Assembly (NCBI RefSeq): GCF_019195435.1
Contig: NZ_CP078069.1
Location: 2,480,001-2,544,000 of the forward strand
DNA length: 64,000 bases
Direction: 5' to 3'
DNA from: Comamonas sp. NLF-1-9
GTDB lineage: Bacteria > Pseudomonadota > Gammaproteobacteria > Burkholderiales > Burkholderiaceae_C
Every line of letters begins with the position of its first letter. Position 1 is the first letter of the stretch. The notes under the pieces were generated by a model. The model did no database searches and had not been told where the DNA came from. It saw only the letters and a list, made by a program, of their open reading frames with translations. Position numbers and translations under genes: made by a program. Shown piece after piece: positions 1 to 64,000 of this stretch.

Positions 1-896
1 ATGGTGGTGACCTTCCAGCCGTCGAAGGCCTTGGGCGGCACCAGCATCGAGAAATTGGTCTTGCCGCAGGCGCTGGGAAACGCGGCGGCCACGTGGTATT
101 TTTTTCCTTCGGGGTTTTGCACGCCCAGGATCAGCATGTGCTCGGCGAGCCAGCCTTCGTCGCGCCCCATGGTGGACGCAATGCGCAGCGCCAGGCACTT
201 TTTGCCCAGGAGCGCGTTGCCGCCGTAGCCCGAGCCGTAGCTCCAGATTTCGCGCGTTTCGGGGTAGTGCACGATGTATTTGGTGGGGTTGCAGGGCCAG
301 CTCGTCGCGTCTTTCTGCCCTTCGGCCAGCGGCACGCCCACGCTGTGCACGCAGGGCACGAACGGACCCTCGGTGCCGATCACGTCGTAGACAGCGCGGC
401 CCATGCGCGTCATCAGCTTCATGTTCACCGCCACATAGGCGCTGTCGGAAAGCTCCACGCCGATCTGCGCGATCGGGCTGCCCAGCGGCCCCATGGAGAA
501 CGGAATCACGTACATCGTGCGCCCGGTCATGCAGCCGTCAAACAGCGGCTTGAGCGTCGCGCGCATCTCGGCCGGCGCCATCCAGTGGTTCGTCGGGCCG
601 GCGTCTTCTTCCTTCTGCGAGCAGATGAAGGTACGCCCTTCGACGCGCGCGACGTCGCTGGGGTCGGACCACGCGAGAAAGGAATTGGGGCGCTTGGCCG
701 GGTTCAGGCGCTTGAAGGTACCGGCCTGAACCAGTTGCTCGCACAGCTGCTCGTATTCCTCCTGGCTGCCGTCGCACCAGTGGATGCGCGCCGGCTTGCA
801 CAGCGCTGCCATGTCGGCGACCCAGGCGATCAGGCGGGCGTTCTTGACGTAGGCGGGTGCCTGCACGTGCAGGCCTTGCATGGTCGGTGCGTTCAT
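1..896 (-). CDS. pckG: Phosphoenolpyruvate carboxykinase (GTP), 5' part
   Basis: Cytosolic gluconeogenic enzyme converting oxaloacetate plus GTP to phosphoenolpyruvate, GDP and CO2. The minus-strand frame starts at ATG 896 ([20 protein letters not shown]) and stays open to the window edge, giving about 298 residues, roughly half of the usual ~600-620. The nucleotide-binding P-loop FPSACGKTN is visible at about residues 273-281, and the preceding blocks ([43 protein letters not shown]) are typical of the GTP-dependent family rather than the ATP-dependent one. The C-terminal half lies outside the window. No neighbour shares its transcript: upstream sequence to about 1150 is non-coding. Confidence 0.96.
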
Positions 897-1150
897 CGCG
901 GGGCTTCCTGGAGTTGAAAAACGGTCTTTTCAAAGGAAGCCCAGCCCGCCCTGTCGGGTGCGGGGTGTGTCTGGACGCGCGCCGCCTTTGAAAAAAGGGC
1001 TCTTCACCTGCCAGCATGCAGCGCATCGGCCGGGTCGAGATCGATTCTAGGAAGTGCGCCCCGATTTGTCCCTCGCCCTACCCCCAAACCCATGAAAATG
1101 ATGCATGACTTTATGCGCGCGATGCGCCGTCTGGGCATGAGTTCGGGCAT
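897..1150. other. Non-coding upstream region of pckG
   Basis: This stretch of about 250 bases lies between the start of pckG and the terminator of the next minus-strand gene. It must hold the pckG promoter and leader. I see no convincing sigma-70 hexamers, no protein-like frame and no clear riboswitch; the plus-strand frames crossing it do not look like real proteins. Confidence 0.5.
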
Positions 1151-1175
1151 GAAAAAGCCCCGCGTTGCGGGGCTG
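1151..1175 (-). terminator. Rho-independent terminator
   Basis: On the minus strand the sequence AGCCCCGC-AAC-GCGGGGCT forms a perfect 8-bp GC-rich stem with a 3-base loop and is followed directly by TTTT. It sits just downstream of the stop of the 47-residue membrane peptide (1197-1340), so it probably ends that transcript. Confidence 0.85.
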
Positions 1176-1196
1176 TTTGTGGCGGCGGGGAGCGCG

Positions 1197-1340
1197 TCAG
1201 CCGACGGTGATCGCGATCATCGCCAGGATGAAGATCAGCATCGCGCCGTACATCGGGATGATGAAGGGGATCACGGTAGTGACGCTCTCTATCGGATCGA
1301 CTTCAGCGGCGGTTTCGGGGCTGGGGGTGTGCTCGGACAT
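1197..1340 (-). CDS. Small single-span membrane protein (47 aa)
   Basis: A 47-residue frame starting MSEHTPSPETAAEVDPIESV. The first 21 residues are polar and acidic; residues 22-46 form one very hydrophobic segment (VIPFIIPMYGAMLIFILAM), which predicts a single transmembrane helix. A full-consensus Shine-Dalgarno AGGAGG lies 7 bases upstream of the ATG and a strong terminator follows the stop, so it is a complete, independently bounded expression unit. I do not recognise the family; function is unknown. It lies downstream of dprA on the same strand with about 120 bases between. Confidence 0.75.
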   Translation of the reverse strand: MSEHTPSPETAAEVDPIESVTTVIPFIIPMYGAMLIFILAMIAITVG

Positions 1341-1461
1341 GGTGCGGCCTCCTGGCGATTCGGTTTCTTGTCTTCCGTAGCCCGCAAGTGTAGCGCCAAG
1401 CGCCCGCAGGCGTGCGCCTCGCCCCTGGCGCGCCGCGGGTCAGACACCGCTTGAGCGCCCC

Positions 1462-2616
1462 TCAGGCGCCCGCGACTTGTTGAAACAGGCCGCCGGGCAG
1501 GCGCGCGACATGGCCCGCCAGTTCCAGCTCCAGCAGACGCAACTGCAGGCTGGCCGCGTCCATGCCGGTGCGTGCCACCAGCGCGTCGATGCCTAGCGGA
1601 TCAAAGCCGAGCGCGTGCAGCACCGGGTCCGCTGCCTCGGTCGCGCGCGCGCCGGCTTCGGGGGCGGGCTGGGCCAGCGGCGGCCGCAGCCCGGGCAGTG
1701 CGAGTTCTTCCAGGATGTCTTGCGCGGTTTCCACCAGTTTGGCGCCCTGGCGAATCAGCGCGTGGCAGCCGCGCGACTGCGGCGCGTGGATGGAGCCGGG
1801 AATCGCAAACACCTCGCGCCCCTGTTCGCTGGCGAGGCGTGCGGTGACGAGCGAGCCCGAGGCCAGCGCCGCCTCGACCACCAGCGTGCCGCGCGTCAGC
1901 CCGGAGAGGATGCGGTTGCGCCTGGGAAAGTTGGCCGGCAGCGGCGGCGTGCCCAGCGGGTATTCGCTCAGCAGCAGGCCGCGCTCGGCAATGCGCCGCG
2001 CCAGGGCCTGGTGCGCGCGCGGATACACCTGGTCGAGCCCGGTGCCGACCACCGCGACGGTGTCCGGGCCCATGCCCGGCGCCGCTGCCAGCGCGCCTTC
2101 GTGGGCCGCGCAATCCACGCCGCGCGCAAGGCCCGAGACGATGCACAGGCCGGCCTCGCGCAGCGCCCGGCCAAAGGCGCGGGCGTTGTGCACGCCCTGG
2201 GCGCTGGGGCTGCGGCTGCCGACGACCGCCAGACTGGCAGCGGGCACCAGGGTATCGGCATGCAGCCAGGTTTCGGCCCCTTCGGCGTAGAGCAGCACCG
2301 GCGGGTCTTCGGTGTCCAGCAGCGCCTGCGGATAGTTGCCGTCGGCCAGGGTGAGCAGCGCGCGGGCGATGCCCGGGCCGGGGGAGGTTTCAAGCCATTG
2401 CCGGGTGCGCTGGACCAGGGCGTCGAGCTCGGGGCCGTGGTGTTTCGCGAGGGCGCTGGCCTGGGCACTGCTCAGGCAGCTGCCCCAGTCCGCCGCATCG
2501 TGCGCGAAGACGGCCTCGGGCAGACCGAAGCGGCTGAGCAGCCGCCGCGCCGCCGCAGGCCCCAGGCCCTTGGCCGTGGTCAGGCGCAGCCAAGCCGCAA
2601 GTTCGCCCGGCTGCAT
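1462..2616 (-). CDS. dprA: DNA processing protein DprA
   Basis: DprA binds incoming single-stranded DNA during natural transformation and loads RecA. The 384-residue product has an N-terminal helix-hairpin/SAM-like region (1-110), then the Rossmann-like core with GSRSPSAQG (133-141), SGLARGVD (161-168), a VVGTGLDQVYP strand and FPRRNRILSGL (230-240), followed by GSLVTARLASEQGREVFAIPG-type sequence, all hallmarks of the family. A C-terminal winged-helix domain (about 320-380) is present. It follows the LysM gene by 24 bases on the same strand, the arrangement usual in Burkholderiales, so the two are probably co-transcribed. Confidence 0.95.
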   Translation of the reverse strand: MQPGELAAWLRLTTAKGLGPAAARRLLSRFGLPEAVFAHDAADWGSCLSSAQASALAKHHGPELDALVQRTRQWLETSPGPGIARALLTLADGNYPQALLDTEDPPVLLYAEGAETWLHADTLVPAASLAVVGSRSPSAQGVHNARAFGRALREAGLCIVSGLARGVDCAAHEGALAAAPGMGPDTVAVVGTGLDQVYPRAHQALARRIAERGLLLSEYPLGTPPLPANFPRRNRILSGLTRGTLVVEAALASGSLVTARLASEQGREVFAIPGSIHAPQSRGCHALIRQGAKLVETAQDILEELALPGLRPPLAQPAPEAGARATEAADPVLHALGFDPLGIDALVARTGMDAASLQLRLLELELAGHVARLPGGLFQQVAGA

Positions 2617-2640
2617 CGCGCCGCGAAGCTGCTGCAGGAC

Positions 2641-3867
2641 TTACTGCTGCGGGTTGACTAGGTGGTCGCCCACCTGCACCGCGTCGCTCACGCGCAGCAG
2701 CAGCACGTAGGAGACGCGCTCGAAGGTGCGAAACACCATGGCGATGCCATTGACCTCGCTGGGCAGCTTGATGGTGGGCTTGTTCTCGTCGGTCTTGTCC
2801 TGCACGCGCTCGCCGCCGCTGAGCACGGTGAGCACCTGGCCGACCTCGATGCCGTCGGCGCTGCCGCGGTTGATGGCCACCACCTGGTTCTGCCCGGCGT
2901 AGCGCACCGCGGTGCTGCCGTACAGCGAGACCACCTGCGCATCCACCGGCACCTGCGGCGCATGCGGCACGTAGTTGGCAAAGCCCTGCTTGACCGCAGG
3001 CAGCAGGCGGTCGCCCGGGCGCACCTCTTCCTTGGCGCCCGAGAGGCTGACCGTGGCGGGCACCGGCACGACCTCGACCTTGCCCTCGCCGGCCGGGCTT
3101 TCCTGCTCGGACTCGCCGCGCACCAGCGTGGCGCGCGCGACGTACTGCGCCTCGTAGCCGAGGATCTCGCCGCTGGCCGGGTCCTTCATCGGCACCAGGT
3201 TGCGGTACACGCGCCACTGGCGCGGGGTGTCGACGCCGAGTTCGACCGGGCTGCCTTCTGCGCCGCGCACGTAGGCCAGGTCGCCATTGCCGATGATGGA
3301 GTGCGAGCCGCGCGTGGCGACGATGCGCGGTGCCTGCTCGAAGGCCAGCTCCTGTACCACCTCGGGCTCGACCAGGAAGGGCTCGATCAGTTGCGGGTTG
3401 AGCGTGGGCAGCGCGCTGTCGGCCAGGCTCTCGTAGCGTGTGCGCGGCGAGATGCGGATGGTCTCCCCGGGCCCGCCGGTGTGCAGCCGGGCGTAGCCGC
3501 CGCTGCGCTCCAGGTACAGGGTCTGGCCCGGATAGATCAGGTGCGGGTTGGCGATGGTCTTGAGGTTCATGCCCCAGAGCTCTGGCCAGCGCCAGGGCTG
3601 GCGCAGGTACACGCCCGAGATGCCCCAGAGCGTGTCGCCGCGCTTGACCACGTAGCGCTCGGGCGCACCGGGCGAGAGCTCGGACTCGGGAATGCCGCGG
3701 GCGGCCGTCTGCTGGGCGGTGGCGCGGGCCTGGTCGGTGATGGGAAACTTTTGCGCCCATGCGGCACCCGAAGGCAAGGTGCAGAGCAGGGCGGTGGCCA
3801 GGAGCGAGGCGGCCGCTGCGCCGCAGGCCTGTGTGCTTGTCCGTCCTGCCTTGTCTTTGTCCAGCAT
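2641..3867 (-). CDS. LysM peptidoglycan-binding domain protein
   Basis: A 408-residue exported protein. Residues 1-38 look like a signal peptide ending AWA-QK. One LysM domain spans about 72-119 (YVVKRGDTLWGIS ... LIYPGQTLYL), and the remaining ~290 residues form an uncharacterised conserved C-terminal part. The frame is open further upstream to 3921, but ATG 3867 is preferred because a GAGGGA ribosome-binding site lies before it and it gives a compact signal peptide. It probably binds periplasmic peptidoglycan. It heads an operon with dprA and diverges from def; the shared upstream region contains nested inverted repeats. Confidence 0.9.
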   Translation of the reverse strand: MLDKDKAGRTSTQACGAAAASLLATALLCTLPSGAAWAQKFPITDQARATAQQTAARGIPESELSPGAPERYVVKRGDTLWGISGVYLRQPWRWPELWGMNLKTIANPHLIYPGQTLYLERSGGYARLHTGGPGETIRISPRTRYESLADSALPTLNPQLIEPFLVEPEVVQELAFEQAPRIVATRGSHSIIGNGDLAYVRGAEGSPVELGVDTPRQWRVYRNLVPMKDPASGEILGYEAQYVARATLVRGESEQESPAGEGKVEVVPVPATVSLSGAKEEVRPGDRLLPAVKQGFANYVPHAPQVPVDAQVVSLYGSTAVRYAGQNQVVAINRGSADGIEVGQVLTVLSGGERVQDKTDENKPTIKLPSEVNGIAMVFRTFERVSYVLLLRVSDAVQVGDHLVNPQQ

Positions 3868-3922
3868 GTGAAGATCCCTCTTGCCTGTTTCGTCGCGTCG
3901 CTGCGCTCGAGCGATGAGCACA

Positions 3923-3974
3923 AATCAAGAGAGATTCTCGATCCAAGCTCTTGATTGGGCAACGATTATTGCCC
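3923..3974. promoter_or_regulatory. Nested inverted repeats in the lysM/def divergent promoter region
   Basis: AATCAAGAG (3923-3931) and CTCTTGATT (3948-3956) form a perfect 9-bp inverted repeat with a 16-base spacer. It is followed without a gap by a second palindrome, GGGCAA-CGATTA-TTGCCC (3957-3974). The location between two divergent genes suggests an operator or overlapping promoters. No regulator can be named. Confidence 0.45.
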
Positions 3975-4032
3975 CTGAGCCAACGTCCGCGCCCGAAAGT
4001 GGCGAGAATAACGACATATTCCACACCCAGCC

Positions 4033-4557
4033 ATGGCCATTCTTCCCATCCTCCGTTACCCCGATCCGCGCCTGCACAAGGTGGCCCAGCCGGTGCAGCA
4101 GGTCGATGAGCGCATACGCACGCTGGTGGCCGACATGATCGCCACCATGTACGAGGCCGAAGGCATAGGTCTGGCCGCCACGCAGGTGGATGTGCACGAG
4201 CGCGTGATCGTGATCGACGTGTCCGAGACGCGCGACCAGCCCATGGTGTTGATCAACCCCGAGACGCTCTGGCTCAGCGAAGACAAGCTGCTCGGCGACG
4301 AAGGCTGCCTGTCGGTGCCCGGCATCTATGAGCGCGTCGAGCGCTCGGCGGCGGTGCGGGTGCGCGCGCTCGACGCCACGGGCGAGCCGCGCGTGATCGA
4401 GGCAGAGGGCCTGCTGGCGGTGTGCATCCAGCACGAGATGGACCACCTCATGGGCCGGGTCTTCGTCGACTACCTCTCGGCGCTCAAGCGCGGGCGCATC
4501 AAGACCCGGCTGCTCAAGCAGGAAAAGGAGCTGCGCCAGCAAGCGGTGCACGCATGA
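4033..4557 (+). CDS. def: Peptide deformylase
   Basis: Removes the N-formyl group from nascent polypeptides. The 174-residue protein carries all three family motifs: GIGLAATQV (44-52), EGCLSVPG (90-97) and QHEMDH (133-138). The metal ligands would be Cys92, His134 and His138, with Glu135 catalytic. It starts an apparent operon with a small lipoprotein gene (overlap ATGA) and fmt, whose product adds the formyl group that Def later removes; this pairing is common. Confidence 0.97.
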
Positions 4558-5069
4558 CGCGCGTGCGCACCACCGCCGCCGTGCTGCGCCGCCGCGCGCT
4601 GTGCCTGGCGGCGGCCGCGCTGCTTGCGGCCTGCGCCGCGCCGCGCTGGCAGCAGCCGGGCACGCCGCTGCCCGAGGTGCTGGCCGCGCTCGGCCAGCCC
4701 ACGCTCACGCTGGCCTTGCCGGGCGGCGGGCAGCGACTGATCTACAGCAGCGAGCCCGCGGGCCGGCAGGTGCTGCAGGCCGAGTTCGACGCCGGCCAGC
4801 GGCTCGTCGCGCTGCATCAGGTGATGAACGAGGCGCGCTTCATGGCGCTGCGCCCCGGCGTGGACACGCGCACCACGGTGCTGCAGACCTTCGGGCCGCC
4901 CGCCCTGGTGGAGCAGGTGGTCAGCTTCAGGGGCGACATCTGGACCTACCGCCTGCTGGAGAACTTCATCGCGCGCCAGGCCCACGTGCACATCGACCCG
5001 GCCGGCGTGGTGCAGCGCGTGATGTTCACCGACGAAGAGCCGGACGAGCGCTTCCTGCGGCTGCGCTGA
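4554..5069 (+). CDS. Outer-membrane-type lipoprotein, unknown function
   Basis: A 171-residue product starting [18 protein letters not shown] positively charged n-region, hydrophobic stretch and lipobox LLAAC predict a type II signal peptide. The ATG overlaps the def stop as ATGA, so translation is coupled. The body contains two repeats of a small beta-rich motif ([13 protein letters not shown] ... [22 protein letters not shown]) that resembles SmpA/BamE-like lipoproteins in style, but I cannot assign it. It lies between def and fmt. Confidence 0.85.
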
Positions 5070-5082
5070 GGACCGCCCTGCC

Positions 5083-6057
5083 ATGCGCCTGGCCTTTGCC
5101 GGTACCCCCGAATTTGCCCAGCAGGCCTTGCAGGCGCTGCTGGACGCGGGCCTGCAGGTGGCGCTGGTGCTGACCCAGCCCGACCGCCCTGCGGGGCGCG
5201 GCATGCAGTTGCAGGCCTCGCCCGTCAAGCAGTGCGCGCTGCGCCACGGCCTGGCGCTGGCGCAGCCGCGCAGCCTGCGCCTCGATGGTCGCTACCCCGA
5301 GGACGCGGCCCAGGCGCGCGCGGCGCTGCTGCAGGCCGACGTCGACGCCATGGTGGTCGCCGCCTATGGCCTGATCCTGCCGCAATGGGTGCTCGATGCG
5401 CCGCGCCTGGGCTGCCTGAACATCCACGCCAGCCTGCTGCCGCGCTGGCGCGGCGCGGCGCCGATACACCGCGCGATCGAGGCGGGTGACGCCGAAACCG
5501 GCGTGACCATCATGCAGATGGACGCGGGCCTGGACACCGGCCCCATGCTGCTGCGCGAAGCGCTGCCGATCGCGCCGCGCGACACCACGGGCAGCCTGCA
5601 CGACAAGCTGGCGCGCCTGGGCGGCGAGCTGATCGTGCGCAGCTTCAAGGAACTGGCCGAAGGCGGCCTGCAGCCCACGCCCCAGCCCGAGGAAGGCGTG
5701 AGCTACGCGCACAAGGTCAGCAAGGCGGAAAGCCTGATTGACTGGTCGCGCCCGGCCGCGGCGATAGAGCGGCAGGTGCGCGCCTTCAACCCCTTCCCGG
5801 TGGCGCAGACCGAGCATGCGGGCGCTGCGCTCAAGGTCTGGGACTGCGAAATTGATAGCTATTCGCGTAATACGGACGGGCGTTACGGCCGGATTTTGCT
5901 TGTAAACGAAGCTGGTGTGCGCGTGGCCTGCGGCGAGGGCACGGCGCTCCGGCTCACCGCCTTGCAGCGCGCGGGCGGCAAGCGCCTGGCGGCGGCCGAA
6001 TTCCTGCGTGGGCACGCCCTGGACGTGGGCGACGTGCTCGGCGGGCGGGGCGCGTGA
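5083..6057 (+). CDS. fmt: Methionyl-tRNA formyltransferase
   Basis: Formylates the initiator Met-tRNA using 10-formyltetrahydrofolate. The 324-residue protein has the N-terminal formyltransferase domain ([12 protein letters not shown]) with the catalytic block [13 protein letters not shown] (115-127), the DTGPML segment and a C-terminal OB-type tRNA-binding domain (about 210-320). Residues 257-272 are encoded by a 46-bp segment (5851-5896) that resembles the dispersed GATAGCT repeat found elsewhere in the window, yet the frame is intact. The gene follows def and the lipoprotein gene, and azlC overlaps its stop by 4 bases. Confidence 0.97.
5851..5896 (+). repeat. Diverged copy of the 46-bp GATAGCT repeat inside fmt
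   Basis: The segment starts ATTGATAGCT and ends GGCCGGATTT and is exactly 46 bp long, matching both ends and the length of the intergenic copies at 12935, 22245, 34095 and 28783. The central stem has changed: CGTAA and TTACG replace the usual GCGCTTG/CAAG arms. It lies in frame within the coding sequence. Copy identity is an inference from ends and length. Confidence 0.5.
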
Positions 6058-6821
6058 GCGGGCGCGCTGCGGCCTGGTCCGCGCTGCTCGCGCTGCTGCG
6101 CAGCCCGCACTACCGCCTGGGCGTGCTGGACATGGCGGGCCTGGCGCTGGGCATCTCCGCCTGGGGTCTGGTCACCGGCGTGGCCATGGTCAAGACCGGC
6201 ATGGGCGTGACCATGGCCGTCATCATGACGCTGACCGTGTACGCCGGCAGCGCCCAACTGGCGGTGTTGCCGCTCATGGCCTCGGGCGCGCCGCTGTGGG
6301 TCATCTGGCTCACCGCGGCCTGCGTGAACCTGCGCTTCGTGATCTTCAGCAGCCTGTGGCGCGACTATTTCGGCGGGCTGCCGCGCTGGCACCGCATCGC
6401 CCTGGGCTATGTGAGCGGCGACGTGATCTTCGTCGGCTTTCTCAAGCGCTTTCCCAAGCCCGAGCCCCGGCCCGAGCAGGTGCCGTATTTCTGGGGCGCG
6501 GCGACGACGCTCTGGCTGGCCTGGCAGCTGTCCTCGCTTGCCGGCATCGTGCTGGCCAATGCGATCCCGCTGCACTGGGGCCTGGGCTTTGCCGGCGTGC
6601 TGGCGCTGCTGGGCATTCTGCTGGCGATGCTGGTGGACCGCCCGAGCTGGCTCGCCACGCTCACCGGCTGCAGCGCGGCGGTGGCGGCCTATGCGCTGCC
6701 GCTCAAGCTCAACATTCTGCTGGCGGTGGCCGTGGCGGTGGCCGTAGGCCTGGCGGCCGAGGCGCTGGAGCGCAGCCTGCGGCGCAACCGCCAGCGCGCG
6801 GGGGCGCAGACGCCGCCATGA
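6054..6821 (+). CDS. azlC: AzlC family permease (branched-chain amino acid exporter, large subunit)
   Basis: A 255-residue integral membrane protein with about seven hydrophobic segments. The GTG start overlaps the fmt stop (GTGA). The segment [18 protein letters not shown] near the N-terminus and the block [13 protein letters not shown] are typical of AzlC/YgaZ. With AzlD it would export branched-chain amino acids or analogues across the inner membrane. The stop overlaps the azlD start (ATGA), so the two subunits are translationally coupled. Confidence 0.9.
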
Positions 6822-7153
6822 ACCAGCCGTGGTGGCTCGTGCTGATCACCATCGCCGGGCTCACGCTGGTGACGGTGATCACCCGCGCGCTCTTCCTCAT
6901 CCCCGAGCGCGAACTGCCGCTGCCCGACTGGCTGCGCCGCGGGCTCAAGTACGCGCCGCTGGCGGCCATCGCCGCGGTCGTCGCGCCCGAGGTGTTGATG
7001 CAAGACGGGCAGCTGATCCGCACCCTGGCGGACGCGCGCCTGCCGGCGGTGCTCGTGGCCAGCGCCTGGTACTTTTGGCGGCGCAGCATTCTCGGCACCA
7101 TCGTGGTCGGCATGGCCGTCTACCTGCCGCTGCACATCGTGCTGGGCTGGTAG
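6818..7153 (+). CDS. azlD: AzlD family small subunit
   Basis: A 111-residue membrane protein with about four hydrophobic segments, beginning [20 protein letters not shown]. The size, the LIPERELPLPDWLRRGLKYAP segment following the first helix, and the 4-base overlap with azlC identify it as the small partner of the AzlCD exporter. It is the last gene of the apparent def-fmt-azlCD cluster; a separate promoter-like TACAAT for pgk follows. Confidence 0.88.
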   Translation: MNQPWWLVLITIAGLTLVTVITRALFLIPERELPLPDWLRRGLKYAPLAAIAAVVAPEVLMQDGQLIRTLADARLPAVLVASAWYFWRRSILGTIVVGMAVYLPLHIVLGW

Positions 7154-7167
7154 CGCCGGGGCTTTCC

Positions 7168-7173
7168 TACAAT
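7168..7173 (+). promoter_or_regulatory. Putative -10 element of pgk
   Basis: TACAAT (five of six matches to TATAAT) lies about 29 bases before the pgk ATG and just after azlD. A transcript would begin near 7180, giving a leader of about 20 bases. No good -35 element is seen at the proper distance, so this is a weak prediction. Confidence 0.4.
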
Positions 7174-7201
7174 CGCCGCGCCCCATCACCATCGGTATCG
7201 C

Positions 7202-8437
7202 ATGCACATCCTTCGTTTCTCCGACCTCTGCGCCCAGGGCCAGGCCCGCGGGCGGCGCGTATTCATCCGCGCCGATCTGAACGTGCCGCTGGACGGCGAG
7301 CGCATCACCGAAGACACGCGCATCCGCGCCTCGCTCCCCTGCATCCGCATGGCGCTGGAAGCGGGCGCCGCGGTCATGGTGACGAGCCACCTCGGGCGCC
7401 CCACCGAGGGCGAGCTCAGGCGCGCCGACTCGCTGGCCCCGGTGGCGCGGCGCCTGGGCGAACTGCTGGGGCGCGAGGTGCCGCTGCGCGCCGACTGGGT
7501 CGATGGCGTGCAGATCGCGCCCGGCGAGCTGGTGCTGCTGGAAAACTGCCGCGTCAACCCCGGCGAGAAGAAGAACGACCCGCTGCTGGCGCGCAAGATG
7601 GCCGCGCTGTGCGACATCTACGTGAACGACGCCTTCGGCACCGCGCACCGCGCCGAGGGCACGACCTATGGCATCGCCGAGTACGCGCCCGTGGCCTGCG
7701 CCGGCCCGCTGCTGGCCGCCGAGATCGACGCGCTCACGCGCGCGCTGGCCAGCCCCAGGCGCCCGCTGGTGGCCATCGTTGCCGGCTCCAAGGTGTCGAC
7801 CAAGCTGACCATACTCAAGAGCCTGGCGCACAAGGTCGATCAACTCATCGTCGGCGGCGGCATTGCCAACACCTTCCTGCTGGCGGCCGGCCTGCCGATT
7901 GGCAAGAGTCTGGCCGAGCCCGACCTGGTGGGCGAAGCGCGCGCGGTGATCGACGCCATGGCCGCGCGCGGCGCCAAGGTGCCGATCCCGAGCGACGTGG
8001 TCGTGGCCAAGACCTTTGCCGCCGACGCCGCGGCCAGCGTCAAACCCGTCGCCGAGGTCGCCGAGGACGATCTGATCCTGGACATCGGCCCCGACACCGC
8101 CGCGCGCCTCGCGGCCCAGCTGGAAGCGGCCGGCACTATCGTCTGGAACGGCCCGGTAGGGGTGTTCGAGTTCGACGCCTTTGCCCACGGCACCGAAACC
8201 ATCGCCCGGGCGATCGCGCGCTCTAACGCCTTCAGCATCGCCGGCGGCGGCGACACGCTGGCGGCGATCGCCAAGTACGGCATCGCCTCGCAGGTGGGTT
8301 ACATCTCCACGGGGGGCGGCGCTTTTCTGGAAGTACTCGAAGGCAGGCAGCTGCCGGCGTTCGAAATCCTCCAGCGCCGCGCCGACTTGCCGGCGCAAGT
8401 TGCGGTCGCGTGCAAACAAAACAACACAATCGCCTGA
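7202..8437 (+). CDS. pgk: Phosphoglycerate kinase
   Basis: Glycolytic and gluconeogenic kinase interconverting 1,3-bisphosphoglycerate plus ADP with 3-phosphoglycerate plus ATP in the cytosol. The 411-residue product has the PGK signature [11 protein letters not shown] near the N-terminus, the substrate-binding SHLGRP, the FGTAHRA block, the hinge segment and the C-terminal GGGDTLAAI nucleotide-binding motif. Length is close to the family norm of ~390-400, with a slightly longer N-terminus. It appears to be a single-gene unit. Confidence 0.97.
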
Positions 8438-8559
8438 GCGCGTAGGGCAAATTCCCCGCGCGTGTTTGCCTTTCCCGGGTTTGGTGCTAAAAATGCCGTT
8501 CGAGCCCGTGGGAGGCGTGTGATTGCACCGCGTGGCATCATCAATTGGAGGAGAGGATC

Positions 8560-9249
8560 ATGTCCTTGACCAGGGCTCTCACATGGGCTGCCGCTGCCGC
8601 TTCCGTCGTGGCACTCACGGCCTGCGAAACCGCACCGATACCGGTGGCGAAGAACTTCGAATACACCAGCCAGTACAAGGTACGCTCGGCCGGCCATTGG
8701 GACCTTGTGGCGCGCGACGTGGCCGCGCAGACCCGCGCCATGCTGGGCTCGGTCGGCGTGGCGGACACCAGCGCGCTGCACGTGGTGGCACCGGCCAACC
8801 CCAGCCCTTTTGACCTGGGCTTTCGCGACTTCCTGATCACCGAGCTGGTGCACGACGGCGCCCATGTGCGCGTCGACCCGGCGGCGGCGCTCGCCGTCAG
8901 CTACAGCACCCAGGTGGTGCGCCACAACAGCGACCGCCCGCACTTCATCCCCGGCGCCTTCACCATGCTGGCCGGCGGCCTGGCCGCGGCCTACGGCCTG
9001 CGCCTGCAGCACATCGACACCAAGATCGTCGCCGGCCTGGGCCTGGCGGTGGGCCTGGACTACGCCAACAGCATCAATTCGGGCGGCCCGACGAATACCG
9101 AGCTGATCCTCACGACGACCGTGACGCGCGACGGTCAGTATCTGGCGCGCAAGACCGACGTCTACTACCTCGAGAACGTGGACCTGCCGCTGTTCGCAAA
9201 ACAGCCGCAGTACTACCGTGCAGTCAACATGAAGGTGGTCTCGCAATGA
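8560..9249 (+). CDS. Lipoprotein of unknown function
   Basis: A 229-residue protein starting MSLTRALTWAAAAASVVALTACE, with a clear lipoprotein signal peptide and lipobox LTAC. ATG 8560 is preferred to the upstream in-frame ATG 8545 because a strong GGAGGAG ribosome-binding site precedes it. The mature part has a short hydrophobic stretch (AGGLAAAYGL, AGLGLAVGLDY) and no domain I recognise. The next gene, also a lipoprotein, overlaps its stop by 4 bases, so the two are coupled and probably work together at the cell envelope. Confidence 0.85.
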   Translation: MSLTRALTWAAAAASVVALTACETAPIPVAKNFEYTSQYKVRSAGHWDLVARDVAAQTRAMLGSVGVADTSALHVVAPANPSPFDLGFRDFLITELVHDGAHVRVDPAAALAVSYSTQVVRHNSDRPHFIPGAFTMLAGGLAAAYGLRLQHIDTKIVAGLGLAVGLDYANSINSGGPTNTELILTTTVTRDGQYLARKTDVYYLENVDLPLFAKQPQYYRAVNMKVVSQ

Positions 9250-9800
9250 AACGCGCACTTGCACTGAGCCTCGTCGCCGCCCTGTTCGCTGCGGGCTGCG
9301 CCCAGCAGTCCACCCAGATCCGCGCCGAGCCCACCTACAAGCAGGCGGCCGAGGCGCCCATGCTGCAAAGCAGCCGCGACGCGGTCAACCGCCTGCTTGC
9401 CGGCCTGGACATTGGCGCCACCGGCCCGGGCCCGGTGCTCGTGGCCACGGTGGTCAACGTCAATGACCTCAACCGCGCCGCACCGCTGGGGCGCACGCTG
9501 TCCGAGCAGTACGCCAACGCCATGGCGATGAGCGGCTTCGACGTCAAGGAAATCAAGCTGCGCGGCGCCGTGTTCGTCAAGCAGGACGCGGGCGAGCTGC
9601 TGCTCTCGCGCGAAATCAAGGACATCGCGCGCCAGCACAACGCCTCCATGGTGCTCGTGGGCACTTATTCGGCCGCGGCCAATTTCACCTACGTGAGCCT
9701 GAAGCTCGTGCGCATGGAAGACAGCCGCATCATCCGCGGCTACGACTACGCGCTGCCGGTGGACCGCGACGTCAAGCAGCTGCTCACGCAGGCGCGCTGA
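9246..9800 (+). CDS. FlgO-like lipoprotein
   Basis: A 184-residue lipoprotein (MKRALALSLVAALFAAGC, lipobox FAAGC). The mature domain, with VLVATVVNVNDLNRAAPLGR, LSEQYANAM, LREIKD-type turn and SMVLVGTYSAAANFTYVSLKLV, fits the FlgO domain of outer-membrane proteins linked to flagellar or envelope function. No flagellar genes are near, so a flagellar role is not implied by context. It is translationally coupled to the preceding lipoprotein and followed by a strong terminator. Confidence 0.82.
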   Translation: MKRALALSLVAALFAAGCAQQSTQIRAEPTYKQAAEAPMLQSSRDAVNRLLAGLDIGATGPGPVLVATVVNVNDLNRAAPLGRTLSEQYANAMAMSGFDVKEIKLRGAVFVKQDAGELLLSREIKDIARQHNASMVLVGTYSAAANFTYVSLKLVRMEDSRIIRGYDYALPVDRDVKQLLTQAR

Positions 9801-9825
9801 GCGCCTTGCGCACCAGCGCCTGCAG

Positions 9826-9846
9826 GCCGCCTTCGGGCGGCTTTTT
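9826..9846 (+). terminator. Rho-independent terminator
   Basis: GCCGCC-TTCG-GGCGGC followed by TTTTT forms a 6-bp stem with a stable UUCG loop and a U tract. It ends the lipoprotein pair at 8560-9800 and lies exactly at the boundary with the convergent transporter gene. In the other direction there is no T tract. Confidence 0.9.
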
Positions 9847-10736
9847 CATGGCCTCGGCGCGGCGCGCGCGGGGCGCAGCACCGAGGCGATCGCCAGCACG
9901 ATGAGCGCCATCGCGCTCCAGTCCTGCCAGTGCAGCGCCTCGCCCAACCACCAGCTGCCGGCAAACACGCCGATCACCGGAATCATCATCACGCTGAGCG
10001 TGGAGGCGACAGGCGGTAGCGTGCGCGCCAGGTAAAACCAGGCCACCTGCGCGAAGGCCAGCGCCAGCACCGCGTTGTAGACGATGCCAAAGACCGTCAC
10101 CGCGCCGGGCCAGTGCCAGCTGCCGGATTCCAGCAGCCAGGCCAGCACGGCGAGCACCGCCACGGTGAGCAGCGTCATCCACAGCGTGAGCGTGATCAGC
10201 GGTAGCGCCAGCGCGCTGCGGCGCAGCAGCTGCGTGCCCAGCGCCCAGCAGGCGGCGGCGGCCAGCATCAGCGCCACGCCGCTGGCGCTGCCGCCCAGGT
10301 TGCCCATCTCGTTGGCCAGCAGCAGCAACACGCCGGCGGCAGCCGCGCTCACGCCAGCCCAGGCGCGCAGCCCGAGCCGGTCGCGAAACAGCAGCTGGCC
10401 CAGCACCGCGGAGAAGATCGGCATGGTGTAGCCCAGGATGGCTGCGCGGCCGCTGGCCAGGCGCGGGATCGACAGAATCATCAGCACATTCCACAGCACC
10501 ATGTTCCAAAGCGCGAGCCAGCCAAGCTGACGCCAGTGCACGCGCGCTATCGTCAGCGGCAGGCGCTGCTGGCGCAGCACCAGCAGGTAGAGCGGCACGC
10601 TCAGCGCCAGCGACAGCGCGCGAAACGTGAGCGGCGGGAAGTCGGCCACGCTGATCTTGAGCACGGGCCAGTTCAGGCCCCAGACCAGGGTGAGCAGCAA
10701 CAGCACCACGAGCTGGCGGCGGGTGAAGGCAGGCAT
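9846..10736 (-). CDS. DMT superfamily (EamA) transporter
   Basis: A 296-residue inner-membrane protein with about ten hydrophobic segments in two EamA repeats, starting [27 protein letters not shown]; the LVWGLNWP motif after helix 1 is typical. ATG 10736 is chosen because residues before it in the longer frame are not membrane-like and would run into pyrF. Substrate unknown; these proteins usually export amino acids, nucleobases or other metabolites. It diverges from pyrF. Confidence 0.9.
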
Positions 10737-10810
10737 GGGGCGCGATTGTGCCCGCCGCCCGCGCGCGCGGGCAGTCACCGGCGCGCCTGCCCCCGGGGGG
10801 CGCGCTTCTC

Positions 10811-10816
10811 TACAAT
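10811..10816 (+). promoter_or_regulatory. Putative -10 element of pyrF
   Basis: TACAAT lies only 8 bases before the pyrF ATG (10825). If it is used, transcription would start at or next to the ATG, giving a leaderless or nearly leaderless mRNA. The same TACAATCGCCG context precedes pgk. Confidence 0.35.
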
Positions 10817-10824
10817 CGCCGCCC

Positions 10825-11667
10825 ATGGATTTCCTCGAGCTGCTGGGCGCTGCCACGCGCCGCAACGATTCCATGCTGTGCGTCGGCCTGGACCCCGACC
10901 CCGCGCGTTTTCCCGCGCAGCTGCGCGGCGAGGGCAGCCGCATCTACGATTTTTGCGCCGCCATCGTCGACGCCACGGCCGACCTGGTCTGCGCCTTCAA
11001 GCCGCAGATCGCCTACTTTGCGGCCCAGCGCGCCGAAGACCAGCTCGAGCGGCTGATGCAGCACATGCGCGTGAACGCGCCGCAGGTGCCCATCATCCTG
11101 GACGCCAAGCGCGGCGACATCGGCTCCACGGCCGAGCAGTACGCGCGCGAGGCCTTCGAGCGCTACGGCGCGGACGCGGTCACGCTCTCGCCCTTCATGG
11201 GCCTGGATTCGGTCGAGCCCTATCTGCGCTACCCGGGCAAGGGGGCTTTTCTGCTGTGTCGCACCTCCAACGCGGGCGGCGCCGACCTGCAGGCGCAGCG
11301 CCTGGCCGACGTGCCCGGCCAGCCGCTGCTCTACGAACACTTGGCGGGCCTGGTGCAAGGCCCGTGGAACACTAATGGCCAGCTCGGCCTTGTGGTCGGC
11401 GCAACCTGGCCGGCGGAGATCGCGCGGGTGCGCGCGCTGGCGCCCACAGCGCCGCTGCTCATTCCCGGCGTGGGCGCGCAGGGCGGGGACGCGCCCGCCA
11501 CGGTGCGCGCCGGCTGGCGCCCGGACGGCCCCATCGTCGTCAATTCCTCGCGCGCCATCCTTTACGCCTCGGGCGAGGCGGACTTTGCCGAGGCCGCGCG
11601 CGCCGTCGCCCAAGCCACGCGCGCGCAGCTCAACGCAGCACGGCCGGCGCAGGCCAGCCCGCGCTAG
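10825..11667 (+). CDS. pyrF: Orotidine 5'-phosphate decarboxylase (type 2)
   Basis: Last step of UMP synthesis, decarboxylating OMP. The 280-residue product has the type 2 signature [16 protein letters not shown], with the catalytic Asp-Lys array, followed by [10 protein letters not shown], and C-terminal [11 protein letters not shown]. Type 2 enzymes (~270-280 aa) are longer than the E. coli type (~245), as here. ATG 10825 matches the family N-terminus ([20 protein letters not shown]). Confidence 0.96.
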
Positions 11668-11776
11668 CAGCGGCTTGCGCTGCGCGCGTGCGAGGGCGCG
11701 CAGGCGTCGCCCGGGCCGTGAGGCCCTCGTGCGCTGAATCTCTTTTCATCGGTCGGATGCCCGCCTGGCCCCGCGC

Positions 11777-12922
11777 TCAGGCGGCGCGCAGTCTGCGCGG
11801 CGAGAGGGTTGCGGCCAGCGCGTCGTCTATGCCCTGGGCGCGCAGGTGCGCGTCGAGCGGCTCGCCCAGCAACAGATTGCGCGCCAGCAGCGCATAGCCG
11901 GCGGCGCTCTGGATGCCGTAACCGCCCAGCGCTGCCAGCCAGAAAAAGCCTTCGAGCGCATCGTCCGCTCCGATGACGAACTCGCCATCGGCCACGAAGG
12001 AGCGCAGCCCCGCCCAGACCTGCGTGGGCCGGCGTATGGTGAGCGTGCTCACCGCCTCGATGTGGGCGATGCCGGTGGCCACGTCCAGCTCTTCGGGCAG
12101 CACGTCGTGGGGTTCGGTGTCGTCGGCATTGGCGGGCGAGCCTAGCAGTTGGCCGGCGTCGGGCTTGAAGTACCAGTCCTCGGCCACGCCGATGGCCGCG
12201 GGCCAGTCCTTCACCGCCACGCCCGCCGGCGGCGTAAAGGTGAAGGCGCTGCGCCGGCGCGGCACCAGGCCGACGGGGCGTGCGCCGGCCATCGCGGCCA
12301 GCGCGTCCGCCCAGGCGCCGGCCGCGTTGACCACGCAGCGCGCCTGCACCGCTTCACCGTTTGCCAGCGCAATGCGCCACGCGCCCGCCGTGCGCGTGAG
12401 GCCGAGCACTTCGGCATCGGTGCGCAGCTGCGCGCCCAGCCGACGCAGGCCGCGCAGATAGCCTTCGTGCAAGGCGTGCACGTCGATGTCCATCGCGCCG
12501 GGATCGAGCAGGCCGCCGATCACCGCCTCGGGGCGCAGGCAGGGCAGCAGGGCGCTGAGCGCCTCGGGCGTGAGCTCGGCCAGATCGGGCGCATGCGGGC
12601 GCAGCTCGGCATGCAGCGCAGCCAGCGCCTGCTCCTGACCCTGGGTGGCGACGTAGGCCACGCCGCGCGGCGTGAGGATGGAGGCGTCGGCAAAACCCGC
12701 CGGCGGTGCCTGGTAGAAGAAGCGGCTGGCGCGCGTCAGCGCGCGTATCGCCGGCGTGCCATAGGTTTCGATGAACAGCGCGGCCGAGCGCCCGGTGCTG
12801 TGGTAGCCGGGCTGGCTCTCGCGTTCGAGCAGCAGCACCGAGGCGCCACTGCCTGCCAATTGCCAGCCCAGCGCCGCCCCGGCCATGCCGGCACCGACGA
12901 TGGCGTAATCCCAGGTTTGCAT
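11777..12922 (-). CDS. FAD-dependent oxidoreductase (DAO family)
   Basis: A 381-residue cytosolic flavoprotein. The N-terminus MQTWDYAIVGAGMAGAALG carries the Rossmann dinucleotide-binding motif GxGxxG, with the acidic residue of LLLERE ending the second strand. The C-terminal SAAGYALLA segment and the overall layout fit the D-amino-acid dehydrogenase/glycine oxidase superfamily. The specific substrate cannot be told. The ATG at 12922 is preceded by AAGGAG; the longer open frame upstream crosses the divergent DUF924 gene and is not used. A 46-bp dispersed repeat lies in its upstream region. Confidence 0.85.
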   Translation of the reverse strand: MQTWDYAIVGAGMAGAALGWQLAGSGASVLLLERESQPGYHSTGRSAALFIETYGTPAIRALTRASRFFYQAPPAGFADASILTPRGVAYVATQGQEQALAALHAELRPHAPDLAELTPEALSALLPCLRPEAVIGGLLDPGAMDIDVHALHEGYLRGLRRLGAQLRTDAEVLGLTRTAGAWRIALANGEAVQARCVVNAAGAWADALAAMAGARPVGLVPRRRSAFTFTPPAGVAVKDWPAAIGVAEDWYFKPDAGQLLGSPANADDTEPHDVLPEELDVATGIAHIEAVSTLTIRRPTQVWAGLRSFVADGEFVIGADDALEGFFWLAALGGYGIQSAAGYALLARNLLLGEPLDAHLRAQGIDDALAATLSPRRLRAA

Positions 12923-12934
12923 ATAAACTCCTTG

Positions 12935-12980
12935 TTTGATAGCTGCTCGCGCTTGCACAGCAAGCGTTTGAGCCCGATTT
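12935..12980 (+). repeat. 46-bp dispersed GATAGCT repeat, copy 1
   Basis: Begins TTTGATAGCTGCT and ends GAGCCCGATTT. The core GCGCTTG-N5-CAAGCG is palindromic and would form a hairpin. It lies in the divergent intergenic region between the FAD oxidoreductase and DUF924 genes. Confidence 0.85.
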
Positions 12981-13016
12981 GGCTTGTATTGTGCGGCAAG
13001 GGCGATACTTGCAGCC

Positions 13017-13571
13017 ATGAACGATACGACGAGCAGCCCGGCCCAGGTACTGGCATTCTGGTTCGACGAAACCAGCCCCAAGCTATGGTTTGCCAAGGAT
13101 GCGGACTTTGACGCCGCCATCGCCCGGCGCTTTGCCGGCATCCACGCCGCGGCCACGCGCGCCGAGCTTTGGCGCTGGCGCGGCGATGCCGACGGCCGCC
13201 TGGCGGAGATCATCGTGCTCGACCAGTTCTCGCGCAACCTGCACCGGGGCAGCCCCGCCGCCTTTGCCCACGACGCACTGGCCTTGGTGCTTGCGCAGGA
13301 GCTGGTGGCCCGCAAGCTGGACCAGGAGCTGGCGCCGGTGCGCCGCGGCTTTGCCTACCTGCCCTTCATGCACAGCGAGTCCGCGCTGGTGCAGCAGCAG
13401 TCGCTGCGCCTGTACCAGGCCCTCGCGGAGCCGGTGAACCTGGACTTCGCGCGCCGCCATGCCGAGATCATTGCGCGCTTTGGCCGCTACCCGCACCGCA
13501 ATGCGGCGCTGGGGCGGGCGAGCACGCCGGAAGAAGTCGAATTCCTCAAGCAGCCGGGCAGCAGCTTCTGA
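13017..13571 (+). CDS. DUF924 family protein
   Basis: A 184-residue soluble protein starting MNDTTSSPAQVLAFWFDE. The segments LAFWFDETSPKLWFAKDADFD, IIVLDQFSRNLHRG, FAYLPFMHSE and FGRYPHRNAALGR are the conserved blocks of the DUF924 (TPR-like) family, which is widespread in proteobacteria and has no established function. The stop TGA (13569-13571) abuts the convergent mnmA stop directly, so there are no bases between the two genes. Confidence 0.9.
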   Translation: MNDTTSSPAQVLAFWFDETSPKLWFAKDADFDAAIARRFAGIHAAATRAELWRWRGDADGRLAEIIVLDQFSRNLHRGSPAAFAHDALALVLAQELVARKLDQELAPVRRGFAYLPFMHSESALVQQQSLRLYQALAEPVNLDFARRHAEIIARFGRYPHRNAALGRASTPEEVEFLKQPGSSF

Positions 13572-14684
13572 TCAATTGCCGGCGGCGGCGATCACCCCGC
13601 CGCCCAGGCACAGCTCGCCGTCGTAGAGCACGGCCGATTGTCCCGGGGTGACGGCCCATTGCGCTTCGTCGAAGCTCAGGGCGAAGGCATTTTGCTCCTG
13701 GTTTAAGAGCGTGCAGCGCGCGTCCTGCTGGCGGTAGCGCGTCTTTGCGCTGTAGGCGCCGGCTGCGGGCGCAAGGCCCGCGACCCAGCTTGCGTCCTCG
13801 GCCTGCAGCGTGCGCGACAGCAGCCAGGGGTGCTCATGCCCCTGCACCACGACGAGGGCGTTGCGCGCAGCGTCCTTGCGCGCGACGAACCAGGGCGCGT
13901 GCTCGCCGCCGCCGCGCGGCGCGCCCTTGTCCTTCACGCCGCCTATGCCCAGACCCTGGCGCTGACCCAGGGTGTAGAAGGACAAGCCCAGATGCTGGCC
14001 CAGCGTGCGTCCCCGCTCGTCGACGATGGGGCCAGGTTCGCGCGCGATGTAGCGGTTCAGAAAGTCGCGAAACGGGCGCTCGCCGATGAAGCAGATGCCG
14101 GTCGAATCCTTTTTCTTCGCGTTGGGCAGCTTGAGCTCGGCGGCAATGCGGCGCACCTCGGTTTTCTTCAGCTCGCCCACGGGAAACAGCGTGCGCGCCA
14201 GTTGCGCCTGGTTCAGGCGGTGCAGAAAGTAGCTCTGGTCCTTGGTTGCATCCACGCCCTTGAGCAGCTCGTGCAGGCCGGTGGCCGGGTTGTGGCGCAC
14301 GCGCGCGTAGTGGCCGGTGGCGATTTTCTTGGCGCCCAGGCGCATCGCGTGATCCAGAAACGCCTTGAACTTGATCTCGGCGTTGCACAGCACGTCCGGA
14401 TTCGGCGTGCGCCCGGCCTGGTATTCGCGCAGGAACTCGGCAAACACGCGGTCCTTGTATGCGGCGGCGAAGTTCACATGCTCGATCTCGATGCCGAGCA
14501 CGTCGGCGACGCTCGCGGCGTCGAGGAAATCCTGGCGGCTCGAGCAGTATTCATCGTCGTCGTCATCCTCCCAGTTCTTCATGAAGATGCCGACGACCTC
14601 GTGGCCTTGTTGCTGGAGCAGGTGGGCGGTGACGGCGGAATCCACGCCGCCGGACAGGCCCACGACGATGCGCTGTCTTTGCAT
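13572..14684 (-). CDS. mnmA: tRNA 2-thiouridine(34) synthase MnmA
   Basis: Thiolates U34 of tRNA-Lys, -Glu and -Gln using ATP and sulfur relayed by a cysteine desulfurase. The 370-residue product has the PP-loop [10 protein letters not shown] near the N-terminus, the catalytic cysteine region [14 protein letters not shown], and the second cysteine in [13 protein letters not shown]. Length matches the family. The gene is convergent with DUF924 with zero intergenic bases, and diverges from the M20 peptidase gene. Confidence 0.96.
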
Positions 14685-14776
14685 GGCGCCAATTATCGAT
14701 GGCCGGTCGCGCGTGTGTCAGGGCGCGGCGCGCGCCTGCTTTTAGGATGGCGGCCTGCAAGCCCAAGAGGGAGACC

Positions 14777-16264
14777 ATGATCAAACGCATCTTTCAGTTC
14801 ATCGTGCTGGCGCTGCTGGTGCTGGTGGCCGCCGTGGCGATCAACACCTGGCGCAAGGGTTCGCGCCAGTTGCAGGTAGCGCCGCTCGCGCCCATCGCCG
14901 TGGACGAAGCCGGCGCGGCCGAGCGCCTGGCCCAGGCGGTGCGGCTGCAGACCGTCTCGTCGGCCACGGATGCGGCGCTCAACCAGGGCGAGTTCCTCGC
15001 GCTGCACGCGCTGCTGGAGAAGCAGTTTCCGCGCGTGCACGCCACGCTGCAGCGCGAGCTGGTCAACGGGCTGTCGCTGCTCTACACTTGGCCGGGCAAG
15101 GACCCCAAGGCCAAGGCCATCCTGCTGATGGCGCACCAGGACGTGGTGCCGATCGCGCCCGGCACCGAGGGCGACTGGCAGGAGCCGCCGTTTGCCGGGC
15201 GGGTCAAGGACGGCTACATCTGGGGCCGTGGCTCCTGGGACGACAAGGGCAACCTGCTGGCGCAGATGGAAGCCGTCGAAGCCTTGATCGCCAGCGGCTG
15301 GCAGCCGCCGCGCACCATCTACCTGGCCTACGGCGCCGATGAAGAGGTGAGCGGCCTGCGCGGCGCGCGCGAGATCGCCGCGCTGCTGAAGTCGCGCGGG
15401 GTGCAGCTCGATTTCGTGCTCGACGAAGGCCTGCTGGTGCTCGACGGCGTGATGCCCGGCCTGAAAAGCCCGGCGGCGCTGATCGGCGTGGCGGAGAAGG
15501 GCTATATGTCGGTAGGCCTTGAAGCCAGCGCCACGCCCGGCCATTCCTCGATGCCGCCCAAGGCGGGCACGAGTGCCATCGCGATGATGGCGGCGGCGCT
15601 GAACGCGCTGGAAAACCAGCAGATGCCCGCGGCCATCCGCGGCGTGGCCGGCGAAATGTTCGACGCGCTGGCACCCGAGATGGGCGGCTTTTCGCGCGTG
15701 GCGCTGTCCAACCTCTGGCTCTTCGGGCCGCTGGTGCAAAAACAGCTCGAAGCGGCCGGCAGCACCAACGCCATGCTGCGCACCACGACGGCGCTGACCA
15801 TCGTGCAGGCCGGCAACAAGGACAACGTGCTGCCCGGGCGCGCGCAGGCCACGGTGAACTTTCGCATCCTGCCGGGCGACACCCGCGAGGGCGTGATGCA
15901 GCACGTGCAGCAGGTGCTCGCCAAGGTGGCGCCGGCCGAGCGGCTCAAGGCCAGCACGCTGCCCGGTGCCAAGGAGGCATCCAAGGTGGCGCCCACGGCG
16001 TCGGCCCAGTACCGCGTGCTGAACCAGACCATCCGTGAGGTCTTTCCCGACGTGCTGGTAGCCCCCGGCTTGATGGTGGCGGCAACCGATTCGGTGCACT
16101 ACGAGCCGATCAGCGACCACATCTTCAAGTTCTCGCCGGTGCGCGCCGACAGCGAAGACCTAAAGCGCTTTCACGGCACCAACGAGCGCCTGTCGGTGCA
16201 GGGCTATGCCGACGCCATCCGCTTCTACCAGCGCCTGGTCACCCAGCTCGCGGATGGCTTGTAG
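14777..16264 (+). CDS. M20 family metallopeptidase, membrane-anchored
   Basis: A 495-residue zinc peptidase. Residues 3-24 (KRIFQFIVLALLVLVAAVAI) form one N-terminal transmembrane segment or uncleaved signal, placing the catalytic domain in the periplasm. Zinc-site motifs are LLMAHQDVVP, WGRGSWDDKG and YGADEEVSG, followed by the lid domain with GYMSVGLEA and GHSSMPP. The pattern resembles the PM20D1/carboxypeptidase S branch of M20. ATG 14777 is preceded by GAGGGAGA; the longer frame upstream overlaps the mnmA promoter region. Confidence 0.9.
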   Translation: MIKRIFQFIVLALLVLVAAVAINTWRKGSRQLQVAPLAPIAVDEAGAAERLAQAVRLQTVSSATDAALNQGEFLALHALLEKQFPRVHATLQRELVNGLSLLYTWPGKDPKAKAILLMAHQDVVPIAPGTEGDWQEPPFAGRVKDGYIWGRGSWDDKGNLLAQMEAVEALIASGWQPPRTIYLAYGADEEVSGLRGAREIAALLKSRGVQLDFVLDEGLLVLDGVMPGLKSPAALIGVAEKGYMSVGLEASATPGHSSMPPKAGTSAIAMMAAALNALENQQMPAAIRGVAGEMFDALAPEMGGFSRVALSNLWLFGPLVQKQLEAAGSTNAMLRTTTALTIVQAGNKDNVLPGRAQATVNFRILPGDTREGVMQHVQQVLAKVAPAERLKASTLPGAKEASKVAPTASAQYRVLNQTIREVFPDVLVAPGLMVAATDSVHYEPISDHIFKFSPVRADSEDLKRFHGTNERLSVQGYADAIRFYQRLVTQLADGL

Positions 16265-16284
16265 GGCGCCGCGGCGGTGCAGGC

Positions 16285-16773
16285 TCAGCCCAGCACGCTC
16301 GGGTGGGTGTGCACCAGCGAGAGCGCAAAGCGCTGGCCGGCCAGGTAGTCTTCCAGGCTTTGCAGCACCAGCGGGCTGCGGTGGCGCTCGCGGCAGGCGC
16401 GGATCTCGGCCGGGCTGAGCCAGAGCGCACGCACGATGCCGCTGTCCAGCTCGCGCCAGGGGTGGTGTGCGCCGGCGCGGCCGCAAAAGGCCAGGCGCAG
16501 ATAGGTGACGTCTTCGCCGGTGCGCGTTCGGGTGAAGCGGTTCAGGTAGATGCCGACCAGGGCCTCGGGCCGGAAGTCGTAGGCGGCTTCTTCCAGCACC
16601 TCGCGGATGCAGCCCTGCTCGGGCGTCTCGCCCGGCTCCAGATGGCCCGCGGGGTTGTTCAGCTTCAGGCCGTCGCTGGTGTGCTCCTCGATCAGCAGGA
16701 AGCGTCCGTCCCGCTCGATCACCGCCGCGACGGTGACGTGGGGTTTCCAGCGCTCATGCGCGCCCGAGGTCAT
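16285..16773 (-). CDS. nudJ: NUDIX hydrolase, NudJ-like
   Basis: A 162-residue phosphohydrolase. It begins with the NudJ-like strand HVTVAAVIERDGRFLLIEE. The Nudix box runs from Gly43: GHLEPGE, then REVLEEAAY, so the usual last glycine (GX5EX7REUXEEXGU) is Ala64 while both catalytic glutamates remain. NudJ enzymes hydrolyse nucleoside di/triphosphates and thiamine pyrophosphate precursors. In E. coli nudJ is next to mnmA, and mnmA is only 1.6 kb away here. The next gene on this strand is yidC, upstream. Confidence 0.85.
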   Translation of the reverse strand: MTSGAHERWKPHVTVAAVIERDGRFLLIEEHTSDGLKLNNPAGHLEPGETPEQGCIREVLEEAAYDFRPEALVGIYLNRFTRTRTGEDVTYLRLAFCGRAGAHHPWRELDSGIVRALWLSPAEIRACRERHRSPLVLQSLEDYLAGQRFALSLVHTHPSVLG

Positions 16774-16794
16774 GGCAGGACGGCGCTCCCGGCC

Positions 16795-18504
16795 TCAGCG
16801 GAACTTGGGCAGGTGCAGGCGCGGCGGCACGCCCATGCGGGTGTTGATCACCCACTGCTGCGCGATCGACAGCAGGTTGTTGGTCAGCCAGTACAGCACC
16901 AGGCCGGCCGGGAACATGAAGAACATGAAGCTGAAGGCCAGCGGCATGATCCACATCATCCTGGCCTGCATCGGGTCGGGCGGCGCGGGGTTGAGCGCAG
17001 TCTGCAGCAGTGTCGAGAGCGTCATCAGGATGGGCAGGATGAAGTAGGGGTCCTTGGTGGAAAGGTCCGTCACCCAGCCAATCCAGGGCGCGTGGCGCAT
17101 CTCCACGCTGGACAGCAGCACCCAGTACAGCGCGATGAACACCGGAATCTGGATCGCGATCGGCAGGCAGCCGCCCAGCGGGTTGACCTTCTCCTCGCGG
17201 TAGATCTTCATCATCTCCTGCTGCATCTGCTGGGGCTTGTCCTTCAGGCGCGTGCGCATCTCCTGGATGCGCGGGTTCAGCGCCTTCATCTTGGCCATGC
17301 TGGAATAGGCCTTGGCGTTGAGCCAGTAGAAGGCGAGCTTGAGCAGCAGCACCAGACCGACGATGGACCAGCCCCAGTTGCCGACCACGCTGTGGATCTT
17401 GTCCAGCAGCCAGTACAGCGGCTTGGCCAGAATGGTGAGGTAGCCGTAGTCCTTGATCAGCTCCAGGCCGGGCGCCAGGTTCTCCAGCGTCTTCTCGACC
17501 TGGGGGCCGGCGAACAGGCGCGCATCGATGGACTTGGTCTGGCCCGGGGCGAGCTCACCCACGGGCGTGATCTCCTGCACGCGGTAGCAGCAGTCGGGCG
17601 CGGCCGAGCCGATGTCGGCGGCGTTCACGTGCAGTTGGCGCGGCGTGCCCTCGGGCAGCAACCAGGCGGTGGCGAAATAGTGCTGCACCATGGCGATGTA
17701 GCCATCGGTGGACTCGGCCGGGATGTCCACCTTCTTTTCCTTGATCTCCTTGAAGGTGATCTTCTGGAACTTCTTGGCGCTGGTATAGACCGCGGGGCCG
17801 GTGAAGGTGGAATAAAAGGGCACCGCGCCGTCGGGCTGGTTGCCGTCGCGCACCAGCTGCAGGTACAGCTGCGGCGTGACCGGGGCGCTGCCGGTGTTCA
17901 CCACTTCGTGGCGCACGCCGATGGCGTAGTCGCCGCGGCGCAACGTATAGGTCTTGACCAGCTTCACGCCGCCGAGGTCGGGCGACTCGAAGCGCAGCGT
18001 CAGCGCGTTGTCGCCCTCGCCCAGTTCGCGCGGGCCCGGGGCCACGTGCATGAAGGTCTTGTGGTTGGGGAAGGCCCCGCCGATCAGGCCGGTCTGCGCC
18101 ACGTAGACGTGCTTGCTGTCGTCTTCCAGCAGCACGAAGGGCTGGGGGTCGTCCTGGCTGCCCTGGTGGTGCAACAGCTCGGCGCCCACCAGGGAGCCGC
18201 CCTGGTTGTCGAAGGTCAGGCGAAACACGTCGGTGGTCAGGGTCACGCGCTCGTGGGCCACGGCCGGTGCCTCGGAGGCGGGTGCGGCGGCGGGCGTTGC
18301 CGCACCCTCGGGGGTCGCGGCGGGCACGGGCGCCGCAGCGGGGGGCGTCGGGGCCGCGGCCGGGCTGGCGCTGGCAGCGCTTTGCGTGACCGGATCGGGG
18401 AAGAAGGTGGCGGGCTTGCCGTTGTGGATCTGCCAGCGGTCCCAGAGCAGGACCATGGAAAAGCCAAAGATCACCCACAGGATGGTGCGGCGAATGTCGT
18501 TCAT
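16795..18504 (-). CDS. yidC: Membrane protein insertase YidC
   Basis: Inserts and folds inner-membrane proteins, with or without SecYEG. The 569-residue protein begins MNDIRRTILWVIFGFSMVLL with one transmembrane helix, followed by an Ala/Pro-rich linker, a large periplasmic beta domain (about 90-350) and the conserved C-terminal five-helix core with WGWSIVGLVLLLK, LGGCLPIAIQIPVFIALYWVL and AGLVLYWLTNNLLSIAQQW. ATG 18504 overlaps the yidD stop. It is the last gene of the rpmH-rnpA-yidD-yidC cluster. Confidence 0.97.
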   Translation of the reverse strand: MNDIRRTILWVIFGFSMVLLWDRWQIHNGKPATFFPDPVTQSAASASPAAAPTPPAAAPVPAATPEGAATPAAAPASEAPAVAHERVTLTTDVFRLTFDNQGGSLVGAELLHHQGSQDDPQPFVLLEDDSKHVYVAQTGLIGGAFPNHKTFMHVAPGPRELGEGDNALTLRFESPDLGGVKLVKTYTLRRGDYAIGVRHEVVNTGSAPVTPQLYLQLVRDGNQPDGAVPFYSTFTGPAVYTSAKKFQKITFKEIKEKKVDIPAESTDGYIAMVQHYFATAWLLPEGTPRQLHVNAADIGSAAPDCCYRVQEITPVGELAPGQTKSIDARLFAGPQVEKTLENLAPGLELIKDYGYLTILAKPLYWLLDKIHSVVGNWGWSIVGLVLLLKLAFYWLNAKAYSSMAKMKALNPRIQEMRTRLKDKPQQMQQEMMKIYREEKVNPLGGCLPIAIQIPVFIALYWVLLSSVEMRHAPWIGWVTDLSTKDPYFILPILMTLSTLLQTALNPAPPDPMQARMMWIMPLAFSFMFFMFPAGLVLYWLTNNLLSIAQQWVINTRMGVPPRLHLPKFR

Positions 18505-18803
18505 GAGGGTTCGCGTGTGCTGGTAGAGGAGGCGTGGGCGCGGTGGCGTTCGCTCAGGCGGGAAAACAGCCGCTGACTGCGCGGCAGCACCTCGGGCACC
18601 GGGTCGTGCCCGCCCGCGCACCAGGGGTGGCAGCGCGCCAGACGCCTGAGCGTGAGGTAGCTGCCGGCGGCCGCGCCGTGGCGGCGCAGCGCGCCCAGTG
18701 CGTAGTTGGAGCAGGTCGGCTCGAAGCGGCAGTTGTTGCCCAGCCAGGGGCTGAGCAGCAACTGGTAGCCGCGCACCAGCTTGATCAGCAGGCCTTGCAT
18801 CAT
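18501..18803 (-). CDS. yidD: Membrane protein insertion efficiency factor YidD
   Basis: A 100-residue membrane-associated protein with the signature GYQLLLSPWLGNNCRFEPTCSNYA and the cysteine-containing HPWCAGGHDPVP segment. It has an extended C-terminal tail compared with the E. coli protein (85 aa). It overlaps rnpA (ATGA) upstream and yidC (4 bases) downstream, so the whole cluster is translationally coupled. Confidence 0.95.
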   Translation of the reverse strand: MMQGLLIKLVRGYQLLLSPWLGNNCRFEPTCSNYALGALRRHGAAAGSYLTLRRLARCHPWCAGGHDPVPEVLPRSQRLFSRLSERHRAHASSTSTREPS

Positions 18804-19183
18804 GGCTGCAGCGGCGCGCGCGGCGCGCGTTCCAGCAACTGCGCCAGTTCGCGGCGCACCGCCTGCTTGAGCGCGGGCGATGCGGCGCTGGGGAACTTGC
18901 GCCGATCGAAGGCCGTGCGCAGGCGCACCACGTAGGCGGCGCAGGCCAGCTGCGGCGCCGCCTGGGCGCCCATGGCGTAGATCTGGCGGCGCACCAGGTT
19001 GCGCGTCACCGCGCGGCGCGCCCAGCGCTTGGGCACGAGCGCGCCCAGGTGGCAGCCGGCGCCGGCAAACAGCGGGTGGCCGGCCTCCAGCCCCAGTGCG
19101 TGCAGCGCGAAGTGCGCGGTGCGCGCCACCACCGCTGCGGCCAGCACAGCCTGGAACTGGGGACGGGTTTTCAGCCGATGCAT
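18800..19183 (-). CDS. rnpA: Ribonuclease P protein component
   Basis: Protein subunit that assists the RNase P RNA in maturing tRNA 5' ends. The 127-residue basic product starts MHRLKTRPQFQAVLAA and has the RNA-binding motif VPKRWARRAVTRNLVRRQIY. It lies between rpmH and yidD in the canonical order; the stop overlaps the yidD start. Confidence 0.93.
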   Translation of the reverse strand: MHRLKTRPQFQAVLAAAVVARTAHFALHALGLEAGHPLFAGAGCHLGALVPKRWARRAVTRNLVRRQIYAMGAQAAPQLACAAYVVRLRTAFDRRKFPSAASPALKQAVRRELAQLLERAPRAPLQP

Positions 19184-19241
19184 GCTGGCAGCGGCGTTGC
19201 GACAGTGCGGCCGCAGGCGCGTCGGCGTGCAGCCACCCGGC

Positions 19242-19376
19242 TCAGACGGCCAGGCGCTTGCGGCCCTTGGCGCGGCGTGCGTTGATCACGGCGCGGCCAC
19301 CGCGCGTCTTCATGCGCACGAGAAAACCGTGGGTGCGCGCGCGGCGCGTCTTGGAAGGCTGGTAGGTACGTTTCAT
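19242..19376 (-). CDS. rpmH: 50S ribosomal protein L34
   Basis: The 44-residue highly basic protein has the unmistakable L34 sequence: [18 protein letters not shown], then [15 protein letters not shown], then KGRKRL. It is the first gene of the minus-strand cluster and diverges from dnaA across 287 bases. Confidence 0.98.
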
Positions 19377-19663
19377 GTTGGATCCTCGAGGAGTTCGGCG
19401 CCGCCCTCTCGCCGGGCAGCGCCTTGCGCGAACGCGCCCTGCGCCGCGGTGCACGCGGGCCGGGCGCCGCCATGGCGGCTTTCCCTGCAAACGAAGGGAA
19501 ACGGGCGATTATCGCAGCACTTCGGGGGGCGCGGCAACTTCCGGTGGCGCGGCGGCCGCCCGCGGCCCCGGCGCAGCGCCTGCTTCAGCTTGTGGATAAC
19601 TTTGCGCAAGGCTAAAATGGACGGTCTTGCCTTTGGCCCCCTACAACTAGAAGAAACGCCCCG
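19377..19663. other. rpmH-dnaA divergent intergenic region (possible oriC neighbourhood)
   Basis: These 287 bases separate the two divergent clusters found next to many bacterial origins. The interval holds the rpmH ribosome-binding site, the dnaA promoter and a single DnaA box. I see no cluster of DnaA boxes and no clear AT-rich unwinding region, so it cannot be called a complete origin on this evidence. Confidence 0.45.
19590..19618 (+). promoter_or_regulatory. dnaA promoter with overlapping DnaA box
   Basis: TGTGGATAA (19591-19599) is the exact complement of the DnaA box consensus TTATCCACA. The same bases contain a -35-like TTGTGG (19590-19595), followed after exactly 17 bases by TAAAAT (19613-19618) as -10. 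Binding of DnaA here would block its own promoter, the known autorepression scheme. Only this one good DnaA box is visible in the rpmH-dnaA interval, and none between dnaA and dnaN. Confidence 0.7.
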
Positions 19664-21106
19664 ATGTACGAGGGAAATCCCCTGACTCCCAGCGCCAAGC
19701 GCCCTGCCTCGGCGGCTGCCTCCCCTGCGGGCGAGCGGCTGTGGCAGGCCTGTCTGGCGCAGCTCGCGCAGCAATTGCCAGAGCAGCAGTTCAACACCTG
19801 GATCAAGCCGCTCAAGGCCGAGGTGGCGGAGGATTTTTCCCGCGTGACGCTGCTCGTGGCCAACCGCTTCAAGCTCGACTGGGTGCGCGCCCAGCACGGG
19901 GGGCAGATCGCCAGTGCGCTGCAGGCGGTGTATGGCGAGCCGATCGCGCTGGAGCTCGCGCTCGCGCCGCGCCGCGCCGCCCAGCGCGTAAACGCCGCCG
20001 AGCGCCGCGCCGATGCGCCCCAAGGCACCGCCGCCGCCGAGGCCGCCCCGGCAACGCGCGCGGGCGCTGCCCCCGAAACCCCGCCGCGCTCGCGCCTGAA
20101 CCCCCAGCTCACCTTCGCCACGCTGGTTGAAGGCAGCGCCAACCGCATGGCGCGCTCGGCCGCGATGCATGTGGCCGCGCAGCCAGGGCAGATGTACAAC
20201 CCCTTGTTCATCTACGGCGGCGTGGGCCTGGGCAAGACGCACTTGATGCATGCGGTGGGCAACCAGCTGCTGGCCGACCGCCCGGGCGCCAGGGTCAGCT
20301 ACATCCATGCCGAGCAATTCGTCTCCGACGTGGTGCGCGCGGTGCGGCACAACGCCTTCGACGAATTCAAGAACGCCTACCACTCGCTGGACCTGCTCTT
20401 GATCGACGACGTGCAGTTCTTCGCCAACAAGGAGCGCACGCAGGAGGAGTTCTTCAACGCCTTCGAGGCGCTGCTGGCCAAGAAGAGCCACATCGTCATG
20501 ACCTCGGACACCTACCCCAAGGGTCTGGCCAACATCCACGAGCGCCTGGTTTCGCGCTTCGACGCCGGCCTGTCGGTGGCGATAGAGCCGCCAGAGCTGG
20601 AGATGCGCGTGGCGATCCTGATCAACAAGGCCCAGGCCGAGGGCGTGGTGATGCCCGAAGAGGTGGCCTTCTTCGTCGCCAAGAACGTGCGCTCCAACGT
20701 GCGCGAGCTTGAAGGGGCGCTGCGCAAGGTGCTCGCCTACGCGCGCTTCAACGGCAAGGAGATCTCGATTGCCGTGGCCCGCGAGGCGCTGCGCGACCTG
20801 CTCTCCATCCAGAACCGCCAGATCAGCGTGGAGAACATCCAGAAGACCGTGGCCGACTACTACAAGATCAAGGTCGCGGACATGTACAGCAAGAAGCGCC
20901 CGGCGAGCATCGCCCGCCCGCGCCAGATCGCGATGTACCTGGCCAAGGAGCTCACGCAAAAGAGCCTGCCCGAGATCGGCGAGCTGTTCGGCGGACGCGA
21001 CCACACCACCGTGTTGCATGCGGTGCGCAAGATCGGCGCCGAGCGCCTGCAACTGACCGAACTCAACCAGCAACTGCACGTGCTCGAGCAGACGCTCAAG
21101 GCTTGA
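19664..21106 (+). CDS. dnaA: Chromosomal replication initiator DnaA
   Basis: AAA+ ATPase that binds DnaA boxes and opens oriC. The 480-residue protein has domain I ([23 protein letters not shown]), an Ala/Pro-rich variable domain II (about 95-145), the AAA+ core with Walker [10 protein letters not shown] (about 185-193) and Walker [11 protein letters not shown] (about 245-254), and the DNA-binding domain IV with the signature [11 protein letters not shown] (about 443-453). It heads dnaA-dnaN-gyrB. Confidence 0.98.
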
Positions 21107-21142
21107 GCGCGCTTTCACCACCCCACTCACCAAGGTTCACCG

Positions 21143-22249
21143 ATGATTGTCCTGAAGAGCACCCAAGACAAATTCCTGGCAGTACTGCAAGCGGTCTCCG
21201 GCATCGTGGAGCGGCGCCACACCGTGCCCATCCTGGCCAATGTGCTCATCAGGAAGACGGGCAGTGCGCTGCAGTTCACCACCAGCGACCAGGAAATCCA
21301 GATCCGCACCACGGTCGAGCTCGGCGGTGACGCGGGCGACTTTGCCACCACCGTGGGCGCAAGAAAGCTCATCGACATCCTCAAGACCCTGCCGGCCGAT
21401 CAGACGGTGAGCCTGGATTCCGGCCCCTCCCGGCTGGTGCTCAAGGGCGGCAAGAGCCGCTTCACGCTGCACACCCTGCCGGCCGAGGACTTTCCGCTGG
21501 TGCAGGAAGCGGCCGCCTTCGGCCCGGCCTTCAGCGTGCCGCAGAAGGTGCTCAAGCAGCTGCTCGCCCAGGTGTCGTTTGCCATGGCGGTGCAAGACAT
21601 CCGCTACTACCTGAACGGCATCCTGTTCGTCGCCGAGGGCAAGACGCTCTCGCTGGTGGCCACCGACGGGCACCGGCTGGCCTTTTCCAGCAGCGAGCTG
21701 GAGATCGAGGTGCCGCGCCAGGAGGTCATCCTGCCGCGCAAGACGGTGCTCGAGCTGCAGCGCCTGCTCTCGGACGGCGAGGGTGCGATCCAGTTGCAGT
21801 TTGCCGGCAACCAGGCGCGCTTCACCTTCGACGGCATGGAGTTCGTCACCAAGCTGGTCGAAGGCAAGTTCCCCGACTACAACCGCGTGATTCCGCGCAA
21901 CTACCACAGCAGCATCACGCTGGGGCGTGCGCCGCTGCTGGCGAGCCTGCAGCGCTCGGCCATCATGACCAGCGAAAAGTTCAAGGGCGTGCGCCTGAAC
22001 ATCGAGCCCGGCAGCTTGCGCGTGTCCAGCAACAACGCCGAGCAGGAAGAGGCGATGGACGAGCTCGACATCGACTACGACGGCGAGCCGATCGAGATCG
22101 GCTTCAACGTCACCTACCTGATCGATGCGCTTGCCAACATGGGCCAGGAGATGGTGCGCATCGACCTGCAGGACGGCAACAGTTCCGTGGTCTTTCAGAT
22201 CCCCGGCAACGAGCAATTCAAATACGTCGTGATGCCCATGCGGATTTGA
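21143..22249 (+). CDS. dnaN: DNA polymerase III beta subunit (sliding clamp)
   Basis: Ring-shaped processivity clamp. The 368-residue product begins MIVLKSTQDKFLAVLQAVSGIVERRHTVPILANVLI and ends in the conserved VVMPMRI. Length is exactly that of the family. The gene follows dnaA by 36 bases. Its stop TGA lies inside a 46-bp dispersed repeat, so the repeat has inserted at, or supplied, the end of the gene without changing the conserved C-terminus. Confidence 0.98.
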   Translation: MIVLKSTQDKFLAVLQAVSGIVERRHTVPILANVLIRKTGSALQFTTSDQEIQIRTTVELGGDAGDFATTVGARKLIDILKTLPADQTVSLDSGPSRLVLKGGKSRFTLHTLPAEDFPLVQEAAAFGPAFSVPQKVLKQLLAQVSFAMAVQDIRYYLNGILFVAEGKTLSLVATDGHRLAFSSSELEIEVPRQEVILPRKTVLELQRLLSDGEGAIQLQFAGNQARFTFDGMEFVTKLVEGKFPDYNRVIPRNYHSSITLGRAPLLASLQRSAIMTSEKFKGVRLNIEPGSLRVSSNNAEQEEAMDELDIDYDGEPIEIGFNVTYLIDALANMGQEMVRIDLQDGNSSVVFQIPGNEQFKYVVMPMRI

Positions 22250-22290
22250 TAGCTTGAGGCGCTTGCTGCACAAGCGCTGGAGCCCGATTT
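22245..22290 (+). repeat. 46-bp dispersed GATAGCT repeat, copy 2
   Basis: Starts TTTGATAGCTTGAGGC and ends GGAGCCCGATTT. The palindromic core is GCGCTTG-CTGCA-CAAGCGC. It spans the dnaN stop codon (22247-22249) and the start of the dnaN-gyrB spacer. Confidence 0.85.
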
Positions 22291-22297
22291 CTCATGA

Positions 22298-24928
<2,631 letters not shown>

Positions 24929-25154
24929 ACGTGTTTGCAGAAGGACCCGCAAGCTGAGGAATCGGGACCCATGAGGTGAGAAACTGATGAGCCGGAGACA
25001 GCGTGACCACCAGCGCCAAAATCCGCGAACGGTGCTGTCCGATGCAGCGCTTGGCCGCTTTTCCGGTTGATCGTCCCTTGTTGCAATTCGGTCCTTTCAA
25101 GGCGGCGCTGAATGCGTCGCTGGTTTGACCGCCCCGCACGCGCCGGTTCACGCC

Positions 25155-26528
25155 ATGCCCAGTCCCGCTCCTGCCCCAAGCCCCATGCCCGCACCCGGCG
25201 GGCGACGCTCCTGGCTTGCCGCCTGGCGGGTCTATCTGGAGCCCGCCAGCCTGCGCATGCTCACGCTGGGATTTGCCGCCGGGCTGCCGCTCCTGCTGGT
25301 GCTGGGCACGCTGTCGTTTCGCCTGCGCGAGGCGGGCATCGACCGCACCACGATTGGTTATCTCTCCTGGGTAGGCCTTGCCTATGCTTTCAAGTGGGCC
25401 TGGTCGCCGCTGGTGGACCGGCTGGCGCTGCCCGGGCTCACGCGCCTGCTCGGGCGCCGGCGCAGCTGGCTGCTGCTGGCGCAGGGCCTGGTGATGGCCG
25501 GTCTCGTGGGCATGGCGCTGGTCGATCCGCGCGATGCCCTCGGCCCCATGGTGTGGTTTGCGCTGCTGGTAGCGTTCGGCTCGGCCACGCAAGACATCGC
25601 GCTGGACGCGTTTCGCATCGAATCGGCCGACGCCGACCGCCAGGCGGCGCTGGCCGCAACCTACCAGACCGGCTACCGCCTCGCGATGATCTGGGCCGGC
25701 GCCGGGGTGTTGTGGATCGCGGCGCGCGCCGAGGTCGCGGGCGCGGGCGGCTACCAGCTCGGCGCCTGGCGCGCCGCCTACCTGGTCATGGCCGCGTCCA
25801 TGCTGGTGGGCACGCTCACCGTGCTGCTCTCGCCCGAGCCCGCGCCGCGCCCGCTCGCGCCGGCGAAGAACCTGGGCGAATGGCTCCGCGGCGCGGTGCT
25901 CGCGCCCTTTGCCGACTTCATCCAGCGCTACCGCTGGCAGGCGGCGCTGATCCTCTCGCTCATCGCCATCTACCGCATCAGCGACGTGGTGATGGGCATC
26001 ATGGCCAACCCCTTCTACGTGGACATGGGCTACACCAAGGACGAGGTGGCGGCCGTCACCAAGGTCTTCGGCGTGGTCATGACGCTGGCCGGCGCCTTCG
26101 TGGGCGGCGTGCTCTCGATGCGCCTGGGCGTGATGCGCGTGCTGATGCTGGGCGCGGTGCTCTCGGCCGGCAGCAATCTGTTGTTCGCCTGGCTGGCCAC
26201 GCGCGGGCACGACCTCACCGGCCTGATCGGCGTGATCTCGGCCGACAACCTCGCGGGCGGCATCGCCTCGGCGGCCTTCATCGCCTATCTGTCGAGTCTG
26301 ACCAACGTGCAGTACTCGGCCACGCAGTACGCGCTGTTCTCCTCGATGATGCTGCTGCTGCCCAAGTGGCTGGCGGGCTTTTCGGGCCAGTTTGTCGATG
26401 CCCACGGCTATGGCCCGTTTTTCATCGGCACGGCACTGCTGGGGCTGCCGGTGCTGGTGCTGGTGGCGCTGGCGGCACGCGCGCAAAGGTCCGCTAGCCG
26501 ATCCCCCTTACCGCAGTCTGACTACTAG
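25155..26528 (+). CDS. ampG: AmpG-type MFS permease
   Basis: A 457-residue inner-membrane transporter with about 12-14 hydrophobic segments. The first segments (LEPASLRMLTLGFAAGLPLLL, LREAGIDRTTIGYLSWVGLAYAFKWAWSPLVD) and the DIALDAFRIE segment are characteristic of AmpG, which imports GlcNAc-anhydroMurNAc muropeptides for cell-wall recycling. ATG 25155 is preferred; an in-frame TTG at 25125 is possible. The 226 bases between gyrB and this gene show no feature I can name. The nearby amgK (34144) belongs to the same recycling pathway. Confidence 0.88.
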   Translation: MPSPAPAPSPMPAPGGRRSWLAAWRVYLEPASLRMLTLGFAAGLPLLLVLGTLSFRLREAGIDRTTIGYLSWVGLAYAFKWAWSPLVDRLALPGLTRLLGRRRSWLLLAQGLVMAGLVGMALVDPRDALGPMVWFALLVAFGSATQDIALDAFRIESADADRQAALAATYQTGYRLAMIWAGAGVLWIAARAEVAGAGGYQLGAWRAAYLVMAASMLVGTLTVLLSPEPAPRPLAPAKNLGEWLRGAVLAPFADFIQRYRWQAALILSLIAIYRISDVVMGIMANPFYVDMGYTKDEVAAVTKVFGVVMTLAGAFVGGVLSMRLGVMRVLMLGAVLSAGSNLLFAWLATRGHDLTGLIGVISADNLAGGIASAAFIAYLSSLTNVQYSATQYALFSSMMLLLPKWLAGFSGQFVDAHGYGPFFIGTALLGLPVLVLVALAARAQRSASRSPLPQSDY

Positions 26529-26593
26529 GCAAATCTGCGACAAAGTCCTACAGTAGCCCGCCGCACACGCGGCCAAAGGGGGACACGGGACAA

Positions 26594-27775
26594 ATGCAGG
26601 CTTGGCCTACGGGGCGCGCCAGCCTGGGCGCTGGCATGCGGCGCGCGCTGCTGGGCAGCGACGCGCGGCTGCGCCGACCGCTGGCGCTGACGCTGCTGAC
26701 CTGCGCGGTGATGGCCGCGAGCATCGTGTCCATGGAGTGGGTGGCCGCCGCCGGCCTGGCGCAGGCCCGACCCGTGCGTTGGTGGGCCTTGATGAACGGC
26801 TTGTGGGCGCTGGGCTGCTTTGCGCTGATCCGCAGCGGTCGCACGCGCCGCTGGCGCGACCCGGCCTTCACCGCGGTGCAGATCGGCGCCGCCTTCACGA
26901 GCAACGCCGTCGCCTACGTGATTGCGGGCCAGGCGCGCGGCATCGTGCTGCCGCTGCTGGCTCTGGTGATGGTGTTTGGCGTGTTCAACCTGAGCGAGCG
27001 CCAGATCAAGGCGCTGCTCGCCTATAGCCTGACGCTGTACGCGCTGGCCGGCGCGGTGATTCAGTGGGGCACGCAGGACGCGCCGGCTCCGGCGCTGGCC
27101 ACGGTGTACATGCTGGCCGTCGTCGTGGTGCTGACCAGCAGCACGGTGCTGGCGCTGCGCATCCGCGCCATGCGCCAGTTGCTCAAGCGCCAGAAGCAGG
27201 AGCTGGCCAGCGCCGTGCGCCACATCCACGCGCTGGCCACGCGCGACGAGCTCACGGGCCTGCCCAATCGGCGCTACATGCAGGAGGCGCTGCGCGTGGC
27301 CTGCCTGAGCGCCCAGCGCAGCGGGCGCCCCCTGCTGCTTGCGCAGCTGGATCTGGACCATTTCAAGCAGGTCAACGACACCTACGGGCACGCGGTCGGC
27401 GACCAGGTGCTCAAGACTTTTGCCGCCGCAGCCCGGCAGAGCCTGCGCGCCAGCGACGTGCTGGCGCGCTGGGGCGGGGAAGAGTTCGTGCTGATGCTGG
27501 TCGACACCACGCCCGAGCAAGGGCTGGCGTTGCTCGAGCGCCTGCGTGCGGCGGTGGCGCAGGCGCCCTTGTCCCTGCAGGACGGCACCCGCCTCGCGGT
27601 GACGGCTTCGATCGGCGTCGCGCTGCTGGGCAGCGACGAGGTGTGCGACGCCTTGCTCAAGCGCAGCGACGATGCGCTCTACCGCGCCAAGGGCCTCGGG
27701 CGCGACCGCATTGCCTGCGCGCAGCCGGCGCCTGCGGCCTGCGCGGCGGCAGACGCCGCAGCCTGCGCCTGTTAG
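26594..27775 (+). CDS. Membrane-bound diguanylate cyclase (GGDEF)
   Basis: A 393-residue protein with about six transmembrane segments (residues 30-205) that form an uncharacterised sensor region, a short coiled linker (RAMRQLLKRQKQELASAVRH), and a GGDEF domain from ATRDELTGLPNRRYM to ALYRAKGLGRDRIA. The active-site loop is RWGGEEF and the upstream metal-binding DLDHFKQVNDTYGH is intact, so c-di-GMP synthesis is expected. No obvious allosteric RxxD inhibitory site is placed in front of the loop. The C-terminal tail is Ala/Cys-rich. The stop overlaps the convergent SUMF1 gene by 4 bases. Confidence 0.92.
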   Translation: MQAWPTGRASLGAGMRRALLGSDARLRRPLALTLLTCAVMAASIVSMEWVAAAGLAQARPVRWWALMNGLWALGCFALIRSGRTRRWRDPAFTAVQIGAAFTSNAVAYVIAGQARGIVLPLLALVMVFGVFNLSERQIKALLAYSLTLYALAGAVIQWGTQDAPAPALATVYMLAVVVVLTSSTVLALRIRAMRQLLKRQKQELASAVRHIHALATRDELTGLPNRRYMQEALRVACLSAQRSGRPLLLAQLDLDHFKQVNDTYGHAVGDQVLKTFAAAARQSLRASDVLARWGGEEFVLMLVDTTPEQGLALLERLRAAVAQAPLSLQDGTRLAVTASIGVALLGSDEVCDALLKRSDDALYRAKGLGRDRIACAQPAPAACAAADAAACAC

Positions 27776-28839
27776 GGCTGCGAAGCGGCGCTTTCGCGCA
27801 CCAGCCGAAAGCCGACCAGCACGTAACGCGTCTGCGGCGTGTTCCAGTTGCGAAACGCGACGCGCGCATACAACGGCCAGGTGTGCCAGGAGCCGCCGCG
27901 GCGCACGCGCACCTGGCCTTCGCTCGGGCCCTGCGGGTCGTCCACGGGCGAGCGCGCGTAGTAGTCCTCGCCATACCAGTCGGCGCACCACTCCCAGGCG
28001 TTGCCGATCATGTCGTACAGGCCCCAGGCGTTGGGCGCAAAACTGGCCACGGGGGCGGTGAAGACAAAGCCGTCTTCGCCCGGCGCGGCCTCGTCCTGCC
28101 ACTGCGGCCACAGCCGCGCGGTTTCGCGCGCAAAGGTGTTGGCGCTGGCCAGCAGCACGGCCGGATCGTCGCCCGGCGGGTAGCGCGTGCGCGTGCCGGC
28201 GCGCGCGGCGTATTCCCATTCGGCCTCGGTGGGCAGGCGGTAGACCACGCCCTCTTGGTCGCTGAGCCAGCGCGCCATGGCCAGCGCGTCGTTGTGGCTC
28301 ACGTTGACCACGGGGTGTGCATCGGTCTGCGCAAAACCCGGGTTCTGCCAGGAATAGCGCGCGTCGCGCCCCTCAAAGGCGTCGTGGCGCACGCTGCGCG
28401 CAGGGTCGTAGGCAGGGTTGTAGCCGTAGCCGCCCGTGCCATCGCGCACCGATTCGGGCACGTAGCCAGAGCGCTGCACAAAGCGGCGAAACTGCCCGAC
28501 GGTGACCTCGGTCTGGCCCATCCAGAAGCCGCGCGTGATGCGCACGCGGTGCACCGGCGCTTCGTCGGCCAGGCCGCGCAGGCGCCGCATCTGGGCATGC
28601 GGATAGACGTGGGCCAGCTGCTCGGGCTCTTCGTCGCTGCCCATGAGAAATTCCCCTGCGGGAATGGCGACGAAGCGCAGCCCGAGGCCGTCGACCAGGC
28701 CCGCGCCCGGCGGCTGCGGCGCAGCGCAGCCGACCAAGGCCGCCGCCAGCAGCACCAGGCCCGGCCGCACGGCATAGTGCAAGAATCGGCCTGCAGCGCT
28801 TGTCCAACAAGCGCCTCCAGCTATCAATCCAGAAGTCAT
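27772..28839 (-). CDS. SUMF1/formylglycine-generating-enzyme family lipoprotein
   Basis: A 355-residue exported protein. The FGE-sulfatase domain covers about 50-350 (VAIPAGEFLMGSDEE, TRGFWMGQTEVTVGQF, YRLPTEAEWEYAARAG, NAWEWCADWYGEDYY, VRRGGSWHTWP, VGFRLVRE). Lipobox LVGC is present. The only ATG (28839) lies upstream of a 46-bp dispersed repeat that would encode residues 5-19, so the native start may instead be GTG 28770 (VRPGLVLLAAALVGC), which gives a normal short signal peptide. No partner sulfatase or kinase is adjacent, so the substrate is unknown; many such proteins are not true FGEs. Confidence 0.85.
   Translation of the reverse strand: MTSGLIAGGACWTSAAGRFLHYAVRPGLVLLAAALVGCAAPQPPGAGLVDGLGLRFVAIPAGEFLMGSDEEPEQLAHVYPHAQMRRLRGLADEAPVHRVRITRGFWMGQTEVTVGQFRRFVQRSGYVPESVRDGTGGYGYNPAYDPARSVRHDAFEGRDARYSWQNPGFAQTDAHPVVNVSHNDALAMARWLSDQEGVVYRLPTEAEWEYAARAGTRTRYPPGDDPAVLLASANTFARETARLWPQWQDEAAPGEDGFVFTAPVASFAPNAWGLYDMIGNAWEWCADWYGEDYYARSPVDDPQGPSEGQVRVRRGGSWHTWPLYARVAFRNWNTPQTRYVLVGFRLVRESAASQP
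28783..28828 (-). repeat. 46-bp dispersed GATAGCT repeat, copy 4 (reverse)
   Basis: On the minus strand it begins ATTGATAGCTGGAGGC and ends GCAGGCCGATTC. The core GCGCTTG-TTGGA-CAAGCGC is palindromic. It overlaps the N-terminal codons of the annotated SUMF1 frame. Confidence 0.85.
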
Positions 28840-28901
28840 CTTTTACTCAGGCTTTACACTGGCTTCAACACCGCGAGAAGGCAGGCACGCAGGATAAGGC
28901 C

Positions 28902-29618
28902 ATGAGCGCACAGCTGTTGATGATCGAAGACGACCACCGCCTCGCGCAGATGGTGGTGCAGTACCTGCAGCAATCGGCGCTGCAGGTCGAGCACGTGGAC
29001 AACGCCGCCGCCGGCCTGGCACGGCTGGAGACCCCGGGCGCGCAGACCCTGCCCGACCTGGTGATTCTGGACCTGATGCTGCCCGACATGGACGGGCTGG
29101 AAGTCTGCCGGCGCCTGCGCGCGCTGCCCGGCAACGCCGGCAAGGTGCCGATACTGATGCTGACGGCCAAGGGCGACCCCATGGACCGCGTGATCGGCCT
29201 GGAGGTGGGCGCGGACGACTACCTGCCCAAGCCCTTCGAGCCGCGCGAGCTGCTGGCGCGTATCCGCGCCATCCTGCGCCGGCGCGAAAGCGGCGCGCAG
29301 CAGGCGGCCAACGTCATGCGTTTCGGCAGCCTGGAGATCGACCGCGACGCACGCACGGTGAGCGTGGGCGGCGCGCCGGCCGAGCTCACCTCCTACCAGT
29401 TCGACCTGCTGGTGACGCTGGCCGAGCGGGCCGGGCGCGTGCTCACGCGCGACCAGATCATGGAAGCCGTGCGCGGGCGCGAGCTGGAGGCCTTTGATCG
29501 CTCCATCGACGTGCACATGGGCCGCATCCGCGCTGCGATCGAAGCCGACGTGAAGAACCCCAAGCGCATCCTCACCGTGCGCGGCGTGGGCTACGTGTTT
29601 GCCAAGCACCAGGACTGA
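28902..29618 (+). CDS. OmpR-family response regulator
   Basis: A 238-residue cytosolic transcription factor. The receiver domain (1-120) has the acidic pair ED in MIEDDHRL, the phospho-acceptor Asp57 in DLVILDLMLPDMDG, and the conserved lysine in DDYLPKPFEP. The winged-helix DNA-binding domain (about 135-235) ends with the typical RTVRGVGYVFA. ATG 28902 starts the receiver exactly. The cognate sensor kinase gene lies downstream, but the two are separated by 269 bases that contain a long imperfect palindrome. Confidence 0.94.
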   Translation: MSAQLLMIEDDHRLAQMVVQYLQQSALQVEHVDNAAAGLARLETPGAQTLPDLVILDLMLPDMDGLEVCRRLRALPGNAGKVPILMLTAKGDPMDRVIGLEVGADDYLPKPFEPRELLARIRAILRRRESGAQQAANVMRFGSLEIDRDARTVSVGGAPAELTSYQFDLLVTLAERAGRVLTRDQIMEAVRGRELEAFDRSIDVHMGRIRAAIEADVKNPKRILTVRGVGYVFAKHQD

Positions 29619-29777
29619 GAGCTTGAGAGGCAATTCCCCATGCCCGCCCTGCACGCCAAAACACCGCCACTCTTCGTTGCAAATACTCGCCATGGCCCCA
29701 GCCATGACTGCGTTTTGCGTCTCGATGGGCGGCGTTTTGACGCGCCTTTCGGGCACGGACAATTTCCTCTCAAGCTC
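29619..29777. repeat. 159-bp imperfect palindromic (MITE-like) element
   Basis: The ends GAGCTTGAGAGG (29619-29630) and CCTCTCAAGCTC (29766-29777) are perfect 12-bp inverted repeats. Similarity between the two arms continues inward in blocks (AATT; CC.TGCCCG; CAAAAC.CCGCC; CATGGC at the centre), so the whole element could fold as one long hairpin. TGA flanks both ends, the left one being the stop codon of the response regulator. No coding capacity. Confidence 0.6.
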
Positions 29778-29887
29778 TGAGCATGGCTGAAGCTCTCAAG
29801 TCGCACGTGCGGCCAACACCGAGCCGCTGGCGCCACGTTGGCCCCGGGCGCGCAGACGGCCCTGCCTGAGCCCGGAGCACCTGCGCC

Positions 29888-31108
29888 ATGCTCGGCCCCT
29901 TTTCCCGCCGTCTCTACCTGCGCATCTGGCTGGCCACCGTGGGCGGCGTGCTGGTGTTTGCGCTGGTCGTGGGCTGGGCCTGGCGCGTCGCGGCCGAGCA
30001 CAGCGCGCAGACCTTCAACGCGCCGGCCCCGCGCGAGCTGAAGCTGAGCGACGCCCAGGGGCAGACCCTGGTGCAAGGCATGGCCACGCGCGAACCCGGG
30101 CCCTGGGAGGCGGGCGTGAGCTACCAGATCGAAGCCGCCGACGGCGCGCTCTACACCTTGCAGATCGCCCCGCGCGTGCGCCCTGCAGGTGCGCGCGGCA
30201 GCCATCGCAACGGCCCCTTCTGGCTGGCCCCGCCCTACGGCTTTCTCTGGATACTCGCGCTCGTAGGCCTGGCGGTCACGCTCGGGGTGTTTCCCATCAT
30301 CCGCAGGCTGCTGCAGCGCCTGGAGCGTCTGCAGCGCAGCGTGCAACGCTTTGGCGAGGGCGACCTGTCGGTGCGCGTACCCGAGCAGGGGCACGACGAG
30401 CTGGCGCAGCTGTCGCGCCAGTTCAACGCGGCCGCCGCACGCATACAGACGCTGGTGCAGTCGCACAAGTCGCTGCTGGCCAACGCCTCGCACGAGCTGC
30501 GCTCGCCGCTGGCGCGCATCCGCATGGGCATGGGCTTGCTGGAAAACGGCCAGCCCTCGCCCGAGGCACTTGCCGAGATGCAACGCAACATCGCCGAGCT
30601 CGACCAGCTGATCGACGAGATCCTGCTGGCCAGCCGTCTGGACGCCGGCGCGGACAACGTGGGCACCGTGGAGATGGTAGACCTCGTGGGTCTGGCGGCC
30701 GAGGAATGCGCGCGCGTGGACGCCGAGCTGCAACTGGCCGAAGGCGCGGCCATTCCCGAGCTGCCCGGCATCGTGCGGCTGCTGCGCCGCGCGGTGCGCA
30801 ATCTGCTGGAAAACGCGCGCCGTTACAGCGAAGGGCCGGTGCAGCTCAGCCTGAGCCACGAACCCGGCGCGCTGCTGGTGCGCGTGAGCGACCACGGCCC
30901 GGGTGTGCCGCCGGCGCAGCGCGAGCGCATCTTCGAGCCCTTCTACCGCCTGCCCGGCGCCAGCGAGCGCAGCGGCGGCGTGGGTCTGGGTCTGGCGCTG
31001 GTGCGCTCCATCGCCCAGCGCCATGGCGGCAGCGTGCGCTGCGAAGCCCGCCCCGATGGCGCGCGCGGCGCGAGCTTCGTGCTGCGCCTGCCGCTTTCCA
31101 GACCTTGA
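29888..31108 (+). CDS. Two-component sensor histidine kinase
   Basis: A 406-residue inner-membrane kinase. It has a first transmembrane segment at about 12-33, a periplasmic domain (about 34-115), a second segment (YGFLWILALVGLAVTLGVF), a HAMP domain ending in RVPEQGHDELAQL, the HisKA box NASHELRSPLARIRM with phospho-acceptor His near residue 202, and a HATPase domain with the N-box NLLENARRYS, DHGPGVP and GVGLGLALV. It is the likely partner of the regulator at 28902. The signal sensed is unknown. Confidence 0.94.
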   Translation: MLGPFSRRLYLRIWLATVGGVLVFALVVGWAWRVAAEHSAQTFNAPAPRELKLSDAQGQTLVQGMATREPGPWEAGVSYQIEAADGALYTLQIAPRVRPAGARGSHRNGPFWLAPPYGFLWILALVGLAVTLGVFPIIRRLLQRLERLQRSVQRFGEGDLSVRVPEQGHDELAQLSRQFNAAAARIQTLVQSHKSLLANASHELRSPLARIRMGMGLLENGQPSPEALAEMQRNIAELDQLIDEILLASRLDAGADNVGTVEMVDLVGLAAEECARVDAELQLAEGAAIPELPGIVRLLRRAVRNLLENARRYSEGPVQLSLSHEPGALLVRVSDHGPGVPPAQRERIFEPFYRLPGASERSGGVGLGLALVRSIAQRHGGSVRCEARPDGARGASFVLRLPLSRP

Positions 31109-31183
31109 AGCCCCTGCCCGCAACGCGGGTACCGCCAGCGCGCGCACCGGCAAGTCCTACCATGGCCGGCTACAGGAGGCCCC

Positions 31184-31633
31184 ATGAAATTGCTACGCTG
31201 GCTGGCCGTGCTGGCACTGCTGGGCGCACTGGCCTTGGCGCTGGTGCTGGGCCTGGCGCCCAAGCCCACGGATACCGAGCCGCTGCAGCTGCGCGGCGCC
31301 ATGCAGCAGATGCAGGCGGACACCGAAGCCGTGGCGGCGGGCATCGAGCGGCAGGACTGGCCGGCCGTCGCCCGCCATGCCGAGCGCCTCGCGCACCACG
31401 CAGAGCCGCCGCCCAGCGAGAAGCTGCGCATACTGAGCTGGCTGTTCACCGACGCGCCGCGCTTTCGCAACCACGACCTGCAGGTCAAAGCCGCCGCCCG
31501 CCAGCTGCAGGCTGCGGCGCAAGAGCGCGACAGCGCGGCCGCCGCCAGCAGCTACGCCCGGATGCAGCAAGGCTGCGACGGCTGCCACAACGGCTTTCGC
31601 ATGAAATTTCTCGCGCATTTCTACGGCCAGTGA
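31184..31633 (+). CDS. Class II-type c-type cytochrome
   Basis: A 149-residue exported haem protein with an N-terminal signal or anchor (LLRWLAVLALLGALALALVLGLA). The single haem site CDGCH is at residues 131-135, close to the C-terminus, and the rest is helical; this arrangement is that of cytochrome c' / class II cytochromes. ACAGGAGG lies just before the ATG. It follows the sensor kinase by 75 bases on the same strand, so it may be in the same transcript. Confidence 0.85.
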   Translation: MKLLRWLAVLALLGALALALVLGLAPKPTDTEPLQLRGAMQQMQADTEAVAAGIERQDWPAVARHAERLAHHAEPPPSEKLRILSWLFTDAPRFRNHDLQVKAAARQLQAAAQERDSAAAASSYARMQQGCDGCHNGFRMKFLAHFYGQ

Positions 31634-31692
31634 AGGCCGGCGTTGCAGGTTTGCTCATCTCCTCCTGGAGGGAGCTTGGCTGAGAGGCTTTT

Positions 31693-32430
31693 TCAGCGCC
31701 GCCCTGGGCCCCCGCCCAAGGCCTGTGCCGAAGACAGCGGCGCAAGCCCCGCGAAATCCTGCAGCGATCGTCCTTGCGCGGCCAGCAAGGCCTCGACGGC
31801 CGCGGTGAGCGGCGCCAGGCGCTCGTCCAGTGCCTCGTGCACGGTATCGACCATTACGGCGCTGGCGCGCTCGACCTCGATGTTCAGCGCATCGCCCTCG
31901 CGCTTGTGCTCGAACACCGTGGCGCGGCGCGTTTCGGGAATCAGCCAGACCTCGAACCAGCCCGCCCCGCGGTCGCATTCGGCCACGGTGAGGCTGGCGC
32001 CATTGACCGCGATATAGCCCTTGGCAAACACGTAACGCATGTGGCTCGCGGGCATGGCGATGCGCCAGACCAGGTTGTTTTCCAGCGCGCGCACCTGGGC
32101 CAGGCGCGCGCTGCAGTCGACGTGGCCCGAGAGCGGATGCCCACCGATCTCCGCACCCTCGCGCGCGGCGCGCTCCACGTTCACCGTCTGGCCCACGCCG
32201 TAGCCGCCCAGCGTGGTGACCGCCAGGCTTTGCTGCATCACGTCAAAGCGCGCGCGCGTGGGTGATTCGATGCGCGTCACGGTGAGGCAGACGCCGTCCA
32301 CCGCCACGCTCGCGCCCAGCGTCAGGTCCTCGCAAAAACCGTCGGGAAAATCGATGCTCAGGCTGCGCAGACCGCTGAGGTCTTCAATCGTGGCAATGCG
32401 CGCCACCGCCTGGACTATGCCTGTGAACAT
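31693..32430 (-). CDS. ribE: Riboflavin synthase alpha chain
   Basis: Dismutates two 6,7-dimethyl-8-ribityllumazine molecules to riboflavin. The 245-residue product starts with the invariant MFTGIVQ and has the two lumazine-binding repeats: GVCLTV and GGHPLSGHVD in the first and VNGASLTV in the second. Residues beyond about 205 (a LAPLTAAVEALLAAQGRS-type tail) extend past the usual length of ~200-215. It diverges from the hydrolase gene. No FMN riboswitch is seen upstream. Confidence 0.95.
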   Translation of the reverse strand: MFTGIVQAVARIATIEDLSGLRSLSIDFPDGFCEDLTLGASVAVDGVCLTVTRIESPTRARFDVMQQSLAVTTLGGYGVGQTVNVERAAREGAEIGGHPLSGHVDCSARLAQVRALENNLVWRIAMPASHMRYVFAKGYIAVNGASLTVAECDRGAGWFEVWLIPETRRATVFEHKREGDALNIEVERASAVMVDTVHEALDERLAPLTAAVEALLAAQGRSLQDFAGLAPLSSAQALGGGPGRR

Positions 32431-32506
32431 GGCACCATGCTGCAAAAACCCAAGGCCTGCGATTGTGCCAGCGCCCCCGCCCGCACCGCCCTCCGGAGAC
32501 CCCGCC

Positions 32507-33376
32507 ATGCACGAACACGAACTCACGCGCCCCGACGGCGAACGCCTGCATGTGGCCGACTGGCCGGCGCCCGAGGGCCGGCGGCGCGCCAGCGTGCTGC
32601 TGGTGCACGGCCTGGGCGAACACAGCGGACGCTACGCCGCGCTGGCGCGCCAGCTGCAGGACTGGGGCTTCGCGGTGCGCGGCTACGACCACTACGGCCA
32701 CGGGCGCTCCAGCGGCGCGCGCGGCGCGCTGCCCGAGCCCTGCCGCCTGCTGGACGACCTGGCCGCCGTGGTGGACGCCACGCGCGCCGCCATGCCGGCC
32801 GGCGAGCCGCTCATCGTGCTCGGGCACAGCATGGGCGCGCTGGTGGCCGCGAGCTTCGTGGCGCGTGCACTGCGCCCGCTCGATGCCTGCGTGCTTTCCG
32901 CGCCCGCGCTGGCGGTGTCGGCCAGTCCGCTGCTGCGCCTGCTCGCGCCGCTGCTGGTGCGGCTGGTGCCAGACCTGCGCATGGGCAACGGCCTGAAGCC
33001 CGCCGATCTGTCGCACGACCCGGCGGTGGTGGCGGCCTATGTGAACGACCCGCTGTGCCACGACCGCATCAGCGTGCGCCTGGGCCACTTCATCATCAGT
33101 ACCGGCGCGGGCGTGCTCGCGACCGCGCGCCGCTGGCCGCTGCCCACGCTGCTGATGTGGGGCAGCGGCGATCGCATGATCGACCCCGAAGGCTGCCGCC
33201 AACTCGCGCAGCAGGCGCCCGCGGCGATGCTGCAGGCGCGCGAGTTCGAGGGCCTGTACCACGAAATCTTCAACGAACTGGACCGCGGCCCGGTATATGC
33301 CGAGCTGCAGCGCTGGCTGGACGAGTTCTTGAAGAAAAGAGGCTCCAGCGCAATCCCGGCAAGCGCGGGCAGCTAG
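32507..33376 (+). CDS. Alpha/beta hydrolase, monoacylglycerol-lipase-like
   Basis: A 289-residue soluble hydrolase. The oxyanion segment LLVHGLGEHSGRY, the nucleophile elbow GHSMG (about 106-110), the acid in WGSGDRMIDPEG and the histidine in GLYHEIFNE form a complete catalytic triad, and the layout is that of the monoglyceride lipase/lysophospholipase (serine aminopeptidase S33) branch. ATG 32507 gives the family N-terminus with no signal peptide. Substrate not established. Confidence 0.88.
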   Translation: MHEHELTRPDGERLHVADWPAPEGRRRASVLLVHGLGEHSGRYAALARQLQDWGFAVRGYDHYGHGRSSGARGALPEPCRLLDDLAAVVDATRAAMPAGEPLIVLGHSMGALVAASFVARALRPLDACVLSAPALAVSASPLLRLLAPLLVRLVPDLRMGNGLKPADLSHDPAVVAAYVNDPLCHDRISVRLGHFIISTGAGVLATARRWPLPTLLMWGSGDRMIDPEGCRQLAQQAPAAMLQAREFEGLYHEIFNELDRGPVYAELQRWLDEFLKKRGSSAIPASAGS

Positions 33377-33380
33377 CGTT

Positions 33381-34088
33381 TCAATAGTCCATCAACTGCG
33401 CCGCAGCCGCGAGAGCGGCGGTCTCACTGCGCAGCACACGCGCGCCGAGGTGGGCCGGGGCAAAACCCAGCGCAAGCGCTGCGCCCTCCTCCTGCGGCGT
33501 GAGGCCGCCTTCGGGCCCGAGCAGCAGCGACACCGCCGGCGCCTGGCCGGCCAGCTCGCGCAGCGGGCGGCTACCCGGCTGCAGCGAGAGCAGCACCCGC
33601 AGCCCCGCCGGCCCGCCCTGCAGCGCGGCCTCCAGCGGCAGCGGCGAGCCCAAGCGCGGCAGGCGGTTGCGCCCGCATTGCTCGCAGGCGGCTGCGGCAA
33701 TCGCCTGCCAGCGCGCCAGGCGCTTGGCCGCGCGCTCGCCCTCCAGGCGCAGCACGCTGCGCTGGGTGATCACGGGCTGGATGCCGGCAACGCCGAGTTC
33801 GGTGGCCTTTTCCACCAGCCAGTCCATGCGCTCATTGGCCGGCATGCCGACGATGAGGTGCAGCGCGCGCGCCGCCTCGCGCTCGATGTCGGCGTGCGCG
33901 CCCACCTCCACCCACACCTCGCTGCGGCCCATGCGCGTGACCTGTGCGGCCCATTCGCCGCCACGGCCGTCAAACAGGGTCAGCGCATCGCCCGGCTGCA
34001 GGCGCAGCACCTGCAGGTGGCGCGCGGCCTCGCCGCCGAGGCGCAGCTCGCCCGGCGCGAGGGCTTCAGCGCAAAAGACCCGGGGCAT
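33381..34088 (-). CDS. rsmE: 16S rRNA (uracil(1498)-N3)-methyltransferase
   Basis: SPOUT methyltransferase acting on U1498 of 16S rRNA. The 235-residue product starts MPRVFCAEALAPGEL; it has the N-terminal PUA-like domain, the KATELGVAGIQPVITQRS block, and the C-terminal SPOUT knot with LLLGPEGGLTPQEE and LGARVLRSETA. A TTG two codons upstream (34094) is an alternative start. A 46-bp dispersed repeat occupies the spacer between this gene and amgK. Confidence 0.94.
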   Translation of the reverse strand: MPRVFCAEALAPGELRLGGEAARHLQVLRLQPGDALTLFDGRGGEWAAQVTRMGRSEVWVEVGAHADIEREAARALHLIVGMPANERMDWLVEKATELGVAGIQPVITQRSVLRLEGERAAKRLARWQAIAAAACEQCGRNRLPRLGSPLPLEAALQGGPAGLRVLLSLQPGSRPLRELAGQAPAVSLLLGPEGGLTPQEEGAALALGFAPAHLGARVLRSETAALAAAAQLMDY

Positions 34089-34094
34089 ATCCAA

Positions 34095-34140
34095 ATGGAT
34101 AGCTGCTAGCGCTTGTCCTGCAAGGGTTTGCGGCCGATTT
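34095..34140 (+). repeat. 46-bp dispersed GATAGCT repeat, copy 3
   Basis: Starts ATGGATAGCTGCTAGC and ends CGGCCGATTT. The palindromic core GCGCTTG-TCCTG-CAAG is slightly degenerate. It fills the spacer between rsmE and amgK. Confidence 0.8.
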
Positions 34141-34143
34141 CAT

Positions 34144-35313
34144 TCAAATCCTGCCAAACGCATAGCCTTGCAGCGCCTGCGTGCCTTCGATCTGGTCGAT
34201 GAGCCGCAGAAGCGGCGCAAACTCGCGGTAGCGCGCGCAGGTGGCGCGGATGTAGCCGATGAAGCGCGGCGCATCGGCCAGGTATCTGGGCTTGCCGTCG
34301 CGCAGCGTGATGCGCGCGAAGATGCCGGCTACCTTCAAGTGGCGCTGCAGCGCCATCCAATCCACCGCGCGGTAGAACTCGCCAAAGTCCGCGCCCCAGC
34401 CGCTGCTGCTCGCCGCGCCCAGCAGGCCGGCCTTTCTTGCCTTCTCCCAGTAGCGCACCGTGAGGTCGATGACGAAGTCTTCCTCCCAGCTGATGAAGGC
34501 GTCGCGCATCAGGCTGGCGATGTCGTAGGTGATGGGGCCAAATACCGCATCCTGAAAGTCCAGCACGCCCAGGCGCTCGCCGGCTTCGCCGCCGAGTCGC
34601 CCCAGGGCCGCAGCCGCCCCCTCGGGGGACAGCGAGCCATGCGCAGCCCCCTCGGGCATGACGATGAGGTTGCGCATCATGTAGTCGCGGTGCACGTAGA
34701 CGCGCGGCACGGCAAGGTTGTGCGCGACGATGGCATCGAACGCCCCGGCCAGCACCGCCTGCTGCCTGTCGTCCAGCACCACGGCGCGATGGCGCGCCAC
34801 GTACCATTCGGGGAAGAGCTGCAGCTCGCGGCGCAGCAGCGCCTCGTCGTAGGGCGGCAGCACGCCCTCGCGGCTGGCCTTTTGCCAGTCGAGCAGGATG
34901 TCTATCGCCTGCAGATACCAGGCATGCGCTTCTTGAGGGCGGCGTTCATCGAGCCGGCTGATCGCGGTCTCGGCGCCCAGGTCGCTCAGCAGCATGAAGC
35001 CGTGCGCCTCGTCCCAGGCAAGGATGTGCGGCACGCGCAGGCCGGCCTGCTGCATCAAGGCCTGCACTGCGGCAAAGGCGTGGCAGTCTTCCTTGTCGGG
35101 CGGCGCGTCCATGATGATGCGCGAGCTGCCGTGCGCGTCGTCAATGCGCAGGTAACGCCGAAAGCTCGCATCGCTGCTGGCCAGGCGCAGGCTGGGCGCC
35201 TGAAGGTTGTGGGCGGCGACGAGCGGCGCCAGCCAGGCGTCGAAGGCCTGCTTGCGCGCGGGCTCGTCCCATTCGGGCGCTGGGGAGGCGGCAGGTGCTG
35301 GCATGGCGCTCAT
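34144..35313 (-). CDS. amgK: AmgK-type N-acetylmuramate/N-acetylglucosamine anomeric kinase
   Basis: Phosphotransferase of the APH fold that phosphorylates MurNAc or GlcNAc at C1 in the cell-wall recycling shortcut to UDP-MurNAc. The 389-residue product has LASSDASFRRYLRI at the N-terminus, the kinase motif VHRDYMMRN and the metal-binding LDFQDAVFGPITYDIASL. An in-frame 27-residue Gly/Ala-rich insert encoded by a GC-rich repeat sits between these two motifs. It diverges from lptD, the usual arrangement; the partner murU is not next to it here. Function is assigned from family and context. Confidence 0.88.
   Translation of the reverse strand: MSAMPAPAASPAPEWDEPARKQAFDAWLAPLVAAHNLQAPSLRLASSDASFRRYLRIDDAHGSSRIIMDAPPDKEDCHAFAAVQALMQQAGLRVPHILAWDEAHGFMLLSDLGAETAISRLDERRPQEAHAWYLQAIDILLDWQKASREGVLPPYDEALLRRELQLFPEWYVARHRAVVLDDRQQAVLAGAFDAIVAHNLAVPRVYVHRDYMMRNLIVMPEGAAHGSLSPEGAAAALGRLGGEAGERLGVLDFQDAVFGPITYDIASLMRDAFISWEEDFVIDLTVRYWEKARKAGLLGAASSSGWGADFGEFYRAVDWMALQRHLKVAGIFARITLRDGKPRYLADAPRFIGYIRATCARYREFAPLLRLIDQIEGTQALQGYAFGRI
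34576..34656 (-). repeat. 81-bp in-frame GC-rich repeat insertion in amgK
   Basis: The insert encodes 27 residues, starting PEGAAHGSLSPEG. CCCGAGGGGGC occurs at both the beginning and about 30 bases further on, each followed by GCTGCG, so it is internally repetitive. It interrupts the HRD...DFQD interval, which is short in homologues, without breaking the frame (27 codons). Confidence 0.6.
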
Positions 35314-35403
35314 GGATAATGGCCGATTGTATGGGTCAGGCACGGCGCCCCGGGGGCGCGCAGCAGCCTCTCTGGCCCGCTTCCGCGCTGGATTCTTGCC
35401 CTC

Positions 35404-37773
35404 GTGCCGTCGCACCCGCCCGCCTCCCTTCGCCGTTTCTGCCACCTGGCCGCCTGCGCGCTGCTGCTGGGCGGCCAGGGCGCGCTCGCGCAGAGCGGCG
35501 CGCTCAAGAGCACGCCGATGCTGCAGGAAAAGGCCCCGGGACCGGCCGACACCCTGCCCACCTTCGTGCGCGGGCAGCACGTCGAAGGCCAGACCGACGT
35601 GCGCGTAGGCATCGAGGGCGATGCCGAACTGCGCCGCGGCGACACCGTGATCCACGCCGACCGCATGGACTACGACGTGCCCGAAGACCGCGCGCGCGCC
35701 AGCGGCCATGTGCGCATCAACCGCGGCGGCAACCGCTACGACGGCACGCTGCTGGACCTGAAGGTCAACGCCTTCAGCGGCTTTTTCACCGACATCGACT
35801 ACGCACTGCTGGAAAACGGCGGCCACGGCAGCGCCGCGCGCATGGACTTCATCGACCGCGAGCGCTCGGTCGCGCACGAAGGCAGCTACACCACCTGCCA
35901 GAAGGACGACGAGGAAAGCTGGCAGCCGGACTGGGTGCTGCGCGCGCGCACTCTGCGCATCGACAAGGTCGAGGACACCGGCACGGCCGAGAACGCGGTG
36001 CTCGAATTCAAGGGCGTGCCGATACTGGCCACGCCCTGGATCAGTTTTCCGCTGTCGCGCAAGCGCAAGAGCGGGCTGCTGCCGCCCACGCTGGCGCTGG
36101 ACAGCACCAGCGGCTTTGTCTACGCCCAGCCCTGGTACTGGAACATCGCGCCCAACCGCGACGCCACCTTCACGCCCACGCTGATGACGCGCCGCGGCCT
36201 GGGGCTGGAGACGCAGTTGCGCTACCTCGAGCCACGCTACGGCGGCGAACTCGGGCTGAACTTCATGCCCGACGACAAGCTGCGCCAGCGCAGCCGCTGG
36301 CTTGCCAGCGTCAAGCACAGCGCGCAGATCGGCTCGCCCTGGGGCGACCTGGGCCTGTCGCTGAACGCCCGGCGCGCGAGCGACAACGACTACTGGCGCG
36401 ACTTTCCGCGCCGCGGCTCGAGCAGCTACAACCCGCTGGACGTGACGGCCGAGCGCCTGCTGCCCGCAGACGCCAACCTGAACTGGTCGGGCGGCGCGCA
36501 CACGCTGAGCCTGCGCACGCTCAAGTGGCAGACGCTGCAGGACGTGAGCGCGCCCATCACCCCGCCCTACGACCTGCTGCCCCAGTTGCACTGGAGCTAT
36601 GCGCCCAGCGCGCTGCGCTCGGGCCTGGACCTGCGTCTGGACGCCGACCACACCTACTTCCACGGCGACCGCAGCTTCTACCACCAGCCCAACGCGCGGC
36701 GCAGCTACTTCGTCGCCCAGCTCAGCCGCCCCTGGCTCACGCCCGCGAGCTTCATCACCCCGCGCCTGCAGCTGCACGCCACGCGCTACGGCTTTGACGC
36801 GCCGCTGGCAGGCGGCCAGCGCAGCGTCACGCGTGTTCTGCCCACTTTCAGCCTGGACAGCGGCCTGGTCTTCGAGCGCGATGCGCAGTGGTTCGGCCGC
36901 AGCTTCCTGCAAACGCTGGAGCCGCGCGCCTTCTACACCTACACGCCCTACCGCGACCAGAGCATGCTGCCGGTGTACGACAGCGCCCAGACCGACTTCA
37001 ACTTCGCCTCCATCTATACCGAGAACTCGTTTGGCGGCAACGACCGCATCGCCGACAACAACCTGCTGACCCTGGGCGTGACCACCCGGCTGCTCGACCC
37101 CGGCAGCGGCGCCGAGGCGGTGCGCCTGGGCCTGGCCCAGCGCCTGCGTTTTTCCGACCAGAAGGTGACCATGCCCGGCATGCCGCCGGTGAGCGAGCAC
37201 CTGTCGGACGTGCTGCTGGGCGCGGGCATCCACTGGACGCCGCAGTGGGGGCTGGACGCCATCTTCCAGTACAACCCCAAGGAGCGCCGCTCGATGCGCG
37301 CCACCATCGCGGCGCGCTACACCCCGGCCAAGTACCACACGCTCAGCCTTGCCTACCGCAAGCAGGAAGTGACCGGGCCCTACACCGTCGCCTCGCGCCA
37401 GGTGGACCTGGGCTGGCAATGGCCGATCGGCGAGCTGGTGTCGCTGGCGCGTGAAGACAGCGCCCGGCGCTCGGGCGGGCGTTGGTACGGCGTGGGCCGC
37501 ATCAACTACAGCCTGCCCGACCGGCGCGTGGTCGACGCCATCGTCGGCGCCGAATATCAGAGCTGCTGCTGGACCGGGCGCCTGGTGCTGGAGCGCCTGC
37601 AGACGGGCCTGGCCAGCTCCAACACCCGCATCCTGCTGCAGCTGGAGCTCAAGGGGCTGTCGCGCCTGTCCTTCGGCAACAATCCGCTCGCCAGCCTGCA
37701 GCAAAACGTGCCGGGCTACCAGACGCTGGAGAGCGACACCCCCGTCCCCAGCCGTTTCACCCGCTACGATTGA
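35404..37773 (+). CDS. lptD: LPS assembly outer-membrane protein LptD
   Basis: Beta-barrel that inserts lipopolysaccharide into the outer leaflet with LptE. The 789-residue protein (GTG start) has a signal peptide ending GALA-Q, the N-terminal beta-jellyroll (GDTVIHADRMDYDVPEDRARASG) and a C-terminal barrel of about 550 residues. Cysteines suited to the known interdomain disulfides are Cys165 and the adjacent pair Cys721-Cys722; the mature N-terminus has no counterpart of E. coli Cys31. The next gene is surA, the chaperone needed for LptD biogenesis. Confidence 0.96.
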   Translation: MPSHPPASLRRFCHLAACALLLGGQGALAQSGALKSTPMLQEKAPGPADTLPTFVRGQHVEGQTDVRVGIEGDAELRRGDTVIHADRMDYDVPEDRARASGHVRINRGGNRYDGTLLDLKVNAFSGFFTDIDYALLENGGHGSAARMDFIDRERSVAHEGSYTTCQKDDEESWQPDWVLRARTLRIDKVEDTGTAENAVLEFKGVPILATPWISFPLSRKRKSGLLPPTLALDSTSGFVYAQPWYWNIAPNRDATFTPTLMTRRGLGLETQLRYLEPRYGGELGLNFMPDDKLRQRSRWLASVKHSAQIGSPWGDLGLSLNARRASDNDYWRDFPRRGSSSYNPLDVTAERLLPADANLNWSGGAHTLSLRTLKWQTLQDVSAPITPPYDLLPQLHWSYAPSALRSGLDLRLDADHTYFHGDRSFYHQPNARRSYFVAQLSRPWLTPASFITPRLQLHATRYGFDAPLAGGQRSVTRVLPTFSLDSGLVFERDAQWFGRSFLQTLEPRAFYTYTPYRDQSMLPVYDSAQTDFNFASIYTENSFGGNDRIADNNLLTLGVTTRLLDPGSGAEAVRLGLAQRLRFSDQKVTMPGMPPVSEHLSDVLLGAGIHWTPQWGLDAIFQYNPKERRSMRATIAARYTPAKYHTLSLAYRKQEVTGPYTVASRQVDLGWQWPIGELVSLAREDSARRSGGRWYGVGRINYSLPDRRVVDAIVGAEYQSCCWTGRLVLERLQTGLASSNTRILLQLELKGLSRLSFGNNPLASLQQNVPGYQTLESDTPVPSRFTRYD

Positions 37774-37802
37774 GCGCTTGACACGGCCTCTTACGACCCG
37801 CC

Positions 37803-39242
37803 ATGACACCACGTGTACGCTTTCTCGCCTTGGGCTGCCTGATCACGCTGGCGCTTGCGGCCTTGCCGCCGGCATGGGCGCAGAGCCGCAAGGCGCCGCG
37901 CAAGCCGGCCGCGCCCCCGGCGTCTGCGCCCGCCCCCGCGGCCCCGCCGGCAGCTGCGGCCGCAGGCGGCGCAGCGGCTGCGGCAGCGGCGCCCGCCAGC
38001 GCCGCCGCCACGCCGCAGCCGGCCGACTACATCGTCGCGGTAGTCAATTCCGAGCCCATCACCAACAACGAAGTGCGCGCGCGCACCGCGCGCGTGCTCG
38101 AGCAGTTGCAGGCCCAGGGCCTCGCGAGCGCGCCGCCGCGCGAGCAGCTCATGCACGACGTGCTTGAACGCCTGATCAGCGAACGCATCCAGGTGCAACT
38201 GGCGCGCGAGGCCGGCATCAAGGCGGACAGCTGGGCCGTGGACCAGGCCGAGCGCTCGGTGGCGCAGCAAAACGGCGTCAGCATCGAAGGCCTGCACCGC
38301 CAGCTCGCGCAGGACGGCATCAGCGTCGCGCAGTTCCGCCAGGAGCTGCAAAACCAGTTGCTGATGCTGCGCATCCGCGAGCGCGACGTGGAGTCGCGCG
38401 TGAAGGTGAGCGACGCCGACATCGACCAGTTCATGCAGCAGCAGGGCACGGCAGCGGCCAGCGCCCAGGCGCTGAACCTGGGCCACATCCTGATTGAAGT
38501 GCCGGAAAACGCCAGCCCCGCCGAGGTGCAGCAGCGGCGCGAGCGCGCTCAGGAAGTCGTCACCAAGCTGCAGGCCGGCGGCGATTTTGCCGCGCTGGCG
38601 CGCGAGTATTCGGACGCTCCCGAGGGGCGCGGCGGCGGCGAAATCGGCCTGCGCCCCGCAGACCGCTACCCCGAGCTCTTCCTGGAGGCCACGGCCAAGA
38701 CCGCGGTCGGCGGCTTCGTCGGACCGGTGCGCTCGGCCGCGGGCTTTCACATCCTCAAGGTGCTCGAGCGCTCGCGCAGCGGCATGCCCACGGTGGCAGT
38801 GCAGACGCACGCGCGCCACATCCTGCTCAACACCGGCCCCAAGCTGAGCGAGACGCAGGCGGCCGAGCAGCTGGCCGAGCTGCGCCAGCGCATCGAGCGC
38901 GGCCAGGCGAGCTTTGAATCGTTGGCGCGCGAGTATTCGCAGGACGCAAGCGCATCCGAAGGCGGCGACCTCGGCTGGTCCTTCCCCGGGCGCTTCGTGC
39001 CCGAGTTCCAGCAGGCGCTCGACCAGCTGCAGCCCGGCGAAGTCAGCCAGCCGGTGGTCACGCGCTTTGGCGTGCACCTGATCGAGCTGGTGGAGCGCCG
39101 CCAGGTGCAGCTGACCCAGCGCCAGCAGCGCGAGATGGTGCGCGAGGCGGTGCGCGAGAAGAAGCTGGGCGAAGCCTACGCCAACTGGTTGCGCGAAGAG
39201 CGCGCCCGCGCCTACGTGGAGCTGCGCGAGCCGCCGCGGTGA
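37803..39242 (+). CDS. surA: Periplasmic chaperone and peptidyl-prolyl isomerase SurA
   Basis: Escorts outer-membrane proteins such as LptD across the periplasm. The 479-residue protein has a signal peptide (to AWA-Q near residue 25), an unusual Ala/Pro-rich linker of about 50 residues (26-75), the SurA N-domain ([14 protein letters not shown]), and two parvulin domains ([14 protein letters not shown] and [16 protein letters not shown]). It follows lptD by 29 bases and overlaps rsmA by 4, so lptD-surA-rsmA form one operon. Confidence 0.96.
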
Positions 39243-40039
39243 AACACCTGCCGCGCAAGCGCTTCGGCCAGCACTTCCTGGCCGACCTTTCGGTCATCGA
39301 CGCCATCGTGCGCGCGATTGCGCCGCAGACCGGCCAGGCCATGGTGGAAATCGGCCCGGGCCTGGCGGCCCTGACCGAGCCGCTGCTCGAGCGTCTGAGC
39401 AAGCTCACCGTGATCGAGCTCGACCGCGATCTGGCCGCGCGCCTGCGCCGCAACGCGGCCCTCAAGGTGATCGAGGCCGACGTGCTGAAGGTGGACTTTG
39501 CATCCCTGGCGGCGCCGGGGCGCAAGCTACGGGTGGTCGGCAACCTGCCCTACAACATCTCCACGCCGATCCTGTTTCACCTGCTGGAGTTTGCCGAGCT
39601 GATCGAAGACCAGCATTTCATGCTGCAAAAAGAGGTGGTCGAGCGCATGGTCGCGCCCTGCGACAGCCACGACTATGGGCGTCTGGCGGTGATGCTGCAG
39701 TGGCGCTACGAAATGGAAAACCTGCTGCAGGTGCCGCCCGCCAGCTTCGAGCCGCCCCCGAAGGTGGACAGCGCGGTGGTGCGCATGCGCACGCTGGCGC
39801 AGCCCGCACCGGTGGACGCGCGGCTGCTGTCGGCGCTGGTGCAGGCGGCCTTCAGCCAGCGGCGCAAGCTGCTGCGCCATCCACTGCAGCCCTGGCTTGC
39901 GGCGCGCGGCTATGAAGGCGGGTTCGACCTGCAGCGGCGCGCGCAAGAGGTGCCGGTGCACGAATACGTGGCGCTGGCGCAGGCGCTGCAGGCCGGCGCC
40001 GCAGCGCAAGCGGCTCAGGCCGCGTCCACCAGCCAGTAG
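39239..40039 (+). CDS. rsmA: 16S rRNA (adenine(1518)-N6/adenine(1519)-N6)-dimethyltransferase
   Basis: Dimethylates two adjacent adenines near the 3' end of 16S rRNA in late 30S assembly. The 266-residue product starts [13 protein letters not shown] after a GTG codon that overlaps the surA stop. Motif I is [10 protein letters not shown] (about 36-45) and the catalytic NLPYNIS is at about 101-107. The last ~15 residues are Ala/Gln-rich. Also called ksgA. Confidence 0.97.
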
Positions 40040-40220
40040 CTGCTGTTGAAGGGGCTGCTCATGCGCAGCGCCATGGGCGAGACGTCGACGAGCTTGTCGG
40101 TAGGCATCTTCTCGCCGGTTTGCGCGTAGGTGCACAGCTCTTGCACGGCCAGGGAGGCGAGCGCACCAGGCTGCTCGGCCTCGTCAGCCCGTTCCGCAGG
40201 GCCAAAGGTGGCGGAACGGG
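40015..40220 (-). pseudogene. Possible 3' gene remnant, unrecognised
   Basis: The minus-strand frame ending at TGA 40015-40017 reads ...ASLAVQELCTYAQTGEK, then MPTDKLVDVSPMALRMSS, then [12 protein letters not shown]. It looks protein-like, but no start codon with a ribosome-binding site gives a full gene, the frame runs upstream under the barstar gene, and its last 25 bases overlap the 3' end of rsmA. It may be the C-terminal stub of a decayed gene. I do not recognise the family. Confidence 0.3.
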
Positions 40221-40745
40221 CTACAGAAAAGAATAGAAGCAGCGAAACGCGATGCGCCTCTCGCCCCAGTATTCGGCGGCGTCGCGGAAGATGTCGAGCA
40301 GCTGCTCGCGCGCTTCCTTGTCGAACTTGACGGTCGCCGGGATCTGCTCGAGCACCACCACGAAGCCCGGCTGTGGCCCCGCCTTGTGCAGCGGATCGGT
40401 CATGCAGTCGTAGAGCGCATCCAGGTTCTTGCCGAAGTGCGCCGGCAGCAGGAACTGCTCGCCCAGCAGGTCCAGCACGTCTTGTTTGGTCTGTGCATGG
40501 GCCAGGTTGGCATAGAGAAAGTGGTGGCCCAGGCGCGCCGCCGTCTCCTGCAGATCGTGCACGCGAAACGCACGGATCGACTGCACGATGTTCGGCCGCA
40601 CATTGCGCAGCAAGTTCTCATCGTCCTGACGAAGTGGCATGTCCATCTCCGCTGCTCTTTCTTTCAAAAGTCCTGAAAAGGGTTCGGCCTCGGTCACGAT
40701 GGGCCTCAAGGCATGAATCGCTGGCATGGGGTGTTCCCGCAACAT
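40221..40745 (-). CDS. Barstar family ribonuclease inhibitor
   Basis: A 174-residue cytosolic protein. The C-terminal ~90 residues have the barstar fold signature: FLLPAHFGKNLDALYDCMTD, GFVVVLEQIP and REQLLDIFRDAAEYWGER. Barstar proteins bind and block barnase-type RNases; the natural target is almost certainly the product of the gene 10 bases upstream. It is longer than Bacillus barstar (~90 aa) through an N-terminal extension of about 75 residues. ATG 40727 is an alternative start. Confidence 0.9.
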   Translation of the reverse strand: MLREHPMPAIHALRPIVTEAEPFSGLLKERAAEMDMPLRQDDENLLRNVRPNIVQSIRAFRVHDLQETAARLGHHFLYANLAHAQTKQDVLDLLGEQFLLPAHFGKNLDALYDCMTDPLHKAGPQPGFVVVLEQIPATVKFDKEAREQLLDIFRDAAEYWGERRIAFRCFYSFL

Positions 40746-40755
40746 GGGCGCAGTC

Positions 40756-41157
40756 CTACTGCGCGATCAATCGAAAACTGGCGTAGTGGTCGCCGCTGTA
40801 GTAGCAGGCATCGGGCGTGCGCGCCGCGCCGCCGCAGACGATGCGCCGCGCGCCCCGGCCGCGCACGCCGGGCGTGCGCACCGTGTATTCGCGGTAGTAG
40901 CCACGCTGGCGCAGGGGCAGCTGCCGCTCGTAATTGCCAAACACGGAACCATCCTTGTCGTGGGGGAAAGGGCCACCCTGGTGGATGCGCGCATAGGTGC
41001 TGCGCGCTGCTGACGGCAGCTCGGCCAGCGCCACGCTCGCCGCTGCGGGGGCCGCAGGCGCGGGCTGGCGGGCGCTGGCGGGGCCCGTCAGGCACACGCC
41101 GGCCAACAGCGCGGCCGCGACCCACTGGCGCCAACCGGTGGTGAATGCATACGACAT
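40756..41157 (-). CDS. Secreted guanyl-specific ribonuclease (barnase/RNase Sa type)
   Basis: A 133-residue exported RNase. Residues 1-29 are a signal peptide (ending ASA-R). The catalytic domain matches RNase Sa: GGPFPHDKDGSVFGNYE, YYREYTVRTPG, RGARRIV and SGDHYASF, giving Glu90 as general base, Arg104/105 and His124 as general acid. Cys108 and Cys118 could form a disulfide. Co-transcribed with the barstar gene downstream, which would protect the cytoplasm before export. Confidence 0.92.
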   Translation of the reverse strand: MSYAFTTGWRQWVAAALLAGVCLTGPASARQPAPAAPAAASVALAELPSAARSTYARIHQGGPFPHDKDGSVFGNYERQLPLRQRGYYREYTVRTPGVRGRGARRIVCGGAARTPDACYYSGDHYASFRLIAQ

Positions 41158-41280
41158 CGACGACCGCCCTCGACCGACCCGGGCGCCACCAGGTGGCTAG
41201 GGTTTACCCGAAATCAAAACGTGCTAGTGTGACAAGTTCCTGCTCAAAAATCAAGCGATTGCACGATTTTTAGGCAATAC

Positions 41281-41302
41281 GCCTCGGGTTTTCCCGAGGC
41301 AG
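41281..41302 (-). terminator. Terminator-like hairpin downstream of maeB
   Basis: GCCTCGGG-TTTT-CCCGAGGC (41282-41301) is a perfect 8-bp stem with a 4-base loop 13 bases after the maeB stop. The T tract after it on the minus strand is poor (GTATTGCC), so it may act in RNA stabilisation or need Rho. Confidence 0.5.
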
Positions 41303-41314
41303 AGCGCGGCCGCT

Positions 41315-43630
41315 TCAGTGTGCGGCGTTGGCATCGGTGACGGTCAAGGCCACCATGTTGACGATGCGCCGCACCGTGGCGCTGGGGGTGAGCACATGCA
41401 CCGGCGCCGCCGCGCCCAGCAGCATGGGGCCGATCGCGATGCCGCCGCCGGCCGCGGTCTTGAGCAGGTTGTAGGCGATGTTGGCCGCGTCGATGTTGGG
41501 CATCACCAGCAGGTTGCAACTGCCCGTCATGCTGGTGTTGGGCATCAGCACCTGGCGCGCCTGCTCGTCCAGCGCCACGTCGCCGTGCATTTCGCCCTCG
41601 ACCTCGAGCCAGGGCGCCTGGGCCTGCAGCAGCTCCAGCGTGCGGCGCATCTTGATCGCGCTGGGCTGCTGGCTGGAGCCGAAGTTGGAGTGCGACAGCA
41701 GCGCCGCCTTGGGCGTGATGCCAAAGCGCAAGATCTCCTCGGCCGCCATGACGGTGATCTCTGCGAGCTGCTCGGCGCTGGGGTCGTAGTTGACGTGGGT
41801 GTCGACGATGAACACCTCGCGCTCGGGCAGCAGCAGCGCGTTCATGCAGGCGTAGGTATTGACGCCGGCGCGCTTGCCTATCACCTGGTCGATGTATTGC
41901 AGGTGGTGCGCGGTATTGCCCCAGGTGCCGCAGATCAGCCCATCAACCTCGCCGGTGTGCAGCAGCATGGAGCCGATCAACGTCAGGCGCCGGCGCATCT
42001 CGATGCGCGCGATCGGCACCGTCACGCCCTTTCTCTCGGTCATGCGGTGGTAGGTCTGCCAAAAGCCGCGGTAGCGGTCGTCGTGCTCGACGTTGACCAC
42101 GTCGTAGTCGCGCCCTTCCTGCAGGCGCAGGCCGAATTTCTCGATGCGCTGGGCGATGATGGCCGGGCGCCCGATCAGCGTGGGCCGGGCGATGCGCTCG
42201 TCAAAGACGATTTGCGCGGCGCGCAGCACGCGCTCTTCCTCGCCTTCGGAGAAGGCCACGCGCTTGAGCTCGGCCTGGCGCGCGGCCATGAACACCGGCT
42301 TCATCATCGTGCCCGAGGCATAGACGAAGGTCTGCAGATGGTCGCAATAGGCCTGCATGTCGGCAATCGGGCGGCTGGCCACGCCGCTGTCCATCGCCGC
42401 CTGCGCGACCGCAGGCGCGATCTTCATCATCAGACGCGGATCGAAAGGCTTGGGAATCAGGTATTCGGGCCCGAAGGAGAGCTGCTCGTCGGCATAGGCG
42501 GCGGCCACTACCTCGCTTTGCTCGGCGCGCGCGAGCTCGGCAATCGCGCGCACCGCAGCGATCTCCATCTCGGTCGTGATCGTGGTCGCCCCGCTGTCCA
42601 GTGCACCGCGAAACACGTAGGGGAAGCACAAGACGTTGTTGACCTGGTTGGGATAGTCGCTGCGGCCGGTGGCGATGATGGCGTCGCCGCGCACCGCCTT
42701 GACTTCTTCGGGCGTGATTTCGGGGTTGGGGTTGGCCAGCGCGAAGATCAGCGGATTGGCCGCCATCTTGCGCACCATCTCCTGCTTGAGCACGCCGCCG
42801 GCCGACAGCCCCAGGAAGATGTCGGCGCCGTCGATGACCTCGCCCAGGTGGCGCGCCTCGGTCGGCTGCGCGAACTGCGCCTTGGCCTCGTCCATGAGTT
42901 CGGTGCGGCCTTCGTAGACCAGGCCGGCGATGTCGCTGACCCAGATGTTTTCGCGCGGCAGACCCAGCTTGACCAGCAGGCCCAGGCAGGCGAGCGCTGC
43001 CGCCCCCGCACCCGAGGCCACGAGCTTGACCGCGCCAATGTCCTTGCCTGCCACCTGCAGCGCGTTGAGCACTGCGGCCCCGACGACGATGGCGGTGCCA
43101 TGCTGGTCATCGTGAAACACCGGAATGTGCATGCGCTCGCGCAGCTTGCGCTCGACGTAAAAGCAGTCGGGCGCCTTGATGTCTTCGAGGTTGATGCCGC
43201 CAAAAGTGGGCTCCAGCGCCGCGATGATCTCGACCAGCTTGTCCGGGTCCTTCTCGTTGATCTCGATGTCGAAGACATCGATGCCCGAGAACTTCTTGAA
43301 CAACACCCCCTTGCCTTCCATCACCGGCTTGCCCGCCAGCGGCCCGATGTCGCCCAGACCCAGCACCGCCGTGCCATTGGTGACCACGCCTACGAGATTG
43401 CCGCGCGCGGTGTACCTGAAGGCAGCTGCCGGGTCCTTGACGATCTCCTCGCAGGGCGCGGCCACGCCGGGTGAATAGGCCAGGGCCAGATCGTGGCGGC
43501 TGACCATCTGCTTGGTCGGGTGGATGGAGATCTTGCCGGGCTTGGGGTGCTCGTGGTATTCGAGCGCTGCGCGGCGCAGCGTTTCGCGCTTGTCGGCTGC
43601 GGAGACATCTGAAGTGGACAAATCTGGCAT
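41315..43630 (-). CDS. maeB: NADP-dependent malic enzyme (MaeB type)
   Basis: Oxidatively decarboxylates malate to pyruvate with reduction of NADP. The 771-residue protein has the N-terminal malic enzyme domain ([44 protein letters not shown]) to about residue 430 and a C-terminal phosphotransacetylase-like domain that is regulatory in this family. ATG 43630 gives the conserved N-terminus; the longer open frame has no support. It stands alone, with a hairpin after its stop. Confidence 0.95.
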
Positions 43631-43786
43631 GGCGGTTCTCTCGTCGTGACTCAGCACGGCAGGCTGCGTGCAAGCCGATGATGGCACAGGCCGCAGCGTG
43701 CGATTTTGCACCCTGGCGCCAGGGCAAGGCGGCAAACCGACACCGGCCGGGATGCGCGCCGCGAGAAGGGCTTTTTCAGCGCCGCA

Positions 43787-44920
43787 TCAAACGCAAGGCC
43801 GGGCAGCCTGCAAGCGGTTGCGCCCCGCTTCCTTGGCCGCGTACAGCGCGCGGTCGGCGGCCTGAAGCAGCGACGGCGCGTCGCCGCCGTCCTCGGGAAA
43901 GGTCGCCAGGCCGCAGGAGATCGTCGCACGCAGCGAACTGCCGTCGTGCACCACCGCGAGATCGGCGAACGCCAGGCGCAGCGCCTGCGTGCGCTGCCAG
44001 GCGGGCTCGAGCGCGGCATTCTCCAGCACCAGCAGGAACTCCTCCCCGCCCATGCGGCACACCGTGTCGCCCTGGCGCACGTGCCCTTGCAGCAGCCGCG
44101 CGAGTGCCTGGAGCATCGTATCGCCCGCCGCATGGCCGTGCGTGTCGTTGACGCGCTTGAAATGGTCGATGTCGATCATCACCAGCGTCAGGGGCAGCTT
44201 CAGGCGGGCGCAGCGCGCAAGCGCGCCGGGCAGCGCCTCGGAGAGGTGGCGGCGGTTGTGCAGGCCGGTGAGCGGGTCGCAAAGTGCTTCCGCTCGCAAC
44301 TGCGTTTGCAGCAGGCGGATTTCGTCCACCTGGTTGCGCGCTACCTGCCGACTGTCCTTCAGCCGCCTGGCGCGCACGTAGGCGTCGTAGGCATACATGA
44401 GCGAAAACAGGACGAATGAGCCCATGCACAACGCAGTCACCAGTACGCCCGTCTGCACATGCCACACCAGCGGGCCGAACAAGGGCACACCCAGCGCCGC
44501 ACCCGCCAACTGCGCCGGCACCGCGCGCACCACGCCCGACAAACCGTGGTACGCCACGAGACTCATCACGCCGGCCAGAGAGATCACATAGCAAATCCAC
44601 AGCGGAAAGCCCAGCGCCGCGAACCACAGGCCATAAAGCACGTTGTCCAGCACCATCCAGCGCAATTCCACATCGCGCTGGCCAGCAGGGCTCTTCGGGC
44701 GGGTGGTGCGCAGATAAACGAGCTGCGGGTAAACAAAAAAATGCAATGCCAGAAACAGCCAGGACGAGGCGGCGGCATCCAAGTCATGCAATTGCGCGCC
44801 GATCATCGCCGCGATCAACGGGAAAAACCAGGTGCGATGACGCCGGTTTTGGCGCACGAGCCAATGCACGCAGGGGCGCGGGCCGCGTCCGTGCTCTGGC
44901 GTGAAGATCCGATCGTTCAT
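43787..44920 (-). CDS. MASE2-GGDEF diguanylate cyclase
   Basis: A 377-residue inner-membrane protein. The N-terminal MASE2 sensor region (about 15-180) has HWLVRQNRRHRTWFFPLIAAM and several helices. The GGDEF domain runs from CDPLTGLHNRRHL to the C-terminus, with MIDIDHFKRVNDTHGH and the active loop RMGGEEF. c-di-GMP synthesis is expected. A decayed paralog lies immediately upstream in tandem (44981-45475), pointing to an old gene duplication. Confidence 0.93.
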   Translation of the reverse strand: MNDRIFTPEHGRGPRPCVHWLVRQNRRHRTWFFPLIAAMIGAQLHDLDAAASSWLFLALHFFVYPQLVYLRTTRPKSPAGQRDVELRWMVLDNVLYGLWFAALGFPLWICYVISLAGVMSLVAYHGLSGVVRAVPAQLAGAALGVPLFGPLVWHVQTGVLVTALCMGSFVLFSLMYAYDAYVRARRLKDSRQVARNQVDEIRLLQTQLRAEALCDPLTGLHNRRHLSEALPGALARCARLKLPLTLVMIDIDHFKRVNDTHGHAAGDTMLQALARLLQGHVRQGDTVCRMGGEEFLLVLENAALEPAWQRTQALRLAFADLAVVHDGSSLRATISCGLATFPEDGGDAPSLLQAADRALYAAKEAGRNRLQAARPCV

Positions 44921-44980
44921 TCCATGAATCCGATTTTCAATCCAAATCGCTGGAATACGGCTCAGGATAAGCGCTGAAAG

Positions 44981-45475
44981 CTATTTGTTCAATAGTGACG
45001 ACCTTATCGAATCGCCATTTCGAGGCACTCGCCAAGCGGCCTGCAACTGGTTGCGCCCCGCTTCCTTGATTGCGTACAGCGCGCGGTCGGCGGCCTGAAG
45101 CGGCGATGGCACATCGCCGCCGCGTGGATGAATATCGGCCACAGCGCAAAGCCCGCTGCCGCACCCCACGGGGTGAAGAGGAAAGCGTCCAGCCGCACGA
45201 CCCCGCTCTCGCGCTGGCGCTGGCGCCGCACCGCCGTTTTTTCCGGGATCAAAGGTATGGAAGCAAACGCCCTGGGGCAACGCCAGCAAGAGCGCCAGTG
45301 CTTCGCCCCGCATGTCGGCACCCGCTTGCACCTTTGGCTGGTGCAGGCCGAACGCGAGGGCCAGCAGCCCGAAGGACACCATGCGATTGCGCCGGTTCAG
45401 GCGCGCCATCCAATGCGCGTGCGACGAAACCGCAAACGTCGGCGCGCGGGCCGTGAACCCGGTTTCAGCGTTCAA
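44981..45475 (-). pseudogene. Decayed tandem paralog of the MASE2-GGDEF cyclase
   Basis: The open frame begins with a MASE2-like start (SHAHWMARLNRRNRMVSFGLLALAF), comparable to HWLVRQNRRHRTWFFPLIAAM of the intact neighbour. The MASE2 match then continues in a different frame (VVRLDAFLFTPWGAAAGFAL versus ELRWMVLDNVLYGLWFAALGF), and the original frame ends with only the last part of GGDEF (SPLQAADRALYAIKEAGRN). The catalytic GGEEF core and about 200 residues are missing. A frameshift and a large internal deletion explain this. Confidence 0.75.
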
Positions 45476-45556
45476 GGGCTTGTGGCTACATCGCGTTCAC
45501 CTGCGCGCATGAGAAGCTGCGGCCGTATGGCATGGCGCGTGCCGCCTGCTGCCTGC

Positions 45557-46921
45557 CTACGCGGTCTGCGCGAGCGCATCTCCCAAACTACTCACAAGGC
45601 GCTCGAGCTCGGCTTCGGTGCTGATGAAGGGCGGCGCAAGCTGGATGCTGTCGCCGCCGTAACGCACATAAAAGCCCTTGCGCCAGCAGGCCATGGCGAT
45701 CTCCCAGGGGCGCCGGCCCGGCTCGCCCGGCAGCTGCTCGATGGTAAAGCCCGCAGCCAGGCCGTAGTTGCGGATGTCTTGCACATGCCGGGCGCCCTTG
45801 AGCCCATGCACCAGGTTTTCAAACACCGGTGCGAGCGCGCGCACCCGCGCCGGCGCATCCTCGGCTTCGAGCAGCTGCAGCGTGGCGTTGCCCGCAGCGC
45901 AGGCCACGGGGTGGGCCGAATAGGTGTAGCCGTGCGGGAACTCCAGCAGGTAGTCGGGGCCGGCGGTGCGCAGGAAGGTGTCGTAGATTTCCTTGCTTGC
46001 CACGCACCCGCCCAGCGGCTGCGCGCCATTGGTCACCTGCTTGGCAAAGTTCAGGATGTCCGGTGTCACGCCAAAGACCTCCGAGCCGGTCCAGCCGCCG
46101 GCGCGGCCAAAGCCGGTGATCACCTCATCGAAGATCAGCAAGATGTCGTGTTGCGTGCAGATCTCGCGCAGACGCTGCAGGTAGCCCGCGGGCGGGATCA
46201 CCACGCCGGCCGAGCCGGAGAAGGGCTCGACGATGACCGCAGCGATGGTGCTCGCGTCGTGCAGTGCAATCACGTCCAGCAGCCGCTCTGCCAGCGCCTT
46301 GCCATCGAGCGGCGGCATGCCGCGGTGAAAGGAGCCCAGCGGCGGCTGGGTGTGCGGCAGATGGTCGGCTTCTATGCCCTGGCCGAAGGCCTTGCGGTTG
46401 CCCGCCATGCCGCCGACCGAAACGCCGCCAAAATTCACGCCGTGGTAGCCCTTCTCGCGCCCGATCAGGCGCGTCTTGCCCGCCTGGCCGCGCGCACGCC
46501 AGTAGCCGCGAGCCATCTTGAGCGCGGTGTCGGCCGCTTCCGAACCCGAGCTGGTGAAGAACACATACTCCAGACCCGCAGGCATGTGCGCCTTGATGCG
46601 ATTGGCCAGCTCGAACGAGGCCGGATGGCCAAACTGGAAGGCCGGCGCATAGTCCAGCGTCCCCACGGCCTGGCCGACCGCCTGGGCAATCTCCTTGCGG
46701 CAATGGCCCAGCCCCGTGGTCCACAGGCCGGACAGGCCGTCGAAAACCTTGCGGCCATCGGCGTCGATGTAATACGCCCCTTCGGCCCCCACGATCATGC
46801 GCGGGTGCGCCTTGAAGTCGCGGTTGGCCGAAAACGGCATCCAGTGCGCGTCCAGCCAGGCGGCATCCGTGCGCGTGCCCGCGGCAGCAGCGCGGGGCTC
46901 ATCAACGACAGCAAAATTCAT
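45557..46921 (-). CDS. Class III omega-amino acid--pyruvate aminotransferase
   Basis: A 454-residue PLP enzyme. Conserved parts include the DGLSGLWTTGLGHCRKEIAQA N-terminal block, FFTSSGSEAADTALKMAR, YHGVNFGGVSVGG, LIFDEVITGFGR and the PLP lysine in FAKQVTNGAQPLGG. The pattern is that of beta-alanine/omega-amino acid:pyruvate aminotransferases, which move an amino group from beta-alanine or similar donors to pyruvate. CAGGAGGT precedes the ATG at 46921. Exact donor not established. Confidence 0.92.
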   Translation of the reverse strand: MNFAVVDEPRAAAAGTRTDAAWLDAHWMPFSANRDFKAHPRMIVGAEGAYYIDADGRKVFDGLSGLWTTGLGHCRKEIAQAVGQAVGTLDYAPAFQFGHPASFELANRIKAHMPAGLEYVFFTSSGSEAADTALKMARGYWRARGQAGKTRLIGREKGYHGVNFGGVSVGGMAGNRKAFGQGIEADHLPHTQPPLGSFHRGMPPLDGKALAERLLDVIALHDASTIAAVIVEPFSGSAGVVIPPAGYLQRLREICTQHDILLIFDEVITGFGRAGGWTGSEVFGVTPDILNFAKQVTNGAQPLGGCVASKEIYDTFLRTAGPDYLLEFPHGYTYSAHPVACAAGNATLQLLEAEDAPARVRALAPVFENLVHGLKGARHVQDIRNYGLAAGFTIEQLPGEPGRRPWEIAMACWRKGFYVRYGGDSIQLAPPFISTEAELERLVSSLGDALAQTA

Positions 46922-47019
46922 CACGACCTCCTGCAAATATCCGGACAACGGACGCCATTGTGGCCCTGAACAAGACAGCGCTGGCGGCGCAGCCTTCACC
47001 AGCATGCCATGCTGAGGGC

Positions 47020-47265
47020 ATGCAGCGCCGCTCCATCGCCATTCCGGCCATCGACACCACACGCTGCACCGGCTGCGGCTGGTGCGTCGCGGTGTGCCCG
47101 CCGCACGTGCTCTCGCTGCACGAACTGGACGAGGCCGCGGGCTCCATCAAACGATCGGTACTCGACGACGCGCACGCCTGCACCGGCTGCGCCCTGTGCG
47201 CGGTGCGCTGCCCGTTTGATGCGATAGCGATGGTGCGACGCGAGGGCGGCCGTGGGCTAGATTGA
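47020..47265 (+). CDS. 4Fe-4S dicluster ferredoxin
   Basis: An 81-residue electron carrier with two clusters: CTGCGWCVAVCP and CTGCALCAVRCP, each with the CxxCxxCxxxCP pattern. ATG 47020 (MQRRSIAIPAIDTT) gives a compact ferredoxin; a GTG at 46960 in frame is less likely. Redox partner unknown; the nearest gene is the divergent aminotransferase. Confidence 0.88.
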   Translation: MQRRSIAIPAIDTTRCTGCGWCVAVCPPHVLSLHELDEAAGSIKRSVLDDAHACTGCALCAVRCPFDAIAMVRREGGRGLD

Positions 47266-47552
47266 GCTGCCGCAAGGCGGGTACCTGCAGTGCGCCTGGT
47301 TGGGCTGTGCTCAGGCAGCCACGTCACCAGCGCTATCGGCGTTTTGAACCAGACCGACGGGCAGCCGATCGATGGAGCATGGCATGCGCGGGGACAAGCC
47401 TTGCGCCTCCCGATATGACCCGCAACCTGCCGAGACACGGCTGACGCTATCGCGGCGGGTGACGGCAACGGGTAGCGCACCGCGCCCGACCAAGTCTGGC
47501 TGCGCCGATGGATGGCTATGCCGGCAAAGTACGTTCGATCGAGCTGGTCGCG
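47266..47552. other. Spacer between ferredoxin gene and CRISPR array
   Basis: These 287 bases lie beyond the leader-distal end of the CRISPR array. I see no gene, no degenerate repeats continuing the array, and no clear terminator. Confidence 0.5.
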
Positions 47553-50500
47553 GTTTCAATCCGCGCCCGCCGTTGCTGACGGGCGATGCCGGAGTGCTGG
47601 GGCGGCGTTGGTATGAGTGGCCGGTTTCAATCCGCGCCCGCCATTGCTGACGGGCGATGCCCTGCCTACGGCATCGACCCGGAAAAGTGGTTTGTCGTTT
47701 CAATCCGCGCCCGCCATTGCTGACGGGCGATGCCCGGCGTGCCGCGGCCCGTGCCGTCCTCGCTGGCGTCGTTTCAATCCGCGCCCGCCATTGCTGACGG
47801 GCGATGCCGTCTTGATCGTCGCCATCTCGCCCGGCTCCATCCGGTTTCAATCCGCGCCCGCCATTGCTGACGGGCGATGCCGCCTGCGCTGCCGATGTTG
47901 CCGTGGTCGGAGTGGTTTCAATCCGCGCCCGCCATTGCTGACGGGCGATGCCGCCTGGCCGCAGCTCAGCCCCCGCAAAAAGTAGGTTTCAATCCGCGCC
48001 CGCCATTGCTGACGGGCGATGCCTGAAATGCGCGCGCAGTGACCCCACACCGTAGTGGTTTCAATCCGCGCCCGCCATTGCTGACGGGCGATGCACGCGC
48101 GACACCTGCGGCAACGCTGATAAGTGCCGTTTCAATCCGCGCCCGCCATTGCTGACGGGCGATGCGGCAGCGCAAAGGCGTCCATGGCGCCAGGGCGGTG
48201 TTTCAATCCGCGCCCGCCATTGCTGACGGGCGATGCGTGGGATGCGTCTCTACGGAATAGGGGGCCTGAATGTTTCAATCCGCGCCCGCCATTGCTGACG
48301 GGCGATGCCCCATCGGTAAGCTCCAGCCTGAGCGAGCAGACAGGTTTCAATCCGCGCCCGCCATTGCTGACGGGCGATGCCCAGGAACGACTCTCGACGG
48401 ACGCATCGTCACCGTGTTTCAATCCGCGCCCGCCATTGCTGACGGGCGATGCTGGCCACGCCCGCCATGACGGCGGCGGCAACTTCGGTTTCAATCCGCG
48501 CCCGCCATTGCTGACGGGCGATACCAAAAAGGTCTTGCGCTACACGTTAAAGCGTGTAGTTTCAATCCGCGCCCGCCATTGCTGACGGGCGATGCCTGGC
48601 GCTCGGTAAGCTGGGTGCCTTCGATGGCGTTGTTTCAATCCGCGCCCGCCATTGCTGACGGGCGATGCGGGGCGTAGTGCGGGATTTTTGCGGGTTTGCG
48701 GTGTTTCAATCCGCGCCCGCCATTGCTGACGGGCGATGCAGGCCATAGCTGACGTCATTGATTGACCACTTATGTTTCAATCCGCGCCCGCCATTGCTGA
48801 CGGGCGATGCGTGGGATGCGTCTCTACGGAATAGGGGGCCTGAATGTTTCAATCCGCGCCCGCCATTGCTGACGGGCGATGCGCGAGGTGCGCCGCGAAG
48901 TCTTTCGATGGCTCTGGTTTCAATCCGCGCCCGCCATTGCTGACGGGCGATGCCATTCGTCGGCGCTCATGCGCGTGCAGGTGAGCCGTTTCAATCCGCG
49001 CCCGCCATTGCTGACGGGCGATGCTGGCGTCGATCAGGAGGGCGGAGGCGTCGGCAATGTTTCAATCCGCGCCCGCCATTGCTGACGGGCGATGCGCGAG
49101 CTGCCCGCGACAGCTTTACCGATCTCATCGGTTTCAATCCGCGCCCGCCATTGCTGACGGGCGATGCGCGGCCATCGTGTACTTCGACGTGACATTGACC
49201 GGTTTCAATCCGCGCCCGCCATTGCTGACGGGCGATGCGTGCTGGCGCTGCGCACCGGCATGCGCTCCGGGGTTTCAATCCGCGCCCGCCATTGCTGACG
49301 GGCGATGCAGCAGCTCGGGTGCGCCGCTCATCTTGACGACGGTTTCAATCCGCGCCCGCCATTGCTGACGGGCGATGCCGCCTGCGCTGCCGATGTTGCC
49401 GTGGTCGGAGTGGTTTCAATCCGCGCCCGCCATTGCTGACGGGCGATGCCGCCTGGCCGCAGCTCAGCCCCCGCAAAAAGTAGGTTTCAATCCGCGCCCG
49501 CCATTGCTGACGGGCGATGCCTGAAATGCGCGCGCAGTGACCCCACACCGTAGTGGTTTCAATCCGCGCCCGCCATTGCTGACGGGCGATGCACGCGCGA
49601 CACCTGCGGCAACGCTGATAAGTGCCGTTTCAATCCGCGCCCGCCATTGCTGACGGGCGATGCGGCAGCGCAAAGGCGTCCATGGCGCCAGGGCGGTGTT
49701 TCAATCCGCGCCCGCCATTGCTGACGGGCGATGCCTGCGAAACCAAGCAGCGCGAGCTGGAGAAAAAGTTTCAATCCGCGCCCGCCATTGCTGACGGGCG
49801 ATGCCCGGTGAGCTGATCGACGCTGAGTTTGCCGGCCTTGTTTCAATCCGCGCCCGCCATTGCTGACGGGCGATGCATCGCCTACCCGCTGCAAAACCCC
49901 GGCGCAAAGATGTTTCAATCCGCGCCCGCCATTGCTGACGGGCGATGCATCCTAGGCAAGCCCAGCAATGTCGATGTCAAATGGTTTCAATCCGCGCCCG
50001 CCATTGCTGACGGGCGATGCCCGCGCGGCGCCCTGCAGCGACGCATCGAGGCGCTGGTTTCAATCCGCGCCCGCCATTGCTGACGGGCGATGCGCCTCGG
50101 AAACAAGAGCGTCTCCAAGCGATCGAGTTTCAATCCGCGCCCGCCATTGCTGACGGGCGATGCATTGCGCGCAGGCGCTGCGCCATTTCGCTGGTTAGTT
50201 TCAATCCGCGCCCGCCATTGCTGACGGGCGATGCCGTTGCGCACCGCGATAGGCTGCGCGTCTTGGTAGTTTCAATCCGCGCCCGCCATTGCTGACGGGC
50301 GATGCTTGGTACACCTGCTGCGAGTGTGGTGCCAACATTGTTTCAATCCGCGCCCGCCATTGCTGACGGGCGATGCATGGTGTAGCGCTGGCCCAAGGCC
50401 CAGTAGTCGATGTTTCAATCCGCGCCCGCCATTGCTGACGGGCGATGCTTGTTCGGGGTTGACGTAGTCCCACTTGGGCGTCGTTTCAATCCGCGCCCGC

Positions 50501-50660
50501 CATTGCTGACGGGCGATGCGCCCGACGGCACCAGGCTGACGCTGGGGAAGTAGTTTCAATCCGCGCCCGCCATTGCTGACGGGCGATGCCTGCGCTTTGC
50601 TGCAGGGTGGCGGCCACTTGCGTGTTTCAATCCGCGCCCGCCATTGCTGACGGGCGATGC
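47553..50660 (-). CRISPR. Type I-C CRISPR array, 44 repeats and 43 spacers
   Basis: The repeat is 37 bp: on the plus strand it begins GTTTCAATCCGCGCCCGCC and ends GACGGGCGATGC; on the minus strand it ends in the ATTGAAAC handle typical of type I-C. Its stem is CGCCCGTC/GGCGGGCG with loop AGCAAT. Repeats start at 47553, 47624, 47697, 47771 and so on to 50624, at 70-74 base intervals; spacers are 33-37 bp. Two repeats vary: the first (G at 47572) and the fourteenth (A at 48523). The mutated first repeat and the cas genes on the right place the leader at the right, so transcription is on the minus strand. Spacers 5-9 equal 26-30, and spacer 10 equals 18, leaving 37 different spacers. Confidence 0.99.
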
Positions 50661-50864
50661 GCTTCACGGCCAAGGCGGTGTCGGGCCGGCACTTTTCCCT
50701 GCTCGCGCGCGAAGTCCCGCTTGGCTATTCGAGAAGCCGATCAAATCCGCGCGCACAAGAAGAAAAATCATGGAACGACAACCGCTTATGAAGCGCGCGA
50801 ACCTGTTCATGGCAACGCCATCACTTGAGGTTCGCGGCAGTCACGATAGCACGGCGTGGCGGCC
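50661..50864 (-). promoter_or_regulatory. CRISPR leader
   Basis: These 204 bases between cas2 and the newest repeat should contain the array promoter and the integration signals for new spacers. Purine-rich AAGAAGAAAAATCAT occurs at about 50758-50772, making it more AT-rich than the flanking array. No clear promoter hexamers could be fixed by eye. Confidence 0.7.
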
Positions 50865-51155
50865 TTACAGCACCAGCGGTGCATCAAAATCCACGGCCTT
50901 GAAGCTGCCGTGCTCCAGCACTTCAAAGCCTCGGGTTTGCGGCATCCGGTACAAGCGCAGGCAGTCCTGCTCAGGGTTGATTTCGGCCAACAGTCGGCGC
51001 TCCAGCGCCTCGAACTGCGCCACGTCCACCTGGCATTCAAAGACCGATTTTTGCACCCGCTGCCCCGTGCTCTCGCACACCTTGGCGATGCGGCGCAGGC
51101 GGCGCCGGCCGGCGCTGGTTTCGGTATTCACGTCGTAGCAAACCAGTACCAGCAT
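50865..51155 (-). CDS. cas2: CRISPR-associated endoribonuclease Cas2
   Basis: A 96-residue adaptation protein that forms the Cas1-Cas2 integrase. It starts [20 protein letters not shown], with the ferredoxin-fold first strand and conserved aspartate (Asp8), and has the [17 protein letters not shown] helix; length matches I-C Cas2. It lies 11 bases after cas1 and next to the leader. Confidence 0.96.
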
Positions 51156-51166
51156 GGCCCCTCTCT

Positions 51167-52192
51167 TTACCTGGGTACAAAGGGCAAATAGGGCATGGCG
51201 TCGTCGCGCAGCGCACGCGCCAGCAGGCGCGCCTGCACCAGCGGCACCAAACCCAGGGGCAGACTTTGCGCCAGCAACGGGTGGGTGATTTCGTCCTTCT
51301 TGCGCTCCTGGTAAGCCGTCACCACGGATTTGCGTGCGTCGCCTTGCAGGGACACGCTGCCTTCGCGCAGGTCAAAATCATCCGCCTGCACCTGCCCACG
51401 GTTGATGAGGGTGAGGGCCAGGCGATCGGCCCAGGGGCGAAACTCTTCCATCACATCCAGCGCCAGTGCGGCACGTCCCGGGCGCAGGGCATGCAAGAAG
51501 CCGACTTGCGGATCAAGCCCGGCGGCTTCCAGTGCGCTGCGGCAGTCGTTCATCCACATGGCGTACAAAAAGGACAGCAGGGCATTGAAGCGGTCACGCG
51601 GCGGGCGGCGCGTGCGGCCGTCCATGGCGAAATGCTCGCGCTGATCCGGGCGCACCAGCAGCGGCAGGCCGCTGAAGTACTGGCGCGCGGCTTCGCCTTC
51701 CACACCGCGTACGGTGTCCAGCGTCGTCGCCTCGGGCAAGACACGCAGGCTGGCGGCCAGGTCGTCGGCGCGGCGGATCAGCACGGCGGCTTCGTCTGCG
51801 CTCTTGGCCTCGCGGGCGCCGCGCTGCAAGACCTGGCGCGTGTTCTTGATCTTGCCGGCGACAAAGCTGCGCGCCATGTCCAAGACATAGGCCGCGTCCG
51901 CGCCGCGCGCAAACTGCGCCTGGCGCAAGAGCACGTTGCCGCTGACTGCACCTTCGAGCCTGGCCTTGAAGCGGCCATTGGCATCGAGCAGCACCAAGGC
52001 GATGCCCTCGTCGGCCAGGCGGTGCATGAGCGGCGCGGACAGGCCGACGTGGCCAAAGCAGACCACGGCCGTGAGGTGATGCAGCGGCACGCGCAATCGG
52101 GTTTCGCGCTCGACCTCGATGCGCAGGGTGTCGTTGTCCAGGCGCAGCCAAGCGTCGGGCAGGGTGACGTAGAGGGTGTTGAGCAGTTGCAC
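51167..52192 (-). CDS. cas1: CRISPR-associated endonuclease Cas1 (type I-C)
   Basis: Integrase that inserts new spacers. The 341-residue protein begins [21 protein letters not shown], typical of I-C Cas1, and contains [19 protein letters not shown] followed by [10 protein letters not shown], which supply the active-site His, Glu and Asp. The start is probably GTG 52192; a TTG at 52204 that overlaps the cas4 stop is the alternative. There is no ATG in the right place. Confidence 0.96.
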
Positions 52193-52200
52193 GGTTTGCC

Positions 52201-52854
52201 TCAAGCCTCCGGGTCGAACAGGCTGCGCCGTGCGGCGGCCAGGAGGAGGGGCGTAGCCTGGGGTTGGCAGCGCTCTTGCAAGGAGCAGCCTTTGCAGCGC
52301 TGTGCGGCCTGATCGCCCACCAGGGGCGACGGCAAAACGCCGCTGGCCAGCATCTGGCGCACGGCTTGGGCGGTGTCCGCGACGTCTTTGCGCAAGTCGG
52401 CGGTAATGGGCACGACGCGGCGCCGGCGCGAGCTGGCGTAGTACAGCGCACCCTCGGGCACGGCCCGGGAGGTCATGGTCTCCAGGCACAGCGCCTGCGC
52501 GGCCAGTTGCAGATCGTCGCAGGCGGCGATGGCCGGCGCCTTGTGGCGGCTGCCGTGCTTGTATTCCACCGGGTAAGGCGTGCCGTCGGGCAAGAACTCG
52601 ATCACGTCCGACTTGCCGATCAGCCCCAGCGTGTCGTGCCACAGCGGCAGGGCGCGTTCTACGCGCACGCCCTTGGTGCTTTGCACGCTGGGTTGATCCA
52701 CCCGCGCGTGCTCGGCCTGACCGCGCAGGGTGTGCAGGTTGTCGTCGAAGGCCTGCTCCAGATGGATCAGGCCGCATTGGCGCGGGCAATACTTCCAATG
52801 CTGCAGCGCCGAGAGCGAAATCGGATCCAAATCGGCATTATCCGGCGTAGGCAT
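52201..52854 (-). CDS. cas4: CRISPR-associated exonuclease Cas4
   Basis: RecB-type nuclease that trims prespacers and sets PAM-dependent orientation. The 217-residue protein has the iron-sulfur cysteines Cys23 and Cys27 (YCPRQC) and Cys187, Cys190 and Cys196 (CKGCSLQERC), with the nuclease motif PYPVEYKHG and the preceding GKSDVIEF aspartate. It overlaps or abuts cas1 and follows the BRO-N gene by only 11 bases. Confidence 0.95.
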   Translation of the reverse strand: MPTPDNADLDPISLSALQHWKYCPRQCGLIHLEQAFDDNLHTLRGQAEHARVDQPSVQSTKGVRVERALPLWHDTLGLIGKSDVIEFLPDGTPYPVEYKHGSRHKAPAIAACDDLQLAAQALCLETMTSRAVPEGALYYASSRRRRVVPITADLRKDVADTAQAVRQMLASGVLPSPLVGDQAAQRCKGCSLQERCQPQATPLLLAAARRSLFDPEA

Positions 52855-52865
52855 TGCGCGAACAG

Positions 52866-53747
52866 CTATGGTTTTTTACGCGACGGGTGGGCAAGTTCGG
52901 CCGTGGGCGGCTGGAGCTGAGGGGCAGTGCCCTCTGCCTGCGATGGCAGGTAGTTGCCCCCGGTCACCACCGATTGGCCGGTCTGCGCTTCGAGCTGCTG
53001 GCGTGCCTGGCGGGCGATGCGCCCACCTGCGTGCGCCGCTCCCTTGTTCTCTTGCAGGCCGGTGGCATCCTGGGCAGCGGCGATCTGGCGCGTGGACAGC
53101 TCGGCAAGGGCGGTAAAGATCAGCTCGGCTTCGCTCATATGGTCGCGCAGGTTCTGGCTTTTCAGACCCTTCTTGGCCTTGTGCTGCGCCACCGACAGGC
53201 CCGCCCATTCCTGGTGGATGAGATTGGTGAGCAGGGCAAACTCCTGTCCCGGCGCAATGCCATGCTCGGCCCAGTAGTCGGTGAGCTTGTTGCGCGTTTC
53301 CTGCCCGGTCATGCGCTGCTGAATCCATTTGTCGCTGCGCCCGAGCTGCTGCCAGGTCTGGCGGGCGCGATCCAGCGCCTGCGCCGGGTCGGCAATCTCC
53401 TGCATGCGCTCGTAGCCCACCTTGGCCAGCCAGAGTTTGATGGGTTCGGCCTTGGGGCTGGGGATGGATTGCACCAGGCGCAGAAGGGTTTGCGCGCTGG
53501 CGCAGTCGGTCTCGCGCTGCTTGCCGTCCGTCGAGGGTAATTTGAACTGTACGATTTCAGCGTACGGTTGCTCTGAACCCGCCTCCTGCGCCAGCTTGCG
53601 CTTGAGGTCAGACCAATAGCGGCGGGCGTTATTGGAGTCGGTCAGCACCTGAACAACATCGACGACGGAAAACCACCAGGTGTCCGTGGCTTCGTCATAC
53701 AGGCGGCGAATGGCCTGGCCGTCGAATTGGGTCGGCAGGATTTTCAT
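52866..53747 (-). CDS. BRO-N / DinD-like protein inserted in the cas operon
   Basis: A 293-residue protein that is not a standard Cas component. Residues 1-110 resemble the BRO family N-terminal DNA-binding domain (WWFSVVDVVQVLTDSNNARRYW then LKRKLAQEAG). Residues about 150-255 resemble the C-terminal part of DNA-damage-inducible protein DinD (EFALLTNLIHQEWAGLSVAQH, KGLKSQNLRDHMSEAEL, GRIARQARQQLEA). The last 40 residues are Pro/Gln-rich and probably disordered. AAGGAG precedes ATG 53747. It sits between cas7c (54 bases) and cas4 (11 bases) on the same strand, so it is co-transcribed. E. coli DinD inhibits RecA; whether this protein does is unknown. Confidence 0.85.
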   Translation of the reverse strand: MKILPTQFDGQAIRRLYDEATDTWWFSVVDVVQVLTDSNNARRYWSDLKRKLAQEAGSEQPYAEIVQFKLPSTDGKQRETDCASAQTLLRLVQSIPSPKAEPIKLWLAKVGYERMQEIADPAQALDRARQTWQQLGRSDKWIQQRMTGQETRNKLTDYWAEHGIAPGQEFALLTNLIHQEWAGLSVAQHKAKKGLKSQNLRDHMSEAELIFTALAELSTRQIAAAQDATGLQENKGAAHAGGRIARQARQQLEAQTGQSVVTGGNYLPSQAEGTAPQLQPPTAELAHPSRKKP

Positions 53748-53804
53748 CAAATGCTCCTTGACAAAGCCTGCATGGTCGTCGCAGCAGGCTTTGCAGCGTT
53801 CTCG

Positions 53805-54647
53805 TCAAAAGCCACTGATGATTTCTGGATCGAGTCCATCCAAAGGATCCAAACGGATGCTGCCATCGGCATTCACCGTCAAGGAACCATGCACCTTGGC
53901 CGACGAATACTGCCCGGACTTGCAGTTGTGCCGCCACCAGACGACGGTCAGCACTTCCATGCTGCCGTCCGGCCGGGCAGACGAAGCGTCGTTCTCAAAC
54001 ATCTTGGGCAAGATGGCTTTGAGCACCTGGGCATCGGCATCGCTGAAGCCCGTGCGCTCGGCCAGCTGCGGGTTGATGCTGCCAAAGGTGCAATAAATGC
54101 CGCTGTCCACGCGGTGCTTCATGCCCATGGTGTCTGAACCGCGTTTCGTGCCGTCACCCTCGCCGCTGACGCTCTTGGTGATCTGCGTGCTGGTAATGGA
54201 AACCGGCTCTACGCTAAAGGCCGACTGGATGGTAACCGGGCCACGGATGGGGATAGATACCCCACCCGCGTCACCACCCGCAGCAAAGGCAAACACCTGG
54301 CCAAACGCCCGCACATCAAACCACTTGGCGCAGGCGAGTTTGGCGGTTGCATCCTTGTTGGCATTTTTCTTGAAGGCATCCTTGCCCAAACCGTTGGCAG
54401 CGGATTCCGCGCGGTTGCGCAGGCTGGTTTCGCCATCGACCTTGCGGTCGTCCGACTGCACGAAGATGGCCTTGCCCGATTCCAGCAGGCGATCGCGCAG
54501 CTTGCGCTTGAGGCACACATCGGTGATCTCGCCATAACCGCCATAGTCGGTGCGCGGGCGGTTGCCGTTCAAGGGGTCGCCATTGGGGTTGGCGCGTTTG
54601 ACGCGCAGCACCACGGCAAAGTCGATTTTGTTTTGCAAAGCGCTCAT
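53805..54647 (-). CDS. cas7c: Type I-C Cascade backbone subunit Cas7 (Csd2)
   Basis: Binds along the crRNA spacer as the repeated backbone of the I-C interference complex. The 280-residue protein has the Csd2 start KIDFAVVLRVKRANPNGDPLNGNRPR, the RGPVTIQSAFSVEPV block and the GSDTMGMKHRVDSGIY segment. It overlaps the cas8c stop by 4 bases. Confidence 0.97.
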   Translation of the reverse strand: MSALQNKIDFAVVLRVKRANPNGDPLNGNRPRTDYGGYGEITDVCLKRKLRDRLLESGKAIFVQSDDRKVDGETSLRNRAESAANGLGKDAFKKNANKDATAKLACAKWFDVRAFGQVFAFAAGGDAGGVSIPIRGPVTIQSAFSVEPVSITSTQITKSVSGEGDGTKRGSDTMGMKHRVDSGIYCTFGSINPQLAERTGFSDADAQVLKAILPKMFENDASSARPDGSMEVLTVVWWRHNCKSGQYSSAKVHGSLTVNADGSIRLDPLDGLDPEIISGF

Positions 54648-55069
54648 GCGGGTTCTCCAGTCATAGCGGTTGGGGTGGTTTCAGATGCGTCATCGCTCGA
54701 TTCGCCACGTGAGCGCAAGGCCTGACGTTGGCAGTGGTAGCCCAGCAGAAATTCACCACTCAATGGCGTGTCGGTCAAAAAATCCTGCGGGTCAAACAGC
54801 GCCACGATGTCATCGAGCAAACTCTCTTTTTTGTGCAACACCCCAGGGCGCATGGCGCGCAGCCTGGCGATGTAGGGGCGCAAGGACAGTTCGATGGTGC
54901 GCCACGTCGAAGCGGGCCGATCTGCAAAACGCTGCATAAGGCGCGCCGCTGAGGTGTCCCTGGCCTTTTCACCTGCAGCGTAGAGCGCGTAGCTCTCAAT
55001 ATCTTCAGCAACCGCCAGCAGCCGACCAAACAAATAGTCGCGGCTGGTGCGCTCTTGCTCCAATGCCAT
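54644..55069 (-). CDS. cas11c: Internal Cas11c small subunit within cas8c
   Basis: Type I-C systems are known to make their small subunit from an internal start inside cas8c. Here ATG 55069, in frame at Cas8c codon 501, is preceded by GAGAGGGGG with about 6 bases spacing and would give a 141-residue helical protein starting MALEQERTSRDYLFGRLLAV. Size and place match known Cas11c. This is inferred from the family and the ribosome-binding site, not proven. Confidence 0.65.
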   Translation of the reverse strand: MALEQERTSRDYLFGRLLAVAEDIESYALYAAGEKARDTSAARLMQRFADRPASTWRTIELSLRPYIARLRAMRPGVLHKKESLLDDIVALFDPQDFLTDTPLSGEFLLGYHCQRQALRSRGESSDDASETTPTAMTGEPA

Positions 55070-56569
55070 CAGATACCCCCTCTCGTTGAAAAAACCTTTG
55101 AACAGCGCGCAGGCAATGCCCAGGCAGCGCTCCCATTCCCACACTTCCATGCCCACCCGGTTGGCCACGCGGCGCACTGCCGATCGAAGCAGATCCAAGG
55201 GCAGCGGAACCCCATCGACGATGCAAGGCAGCAGCCGCTCCACGGTGGATGCGCGCAATTTGTCGTCCAGGCGGCTGCCAAAGGCCGCCTCCGCAATATC
55301 ACGCGGCGCTGGGGCACCAATGAATTGGCGCTCCTTGCCGTAGTTCTGCGGCCATGCAAACTGCCCATGCCACGCCTGCAGGCGTGCCAGAAATTCGGAG
55401 CCCTTGAGCTCCCGGTAGAAGGTAATGGCCATGCGCCCCGGGGTTGCGGAATCGAGCCCCAGCACCACCACTTCATCCCTGGGCGCAAGCTGTGCGGCGT
55501 AACCCGCAATGGCTTTTCGTAGTTGCAAACCAAAGGCCTGGCCCGCATCCGCGTGGCTGATGCCCAGCGCCCAGTCCAGGGATGCACCGCCAAACGCTTC
55601 GTACGTGGCCAGCAGGGGATCTGGAATCGGCTTGCCCGTAGGCTCCCAGGCCACAAACACCTGATCGCCATTGCGGTAGCCCTGCCGTTCAATCAGCCAG
55701 CGCAAGGCGTTGTGCGCCTTTTGCGTGGCGACGAAACCTATGCTCAATGCTTCTTCATCGCTGATGAAGCGCCCCCGGTAGGTGTAGCCCGAGCTGTCGT
55801 TGGCCGAAATCAATTTGGCCTTGTCACCGCCGTGGCGCAGCTTTGCCGGGTGCTGCACGGCTAAAGTAGCTTGCTGACCCGTCGCCATGCACAAACCTAC
55901 GTTCTTCTGCCTGTGCTGGTAGTACGCGATCCAGGAGGCAAGCAGCGCTTCGTCCGTCCATGGCGCTGAGTTGGGGTCGTCGCCCACCTCCACGCGCCAG
56001 CGCACAAACGCATCGTCGGGCGATTGCTGCGGCGCCAAAACTTTGAAGATGGCGGGTGCGCTGGCCTTGTCAGCACTCCATACCTTGAGCAGCTTGCCGT
56101 CGTCACCCACGGGGAGGATGCCCGCTTGAATCAAGTCGGCCACCACATTGCCGCCCTGCACATAGGCCCGCACGGCCAGCAGCTTGGGATGTGGATCGGC
56201 AGCGGCCCAATCCGACAGAGATTTCACGTAGTCGCGGTACGGCTCGGCCGGGTCGTTGGCGAAACCAACCGTCACCTCCCCACCCCACGACGTGAAGTCC
56301 TGGGCGAGGTATTGCAGCTTGTCATGCAACGGGTGGTTAATGGGTTTTTTGCCGCTGCGCCCTCCCGATGCCTCGGTGCAGGGAATCAAGGTCAGGCCCT
56401 GGGCTTTTTCCAGCACGGAAGCACGCCTGAAATGGCCAGCGCCATCGAGCACGATTTCAATCTGTGCGTTCTGGGTGCTGTGGCAAATAGGCATCAAAGG
56501 TGTTGAGCCCTGCGGCTCCTTGCCCTTGCACGCGTCGTAGGTGGCAAGTAGCTTGGGCAACCAACTCAT
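54644..56569 (-). CDS. cas8c: Type I-C Cascade large subunit Cas8c (Csd1)
   Basis: Recognises the PAM and starts R-loop formation. The 641-residue product begins MSWLPKLLATYDACKG, and has the Csd1 blocks KLISANDSSGYTYRGRF and ATQKAHNALRWLIERQGY. Length fits the family (~600). ATG 56569 overlaps the cas5c stop; the longer upstream frame is not used. Codon 501 is a methionine behind a good ribosome-binding site, the likely start of the separate Cas11c subunit. Confidence 0.96.
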   Translation of the reverse strand: MSWLPKLLATYDACKGKEPQGSTPLMPICHSTQNAQIEIVLDGAGHFRRASVLEKAQGLTLIPCTEASGGRSGKKPINHPLHDKLQYLAQDFTSWGGEVTVGFANDPAEPYRDYVKSLSDWAAADPHPKLLAVRAYVQGGNVVADLIQAGILPVGDDGKLLKVWSADKASAPAIFKVLAPQQSPDDAFVRWRVEVGDDPNSAPWTDEALLASWIAYYQHRQKNVGLCMATGQQATLAVQHPAKLRHGGDKAKLISANDSSGYTYRGRFISDEEALSIGFVATQKAHNALRWLIERQGYRNGDQVFVAWEPTGKPIPDPLLATYEAFGGASLDWALGISHADAGQAFGLQLRKAIAGYAAQLAPRDEVVVLGLDSATPGRMAITFYRELKGSEFLARLQAWHGQFAWPQNYGKERQFIGAPAPRDIAEAAFGSRLDDKLRASTVERLLPCIVDGVPLPLDLLRSAVRRVANRVGMEVWEWERCLGIACALFKGFFNERGYLMALEQERTSRDYLFGRLLAVAEDIESYALYAAGEKARDTSAARLMQRFADRPASTWRTIELSLRPYIARLRAMRPGVLHKKESLLDDIVALFDPQDFLTDTPLSGEFLLGYHCQRQALRSRGESSDDASETTPTAMTGEPA

Positions 56570-57291
56570 GCAGACACCCCCATTTCGCAGGCGTCCGCAT
56601 CTACGGGCCGGATGCCTTGATTCAGCCCGAAAGGTTTGACGTTCATGGAGCGCACGAACCTGCGCTCGGTGCAATCCCGCGGGGGCGGGAAACGAATGAC
56701 GCCGTTGACCATGGTCGGCCGCCAGAAGCGGGCGTGCAGTTCCGTGCCGCCTGTTTCATCGGGGTAGTCAAAACCATGGAACATCAAGCCAAAGGCCAGC
56801 TCCCCAGCATCGTCTAGCTCTCCGGCACCCGAGCCAAACTCGCAGGCCTGCACATAGCCCTGGCAGTCGCGTGTGCCCAAAAAGATGTCCTGGCGCCCGC
56901 CGCGCTCGACCATGCGCTGGGCAATGGCGTTGTGCTTGGCTTCGATACGGTCGTCAGTCAACTCGGGGCGATGCTCGTTCCACTCGAAGTGGGCGCGCAC
57001 CTGGTATCGCACGTCGGCCAGGAAGGTGTAAATGGCCAGGCTGTTACCGCCACCCAGTTCCAACGGCTTGACTCCCTTGGTCTGGGTGCGGATGCGCTTC
57101 ATGACCCGCACTTCGTCGATCACCCAGATCAGCGTCGGCTTCCAGTAAATGGACTTGGCGATGCCCTTCAAAGCTTCGTAGGTCGGGACGTGGTACGAGC
57201 ACTTTTCGCCACCCACTTTGCTCAAGGGGTCGGTGAACAGGGCGTAGCGCCCAGACACTTCGAACTCGATGCTGCGTCGCGGCTTAGGCAT
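56566..57291 (-). CDS. cas5c: Type I-C crRNA-processing subunit Cas5 (Cas5d)
   Basis: In type I-C, Cas5 replaces Cas6 and cleaves the pre-crRNA in the repeat. The 241-residue protein starts MPKPRRSIEFEVSGRYALFTDPL; it has the conserved YHVPTYEALKGIAKSIYWKP and the RQDIFLGTRDCQGYV block. It overlaps cas3 upstream by 8 bases and cas8c downstream by 4 bases. Confidence 0.96.
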   Translation of the reverse strand: MPKPRRSIEFEVSGRYALFTDPLSKVGGEKCSYHVPTYEALKGIAKSIYWKPTLIWVIDEVRVMKRIRTQTKGVKPLELGGGNSLAIYTFLADVRYQVRAHFEWNEHRPELTDDRIEAKHNAIAQRMVERGGRQDIFLGTRDCQGYVQACEFGSGAGELDDAGELAFGLMFHGFDYPDETGGTELHARFWRPTMVNGVIRFPPPRDCTERRFVRSMNVKPFGLNQGIRPVDADACEMGVSA

Positions 57292-59785
57292 ACAAAACCT
57301 CCATGGGGGAAACGGGCTCAGTGGCCAGACCAAACAAGTCGCTGTAGTAGCGCTCATTCAAACAAAGGATGCGCGTATCCGGCTTGACCTCGTGCAAGGC
57401 TTGCGCTGCCATAAGTTTTTTGAGTACATGGGGAAACACGTTCACGCTGTACTGCTGCGCCCGCCGCAGCAGTTCGATTTCCAGCTCTACGTCGTAGGCG
57501 GCGCACAGGTCGGCAATCAATTGCTTGCCATCCGCCCCAAAGGGGACGATGACCGCCTGCGTGGCCGAGTCGATGGCGCGGAAGGCCTTGGCCGCCGTCA
57601 TGAAAGCCTGGCGGAAAAAAAGCGGGGGTGCGGATGCGTGCTGGCGTTTGTATTCGTTCACGCTACCTGCGTTGAGCGACAGCAGGTTGAGCAGGGTGTC
57701 GTTTTGCGCGACATCGCCAGCCACCACCGCATAGCTCATGTCTGCGGCGCGGTCGAAGAAGTAATAGCGGTAGTAAGCGTGCATTGCCGCGGGGCTGAGT
57801 AAGTCATCACTGAATCTCTCTGGGTTTTGCTGGAACTCATCGAGCACCCGCAAGGCGGCGTTACGCCCCTGCAGAATGTCGGGCAGCTTGTCGAGGTTTT
57901 CCGCCTGCGGATTGACGACATGGACGCGACCGATGGTGCGCAGCCCATTGCGGTTGCACCGGCCCGCCGCCTGGGCAATCGAGTCGAGCCCGGCCATGAA
58001 GCGGATGACGCTGCCAAAGTCCACATCCACGCCGGCCTCGATCAACTGCGTGCTCACGCACAGCGTCGGCTGGCCGGCCCTCAAGCGCGCAAGCAGTTCG
58101 GCCAGGCGCGCCTTGCGGTGGGCCGGGCACATGTCGGTGCTCAGGTGAAAGGCAGTGTCTGGATCCACCGCAGCAGCGCACAGCTCAAAAATACGCCGTG
58201 CCGATGCCTTGGTATTGACGATGACCAGACAGCTCCCGCTGGCTTGCGTCTCTGCCATGGCGAGATCGGCCACCTCCTGACCGCTCCAGCCCCCGGCTCT
58301 GCGTTGGTCATTCACCGCTACCCGTTTGAGCGCCTTGAATAGGTGGCCGACGTCAGGTATCAACTCAGGTGCCGTCGCCAAACGGATAGCGCCCAAGGCG
58401 GGATTGACACTGTCGAGCAGCGGCTGCGTAGCGGTACACAGAAGTGCCGTGGTGTTGCACTGCGTCGCCAAGAAATTGATGGCGTTGTTGAACAGGTGGA
58501 CGCATTGCACGGGCAGGGTTTGCACCTCATCGAACACCAGCACTGCCCGGACCAGCTGATGCATACGGCGCGCGCCCCGCGTGCCCGCGCCGAACAAGGC
58601 TTCCAGCAACTGCACCATGGTGGTGTAAACAACCGGGGCATCCCAGTTCTCGCACAACACCTTCTCGCGCCAGGTTTGCTGCTCGGGCGTGAGGCTGCCG
58701 TGGTGCTCCAGCACGATCCGGCCCTGATCCTGTGGCGCGTCCGCAGGCTCCAGTACCTCGCGCACCACCCTGGCGTTCTGGTCGATGATGGACGTGAAGG
58801 GAATGACGTAGATGATTCGATCCAGACCACGTTCCCTGGCGTGATGCAAAGCAAAACGCAGGCTGGCCAGGGTTTTTCCACCGCCCGTGGGCACGGTCAG
58901 GGTGTAGATGCCATGGGGCCGTGCCGCAGCCTGGTGGCAGTGCCAGGAAATATCCTGGCGTAGGTGGTCGATGGGGCGGGTGGGCGGCAACTGTGCCAAG
59001 TGGCGCTCCAGGCGCTCCACCAGCACAGTCCAATCGGTATAGCGCCCGCCAGGGCGAAAGCTGCGCTGGCGCCGTTTTTCAAAATCGGCCGTGTCGATAC
59101 GGTCGGCATCGATCAGGCAACTGAATAGAAACCGCACCAGCAGACCCCATTGCTGCTGCACCGTCACAGGGCTGCCTTGCGCCTGATTGCTGCGCCCAAT
59201 CTGTGTGAGCAATGCCTGGAATTTGGCCGCGACGCGGCCATCTGCCAGCAAGCCACGGCAGCGTTGCAACAGCTCGGGATCGGCCAGGCGCTGCACTTCA
59301 TCCAGATGGGTGCGCTGCTGCGCCTTCTCCATGCGGCGGGCAAAGAGGTTTGTCCCAAAGGCATCGGCCCGGGCGCTGATGCAGTCGATCAGGCCGGAGT
59401 GGTGTGAAGCTATGCACAAGGCAAGCGCCTGAGCCGTTTCAAGAGCGCCTGTTTTGCCGAGAACCTGCCATGCAAACTGTGCCCCGGCGGTGGAGTGATC
59501 TACCTTGCCTTTCAGGTTCTTGGCATCCACCCAGTCCTCGTCCTCGTCTTGGTTCAGCGCGCCAATCGCAGACTTCAGATAGGCCTGGAAAGCCCGGCTG
59601 TACTTGCCCAGATCGTGCAACAAGCCCAGCAGTTCGCCCATTTCCTGCAAGCCCAGTTTGCCTGCGAGCTGCGCTGCGATTTCTCCGACCCCGAGCAAGT
59701 GGTCTTCCAGGGACTGCCAAGTGTTGTCCGACGGTCGATGATGGGCGACAAAAGAAGCGGCGGTTCCTGCCGGCTGGGAAAACAT
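57284..59785 (-). CDS. cas3: CRISPR-associated nuclease-helicase Cas3
   Basis: Recruited to the R-loop to nick and unwind target DNA. The 833-residue protein has the N-terminal HD nuclease (His29, His57-Asp58 in LLHDLGKYSRAF, ASHHSG) to about residue 240, then an SF2 helicase with Walker A VPTGGGKTLA (about 296-305), the DEVQ box (about 415) and motif VI QAAGRCNRNG. The C-terminal domain is complete. It follows the solitary HD ORF by 33 bases. Confidence 0.97.
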   Translation of the reverse strand: MFSQPAGTAASFVAHHRPSDNTWQSLEDHLLGVGEIAAQLAGKLGLQEMGELLGLLHDLGKYSRAFQAYLKSAIGALNQDEDEDWVDAKNLKGKVDHSTAGAQFAWQVLGKTGALETAQALALCIASHHSGLIDCISARADAFGTNLFARRMEKAQQRTHLDEVQRLADPELLQRCRGLLADGRVAAKFQALLTQIGRSNQAQGSPVTVQQQWGLLVRFLFSCLIDADRIDTADFEKRRQRSFRPGGRYTDWTVLVERLERHLAQLPPTRPIDHLRQDISWHCHQAAARPHGIYTLTVPTGGGKTLASLRFALHHARERGLDRIIYVIPFTSIIDQNARVVREVLEPADAPQDQGRIVLEHHGSLTPEQQTWREKVLCENWDAPVVYTTMVQLLEALFGAGTRGARRMHQLVRAVLVFDEVQTLPVQCVHLFNNAINFLATQCNTTALLCTATQPLLDSVNPALGAIRLATAPELIPDVGHLFKALKRVAVNDQRRAGGWSGQEVADLAMAETQASGSCLVIVNTKASARRIFELCAAAVDPDTAFHLSTDMCPAHRKARLAELLARLRAGQPTLCVSTQLIEAGVDVDFGSVIRFMAGLDSIAQAAGRCNRNGLRTIGRVHVVNPQAENLDKLPDILQGRNAALRVLDEFQQNPERFSDDLLSPAAMHAYYRYYFFDRAADMSYAVVAGDVAQNDTLLNLLSLNAGSVNEYKRQHASAPPLFFRQAFMTAAKAFRAIDSATQAVIVPFGADGKQLIADLCAAYDVELEIELLRRAQQYSVNVFPHVLKKLMAAQALHEVKPDTRILCLNERYYSDLFGLATEPVSPMEVLYA

Positions 59786-59794
59786 AGATTAGGT

Positions 59795-59808
59795 TCCAGC
59801 TATCGTAA
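59795..59808. repeat. Left arm of 14-bp inverted repeat flanking the HD ORF
   Basis: TCCAGCTATCGTAA on the plus strand; its exact reverse complement TTACGATAGCTGGA is at 60576-60589. The two arms enclose the solitary Cas3-HD ORF and lie between it and cas3 on one side and between it and dinG on the other. Confidence 0.7.
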
Positions 59809-59818
59809 TGACGAATGG

Positions 59819-60517
59819 TTATTGCATCCCAATGGCCACGCATTGCTTTCTGGCGCAACTTTGGTGCGACATCGGTGCAGGTTTCGGCATGCAGGACGTT
59901 GCCCGGCGCGCCCTGCCGGCGTCGAAATGCGCTTCGGTATCCAGAAAATCGGCATCCACCAGACAGGAGAACAACATCCGCAGCCACAGCGCAAAGCCGT
60001 CTTGGCCACCCGGGATGGCCCTCAAGTCCGGCACGAAATCGCCCGCATCCAGGATGGCTCGCGGCGGCTGGGCATCCAGCGCCTCTTGCAATTCCTGCGC
60101 ACTGTCTGCCTGGCTCAGGCGCACTTCCAGATCGCCCTCCCAATTCGCCAAGCCAGCATGGTGTCCAGCAATCAGATAAGCCAGCACGCGCGCCATCAGC
60201 TTGCCCCGGTCGCCATGCGCTTGCCCAAGGCATTGGATCGCCCACAAGGCCCCGGCGGCGGAATGCGTCTTCTCGCGTCCCGCCACCTTGTGTTCGATAT
60301 GAGCATCCTCGACCTGGCGCACATGGCGCTGAAAACCGGGGCGATACTTTCCCAGGTCGTGCCACTTTCCAGCCAACCTCGCCCACGACGAGAGACTCTG
60401 CTCCCGGCCCAGAGCAGCGGCGAAACGTTGTGCACGCTCTGCAACGGACTGCAGATGCTCTGCCAGCGGGTGCCCACCAGAATGTGCCCAGTATTCAGTC
60501 ACGCGTGCGCCTTGCAT
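59819..60517 (-). CDS. Solitary Cas3-type HD nuclease (Cas3''-like), probably a truncated cas3
   Basis: A 232-residue protein related to the HD domain of type I Cas3 but without any helicase. All HD-nuclease residues are present: His21, His53-Asp54 (KWHDLGKY), His85 (KTHS), His119-His120 (GHH) and Asp188/Asp190 (LVDADF). Family similarity stops right after residue 200, and the last ~30 residues (from RRATSCMPKP) look foreign, as after a truncation or fusion. ATG 60517 is preferred to an upstream TTG. It is a paralog, not a copy, of the HD domain of the adjacent full-length Cas3. It may still be an active nuclease. Confidence 0.8.
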   Translation of the reverse strand: MQGARVTEYWAHSGGHPLAEHLQSVAERAQRFAAALGREQSLSSWARLAGKWHDLGKYRPGFQRHVRQVEDAHIEHKVAGREKTHSAAGALWAIQCLGQAHGDRGKLMARVLAYLIAGHHAGLANWEGDLEVRLSQADSAQELQEALDAQPPRAILDAGDFVPDLRAIPGGQDGFALWLRMLFSCLVDADFLDTEAHFDAGRARRATSCMPKPAPMSHQSCARKQCVAIGMQ

Positions 60518-60575
60518 AAAGATGACTACGAGTCCCCACTTCGGCAAATGAGCTCATGCGGCTACACCGCACCCG

Positions 60576-60589
60576 TTACGATAGCTGGA
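60576..60589. repeat. Right arm of 14-bp inverted repeat flanking the HD ORF
   Basis: TTACGATAGCTGGA, perfect inverse of 59795-59808. It lies in the divergent region between the HD ORF and dinG, 31 bases before the dinG ATG, so it may also contain promoter elements for either side. Confidence 0.7.
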
Positions 60590-60619
60590 TAAACCCACAG
60601 CTTGCATCGCGTTTACCCC

Positions 60620-62785
60620 ATGTCCCCGCCCGACCACGCCCTCGCCGCGCTGGCGCAGTTCGACGCCGTCGTCGCTGCCACGCCGGGCATGCGCGTGCGC
60701 GACGGGCAGCGGCGCATGGCCGAGGAGGTAGCGCGCACCTTTGCCCGGGCGCAGCTCGCGCGCGAAGGGTCGGCTGCCGAAGAGGAACCCGCGCGCGCCA
60801 TCGCGGTGATCGAGGCGGGCACGGGCGTGGGCAAGTCGCTTGCGTACGCGGCGCCGGCGATCCAGATGGCGCTGGCGCGCGGCACGCGGGTCTTGATTGC
60901 CACGGCCACGGTGGCGCTGCAGGAGCAGCTGGTGCACAAGGACCTGCCGGCCCTGGCCGCGGCGATGGCCGAGCCTTTCAGCTTCGCGCTGGCCAAGGGG
61001 CGGGCGCGCTACGTCTGCAAGCTCAAGCTCGAACGTCTGGCGGGCGACTGCGCCGACGATGAGGACGGTCTGTTCACCGATGAAGAGGCACCGGGTCAAC
61101 CTCCCGCCGACGCCGCGGCCGGCAAGGCCTTCTACCAGCGCCTGGCAGACGACCTGGCCACGGGGCTGTGGGACGGCGACCGCGACCAGCTCACGCTGCC
61201 GCCCGAGCCCGCGCTGTGGTCGCCGGTGGCAGCCGTGGCCCATACCTGCAGCGGACGCCATTGCCCGCTGTTCTCGACTTGCACCTACTACGAGCGGCGC
61301 AAGGAGCTGGTGGGCGCGCAGGTCATCGTCGCCAACCACGACCTCTTGCTGTCGTCGATCGGGGCGCGGCTGCTGCCCGATCTGGACGATTGCCTGCTGG
61401 TGATCGACGAGGCGCACCACCTGCCCAAGACGGCGCTGTCGCAGTTCGCCTGCGAGATGGACTTGTCGCGCCTGGGCTGGCTGGGCCAGCTCGCCAGCCG
61501 GGCGCTGCGTGTGGGCGCGCAGGTGCAGCTGGCCGATGGGGTCGATCTGGCCGCTGCCGGCAGCCGCTTGCGCGTGGCGCTGCAGGATGCCGAGCGCCTC
61601 GTCATCGATCTCTACGGGGCGCCGCTGCGCGCACCGTCGCATTCCGGCGCCCGGCCCGCCAGCTGGCGCAGCCGGGTGCCTCAGGGGCAACTACCCGAGC
61701 CGCTGATGCTGGCGCTGGCGCAGGTGCTGCAGCATGCGGGCGATTTCCTTGAAGGGCTGCGTGCCATTGCCCGCGCGCTGCGCGAGCGCCTGCGCGACGA
61801 ACCCGCCGACGCGCGGCGCCTGTCGCAGCTCTATGCCCAGGTGGGGCAGCTCGCGCCGCGCCTGGAGGCGGTGCACGCCACCAGCGCCCTGCTGTTGCAA
61901 GAGCCCCCCGAAGGCGCTGCGCCGGCCGCCAAGTGGTTCACGCTGGCAAGCTCGGACGCCGGGGTGCTCGTGCGCGCCCACGCCAGTCCGCTGCTGCCCG
62001 GCGCAAGCCTGGCTGCGCAGTTGTGGCGGCGGGTGCGTGCGGCGGTGCTGACATCGGCCACGCTCACCAGTTGCGGCAGCTTCGACTTCTTCCTGCGCGA
62101 GGCAGGCCTGCATGGCGATGCGGCGCTGACGACGCTGCAGGTGGCCAGCCCCTTCGACTATGCGCGTCAGGGCACGCTGCTGGCGGCAAGCACGCTGGCG
62201 GCGCCGCGCGAGGTGGCGGCGTTCACGCGCCAGATGATCCAGGCCTTGCTCGACGACCTGGCTCAGGTGGCAAGCGGCGCGCTGGTGCTGTTCACCTCGC
62301 GCGAGCAGATGCGCGCCGCGGTGGAGCAGTTGCCCGCGGAGCTGCGCGCGTGCGTGCTGGTGCAGGGGCACCAGCCGCGCCTGAAGCTGCTCGCGCGCCA
62401 TCGCGAGCAGGTGGCGCAGGGGCGGGCGTCGATCATCTTCGGGCTGCAATCCTTTGCCGAGGGCGTGGATCTGCCCGGTGCGCTGTGTGAAGCGCTCTTC
62501 ATCACCAAGTTGCCGTTTGCGCCGCCCGATGAGCCCGTCGACGAGGCGCGCGCCGAATGGCTGCGCGCCAGCGGCGGCGACCCTTTCATGGAACTCGTCG
62601 TGCCCGCGACCGCCTTGCGCCTGGCGCAATGGGTGGGGCGGGCGATACGCAGCGAGGAAGACCGCGCTCGCGTGGTCTGTTACGACAAGCGCCTGCTGCA
62701 TACCGGCTACGGGCGGCGGCTGCTGCGCGGCCTGCCCGCCTTCACGCTGCAGGAACGCCTGCCACAGACCGAAGGCAGCGGCTGA
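60620..62785 (+). CDS. dinG: ATP-dependent DNA helicase DinG
   Basis: XPD-like 5'-3' helicase that unwinds R-loops and D-loops. The 721-residue protein has Walker A EAGTGVGKSLAY, an iron-sulfur cluster region with four cysteines (YVCKLKLE then CSGRHCPLFSTC), the DEAH box VIDEAHHLPKT and C-terminal GLQSFAEGVDLPG and VGRAIRSEEDR. ATG 60620 is preferred to an upstream TTG. High GC and normal codon use place it with the core chromosome rather than the CRISPR island. Confidence 0.94.
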   Translation: MSPPDHALAALAQFDAVVAATPGMRVRDGQRRMAEEVARTFARAQLAREGSAAEEEPARAIAVIEAGTGVGKSLAYAAPAIQMALARGTRVLIATATVALQEQLVHKDLPALAAAMAEPFSFALAKGRARYVCKLKLERLAGDCADDEDGLFTDEEAPGQPPADAAAGKAFYQRLADDLATGLWDGDRDQLTLPPEPALWSPVAAVAHTCSGRHCPLFSTCTYYERRKELVGAQVIVANHDLLLSSIGARLLPDLDDCLLVIDEAHHLPKTALSQFACEMDLSRLGWLGQLASRALRVGAQVQLADGVDLAAAGSRLRVALQDAERLVIDLYGAPLRAPSHSGARPASWRSRVPQGQLPEPLMLALAQVLQHAGDFLEGLRAIARALRERLRDEPADARRLSQLYAQVGQLAPRLEAVHATSALLLQEPPEGAAPAAKWFTLASSDAGVLVRAHASPLLPGASLAAQLWRRVRAAVLTSATLTSCGSFDFFLREAGLHGDAALTTLQVASPFDYARQGTLLAASTLAAPREVAAFTRQMIQALLDDLAQVASGALVLFTSREQMRAAVEQLPAELRACVLVQGHQPRLKLLARHREQVAQGRASIIFGLQSFAEGVDLPGALCEALFITKLPFAPPDEPVDEARAEWLRASGGDPFMELVVPATALRLAQWVGRAIRSEEDRARVVCYDKRLLHTGYGRRLLRGLPAFTLQERLPQTEGSG

Positions 62786-62796
62786 CAATCAGGCCC

Positions 62797-63534
62797 ATGC
62801 GTGCACGCTCTGCCGGACCGCTCGCCCCCTTGCTGATGGCCGCGCTGCTGGCGGGGTGCGCCAGCGATGCCCCGACCGACCGCGGGCAGGTGCGCGCAGC
62901 CCCGGCGCACCAGAGCGAGCTCGCGCAGTCCGAACTCAACCGCGCCGCCACGCTGGCCATGCGCGACAACCTGCACAGCCTGATGCTGCTGGCCGACAAG
63001 CTCTACCGGCGCAACCCCGGGCAATGGCGCGCCGGCGGCCACGCCAGCCGCGAGCTGGCCTTGCAGCGCCTGCAGCAGGCGCTGGATCTGCGCGAGCCCT
63101 GGCCCGCGCTGCTGGGCCGGCGCGACATTGCGGCGATGGCGCTGGCGATGGCGCCCGAGTTCACCGGGGATCGCGTCGCCGCCTTCATTCTGGCGAGCGC
63201 CGACATGCTCATCACCGCCCACGGCGGCAAGACGAGCTTTTATCTCCTGGACCACCTGGATGCGCAGCGCATCTACAACGCGGCGCGCAACATCGAGACC
63301 GCCGCCTGGATCCTCGCGCAGCGGCGCGATGCCCGGGGCCATGCGCTGCTGCTGGCCGACGAGATCGCGGCCGACGGCACGCGCAACCTGAGCTTCGAGC
63401 GTGAATTCGGCAAGATCATCGGCCGCCTGGACCTGCTGGCCGAGCTCAGCGACGAGCGCATGCGCCGCGCCGCAATCAACTGGGTGCAGGGCGTGCTCGG
63501 CGCCGGGTTGCTACAGTTTTTGCCGGTCAAATGA
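62797..63534 (+). CDS. Lipoprotein of unknown function
   Basis: A 245-residue protein starting MRARSAGPLAPLLMAALLAGC, with lipobox LAGC. The mature part is mostly helical, with NLHSLMLLADKLYRRNPGQW near the N-terminus and MLITAHGGKTSFYLLDHLDAQR centrally. I do not recognise a named family. It follows dinG by 11 bases on the same strand and may share its transcript. Confidence 0.85.
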   Translation: MRARSAGPLAPLLMAALLAGCASDAPTDRGQVRAAPAHQSELAQSELNRAATLAMRDNLHSLMLLADKLYRRNPGQWRAGGHASRELALQRLQQALDLREPWPALLGRRDIAAMALAMAPEFTGDRVAAFILASADMLITAHGGKTSFYLLDHLDAQRIYNAARNIETAAWILAQRRDARGHALLLADEIAADGTRNLSFEREFGKIIGRLDLLAELSDERMRRAAINWVQGVLGAGLLQFLPVK

Positions 63535-63550
63535 AGACCGATATTGCGCC

Positions 63551-63802
63551 TCAGGCCTTTTTGCGCATAAGTCCGTAGAGCACCAGCAGCACGATCGCGC
63601 CCACCACCGAGGCGACCCAGCCGGCGGACTCTCCCACCTCATACCAGCCCACCGCCTGGCCGGCATAGGTAGCAACGAAGGAGCCTGCCACGCCCAGCAC
63701 GATGGTCATGATCCAGCCCATCTTGTCGTCGCCGGGCTTGATGGCGCGTGCGATGAGACCGACGACGAGGCCGATGAGGGCGGTGCCGAGAATACTGAGC
63801 AT
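63551..63802 (-). CDS. GlsB/YeaQ/YmgE family membrane protein
   Basis: An 83-residue hydrophobic protein with three transmembrane segments: MLSILGTALIGLVVGLIARA, then GWIMTIVLGVAGSFVATYAG, then WVASVVGAIVLLVLYGLM. The KPGDDKMGWI loop is the family hallmark. These transglycosylase-associated proteins are often stress-induced; their biochemical role is not settled. It is convergent with the lipoprotein gene and has 16 bases between stops. Confidence 0.92.
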   Translation of the reverse strand: MLSILGTALIGLVVGLIARAIKPGDDKMGWIMTIVLGVAGSFVATYAGQAVGWYEVGESAGWVASVVGAIVLLVLYGLMRKKA

Positions 63803-63893
63803 GGCGTCAAAGATGCAGTGAAGAGCCGCCTATCTTAGGGCGCCAGGCGCCGCGCAGCGCCGCCACGGGCCTGCCGGTAAAATTGACCCCGGT

Positions 63894-63967
63894 TTTCAAG
63901 GAGCGCTGCAGCGGACCGGCCCGGTTCGTCAGGCTTGAAGACGACTTCGGATTCCAACGGCGCTCAC
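63894..63967 (+). promoter_or_regulatory. S-adenosylhomocysteine (SAH) riboswitch aptamer
   Basis: The conserved SAH aptamer pattern is present: AAGGAGCGCTGC, then CAGGCTTG, then AACGGCGCTCACC. P1 is TTCAAG (63895-63900) with CTTGAA (63934-63939), a covarying form of the usual CCGAG/CUCGG. P2 is CGGACC (63912-63917) with GGTTCG (63923-63928). The P4 pseudoknot is GAGCGC (63901-63906) with GCGCTC (63960-63965). This class turns genes on when SAH accumulates and is found before ahcY in beta- and gammaproteobacteria; the controlled gene is beyond the window. Confidence 0.9.
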
Positions 63968-64000
63968 CTGTTTTCCCAGCGCACGCAGCGTGCAGGTGAG
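63963..64000 (+). promoter_or_regulatory. Expression platform of the SAH riboswitch
   Basis: CTCACCTG (63963-63970) is an exact complement of CAGGTGAG (63993-64000), and between them GCACG-CAG-CGTGC (63981-63993) makes a nested hairpin. CAGGTGAG looks like a ribosome-binding site. Its partner shares CTC (63963-63965) with P4 of the aptamer, so SAH binding should free the ribosome-binding site: an ON switch. Confidence 0.7.

Follow-up and report, generated by a model that had tools for sequence, protein, structure and literature searches.

A Bro-N/DinD-like gene between the interference and adaptation genes of type I-C CRISPR operons as candidate accessory defence cargo

Here we present a Bro-N/DinD-like gene, referred to below as bro. 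It is found in the window, the 64,000-nucleotide stretch of DNA analysed in this study, where cas7c and cas4 of a complete type I-C CRISPR operon flank it. Our preferred reading, to which we assign a probability of about 0.5, is that bro is self-contained accessory defence cargo at the boundary of the interference and adaptation genes, and not part of spacer uptake. The evidence comes from the layout of the operon, the protein family, the distribution and history of the gene in cas operons and elsewhere, and comparison with what other type I-C operons carry at the same junction.

The host genome of the window is a single contig of 3.03 Mb. Open reading frame calls and profile searches place the operon on the minus strand, running from 59785 to 50865 and followed by a CRISPR array. 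In transcriptional order, and all on the minus strand, the genes are cas3 (57284..59785; Cas3 HD and helicase models), cas5c (56566..57357; TIGR01876, E=5.7e-75), cas8c (Csd1; 54644..56674; TIGR01863, E=1.9e-118), cas7c (Csd2; 53805..54647; TIGR02589, E=2.5e-94), bro (52866..53747), cas4 (52201..52854; TIGR00372, E=4.9e-32), cas1 (Cas1c; 51167..52312; TIGR03640, E=1.8e-144) and cas2 (50865..51155; TIGR01573, E=4.3e-18). The true starts of cas8c and cas1 are probably downstream of the reading frame starts, since the TIGR01863 and TIGR03640 matches each begin at residue 42. The array (47553..50660, strand undefined) has 44 repeats of 37 bp and 43 spacers, 37 of them different; numbered from 47553, spacers 5-9 recur as 26-30 and spacer 10 as 18, and the array seems to have been rearranged by duplication.

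The reading frame of bro runs from an ATG at 53747 to a stop at 52866 and encodes 293 residues with zero internal stops; the motif AAGGAG stands six bases 5' of the ATG. An earlier note on this DNA, made from the sequence alone, had described a 293-residue gene embedded in a type I-C cas operon and flanked by cas7c and cas4, with a good ribosome-binding site and no sign of decay, and on each of these points we agree with it. Its 11-bp spacer on the cas4 side is also correct; the spacer on the cas7c side (53748..53804, minus strand) measures 57 bp, not 54. A consensus scan of positions 52600-54200 for a sigma-70-like promoter found neither a promoter nor a terminator belonging to bro, and since a promoter-like site of its own is absent, the gene would be expressed from the cas mRNA. 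The 57-bp spacer also contains a perfect 9-bp hairpin directly 5' of the ribosome-binding site. Its pairing is retained in locus L002 through a two-sided change. The z values are -2.4 and -2.5; the hairpin is weaker in L006 (z of -1.3) and missing in L144 and L146.

The bipartite protein that the earlier note had proposed, with a Bro-type N-terminus and a DinD-like C-terminal part, was recovered by profile and pairwise searches. The Pfam Bro-N model (PF02498) matches residues 17-109 (E=1.3e-9; 39 bits against a gathering threshold of 25.6). The C-terminal part alone aligns with E. coli DinD, at 26% identity over 141 residues (E=4e-7), and the sequence comparison reported no similarity between the two N-termini. 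Profile comparison with DinD gave a probability of 64%, and the NCBIfam DinD equivalog model gave 17.3 bits against a cut-off of 242. Judged by sequence, the label "DinD-like" fits the C-terminal part of the protein and the label "DinD" does not. Nearly the whole protein (residues 7-272 of 293) matches the PADLOC model PDLC04920 (E=6.7e-117) and so belongs to the profile family PDC-S13, for which at least 8000 candidates were scored, all matching. E. coli DinD is alike in scoring against PDC-S13, through a different model of that set (E=2.4e-121), and differs in its context, the K-12 gene being flanked by yicC and yicG. A sequence search for a relative of solved structure found none, its sole two matches being unrelated (E of about 0.7). 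Separately, E. coli DinD (L181, 5761-6585) scores 380 bits against positions 6-267 of 717 in the PADLOC type I model "Specificity_I" (PDLC03083), and fusions of the DinD-like part to HsdS may exist.

According to passages in three papers that quote the finding (PMC10602874, PMC4849656, PMC4129442), E. coli DinD inhibits RecA filaments. Phage-defence candidates of the PDC class were found through "guilt-by-embedding", as described in sections of PMC12988326 and PMC10855318, in whose main text PDC-S13 is not named. The family does occur embedded in defence operons, both in the cas7|cas4 slot and, as described below, between hsdS and hsdR; phage protection by PDC-S13 has candidate status only.

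To survey the distribution of bro we used genome samples drawn evenly, with mechanical gene calls in the loci. Of 399 genomes sampled from the window's family, 40 contain at least one match; in 11 of them, representing seven genera, the gene is located between cas7 and cas4. In the species-representative collection 80 of 239 relatives were retained as loci, and seven of these (L001-L007) have the gene in this position; three loci were regarded as duplicate contigs and dropped before counting (L005 of L148, L007 of L149, L073 of L158). Together, the 11 family loci and five species-representative loci give 16 that are distinct, from seven or more genera; some loci run off contig ends, and in L001 the frames of other cas genes are broken. 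Thus, the earlier note's concern that homologues might adjoin cas genes in this strain only was answered by a search across cas operons, which showed that the gene is not strain-specific. Chance or annotation error is ruled out by the 16 loci together with purifying selection (see below), and a gene peculiar to one interference lineage is ruled out because five of the loci have interference genes of the window's type and 11 those of a second lineage, here called X type. In all 16 loci except L146, where HicBA intervenes, bro is directly 5' of cas4.

Within the family, 35 genomes have a Cas1 that is 62% or more identical; 10 of these carry the gene and 25 do not, so bro does not count as a core cas gene of type I-C. 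An eleventh genome with the gene between cas7 and cas4 (G221) falls outside this count, its contig ending in cas4. We also read 29 further family loci, of which 10 adjoin cas4 and cas7, two have cas scraps only and 17 have neither. A random decayed insertion is ruled out for the window; decayed or left-behind copies were seen in L158 and L150. Two side observations concern other carriers: L152 (9601-12074) has two nearby copies of the gene, the second incomplete, and in L141 (5972-7091) the cas5 of a bro-carrying locus is broken by about 1.1 kb.

The cas-linked copies cluster in one branch of these operons. On a 68-row Cas1 tree that omits L001 and L153, bro is present in 14 of the 17 rows of one clade and its state changes three times; the clade members without it have no insert (L161), a HigBA-like pair (L162) or HicBA (L163). 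On a 35-row Cas1 tree there are two state changes, a value as low as which arose in 0 of 500 shuffles. The dN/dS of the gene lies between 0.10 and 0.18 in eight pairs, indicating purifying selection; it is near that of cas4, and exceeds that of cas2 in all eight pairs and that of cas1 in seven. The stable link to the cas operon that the earlier note had suspected is supported in this one clade.

Trees of bro itself contain part of the loci in hand (53 rows with the variable segment described below, 27 rows with it removed; alignment A1 comprises 33 sequences). In the 27-row tree, without residues 37-82, the 16 cas-located genes, two cas remnants and the solitary copy L151 share one side of a branch with support of 88/79, which is not starred; given this grouping, a single capture is likely, not proven. 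We conclude that bro was probably captured once, by a type I-C locus that was ancestral in the window's family. The position of L153 depends on the segment: it is outside the cas clade in the 53-row tree and inside when the segment is left out.

Two divergent type I-C interference lineages share bro and the adaptation genes, the X-type Cas7 being 30-39% identical to that of the window in most of these loci. Interference type changes at least five times, both on the bro tree (16 rows) and on a 14-row Cas1 tree (which lacks L001 and L153, the cas1 of L153 being missing from its contig). When six cross-type pairs were compared in 20-nucleotide blocks, the upstream blocks had 6-16 of 20 positions matching and the first block from the bro ATG 17-20 of 20, an edge that is to be expected because the two lineages share little upstream. 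What the edge does reveal is that bro remains with cas4-cas1-cas2 when the interference genes change. The window also has an X-type cas3 remnant, the HD part, 5' of its cas3 (59900..60502, minus strand; 76% identical to the cas3 of L003), which we read as a putative scar of interference-module replacement; L006 has such a fragment in the same place (3200-3877, 64%), and L144 and L146 have none.

The junction that bro occupies was also analysed in type I-C loci without it. We fetched 56 such loci. In the family these came from every one of the 25 genomes without bro whose Cas1 reaches 62% identity, and from 11 genomes whose Cas1 identity is 48-53%; the other 20 were the best of 31 further genomes at class level. 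Two of the 56 (L185, L210) have no cas7 match, leaving 54, and in 22 of these the distance between cas7 and cas4 exceeds 250 bp. Toxin-antitoxin (TA)-type proteins were found in 21 of the 22 inserts (L162-L206), and 19 match representative HicBA, ParE/antitoxin, VapC/FitA-like, HigBA-like or DUF433/DUF5615 proteins. The representatives were named by Pfam, which returned nothing for the HicB-like protein and, for the HigB-like one, a RelE-type match slightly short of the cut-off. The other three inserts have a ParE toxin (L191), a DUF4258 protein with a weak MqsA-like match (L196) and, by eye, a transposase-like reading frame (L190). Three of the 21 are counted on the basis of DUF433/DUF5615 (L179, L182) and DUF4258 (L196), which we take to be TA families. 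At the control junctions, inserts above 250 bp numbered 0 of 50 (cas5|cas8), 0 of 53 (cas8|cas7), 0 of 55 (cas1|cas2) and 4 of 55 (cas4|cas1); between cas3 and cas5, distances above 250 bp occurred in 11 of 48 loci, all of 268-410 bp, which we attribute to divergence at the ends of cas3. Each of the four inserts between cas4 and cas1 is TA-like: ParE (L186), HEPN/nucleotidyltransferase (L187), PIN with Phd/YefM (L189) and HepT-like/nucleotidyltransferase (L194). Since 21 of the 22 inserts are of TA type, the place held by bro is one that often takes addiction-type cargo. On the 68-row Cas1 tree we count 20 changes of slot state. None of the 14 rows of the outer clade has an insert, so the hotspot belongs to the other branch and not to all type I-C operons. 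The cas7|cas4 junction in one type I-C branch is thus a possible hotspot for TA-type cargo.

These findings bear on an alternative that we consider unlikely, in which bro itself acts as a module of addiction or abortive infection, cas7|cas4 serves as a guard position, and the gene punishes loss or silencing of the cas operon as TA pairs do. The near-exclusive TA content of the slot, the TA nature of the cas4|cas1 inserts, the absence of inserts at three of the control junctions, and the HigBA-like and HicBA modules in L162 and L163, where sister loci hold bro, all speak for it. A precedent for cas-linked cargo that could protect its locus is described in parts of PMC9458426: CreTA, an RNA toxin-antitoxin that guards CRISPR-Cas, is a small RNA pair repressed by Cascade, whereas the window has a protein of 293 residues. 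However, bro has no partner. The type II TA modules that occupy the slot in related loci are two-gene units of other families, the ParE- and VapC-type pairs lying on the opposite strand, whereas the 57- and 11-bp spacers beside bro are too small for a second gene and no antitoxin-sized reading frame was found in them, which sets it apart from a type II TA system. TA cargo also turns over faster, HicBA and ParE changing six times each on the 68-row tree and bro three times, and the empty slots of the outer clade count against a guard position as well. Finally, bro and HicBA occur together in L146, which means that the two are not plainly interchangeable.

A second unusual feature resides within the Bro-N domain. 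Residues 37-82 (codons at approximately 53502..53639, minus strand) occur as two main alleles, with a third in P0015. The proteins of the window and L002 are near-identical over residues 1-30 and 91-255; between these stretches about half of the residues are identical, and the DNA shows a similar dip. We compared 135 sequences, consisting of the 16 cas loci and 119 database proteins, in pairs that share sequences and are not independent. Among 1011 pairs at least 97% identical over residues 96-225, 24 drop below 70% over residues 37-82. In controls matched on 37-82, none of 638 pairs fell below 70% in windows 1-36, 83-128, 129-174 and 175-220, and seven of 638 did so in window 221-266, near the variable tail. 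The tree that omits the segment requires four allele changes, and the tree of the segment itself one; in the latter, the cas copies with allele B mingle with solitary copies. On these comparisons, residues 37-82 are swapped like a cassette between otherwise near-identical proteins, and since the exchange takes place within an otherwise very conserved protein, the segment may set what the protein recognises.

Beyond the window's family, bro relatives were sought in an order sample of 399 genomes, 25 of which have a match at E up to 1e-40. None of the 27 short loci read outside the family has cas genes beside the gene. Seven loci from other Burkholderiales families encode relatives at 67-69% identity; five of these adjoin type I restriction genes and four lie between hsdS and hsdR, with the full order hsdM-hsdS-gene-hsdR in L221 and L224. 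Three further placements between hsdS and hsdR come from the species-representative collection (L008, L012, L017). Across the wider family the picture is different. Of the 72 non-cas loci retained, 71 yielded 130 immediate neighbours, one being scanned on each side, and among the matches listed (25 of 208 for PADLOC, 25 of 105 Pfam families) there were at most four REase_I, at most three MTase_III, two PDC-S05 and two RhuM, the rest being ordinary genes. Defence context is therefore a minority across the wider family, judged from these listed matches. Distant relatives from several phyla, many of them Bacteroidota, look mostly solitary by the same one-neighbour scan.

Such copies speak for bro being a selfish or neutral single-gene cassette that settles in any operon, its link to CRISPR reflecting descent and not function, a possibility to which we give about as little credence as to the guard module. 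In several phyla its relatives are solitary, with ordinary genes around them, and they also occur on two viral contigs, and the segment points to recombination with solitary copies. Against this, purifying selection on the gene is about as strong as on cas4, the gene persists through deep Cas1 divergence and the changes of interference type, and most of the nearest relatives outside the family (five of the seven above) again adjoin defence genes.

We consider it quite improbable that bro controls adaptation or couples the operon to DNA damage, as a DinD-like RecA modulator channelling DNA ends to Cas4-Cas1-Cas2. The place directly 5' of cas4, kept with cas4-cas1-cas2 when the interference genes differ, and the DinD-like C-terminal part are what this proposal has in its favour. 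The earlier note had suggested control of adaptation and had argued from the location between the two modules for a link between them. The location stands; the argument from it does not, because the same slot holds TA-type modules in other type I-C operons. Nor did we see a sign of adaptation control: the gene is lacking from most family genomes with closely related Cas1 and from three of the 17 clade rows, its relatives occur without adjoining CRISPR genes, and a sequence-variable segment would be unexpected in a general DNA-end factor. We also expected strong co-divergence with Cas1. In a table of 14 loci (91 pairs; L001 and L153 omitted) the Spearman correlation of bro distances was instead weak for cas1 (0.22), compared with 0.48 for cas4 and 0.08 for cas2, and no better than the values for cas7 (0.34) and cas8 (0.41) within X type (36 pairs).

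Bro-N is common among phage regulators. The window protein shares the Pfam Bro-N domain at its N-terminus with phage Bro-N proteins and differs from them by its DinD-like C-terminal part and by a family that is rare in the phage records searched: matches were found in 4 of 50,697 phage records, all short and unannotated, in 14 of 72,556 plasmid records, and in two viral contigs by a pattern-based scan, so that the family is not mostly encoded by phages or mobile elements, as would be typical of anti-CRISPRs. In one of these contigs (L219, 7959-8810) the gene is flanked by a portal-like gene and by other late-type genes, within an apparent cluster of late genes, and in the other (L218, 7956-8828) it is near a recombinase-like gene, these functions being assigned by eye. 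For phage ICP1, an excerpt of PMC8263062 describes a Bro-N/KilAC gene that adjoins a nuclease gene. The idea of a captured phage anti-CRISPR or transcription regulator, the former also raised by the earlier note, draws on the prevalence of Bro-N in phages, and we give it hardly any credence, given the rarity of the family there and the long retention of the gene beside cas genes, inside the very operon that it would inhibit.

We return to the reading that bro is accessory defence cargo. A PDC-S13/DinD-like gene would have been taken, probably once, into the cargo slot between the interference genes and cas4-cas1-cas2. The changeable Bro-N segment would recognise a target that varies and is probably related to phages, and the DinD-like part, which is very conserved, would act on DNA or on RecA filaments; a cleaved invader, for example, might be denied RecA-dependent repair. 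The gene would in this way back up DNA-cutting systems (Cas3, HsdR) while being part of neither. The RecA or anti-repair step in particular we propose with considerable doubt. Several observations speak against accessory defence: defence neighbours are a minority, the gene is missing from three of the 17 clade rows and decayed or left behind in two loci, the match to DinD is weak and confined to the C-terminus, and the solitary L151 falls within the cas clade. The absence from those clade members and the solitary relatives also weigh most against the gene being tightly linked to CRISPR.

Neither the segment exchange nor the TA slot was found in the open-access literature searched, which included portions of PMC12669027 and PMC3150331 and did not extend to the PDC preprint (10.1101/2024.01.29.577857). 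In a broader and still more tentative form, which in its entirety we think somewhat less likely than the guard module, PDC-S13/DinD-like proteins would serve as portable partners to immune systems that cut DNA, and would do so in both type I restriction operons and type I-C CRISPR operons; the exchangeable Bro-N segment would recognise the invader, the DinD-like part would block RecA-dependent repair of the cut DNA, and cas7|cas4 would be a guard slot in one large type I-C branch, filled by such a gene or by a TA pair. The findings give a large protein family a clear place in which its function can be sought, with the same gene in CRISPR and restriction operons and natural loci that lack it or have a TA pair instead. 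The exchangeable segment hints at a variable ligand, and a TA hotspot at cas7|cas4 in one type I-C branch would bear on the upkeep of CRISPR loci and on the swapping of their modules.
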